Part shown: positions 1 to 12,441 of the stretch, one piece after another
Layout of the letters: each line of letters starts with the position of its first letter
Numbering within the stretch: position 1 is the stretch's first letter
Assembly: GCA_016928495.1 (NCBI GenBank)
Contig: JAFGKQ010000041.1
Span: 1-12,441 of the forward strand
Direction: 5' to 3'
DNA from: Candidatus Fermentibacterales bacterium
GTDB lineage: Bacteria; Fermentibacterota; Fermentibacteria; Fermentibacterales; JAFGKQ01
DNA: 12,441 nucleotides
The notes under the pieces: model-generated
What the model saw: the letters and a program-made list of their open reading frames with translations, nothing else
Databases searched by the model: none
Told to the model about the DNA's origin: nothing
Program-made: the position numbers and the translations under genes

Positions 1-992
1 GGGTACGACGGGGTCCTGAAGTGGGCCCTGTGAGGCTTGTCGCCGCCATCGCTCACGATGTACAGACCCAGCTCGCCGCGGGACGACTCGCACCGCACGT
101 AGGCCTCGCCAGCAGGGATCCTCCACTTGAACGGGTTCGGTATCCGGTTGTAGACCTCGCCCTCAGGCATCTCGTCCAGGAGCTTGAAGATCATGTGGAC
201 GCTCTCGATCATCTCGTCGCGGACCACCCAGATCCTCGAGAACGCATCTCCATCCTCGCGGGTCGGGACATCCCAGGGGACGCGGTCATAGGCGGCGTAT
301 GGCTCCACCTTCCGCACGTCGTAGGGAATGCCGGTTGCCCTGAGGACCTGTCCCGTGCCCCCCATGCGCAGCGCCTCGTCGCGCGTGACGGTGCCGACGC
401 CGTGCGCCCTGTCGTAGAACAGCCGGTTGTTGAAGAAGCAGCCGTCGTAGTCGGGCACGCATCCGCCTATGGAATGGAGAGTCTCGACCATCCGCTTCTC
501 GAAGCCTTCGGGGAAGTCTCTCCTGACGCCTCCCGGCCAGATGTAGATGTGGTAGACCCTGCCTCCCGTGAGCTCCTCGAAGAGGTCGAGGACGAGATCC
601 CTGTGGTACATGGCCCACTGAGCGACCGTGTCGAATCCAAGCATGTTGGAGTAGGCCCAGAGACCGAACAGGTGCGATCCGACCCTGGCTAGCTCCAGGT
701 AGATGCTGCGGATGAACTGCGCGCGCTCCGGCACCTCTATGCCAGCCAGCTTCTCGACCCCCATCGAGTAGATCATCTCCATCGAGTCGGGCTCGACCAC
801 GTTCATCCTGCAGACCATGGGGAAGTTCTTGATCCAGCTGCGCTGCTCCATCAGCTTCTCGAAGCCCCTGTGGAGGTAGCCGGGATTCGCGGTGGCCTCG
901 AGCACCCTGTCGCCCTCGACCTTCAGGGTGATGCTGAAGTTGCCCACCATCCCGAGGTGCTGGGGTCCGAAGTAGAGCTCGAGCTCTCTCAT
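1..992 (-). CDS. mbxL: Mbx/Mbh-type large subunit L (NuoD / [NiFe]-hydrogenase large-subunit family), C-terminus outside window
   Basis: The ATG at 992 overlaps the K stop by 4 bases (ATGA). The frame stays open to base 1, giving 330 residues of a protein that usually has roughly 380-430. Family marks seen are GPQHLG (9-14), GYLHRGFEKLMEQ (38-50), the VEKLAG block (about 79-84), and near the window edge RGELGLYIVSDGG. This subunit houses the active site in hydrogenases and forms the quinone cavity with NuoB in complex I. Ungapped alignment with the hydrogenase L1 motif RxCGxC gives Arg62-Met-Asn64-Val-Val-Glu67, so both N-terminal Ni-ligand cysteines are absent. A lone Cys61 sits just before the arginine. 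The C-terminal L2 motif lies outside the window and cannot be judged. Operon order H-H'-M-J-K-L favours an Mbx-like reductase subunit over a hydrogenase. The substrate is unknown. The family call is firm; the symbol is by analogy. Confidence 0.93.
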   Translation of the reverse strand, partial: MRELELYFGPQHLGMVGNFSITLKVEGDRVLEATANPGYLHRGFEKLMEQRSWIKNFPMVCRMNVVEPDSMEMIYSMGVEKLAGIEVPERAQFIRSIYLELARVGSHLFGLWAYSNMLGFDTVAQWAMYHRDLVLDLFEELTGGRVYHIYIWPGGVRRDFPEGFEKRMVETLHSIGGCVPDYDGCFFNNRLFYDRAHGVGTVTRDEALRMGGTGQVLRATGIPYDVRKVEPYAAYDRVPWDVPTREDGDAFSRIWVVRDEMIESVHMIFKLLDEMPEGEVYNRIPNPFKWRIPAGEAYVRCESSRGELGLYIVSDGGDKPHRAHFRTPSY

Positions 993-1516
993 TCGCCCTC
1001 ACCCCCGTCCTCGACGATGCTGGGGATGCTCTCGAAGAAGTCTTCGACGTATTGCCTGGTATCGAAGTCTTTCCTGAAGGGAGGAGTGTCGTAGCTCCTC
1101 TCCAGGAAGAGGGGGATCAGCCTGGGATGGCCCTCGAAGTCCACGCCGAACAGCTCGTGGATCTCGCGCTCGTAGGGCTCGGCCACCTCGAACAGAGGGA
1201 TGGAGGAGACCATCCTTGCCGGGTCCCTGGGGATCATGGTCCTGAGCAGCAGGTTCTCGGCATGTTTCGGATCGTACTGCTCGCCCGGGCGCATGTAGCG
1301 CGAGAGCACCCAGACCAGCTCCAGTGCTCCCTTGTCGATCCAGTCCACGCACGAGATCGCGTGGAGATGGTCGTAGCCGCTCTGCTTCAGGAAGCTCAGG
1401 ACTGACATGACCGCGTTCCGGCCGACGGCTATGGAAGTGTTGTTCGTCCCCTTCTCCACGATCCGCAGGCTGTCGAACGTCGAGTCCAGTCTCTGGCGCA
1501 GCGTATCGTCCATCAT
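989..1516 (-). CDS. mbxK: Mbx/Mbh-type subunit K (NuoC-like, respiratory-chain 30 kDa family)
   Basis: 175-residue soluble subunit that binds between the NuoB-like (J) and NuoD-like (L) subunits in the peripheral arm; it carries no cofactor. The NuoC signature is clear: EREIHELFGVDFEGHPRL in the C-terminal half, followed by PLFLE and an acidic tail (EDGGEGE). The N-terminal half has the expected alpha/beta pattern, with HLHAISCVDWIDKG in the middle. Two adjacent ATG codons occur at 1516 and 1513. The first overlaps the J stop as ATGA, the second as TGATG. A GAGG Shine-Dalgarno lies 4 or 7 bases upstream. I chose 1516; an ATG further out at 1546 lies inside J and is unlikely. The stop overlaps the start of L by 4 bases. 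Family assignment is firm; its role is inferred from the complex. Confidence 0.93.
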   Translation of the reverse strand: MMDDTLRQRLDSTFDSLRIVEKGTNNTSIAVGRNAVMSVLSFLKQSGYDHLHAISCVDWIDKGALELVWVLSRYMRPGEQYDPKHAENLLLRTMIPRDPARMVSSIPLFEVAEPYEREIHELFGVDFEGHPRLIPLFLERSYDTPPFRKDFDTRQYVEDFFESIPSIVEDGGEGE

Positions 1517-2067
1517 CCGGCCTCGATCGGGAACAGGGGCGGCCATTCCAGGCCCAGAAGCACCTTCTCCTGGTTGGCCCTGTACTGGCTGTAGTACTTC
1601 CTGTATCGCTTGTAGCCGTCGGCCATATCCTTGTCTATCAGGGTCCAGAGGTGCGTGACGGCCACGAAGATCGCCTCGGGTCTGGGCATGCAGCCCGCGA
1701 TCCAGCCATCAATGGGGATGTATTTGTCCAGGTGCTTGATGGTGTTGTAGGAGTCCCAGTACATCCCCCCGTTGATCGGGCACGAGCCGAATCCGACCGT
1801 GTACTTGGGCTCGGGCATCTGCTCGTAGGTCCGGATGATGGCCTTCAGAGTCTTCACGGACACGTAACCGGTTATCAGGAAGAGATTCGCCTGCCTCGGG
1901 CTGGCCGTCGGCAGAACCCCGAACCTCTCGGCATCCCAGCGGGCGGTTATAGACGGCGGCACCTCTATGATCCCGCAACCCGTGCAGAAGTAGACGGCGT
2001 GCAGGGAGTACTTGTGCCCCATCTTCGCCGGGGCTTCCAGCCACTTGATGAGCTGGTTACGATCCAT
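1513..2067 (-). CDS. mbxJ: Mbx/Mbh-type subunit J (NuoB-like [4Fe-4S] small subunit)
   Basis: 184-residue homologue of NuoB and the group 4 hydrogenase small subunit, which carries the proximal (N2-equivalent) [4Fe-4S] cluster and delivers electrons to the site in L. All four ligand cysteines are visible: CTGC (28 and 31), GSCPINGG (Cys95) and GCMPRPEA (Cys125). The first pair is CxxC, as in group 4 hydrogenases and Mbx, not the CC pair of complex I. This supports the hydrogenase-like lineage of the complex. The C-terminal third is basic and Tyr-rich (KRYRKYYSQYR). The start ATG at 2067 has an AAGGTGA Shine-Dalgarno inside the end of M. The 3-base gap to M is the only non-overlapping junction of the operon. 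No key residue is missing. Confidence 0.95.
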   Translation of the reverse strand: MDRNQLIKWLEAPAKMGHKYSLHAVYFCTGCGIIEVPPSITARWDAERFGVLPTASPRQANLFLITGYVSVKTLKAIIRTYEQMPEPKYTVGFGSCPINGGMYWDSYNTIKHLDKYIPIDGWIAGCMPRPEAIFVAVTHLWTLIDKDMADGYKRYRKYYSQYRANQEKVLLGLEWPPLFPIEAG

Positions 2068-2070
2068 GAA

Positions 2071-2961
2071 TCACCTTCCGACGAGAGCAACCAGCACGAG
2101 GCCGATCAGGCCGATCAGCGTGGGCCAGCGCCAGAGGTATCGAACCGCCTGCTCGATTCTGAATCTGGGGAAGACGGCGTTCACGAACAGGAACAACACG
2201 AAGACGACAAGCATCTTGAACAGGAAAATGACGATGTTCCCGCTGCCGCCGAGCATCAGATTGACGAAGAGCGAGATGGTGATGTAGAGGCTGAGCGCGT
2301 GCTGGATGCTGACCAGAGCCAGGTACGATCCTCCGTACTCGACCATGGGCCCGGATGAGATCTCCTGCGGGGCCTGCACGACCTCGAAGGGCCTGAACCC
2401 CAGCATCGCGGGCATGACCAGGAGATAGGCCAGGCCCGAGACCACCAGGGGCCAGGACGCGATAGACCATGTCGAGGCCTGCTGGACCCGGACGATCTCC
2501 ACTATGGAGATGGTGCCGTACCTGGTCATCACGGCCAGAAGCACCATGAGCAGTGGGACCTCGTAGCCTATGGCGAGCATGAGGTTGCGCGAGATGCCTA
2601 TGCTGGCGTTGGGATTGCCTGACTCACCCCCGCTGAGCGCTATGCCCAGAGGGCCTATCAGCATCATGTAGAGTATCACCAGCATGCCGCCGGAGCCGCT
2701 CAGGGGCGCGATGTTCCCGAAGGGCAGGAACAGCGTGATGATCAGCGACCCGGCGAGCGAGACGACTATCCCCAGGTCGAACAGGATTCCATGGCTCGCG
2801 CTCCTCTGGCTGAAAAGCCTGATGATGTCGATCACCGGCTGGAGCAGGGGAGGACCGTAGCGCCAGTGTATCCTGGCCATGATCTTCCTGGACAGGCCGA
2901 GCAGCAGCACGCCCGCCACCAGGGCGATCAGGGGAGACAGGAAGAGCCAGACGATGCGCAT
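2071..2961 (-). CDS. mbxM: Mbx/Mbh-type subunit M (NuoH-like membrane anchor)
   Basis: 296-residue membrane protein of the NuoH/HycD family. This subunit docks the peripheral arm (J, K, L) onto the membrane arm and helps couple redox chemistry to ion movement. Family marks: ARIHWRYGPPLLQPVIDIIRL after the first helix, SRNLMLAIGYEVPLLM in the middle (with the conserved Glu of the E-channel helix), RPFEVVQAPQEISSGPMVEYGG, and about eight hydrophobic segments. The start ATG at 2961 overlaps the H' stop (TAATG, 1 base). In Pyrococcus Mbh the M gene follows L; here it sits between H' and J, as reported for mbx clusters. No defect is seen. Confidence 0.94.
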   Translation of the reverse strand: MRIVWLFLSPLIALVAGVLLLGLSRKIMARIHWRYGPPLLQPVIDIIRLFSQRSASHGILFDLGIVVSLAGSLIITLFLPFGNIAPLSGSGGMLVILYMMLIGPLGIALSGGESGNPNASIGISRNLMLAIGYEVPLLMVLLAVMTRYGTISIVEIVRVQQASTWSIASWPLVVSGLAYLLVMPAMLGFRPFEVVQAPQEISSGPMVEYGGSYLALVSIQHALSLYITISLFVNLMLGGSGNIVIFLFKMLVVFVLFLFVNAVFPRFRIEQAVRYLWRWPTLIGLIGLVLVALVGR

Positions 2962-4820
2962 TACCAGGGGCTCCAGGTAAGCTGGACGAACACCAGCGCG
3001 GCCAGGAACAGCACGATGTACATCACGTAGCTACCAACGTATCCCGAGTAGATCTTCCTCGTCATGCCGCCGAGCGCCTTCGTCCTGTCAGCTATCCAGA
3101 GGAAGAGAGCGTCGGGGAAGTCCTTCACATAGGGACTCACTATTCTGTAGAGAGGCGCGTAGAACTCACGGGTGAAGCCATACCTCCCCCTGGGTATCGC
3201 TGCCCCTGCCGCATAGTTGTCGCTCTGATCGACCCGCGTGGATCTCCCGAGGGTCTTGAACAGCAGCCATACCAGGAAGCCGGCAACCGCAATGGCAGCG
3301 AGCAGGTTCACCACGTTGAGGGTACCCGACTCGGAGGGGATCCCCCAGACGTTGAGATCGAGGGGTTCGAAGCCCATGTAGGTGCCGACCTGGTTGACTA
3401 CCGAGAGCGGGATGCCCGGCAGGACCCCGAACAGGAACACCAGCACCACCAGCACCATGATGGGCACCGCCATGGTGAAGGGGACCCTCTTCACATCACG
3501 CAGCTCGTCGGGGAGCTGACCCAGGAAGATGTTGTGGATGAACTTGTAGCCGTAGAGAATCGTGCCCCAGGTTCCGAGGAACGCGGCGAAGGCCAGGAAG
3601 GGCCGACCCTCCAGTATCAGGGACTTGTAGATCAGCCACTTCGACACGAACCCGTTGGTCAACGGAAGGCCGATCAGGCCGAAGATCCCGACGAGTCCGC
3701 CCACGAAGGCAACCGGCATCTTCTTGATAAGCCCGCCCAGAGAGTCCAGGTCCCTGATCCCTCCAGTCCGGTGCTCGATTGCGCCAGCCACGAAGAACAG
3801 GAGGGCGATGTAGATGCAGTGGTTCAGTATGTGGAACGTCCCTCCGGCCATTCCCATGCTGGTGGCGACCGAGACGCCCAGAACCATGTACCCGCCCTGG
3901 CCGACGGTGCTCCAGGCCAGGATCCTCTTGGAGTCGTTCTGGAGAAGTGCCCTGAAGGCGGCGAAGACTATGGTTATCGCCCCGATCCAGGCCAGCACGT
4001 TGCTGAAGCTGATCGCGCCGACCGCTAGCCTGTCCAGGAAGGAGAAGCCCAGAATGACGTACATCAGCAGGAACAGGCCGTAGAGCCCCTTCCTGACCAG
4101 CACTGCCGAGAGTATGGCCGAGAACGGGGACACCGCCTCGGCATGCGCGTCAGGCAGCCAGGTGTGGAAGGGCCACAGGGCGTTGATGATGACGAAAGTA
4201 ATGGAGAACAGGATCACCACGAGCAGAGCCAGGCCTAAGGAGGCCGACTGCATGTGCACGGCGAGCTCGCCTATGTCCACAGTGCCGAAGGCCGTGTAGA
4301 GGCTTACTATCGCCACGAGCATCGCAAGGGAGCCCACCAGCGACATGATGATGTACTTGATGCCGGCGAAAATGGCCTTGCCGCCCCCTCTGAGGCTGAT
4401 CAGTAGGTACGTGCTCCAGCTCATCATCTCCCAGAAGATGAAGAAGGAGAGGAGGTCTCCCGCGACGACCGTGCCCAGCATGCTGGCGTTTATGAACAGC
4501 AGGGTGAAGTAGTAGTAGTCGAGCCTCTCCTTGCCCTTCATGTAGCGGAAGGAGTAGAGCACTGCGAGGAGTCCGATGCCGAGTATGGTCGCGGCGAAGA
4601 ACCACGACAGCATGTTCATCCGGATCGAGAACTGGATGCCCAGGAAGCCGAACGGCAGGCTCCTCTCGAACTCCTGGCCGTAGAGCATGCCTATCATGAT
4701 GACCAGGGCAAGGGCGTTGAGCAGCGCGAAGCCGTTGCGCAGCCGCGAGGACAGCTTGCCAAGCACGTAGGTCAGGAGAGAACCCCCGAAAGCTACGATC
4801 AGGAGCAGCTCGACCATCAT
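2961..4820 (-). CDS. Second antiporter-like subunit H' (NuoL/MrpA/MrpD family) of Mbx-type complex
   Basis: 619-residue polytopic protein of the Na+/H+ antiporter family that includes NuoL/M/N and MrpA/D. Seen: transmembrane segment 5 with the key glutamate (FFIFWEMMSW, Glu131), the PFHTWLPDAHAEA loop (217-229), SAILSAVLVRKGLYGLF (234-250), the KRILAWSTVGQGGYM motif, and a long C-terminal region. That region has a polar stretch (RSTRVDQSDNYAAG) and ends in an extra membrane helix (YVMYIVLFLAALVFVQ). The lysine normally found five residues before Pro217 on TM7 is Ile212; the usual TM8 lysine aligns with Arg243. Two large antiporter subunits in tandem (H then H') is the Mbx arrangement, while Mbh has one. 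The start overlaps the H stop by 4 bases. It probably forms one ion channel of the membrane arm; the ion is not determinable. Confidence 0.92.
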   Translation of the reverse strand: MMVELLLIVAFGGSLLTYVLGKLSSRLRNGFALLNALALVIMIGMLYGQEFERSLPFGFLGIQFSIRMNMLSWFFAATILGIGLLAVLYSFRYMKGKERLDYYYFTLLFINASMLGTVVAGDLLSFFIFWEMMSWSTYLLISLRGGGKAIFAGIKYIIMSLVGSLAMLVAIVSLYTAFGTVDIGELAVHMQSASLGLALLVVILFSITFVIINALWPFHTWLPDAHAEAVSPFSAILSAVLVRKGLYGLFLLMYVILGFSFLDRLAVGAISFSNVLAWIGAITIVFAAFRALLQNDSKRILAWSTVGQGGYMVLGVSVATSMGMAGGTFHILNHCIYIALLFFVAGAIEHRTGGIRDLDSLGGLIKKMPVAFVGGLVGIFGLIGLPLTNGFVSKWLIYKSLILEGRPFLAFAAFLGTWGTILYGYKFIHNIFLGQLPDELRDVKRVPFTMAVPIMVLVVLVFLFGVLPGIPLSVVNQVGTYMGFEPLDLNVWGIPSESGTLNVVNLLAAIAVAGFLVWLLFKTLGRSTRVDQSDNYAAGAAIPRGRYGFTREFYAPLYRIVSPYVKDFPDALFLWIADRTKALGGMTRKIYSGYVGSYVMYIVLFLAALVFVQLTWSPW

Positions 4821-6289
4821 CGCAGCACACTCCCGATGTAGGCTGCCCTGTCAAGCAGGTCGGAAGCTGCCGTGCTCAGAGCGTCGGCAACCGGCTGTGG
4901 ATAGATGCCGACGAAGATGATCAGGACAGCCAGAATGAGCATCGATATCAGTGGAAGCGCCGGAGCCAGACTCCTGGATGCAGGCTCATCCCCGCTCTTC
5001 TTGAAGTAGATCGCCTGCACCACCCTGAAGAAGTAGGCTCCCTCCACCAGCGTGCCCAGCAGCACGAAGCCCAGCAACAGGGTGAACAGCGTCTGCTGCT
5101 TCTCGAGAGCTGACCTGACGATCAGGAACTTGCTGGGGAAGCCGATGAAGGGCGGCAGCCCCACGATGGAGAAAGCCCCGAAGCTGAACGCCAGCGACGT
5201 GAGGGGCATCCGCCTGCCCATGCCGTTGAGGGAGGATATTTCCATCGAGCCGCTCCTGTGGATCATGTAGCCCGCGGCAAGGAACAGCAGAGCCTTGCTC
5301 AGGGTGTGCGTCAGGAGCTGGAACAGGCCGCCGGCCAAGGAGATGGTGCTTGCCATGGCGAAGGCGAAGACTATCAGCCCGATCTGCCCTATGCTGGAGT
5401 AGGCCAGCATGCGCTTGATGTTGGTCTGGGCGAAGGCGCAGAGCTCACCCATCAGAACCGTAAGCACACCCAGGAACAACAGGAACATGAATATGCTCGT
5501 GGCGCCGAACACGGTGAAGATCATCCGCACCACGGCGTAGAGGCCCACCTCGATAGCGATGCCCGAGAGTATCGCGCTAATGGATGAGGGGGCGGACGAG
5601 TGCGCGTCGGGAAGCCATGCGTTCAGAGGGAATATGGCTGCCTCGACACCCAGCCCGCTGACTATCAGAGCAAGCGGTACGAAGACCGAGATATCGCTGA
5701 CCGAGCCGATCCTGCTGGCGATGTCCGCCATGTTCAGCGTACCGAACAGCCCGTAGAGCAGGCCTATGCCCATCAGGAGCAGCGCCGAGCCAACCGCTCC
5801 CTGGATCAGGTACTTGGCCGCGGCCTCCAGGCCGTTCCTGTCCCCGAAGTAGGCGACAAGGGCGTAGGAGGAGATGCAGAGCACCTCGAAGAACACGAAC
5901 AGATTGAAGACGTCGCCCGTCAGGACCACTCCGGTGGCGCCGACCAGCAGCAGCATGTAGAGCATGTGGTACCTGACGGTCGGGCCTGTCCTGATGTAGG
6001 AGAGTGCGTAGATTGCGATGACCAGTCCTGCCAGCGCTATCAGCCCGGCGAACATGACTCCCACGGGCCCGGCGAACAGGTTGATGCAGAAAGGTGGGCT
6101 GAAGCCTCCTATCCTCTGGATGACAGGTGCGGAGAGGACCGTAGGTATCAGCCTTATCGCCACGATCAGGTTGAAGGCACACGCGACCAGCGGCACGAAT
6201 CTCGGAAGCCTGCGCGAGATCAGGGCTATCAGGGGCATGGCGAAAGCAAGGCCCAGCGGAACAGCGATCAGGAGCACGGGACTTACCAT
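4817..6289 (-). CDS. mbxH: Antiporter-like subunit H (MrpD/NuoN family) of Mbx-type complex
   Basis: 490-residue protein with about 14 membrane segments, of the MrpD/MbhH family. Motifs: GDVFNLFVFFEVLCISSYAL with TM5 Glu135; AIFPLNAWLPDAHSSAPSS after TM7; SAILSGIAIEVGLYAVVRM on TM8; NIKRMLAYSSIGQIG; and HTLSKALLFLAAG with His328 and Lys332. The TM7 position that holds the proton-relay lysine in NuoL-type subunits is Glu216. The TM8 position of the usual lysine is Glu247, and the histidine of FPLH is Asn223. These substitutions may be a clade trait rather than a defect, since the frame is intact and otherwise well conserved. The ATG at 6289 overlaps the end of the mrpC-like gene by 7 bases (ATGGTAA). 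Likely role: ion translocation next to the Mrp module. Confidence 0.93.
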   Translation of the reverse strand: MVSPVLLIAVPLGLAFAMPLIALISRRLPRFVPLVACAFNLIVAIRLIPTVLSAPVIQRIGGFSPPFCINLFAGPVGVMFAGLIALAGLVIAIYALSYIRTGPTVRYHMLYMLLLVGATGVVLTGDVFNLFVFFEVLCISSYALVAYFGDRNGLEAAAKYLIQGAVGSALLLMGIGLLYGLFGTLNMADIASRIGSVSDISVFVPLALIVSGLGVEAAIFPLNAWLPDAHSSAPSSISAILSGIAIEVGLYAVVRMIFTVFGATSIFMFLLFLGVLTVLMGELCAFAQTNIKRMLAYSSIGQIGLIVFAFAMASTISLAGGLFQLLTHTLSKALLFLAAGYMIHRSGSMEISSLNGMGRRMPLTSLAFSFGAFSIVGLPPFIGFPSKFLIVRSALEKQQTLFTLLLGFVLLGTLVEGAYFFRVVQAIYFKKSGDEPASRSLAPALPLISMLILAVLIIFVGIYPQPVADALSTAASDLLDRAAYIGSVLR

Positions 6290-6642
6290 CTCAGCTCCTT
6301 GATCTTGCGCAGGTCCAGAGTGCCGTAGCGCTGGTAGAGCCTGACCGCAATTGCCAAGGCCATGGCAAGCACCGCAACGCCTATCACGATCGCGGTCAGC
6401 ACCAGCGCCTGTGGCACCGGGTCGACCATGCGCGACGGGTCCATGTCGTCCCTGCAGAAGATGGGGGCGGTCCCGTTGCTGATATAGCCGACCGAGATAA
6501 GGAAGAGGTTGACCCCCGTGTCCAGGATGCTGAGGCCGATGATGACCTTAATGAGGTTGTGCTTTACCAGCATGATCAGGAGGCCGATGAAGATCAGGCC
6601 GAAGGCCCCGAAGTAGTAGGCGTAGTCCTCGAGGAAGCTCAT
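6283..6642 (-). CDS. mrpC: MrpC/MnhC-type subunit (MbhG-like, NuoK family)
   Basis: 119-residue, three-helix subunit of Mrp Na+/H+ antiporters and of Mbh/Mbx membrane arms, homologous to NuoK. Diagnostic motifs are LIKVIIGLSILDTGVNLFL in the second helix and DPVPQALVLTAIVIGVA in the third. Between them is a loop carrying DDMDPSRMV. The ATG at 6642 overlaps the previous stop by 4 bases (ATGA); longer in-frame extensions upstream lie inside the neighbouring gene and are discarded. The C-terminus is basic (LDLRKIKELRW). It is expected to sit between the MrpA/B-like domains and the MrpD-like subunit H encoded immediately downstream. Confidence 0.94.
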   Translation of the reverse strand: MSFLEDYAYYFGAFGLIFIGLLIMLVKHNLIKVIIGLSILDTGVNLFLISVGYISNGTAPIFCRDDMDPSRMVDPVPQALVLTAIVIGVAVLAMALAIAVRLYQRYGTLDLRKIKELRW

Positions 6643-7328
6643 TGGCTTTCCTCCACCAGACGGTCTATCACGCCTGCAAGCTCCGATCCGACCTTGAGGC
6701 CGATGGCTATGTAGATGAGCGGTATGATGCCCCCGCTGAAGAGCTGACCGAGGGTGCCGGCGGGGAGGAAGGCTGACAGGAAGTAGTGGCCCGCTGCGGT
6801 CAGCCCGGCCAGGCCCAGAACTACGAATGTCAGCCCGCCGAGGGATTCGACGGCGCTGCTCCAGGCCTCGTGGACCCTTCTTCCCCTGCATCCCAGGTAG
6901 GTCAGCAGGAAGGCGGACGCTATGATCGCGCCTCCCTGGAAGCCGCCGCCGGGCGTGAGGTGGCCGTGTATGAAGATGTACGCGCCGAACAGCACTATCA
7001 GGGGAAACAGGAAGCGGCAGCCCGTATAGAGCACCAGGCTTGCCGGCTCCCATCCGTTGGCCTTCGGCGTCCTGGTGCCGGTGGCAAGAACGGCGCCGAG
7101 GCCCATGGCCGCCACGAACAGCACTGCCACCTCGCCGAGAGTATCGAAACCCCTGTAGCCCAGCACGACCGATGTGATGATGTTGACCGCCCCGGTGTCC
7201 TCTCGCCCGTTCTCCACGTAGTGCGTGGCGATGTCTGCCTTGGGCTTGCCGAACGGAATGTCGGTCAGGGTCATGGCGATGCCGAGAGCGATGACCGCAA
7301 GCGCAAGGAGGCTCAGGAAAACCCTCAT
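6639..7328 (-). CDS. Fused MbhE-MbhF protein (MrpA C-terminal domain plus MrpB/MnhB)
   Basis: 229-residue protein joining two parts that are separate genes in Pyrococcus mbh. Residues 1 to about 95 match MbhE, the last part of MrpA: YVENGREDTGAVNIITSVV followed by GYRGFDTLGEVAVLFVAAMG (58-77). Residues from about 96 on match MbhF/MrpB: FGAYIFIHGHLTPGGGFQGG (114-133), then three more hydrophobic segments and a polar end (LVEESQ). The linker (TRTPKANGWEPASL) is short and the frame is uninterrupted. It belongs to the Na+-translocating part of the membrane arm. The start overlaps the mbhD-like gene by 4 bases. The fusion is read directly from the frame; the function is from family knowledge. Confidence 0.9.
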   Translation of the reverse strand: MRVFLSLLALAVIALGIAMTLTDIPFGKPKADIATHYVENGREDTGAVNIITSVVLGYRGFDTLGEVAVLFVAAMGLGAVLATGTRTPKANGWEPASLVLYTGCRFLFPLIVLFGAYIFIHGHLTPGGGFQGGAIIASAFLLTYLGCRGRRVHEAWSSAVESLGGLTFVVLGLAGLTAAGHYFLSAFLPAGTLGQLFSGGIIPLIYIAIGLKVGSELAGVIDRLVEESQ

Positions 7329-7564
7329 TCCTCGTGCCTCCTAGTCCTGCGTATGGCGATGATGAAGATCGCGGTCACTAGCGCTGCACCGATGGATGCT
7401 TCCGCCATTGCCACGTCAGGAGCATGAAGGAAGTAGAAGAGTATCGAGGCCAGGAGGCTGACTACGCAGGATGCGATCACGGCGTTCAGGAGATCCTTGA
7501 ATATCAGGGCCGCCAGGGCCGAGCAAAGCATCAGGAGCACAAGCAGGGAGACGAGTACTATCAT
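7325..7564 (-). CDS. MbhD-like subunit (MrpA C-terminal DUF4040-type domain)
   Basis: 79-residue membrane protein with three hydrophobic segments. It corresponds to the piece of MrpA that is the separate subunit MbhD in Mbh/Mbx complexes. Key motif: FKDLLNAVIASCVVSLLASI and then LHAPDVAMAEASIGAALVTA, the conserved DVAMTEA-like helix. The end is strongly charged (RRTRRHEE). The ATG at 7564 overlaps the MrpG stop by 4 bases (ATGA); the longer upstream reading in this frame lies over mrpG and is discarded. The helix with Asp and Glu (APDVAMAEA) is thought to face the ion path in Mrp-type modules. Confidence 0.91.
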   Translation of the reverse strand: MIVLVSLLVLLMLCSALAALIFKDLLNAVIASCVVSLLASILFYFLHAPDVAMAEASIGAALVTAIFIIAIRRTRRHEE

Positions 7565-7905
7565 TGCTCCTTCTCCCCGCTCTTCTCCATGAAGGAGTCG
7601 GTCCTGTCCACGACGCTCTGGTCGCATAGGGGCACTCCGCTCTTCCTGGAAGCCCTTCCCAGAGCGTGGTTGGAGATGGGGTTGGTCAGCAGGATGAACA
7701 GTGCTATCGCCAGGGTCTTCCAGAACCAGGCCGGCTCCATGATCCCGACACCGATGATGGTAAGGCAGGCACCCAGCGTTGTGCACTTCGTGCCGGCCTG
7801 CAGCCGGTTGTACACGTCCGGCATCCTGAACACGCCCAGGCCGCCAAGGAACAGGAACAGGACGCCGATCCCGGTTACCACGGTTCCGAGGACCTCGAGG
7901 AGCAT
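7561..7905 (-). CDS. mrpG: MrpG/MnhG-type subunit (MbhC-like)
   Basis: 114-residue subunit with three membrane helices. The diagnostic MrpG motif is FRMPDVYNRLQAGTKCTTLG, followed by a second hydrophobic helix and LLTNPISNHALGRAS. About 30 hydrophilic residues follow the last helix (VVDRTDSFMEKSGEKEQ), a modest tail after the conserved core. The ATG at 7905 overlaps the mrpF stop by one base (TGATG). Much longer in-frame extensions reach over mrpF and are artefacts. MrpE, F and G are the small accessory subunits of the Na+/H+ antiporter module and are kept in the Mbh/Mbx complexes. Confidence 0.93.
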   Translation of the reverse strand: MLLEVLGTVVTGIGVLFLFLGGLGVFRMPDVYNRLQAGTKCTTLGACLTIIGVGIMEPAWFWKTLAIALFILLTNPISNHALGRASRKSGVPLCDQSVVDRTDSFMEKSGEKEQ

Positions 7906-8165
7906 CAGATGCCCCTCTCGAGGAACCTGGCGATGGCCACGGCTCCTATGAAGGTCAGCACGGCATAGACGAGCGACACGTCCAGGTAGACGTACCTCTG
8001 GAACACGAATCCCATCAACACCAGGAGAGCCGTGGTGACCGTGCAGGCCGTGTCGGCAGCAACTGCCCGGTCGGAGGCCGTGGGACCCATGAACAGCCGC
8101 AGCAGACACAGCAGGATCCCGAGGCCGATAAAACCGGTGAAAACGAGAACGACGGTCTCGCTCAC
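7905..8165 (-). CDS. mrpF: MrpF/MnhF-type subunit (MbhB-like)
   Basis: 86-residue, three-helix membrane subunit. The conserved motif GPTASDRAVAADT (27-39) between the first two helices identifies MrpF/PhaF. The third helix contains VYAVLTFIGAVAIARFLERG. In Mrp antiporters the Asp of this motif is the conserved acidic residue of the subunit. The ATG at 8165 overlaps the mrpE stop by 4 bases. The stop is shared with the mrpG start (TGATG). Length and composition are normal for the family. Confidence 0.95.
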   Translation of the reverse strand: MSETVVLVFTGFIGLGILLCLLRLFMGPTASDRAVAADTACTVTTALLVLMGFVFQRYVYLDVSLVYAVLTFIGAVAIARFLERGI

Positions 8166-8728
8166 TTGAATATCCTCCGGAGGTACTTTTCGAACCTCCC
8201 GCCGATCAGCTTGGTGGCGGTCTCGATATCCTCTGCCCGTACGTCGATCCAGTGAATCAGCAGCTCGTCGCCGATGATGTCCAGAGTGAAAGTGCCGGGC
8301 GTCAGGGTGATGGAGTTCGCGAGGATCAGCTTGGCTATGTCCTGCTGCAGCTCGGTCCTTATCACCACTATGCCGGGCCTGATGGGCAGCTTCGGGTGGA
8401 TCACCCGCCAGGCGACGTCAAGATTGGCCTTGATGATCTCGATTGCCAGGATAGTGGCAAACGCGATCATGTTCAACAGCCTCCACGGGGTGAGGGGCGG
8501 CATCCCGAGCTGCTGGTAGACCCTGTTGAGAGCGATGGCCATGATCAGAGACAGAGCAGCTCCTACGATCAGCTCCTGCCAGTGGAAGCTGGATGTAAGG
8601 ATCAGCCAGACCGCGAACAGGAGAACTATTAGCCAGATGAAGCTCCTGACACCGCCCGCCGGGGCGCCGCCCGGAGGACCCGGCATGGGCCTGGCGGGTC
8701 TCTGCGGTCCGGCTTCCAGCTCGCTCAT
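8162..8728 (-). CDS. mrpE: MrpE/MnhE-type subunit (MbhA-like) with Pro/Gly-rich N-terminal extension
   Basis: 188-residue subunit of the Mrp-type module. The conserved C-terminal soluble domain is clear: LANSITLTPGTFTLDIIGD, then LLIHWIDVRAEDIE and GRFEKYLRRIF. Two to three hydrophobic helices occupy roughly residues 28-80, followed by LDVAWRVIHPKLPIRPG. It differs from typical relatives in about 27 residues rich in Pro, Gly and Ala before the first helix (ARPMPGPPGGAPAGG). The start is nevertheless supported by a 4-base overlap with the rex stop (ATGA). The extension would lie in the cytoplasm if topology is standard. First structural gene after rex. Confidence 0.92.
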   Translation of the reverse strand: MSELEAGPQRPARPMPGPPGGAPAGGVRSFIWLIVLLFAVWLILTSSFHWQELIVGAALSLIMAIALNRVYQQLGMPPLTPWRLLNMIAFATILAIEIIKANLDVAWRVIHPKLPIRPGIVVIRTELQQDIAKLILANSITLTPGTFTLDIIGDELLIHWIDVRAEDIETATKLIGGRFEKYLRRIFK

Positions 8729-9384
8729 TCCCTCATCCTCAGATCCTTAGCCTGATCATGGAGGCGGGAGCGGTACATGAGGCGGGCCATCTCCATGCTC
8801 AGGTCTATGCAGGTGACCTTAACGGTCTCGGGCATGCACAGCTCGCAGGGACTCAGCGAGAGAATCGAGCTTACTCCCGCATCCGCGAGTGTCCTTGCTA
8901 TCTCGGGAGCTGCCGTATCGGGCACTGCCAGGATGGCCAGGTCGATGCCTGCGGACTTGACCCTGGCGGGCATCTCAGCGATGTCCCCGACCGTCAGGGC
9001 CCCGACCGTCTTTCCGATCTTGGAGGGGTCGCTGTCGAAGAGCATCGAGATATTGAATCCCTCGATCTCGAATCCGCCCGAGCGGGCGAGGAGCGCGCGG
9101 CCGATGTTGCCCGCGCCGACCAGGACCACGTCGATGGAGTCGTCGAAGTTGAGTATCCTGCGGAAGTTCTTCAGTAGCTTCTGCACGTTGTAGCCGACGC
9201 CCCGGATTCCGAACTCGCCGAAGTAGGAGAAGTCCTTTCTGACCACCGCAGCGGTTACATGGCATATCTCGGCAATACGCTTGGAGGAGACAGTCTCGCT
9301 GCCTTCCCTACGCAGGCATGTGAGCGCCCTGAAGTAGGTGAAGAGGCGGTCTATGGTTTCGTTCGGGATTCCTCTTGGTGCCAT
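8725..9384 (-). CDS. rex: Redox-sensing transcriptional repressor Rex
   Basis: 219-residue DNA-binding repressor that senses NADH/NAD+ through a Rossmann domain. High NADH releases it from DNA. Winged-helix domain: about 1-80, with RKDFSYFGEFGIRGVGYNV (49-67). Rossmann fold: VVLVGAGNIGRALL (86-99, glycine motif 90-95), then LFDSDPSKIG. The C-terminal swapped helix region is DLSMEMARLMYRS (194-206). The start is ATG 9384, because GGAG at 9390-9393 lies 5 bases before it; GTG at 9390 would overlap that site. The segment usually reading NFAP-x-x-L-x-V-P here reads SLSPCELCMP, with a CxxC pair (180, 183). It is the first cistron of the operon, overlaps mrpE by 4 bases and has a Rex-type operator directly upstream, so it is probably autoregulated. 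Confidence 0.96.
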   Translation of the reverse strand: MAPRGIPNETIDRLFTYFRALTCLRREGSETVSSKRIAEICHVTAAVVRKDFSYFGEFGIRGVGYNVQKLLKNFRRILNFDDSIDVVLVGAGNIGRALLARSGGFEIEGFNISMLFDSDPSKIGKTVGALTVGDIAEMPARVKSAGIDLAILAVPDTAAPEIARTLADAGVSSILSLSPCELCMPETVKVTCIDLSMEMARLMYRSRLHDQAKDLRMRE

Positions 9385-9393
9385 AGTCACTCC

Positions 9394-9411
9394 ATGTGAT
9401 CGTGTTCACAT
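9394..9411. promoter_or_regulatory. Rex operator (ROP) upstream of rex
   Basis: The core TGTGAT-CGTG-TTCACA (9395-9410) matches the Rex consensus TTGTGAW-N4-WTCACAA in both half-sites. With one flanking A/T pair it is an 18-bp near-palindrome. A third half-site copy, TTCACA at 9411-9416, directly follows. It also creates a wider palindrome CATGTGA-N12-TCACATG at 9393-9418. The site lies just upstream of the rex Shine-Dalgarno and downstream of a putative promoter, a position fitted to block transcription of the whole operon. Confidence 0.85.
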
Positions 9412-9426
9412 TCACATGCTGCAAGA

Positions 9427-9455
9427 CTAATGCTCTCCGGAAATCGGAGCGTCAA
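9427..9455 (-). promoter_or_regulatory. Putative promoter of the rex-mbx operon
   Basis: On the minus strand, TTGACG (9455-9450) is a good -35 box. It is followed after 17 bases by CATTAG (9432-9427), a weak -10 with 3 of 6 consensus positions. The expected transcription start is near 9420, so the Rex operator covers the first transcribed bases. A small inverted repeat CTCCG-GAAAT-CGGAG (9435-9449) fills the spacer. Spacing and location are good, but the -10 is poor. Confidence 0.45.
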
Positions 9456-9469
9456 GGGGCGAATTCACC

Positions 9470-9618
9470 GGGGACGTAGTTAAAGAAACTCAAGAAACTT
9501 GGCCTTTTAGTTTCCTGAGATCGTATTCATTAGTCATATGTGATGATGCTAATCTCGACATTTCGCTTTTGGTGCTGATAATTGGACTAGTTTCTTAAGC
9601 TTCTTCAACTACGTCCCC
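9470..9618. mobile_element. 149-bp element with 30-bp terminal inverted repeats (MITE/REPIN-like)
   Basis: The left arm (9470-9499) begins GGGGACGTAGTT and the right arm (9589-9618) is its inverted copy, matching at 27 of 30 positions. Each arm holds two direct copies of an AAGAAACT-like octamer (exact in the left arm, 9483-9490 and 9492-9499; one copy reads AAGAAGCT in the right). The interior of about 89 bases is AT-rich compared with the GC-rich surroundings. There is no open frame and no clear target-site duplication. The GTAG in the arm foot recalls REP sequences handled by RAYT (Y1) transposases, and two inverted arms at this spacing resemble a REPIN. This class assignment is inference; the inverted repeat itself is certain. 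Confidence 0.7.
9555..9582 (+). promoter_or_regulatory. Putative sigma70-type promoter for rightward genes, inside the repeat element
   Basis: TCGACA (9555-9560; 5 of 6 to TTGACA), a 16-base spacer, then GATAAT (9577-9582; 5 of 6 to TATAAT). Predicted transcription start is near 9589, at the beginning of the right inverted-repeat arm, about 100 bases before the outer-membrane protein gene. No competing promoter was seen between 9619 and 9690. Confidence 0.5.
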
Positions 9619-9680
9619 TTCCCTGGGTGTTGTCTCGAAGCCGGACAGGGATCATGTAACCTTGTGCGTCTCGACCGGAA

Positions 9681-9687
9681 AGGGGAG
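9681..9687 (+). promoter_or_regulatory. Shine-Dalgarno that supports a CTG start
   Basis: AGGGGAG ends 5 bases before CTG at 9693. The frame of the following gene has a stop at 9657-9659 and no ATG, GTG or TTG between that stop and GTG 9768. The latter lies past a complete signal-peptide sequence. This purine run therefore decides the start in favour of 9693. Confidence 0.5.
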
Positions 9688-9692
9688 AGCCA

Positions 9693-10361
9693 CTGGGGAT
9701 TCTGATCCTCGCACTGCTCGCTTCCGCTGATTCCATCGCGCTCGAGGAAGAGCACGGCCTGTTCCAGGTGAGACCCTGCATCATGGTGGATCTCGGGCTG
9801 GGCTTCATGAGCACATCGCTCAACGAGCGGTCCCTGGAGTACTTCGATTTCGAGGTCCCTCACGGCAGAGGCACTGCAGGCGTTGCCGGTGCGAGGGCTG
9901 GCCTTCAGCTGCTTGGGGGCCTTGGGATCTACGGAGAGGCCAGGGCATGGTTCTGGGGCGTGGGTCTCTGGGACACCGGAGGCGCAGGAGGAGACCAGTG
10001 GCTGATAGTCGCTCCCCACATGTATGGCGGAGGCCTGTGCTACGTGCGGGAGCTCTCTGAAGGGAAGCTCATCGCTGGCATACGAGCGGGATTGGGCAGC
10101 TACGGTGGCAGGGTGCAGCTGCGTCAGAGAGGTACTATCGAGAACGTCTGGGAGGGCGATCTGGAGAGCAGTCTCGGATTCAACTTCGGAGCTCTTTTCG
10201 GAGGGCCCATCCGATGGGAGCCGGTGGATGCCTTCTGGGTGCTGGATCTCGCATACCACAACGCCGATCTCGAGCTCGAGGACACCTACACCGGGGTCCA
10301 CCCGGGAACCGAAGACATGGAGCTGTTCGATCTGAAGGCAGGTCTGAAGCTCGTGCTGTGA
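9693..10361 (+). CDS. Exported beta-barrel-like outer-membrane protein, hypothetical
   Basis: About 222 residues if started at CTG 9693. The first 16 residues after that start (GILILALLASADSIA) form a hydrophobic signal peptide with a plausible cleavage after SIA, before LEEE. The conventional GTG at 9768 would remove it. The body alternates hydrophobic and polar residues with many Gly, Tyr and Trp (VDLGLGFMSTSL, AGLQLLGGLGIYGEARAWFWGVG, FNFGALFGG, FWVLDLAYHNADLEL) and ends DLKAGLKLVL, as in small outer-membrane barrels. I recognise no specific family. Stop 10361 is 25 bases before the next gene, so the two are probably cotranscribed. It is divergent from the rex operon. Confidence 0.7.
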   Translation: MGILILALLASADSIALEEEHGLFQVRPCIMVDLGLGFMSTSLNERSLEYFDFEVPHGRGTAGVAGARAGLQLLGGLGIYGEARAWFWGVGLWDTGGAGGDQWLIVAPHMYGGGLCYVRELSEGKLIAGIRAGLGSYGGRVQLRQRGTIENVWEGDLESSLGFNFGALFGGPIRWEPVDAFWVLDLAYHNADLELEDTYTGVHPGTEDMELFDLKAGLKLVL

Positions 10362-10386
10362 GGCGGGCGAAGCGGAAGGAGTGGAC

Positions 10387-11268
10387 ATGGGCTGCGGGTT
10401 GCTCCTGGCTGTGTTGCTGGCGCTTCCGGGCTCCATGGCTCGTGGCCGCGGGGGAACCATCGCCGCGACTGGGGCGCATGATCCCTACCGGGACTACACA
10501 ATCACCATCACTCCCGTGGTCTCCCACCAGGTCAGCTTCACTGACGAGGTCCTGGGAATGAGCTTCGATGACACCGGTTGGCCTCGTATCCTGTGTGTCA
10601 GCGGCCTGGATGACATGCTGTACAGCCTCGAGCCGCTCACCGCGGACTCGCTCGACGCCCTGGCGCTCGCCGAACCCAACGACGAATGCTGGGGAGTTGC
10701 CTGGCTTGACGAAGTACTGGTGTACACCAACGACTGCAGCGACACCTGGCTCTACTGGTATGACTCCTCCGAGTGGTTCACCGACGAGAACGGAGCGGGC
10801 AGCGACGGGCGGGGAATGGACTACGACAGCGACCTGTTCTGGCAGGCCGTGAACGAGGGAGCCCTCCACAGCGTGGTTTCCTGGGACCCGATGTCCGGCA
10901 TCTGGACCTGGTCCGACATCTCTGCCTGGGTCCCCGGAGACCTGAGCGGGCTGACTGCCTTTGCCAGGGACACCTCATCCTATGTCTGCGTGACCACGTT
11001 CGACGCTGCGGATATCTGGGTCTTCCGAACGGAGGACAGGGAGATCGCCGAGTACATCGGGAGCGCCTCTCTCCCGGCGCCTGCCACGTCTTCCCACGGC
11101 CTGTGCTACAGCGACTACTTCGACAGCTTCTGGTGGTCCTACGAGTCAGGAGGCGGGAACTACATCTACCAGTTCGACATGCATATCGAGCTCACCGCCA
11201 TCGAGGGGACTACCTGGGGAGGGATCAAGGCCAGGTTCCAGGAAGCCGCGCTCGGCCTGCCCCGGTAG
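10387..11268 (+). CDS. Secreted propeller-like repeat protein with TWGxIKA C-terminal motif, hypothetical
   Basis: 293 residues. ATG 10387 is preceded by AAGGAG with 5-base spacing; GTG 10381 overlaps that site and is rejected. The N-terminus is a signal peptide (CGLLLAVLLALPGSMA). The body has about five repeats of 40-50 residues with a G-x-x-[YWF]...-W/Y core, for example GMSFDDTGWPRILCV, GVAWLDEVLVYTND, GMDYDSDLFWQAVN, GLTAFARDTSSYVCV and GLCYSDYFDSFWWSY. They resemble beta-propeller blades of secreted proteins. It is acidic and rich in Trp, Ser and Asp. The C-terminus holds TTWGGIKARF followed by eight more residues. That motif is shared with the lipoprotein at 11626-12240. Enzymatic function is unlikely to be readable from this sequence; I assign none. 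Confidence 0.8.
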   Translation: MGCGLLLAVLLALPGSMARGRGGTIAATGAHDPYRDYTITITPVVSHQVSFTDEVLGMSFDDTGWPRILCVSGLDDMLYSLEPLTADSLDALALAEPNDECWGVAWLDEVLVYTNDCSDTWLYWYDSSEWFTDENGAGSDGRGMDYDSDLFWQAVNEGALHSVVSWDPMSGIWTWSDISAWVPGDLSGLTAFARDTSSYVCVTTFDAADIWVFRTEDREIAEYIGSASLPAPATSSHGLCYSDYFDSFWWSYESGGGNYIYQFDMHIELTAIEGTTWGGIKARFQEAALGLPR

Positions 11269-11471
11269 CACCTCCGGCCTGAGCGCCCGGATCCTGGCGC
11301 CCAGATGACACATCTCGCAGGCCGGTTCCAGAGCAGGCATGGCGTGTCTTGCGCAGGCTGGATTCCGACATCAGGGCGGAGATGCCGGGACGCAGTGTCC
11401 TGGAGAGTGGAGGGGCGCGGAGGAAAGGTCCGTCAGCAGCGCGCGTGGTTGAACGGTTCTCGAACGCTGCC
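11269..11471. other. Intergenic space between converging genes
   Basis: About 200 GC-rich bases between a rightward gene and a leftward remnant. I see no convincing frame and no T-run terminator. The only structure is a weak hairpin, GCGCC-N8-GGCGC at 11283-11300, around a GGATCC palindrome; it has no uridine tract. Confidence 0.5.
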
Positions 11472-11625
11472 TCATCTCACCAGGATCACCCTTGCCGCGG
11501 CCGCCTCCGAGCCGCGCTGCAGCCTCACCAGATACACCCCCGCCGCCCGCTAGGCTGGAGCCGTCGAAGGCTACCGAGTGCCGGTTTGCAGGCATCTCCC
11601 TCTTCAGCATCGTGGGTTCTCTCTC
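11472..11625 (-). pseudogene. Decayed C-terminal sorting-domain remnant (FlgD/Por-like tail), frameshifted
   Basis: On the minus strand, reading from 11610, the peptide LKREMPANRHSVAFDGSSLA is the characteristic next-to-last strand pair of FlgD-like sorting domains. It should continue as GVYLVRL. That continuation exists, but in another frame: AGVYLVRLQRGSEAAAARVI and then LVR followed by TGA at 11472-11474. The break falls in a G-rich run near 11540-11550. The first part is in the same frame as the upstream lipoprotein gene but after its stop, and the earlier half of the domain is missing. It therefore looks like a fossil of a longer secreted protein or of a recombined gene tail. An assembly indel could explain the frameshift but not the missing half. 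Confidence 0.7.
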
Positions 11626-12240
11626 TCAAAGACAGGCCTTGATCGCCCCCCAGGTTCTCTGCGACAGGCCGAGTTCCTCTACCTCCACCGTCACGTGGAA
11701 CGGGTCGCCGTCCCAGTAGTAGGTTCCTCTGCTCGGCTCTGGCTCCTCATCGCTGTAGGCCGCGCCGAGGAATGCGATTTCCACGGAGCCCACGATGTCA
11801 TCCGTGTAGATGGTCACGGTGACACTGTAGGTATCACCGGGCTCGCCCTGCACCAGCTCGTCGGAGCTGAACCCAAGCCAGTGCTCCCAGGGGCTGCTGG
11901 GATAGTCGTTCTCGATGGGCCAGACGACTGAGCTGTCGGGCGACATGTTCCCCGGCCCGTATGGACCCGAGTAGCTTGCGCCGAAGGCGCTCCACCCCAC
12001 CGGCACCAGCACGCCGAGACCTCCCCATGTCTGGCCGCCCTCTTCTCCGACCACCACGGTGACCACTGCCTGGAAGCTGCTGTTGGAGTACACGCACTCC
12101 GGCACTTGCACATCGGTGGTGCTGACGCATCCGCACACCACGAGAGCCGTCACCGCGAAGCCAAGCCCGAAGCGCCTCCTGAGAGCCCCCACGCCGGTCA
12201 CCTCCATGTTACCCGTTTGCAGCCGGGTTTCCGCCTCCAT
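11626..12240 (-). CDS. Putative lipoprotein with Ig-like domain and TWGxIKA C-terminal motif
   Basis: 204 residues from ATG 12240, or 193 from ATG 12207. The outer start overlaps the preceding stop (TGATG), with a GGTGG 7 bases upstream, so coupling is plausible. The inner start gives a more ordinary signal peptide: MEVTGVGALRRRFGLGF, then AVTALVVCGC, a lipobox with Cys at residue 38 of the long form. The mature part is acidic and beta-rich: FQAVVTVVVGEEGG, LGVLVPVGWSAFGASYSGPY, WEHWLGFSSDELVQGEPGD, YSVTVTIYTDDIVGSVEIAF. The layout (GVLVPxGW, YSG, a W-rich patch, then TVTI-TD strands) suggests an immunoglobulin-like sandwich as in other surface proteins of FCB bacteria. It ends RTWGAIKACL. 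No specific function is assigned. Confidence 0.75.
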   Translation of the reverse strand: MEAETRLQTGNMEVTGVGALRRRFGLGFAVTALVVCGCVSTTDVQVPECVYSNSSFQAVVTVVVGEEGGQTWGGLGVLVPVGWSAFGASYSGPYGPGNMSPDSSVVWPIENDYPSSPWEHWLGFSSDELVQGEPGDTYSVTVTIYTDDIVGSVEIAFLGAAYSDEEPEPSRGTYYWDGDPFHVTVEVEELGLSQRTWGAIKACL

Positions 12241-12441
12241 CAGCGAACCACCGTGAACCTGGCAGTGTCCTCGAACCCTTCCGCACGCATCCGGCAGAGG
12301 TAGATATTCGTCATGAGACCATCCAGGCGAACCTGATGGACTCCCTGCGGGTACTTGACCTGCCCCCGGTTTTTCGGTCCAGGTTCTATGTTAGTAGTCG
12401 GACCGAAGGAAGAAGGGCAGGGAGATGTCGCGGAAGCGCTA
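12240..12441 (-). CDS. C-terminal end of a secreted protein with FlgD/Por-like sorting tail (N-terminus outside window)
   Basis: The frame is open from the window edge to TGA at 12242-12240 (66 codons). Its end, VRLDGLMTNIYLCRMRAEGF followed by EDTARFTVVR, is a typical last beta-hairpin of type IX-style or FlgD-like C-terminal sorting domains ('GVYLVRL...ARFTVVR'). Such tails direct or anchor secreted proteins at the surface. The part nearest the edge (residues like PSSFGPTTNIEPGPKNRGQ) is atypical. It contains an inverted repeat, so the gene may be recently joined or partly degraded there. The stop overlaps the lipoprotein start by one base. The sorting tail is clear; whether the gene is whole cannot be seen. 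Confidence 0.6.
   Translation of the reverse strand, partial: SASATSPCPSSFGPTTNIEPGPKNRGQVKYPQGVHQVRLDGLMTNIYLCRMRAEGFEDTARFTVVR
12373..12407. repeat. Perfect 8-bp inverted repeat with 19-base loop
   Basis: TTCGGTCC at 12373-12380 and GGACCGAA at 12400-12407 can pair perfectly. The structure lies within the partial frame at the right edge. On the minus strand it is followed by AAA, and no T-run follows in either direction, so it is not a standard intrinsic terminator. Confidence 0.4.

Follow-up and report, generated by a model that had tools for sequence, protein, structure and literature searches.

The window, by which we mean the whole stretch of DNA analysed (12,441 nucleotides), is an entire contig (G000:C125) of a Candidatus Fermentibacterales genome of 2.3 Mb that is 81% complete. 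Its minus strand carries rex, followed by 12 genes in the order A-B-C-D-EF-G-H-H'-M-J-K-L, most of them overlapping by a few bases. An earlier note on this DNA had read the same gene order, and all 12 frames are present in the place and on the strand it gave. Subunit identities were confirmed against Pfam, NCBIfam and the PDB, and scans of the window with Rfam and for tRNAs found nothing. The features are:

9395..9410, no strand assigned: Rex-type operator TGTGA-N6-TCACA before rex, with one match in the window
8725..9390, minus strand: rex, NADH/NAD+-sensing repressor and first gene of the operon (NCBIfam Rex subfamily NF003995, 225 bits, cut-off 126), with a 4-base overlap with A
8162..8728, minus strand: subunit A, MnhE-like (PF01899, 143 bits)
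7905..8165, minus strand: subunit B, MnhF-like (reading frame and position; orthologues at the same place in relatives)
7561..7905, minus strand: subunit C, MnhG-like (reading frame and position; orthologues in relatives)
7325..7564, minus strand: subunit D, MbhD-like (reading frame from sequence; orthologues in relatives)
6639..7328, minus strand: subunit EF, MbhE and MnhB fused (PF20501 and PF04039 within one protein)
6283..6642, minus strand: subunit G, MnhC/NuoK-like (reading frame from sequence; orthologues in relatives)
4817..6289, minus strand: subunit H, antiporter-like (PF00361; best NCBIfam match PRK08377, 454 bits)
2961..4820, minus strand: subunit H', 619 aa, antiporter-like (best PDB match 6u8y_X of P. 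furiosus MBS, 233 bits)
2071..2961, minus strand: subunit M, NuoH-like membrane anchor (PF00146, 201 bits)
1513..2067, minus strand: subunit J, proximal [4Fe-4S] cluster with predicted ligands C31, C96 and C126 (best PDB match 6u8y_J)
989..1546, minus strand: subunit K, NuoC-like (PF00329, 88 bits)
3..992, minus strand: subunit L, cut by the contig end, with V16, N64, V65 and E67 (6u8y_L 316 bits, MbhL 132 bits)

The contig ends inside the L gene, leaving 330 of about 365 residues. A search of the 81%-complete assembly did not recover the missing end of L or an N gene, and the other matches there were GltD-like or ferredoxin pieces. The C-terminus of L (L2 motif) and the gene behind L, both absent from the window, were read from relatives' loci. 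A search covering the contigs of about 85,000 genomes returned 53 loci, 52 of which belong with the window. In the order A-EF-G-H-H'-M-J-K-L-N, A to L are seen in the window and N is taken from relatives, with 21 complete loci in the same order. The Asn64 signature described below was present in 49 copies of L under about 24 phylum-level names. L proteins of the clade are at least 65% identical to the query, mostly 75-88%; the closest named relatives are Candidatus Fermentibacteria and Aegiribacteria, and one Thermotogae MAG (locus L077) carries the present clade. With contigs of 65-361 kb around several of the clade loci, misbinning is an unlikely explanation for the whole set.

To which family the complex belongs was judged from structure matches and phylogeny. 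L, J and H' all match MBS best in the PDB, L scoring 316 bits with MbsL as opposed to 132 bits with MbhL. In the L tree the clade (support 100/100) falls inside MBS/MBX (100/100), apart from Nuo/Fpo and Mbh. Because the AU test on L alone was not decisive, rejecting a grouping of the clade neither with Nuo/Fpo (p 0.11) nor with Mbh (p 0.09), we added J. In the J+L tree the clade (100/100) again lies inside MBS/MBX (100/100), and its grouping with Nuo/Fpo was rejected (p 5e-8). Within MBS/MBX the trees give no firm order of sub-branches. Judged by phylogeny, gene set and J motif, the predicted complex is a member of MBS/MBX. The earlier note had assigned it to this type rather than to the hydrogenases and had proposed a phylogeny of L and J as a check; gene order, PDB scores and trees all agree with the assignment.

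In the alignment of L with MbsL, the motif R-I-C-V-P-E-P-D of MbsL corresponds to R-M-N-V-V-E-P-D in the window. As previously suggested, Asn64 and Glu67 occupy the first two NiFe-cysteine positions, Asn64 aligning with MbsL C85 and Glu67 with the second cysteine position of Mbh. Glu67 is unremarkable, with Glu or Asp found there throughout MBS/MBX, and only Asn64 is special: the residue table has Asn at position 64 in 47 of 47 clade members and Cys in 48 of 48 other MBS/MBX L proteins, and all 49 readable clade sequences have Asn. The position of MbsL C385 is never Cys in the clade, where Val, Thr or Ile takes its place, whereas it is Cys in 48/48 of the other MBS/MBX proteins. The residual NiFe cysteines C85 and C385, an MBS/MBX trait, are therefore missing from clade L, and none of the four Ni-ligand positions holds a cysteine. 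The equivalent of Mbh Glu21 is likewise absent and replaced by Val. The quinone-binding residues His38 and Tyr87 (Nqo4 numbering), present in 12 of 12 Nuo/Fpo sequences, are Val16 and Val65 here. At the level of sequence, then, L has lost all residues for nickel (as in Mbh) and for quinone (as in Nuo), and a cysteine-free L defines a large clade across the phylum-level names given above. The earlier note had set against its own reading an intact C-terminal CxxC with placement among group 4 hydrogenases, or placement inside Nuo/Fpo with quinone residues. The relatives' L C-terminus has no cysteine and the tree position is in MBS/MBX; the two valines and the J+L tree speak against Nuo/Fpo.

Subunit J aligns with 6u8y_J without gaps through the CTGC motif and, as in MBS, its cysteine loop is shortened by three residues compared with the J subunits of hydrogenases. 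The top Foldseek match of an AlphaFold model of J was also 6u8y_J; the models of J and N are of modest confidence (pLDDT 75-77) and hold no cofactors, so that cluster coordination is not readable from them. J has cysteines at positions 28, 31, 96 and 126. Among relatives, C31, C96 and C126 are invariant, whereas C28, which aligns with MbsJ C25, gives way to Gly in two paralogue groups of Fermentibacteria and to Ala in L077. In P. furiosus MBS, where the J loop shows this same three-residue shortening relative to hydrogenases, MbsJ C25 does not ligate the cluster and the open iron is held to be catalytic; MbsJ C25 and MbsL C85/C385 are dispensable for polysulfide reduction (PMC7684303). The earlier statement that J keeps all four Fe-S cysteines is thus correct as a count, but is misleading functionally, as C28 corresponds to a non-ligand. 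The J cysteine lost in nature is precisely the one that MBS can do without, which supports coordination by three cysteines throughout the family. Because C85 and C385 are not essential for MBS activity, we take the residual L cysteines to be a variable rather than a defining trait of MBS/MBX, and their loss in the clade fits sulfur reduction. The shortened loop of J, together with the dispensability of the L cysteines in P. furiosus, also bears on where catalysis probably takes place. Where the earlier note had put the acceptor at the L site, the predicted catalytic site should be the proximal cluster of J rather than the vacant site in L. Clade members share on average 80% identity in J and L and 52-68% in the remaining subunits, a difference that speaks for an active J/L site.

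In relatives whose loci contain it, the gene after L encodes N, a protein of about 617 residues in which a NuoI/MbsN ferredoxin domain is fused to an NfnL-like module. An N/NuoI-like ferredoxin subunit had been expected at this place. The N model matches P. furiosus NfnL (5jca_L, E 4e-45), and the relatives' N keeps the NfnL fold, the FAD motif, the NAD(P) nucleotide motif and two Fe-S cluster motifs. In place of the NADP-type YRR of NfnL, 41 of 41 clade members have SLE or CLE, and the Glu of this motif directly follows the second strand of the nucleotide fold. An acidic residue at this place is usually a sign of NADH use in such folds, and by this rule the motif suggests NADH as the donor. 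We noticed no NfnS-like gene in the operons of the clade loci. From loci whose L is 87-90% identical to that of the window, we infer that this genome has the same N-NfnL fusion.

The operator before rex occurs once in the window, compared with 0.02 matches expected from shuffles. Rex precedes A in about ten relatives too; the operator stands before rex exactly in six loci (L035, L036, L037, L044, L073 and L085) and with one mismatch in L043, and it was not found before rex in L046, L055 and L061. In six relatives a small ArsR regulator lies directly upstream of A, instead of or beside rex. The one ArsR regulator searched has BigR as its best PDB match, and the three that were fully read share two cysteines. 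Upstream of the operon, L049, L066 and L075 have a gene whose closest match is the CoA-disulfide reductase of P. horikoshii, a member of the NSR (sulfur-reductase) family. At E 1e-40, neither the window's own genome nor G003 or G005 yielded a sulfur-reductase homologue, so that this neighbour is not obligatory, and in the own genome a link to sulfur rests on the complex. A CooF-like ferredoxin gene lies downstream in six loci, several of them with group 4 hydrogenase subunits.

Taking these observations together, we consider it probable that the operon encodes an Mrp-type pump in which sulfane sulfur receives electrons from NADH and probably also from ferredoxin. An Mrp-like membrane arm would be driven by a peripheral arm of J, K, L and N. 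Electrons would enter through N, which would join a two-cluster ferredoxin domain to an NfnL-like module with FAD, two more Fe-S clusters and an NAD(P) site, and which would be fed by NADH and probably also by reduced ferredoxin. NADH and polysulfide are close in potential, and ferredoxin lies about 0.2 V lower. A pump running on NADH alone would gain little, and one using ferredoxin, or both carriers as confurcating hydrogenases do, would gain more; we therefore keep ferredoxin as a probable co-donor. From N, electrons would pass to the proximal cluster of J, whose coordination by three cysteines would leave an open iron. This iron may reduce sulfane sulfur (polysulfide or persulfide) in a hydrophobic chamber formed by J, L and M, and the reduction would drive ion pumping. 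Rex would tie the operon to the NADH/NAD+ ratio. The related mbx of T. maritima is induced by S0, and mbxA rises with S0 (PMC9431562). More tentatively, and with considerable doubt, the complex may be a pump with a built-in Nfn-type flavin module that confurcates electrons of NADH and ferredoxin onto sulfane sulfur, has reached many phyla of anaerobic bacteria by gene transfer, and is hidden under complex I annotations.

Several other functions could be proposed for such a complex. The older reading of Mbx, long named a ferredoxin:NADP oxidoreductase (PMC4596419; PMC6349859), would make it an ion-pumping ferredoxin:NAD(P)+ oxidoreductase in which electrons move between ferredoxin and the NfnL module and J/L is vestigial or structural. 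The fusion of an NfnL-like NAD(P) module to a ferredoxin domain fits this. However, J and L are better conserved than any other subunit, and in complex I-like enzymes it is the reaction at the J/L chamber that drives pumping. Moreover, Rnf, a ferredoxin:NAD+ pump, is already encoded in 12 of the 14 carrier genomes checked (RnfC over the cut-off), the own genome included, which means that the complex does not replace Rnf. We regard this function as unlikely. An MBS-like complex with another acceptor, such as an organic disulfide or heterodisulfide or an unknown hydrophobic oxidant, is also improbable, to a similar degree. It would account for Asn64, Val16 and the lack of Cys at the C385 position, which are fixed only in the clade, differ from all other MBS sequences examined and might point to another acceptor; in single loci the operon also has HdrA-like, HdrB/C-like and fumarate-reductase-like genes as neighbours. 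Yet the J loop and the hydrophobic L site are otherwise MBS-like, and several loci have sulfur-linked neighbours.

That the complex is an ordinary complex I or Fpo relative reducing quinone seems very improbable, although the NCBIfam NuoD model PRK06075.1 scores L at 377 bits, above its cut-off of 360 bits, and annotation software would label the complex as ordinary complex I. Against quinone stand the two valines in place of the His and Tyr of Nuo/Fpo and the rejection of that grouping on J+L, although not on L alone. In addition, a UbiA-family prenyltransferase, a loose quinone marker, was not found in three of the 14 carriers. A group 4 NiFe hydrogenase shares ancestry and the subunit set with the complex, but this function has next to no probability: it is refuted by the sequence of L, from which all four Ni-ligand cysteines are missing throughout the clade, and a separate Mbh-type L with intact motifs is encoded on contig C233 of the same genome.

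If the reduction of sulfane sulfur is correct, NADH- and ferredoxin-linked sulfur respiration would extend to a wide range of uncultured anaerobes through operons now read as complex I. At Zodletone, a spring rich in polysulfide, a survey counted psrABC and sulfhydrogenases; its main text mentions neither Mbx nor NSR (PMC9040765). Several of the clade loci carry 'Zod' isolate names, suggesting that they come from this spring. The clade may also be informative, as a natural experiment, about the evolutionary route that led from hydrogenase to complex I: this lineage lost every NiFe cysteine but acquired no quinone site, and seems to have done so independently of complex I.

Bacterial MBX is already known, as is the NfnL-like fusion architecture (NCBIfam PRK13984, 'putative oxidoreductase'). 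Where the clade differs from MBS/MBX by its sequences is in the loss of both residual L cysteines, together with the NfnL-fused N, which is predicted for the present genome. Complex I (Nuo) and Fpo have homologous J, K, L, M and antiporter subunits, but clade L is without the quinone His/Tyr, J has CTGC where theirs has adjacent CC, and the clade falls outside Nuo/Fpo in the tree. The relatives' N shares its fold, FAD motif, GGGN nucleotide motif and Fe-S cysteine pattern with NfnL of Nfn, the NADH-dependent ferredoxin:NADP oxidoreductase; it differs in its fusion to a NuoI/MbsN domain, in that no partner resembling NfnS was seen in the operon, and in the change of YRR to SLE/CLE. The 13-subunit MBX of Thermotoga (PMC9431562) comes close, in that the Thermotogota loci examined have the same N-NfnL fusion and an L that is 45-52% identical. 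Thermotogota L, however, keeps Cys at both remaining positions, and the clade forms a separate 100/100 branch. P. furiosus MBS (PDB 6u8y) is alike in its subunits A, B, C, D, E, G, H, H', M, J, K, L and N, in being the best PDB match for L, J and H', in the shortened J loop and in having neither quinone nor Ni residues. It differs in that clade L has Asn for C85 and Val, Thr or Ile for C385 and so lacks the last two NiFe cysteines, in that MbsN is a separate protein of 208 aa, as N is in the Thermoplasmatota MBS loci examined, whereas N of the clade relatives is fused to NfnL, and in its regulator, which is SurR in P. furiosus and Rex here.

Two more MBS-type complexes occur in the same bacterial order as the window (L identity 43-51%). 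In both, the antiporter-like subunits H and H' appear to be encoded as a single fused reading frame of ~973-1043 aa, in four loci:

L028 4155-7076, apparent H and H' fused reading frame
L029 12047-14968, apparent H and H' fused reading frame
L030 3336-6458, apparent H and H' fused reading frame
L034 3632-6763, apparent H and H' fused reading frame

The J subunits of these complexes lack the cysteine equivalent to C25 of MbsJ from P. furiosus. One genome, G029, carries three kinds of complex together.

Elsewhere in the window's own genome (contig C233; L032 4785-8771) lies a group 4 hydrogenase of the Mbh type whose nickel motifs are intact. Among relatives, a CooF-like ferredoxin gene lies downstream of the MBS-type operon in L041, L054, L059, L060, L075 and L078, where it is often accompanied by genes encoding subunits of group 4 hydrogenases and proteins resembling AsrA/AsrB. 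Genes for HdrA-like, HdrB/C-like and fumarate reductase (TfrA/TfrB-like) proteins also flank the operon in single loci (L069 13018-19183; L048 2-2388).

The clade's operon was additionally found in a MAG labelled Thermoplasmata (L039), on a contig of only 4.2 kb; transfer to an archaeon and a binning error are both possible.

A short motif resembling TWGxIKAx forms the C-terminal end of unrelated proteins in the window, L032 and L043. Of 3514 reading frames, five carry it at the end, and one gene accounts for two of these five; the motif is perhaps a C-terminal sorting tag. The window proteins are:

10381-11268, plus strand, protein with a TWGxIKAx-like end
11626-12240, minus strand, protein with a TWGxIKAx-like end

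L (window 3-992) scores 377 bits with the NCBIfam NuoD model PRK06075.1, passing its cut-off of 360, so the operon would be labelled as complex I by an automatic annotation pipeline.
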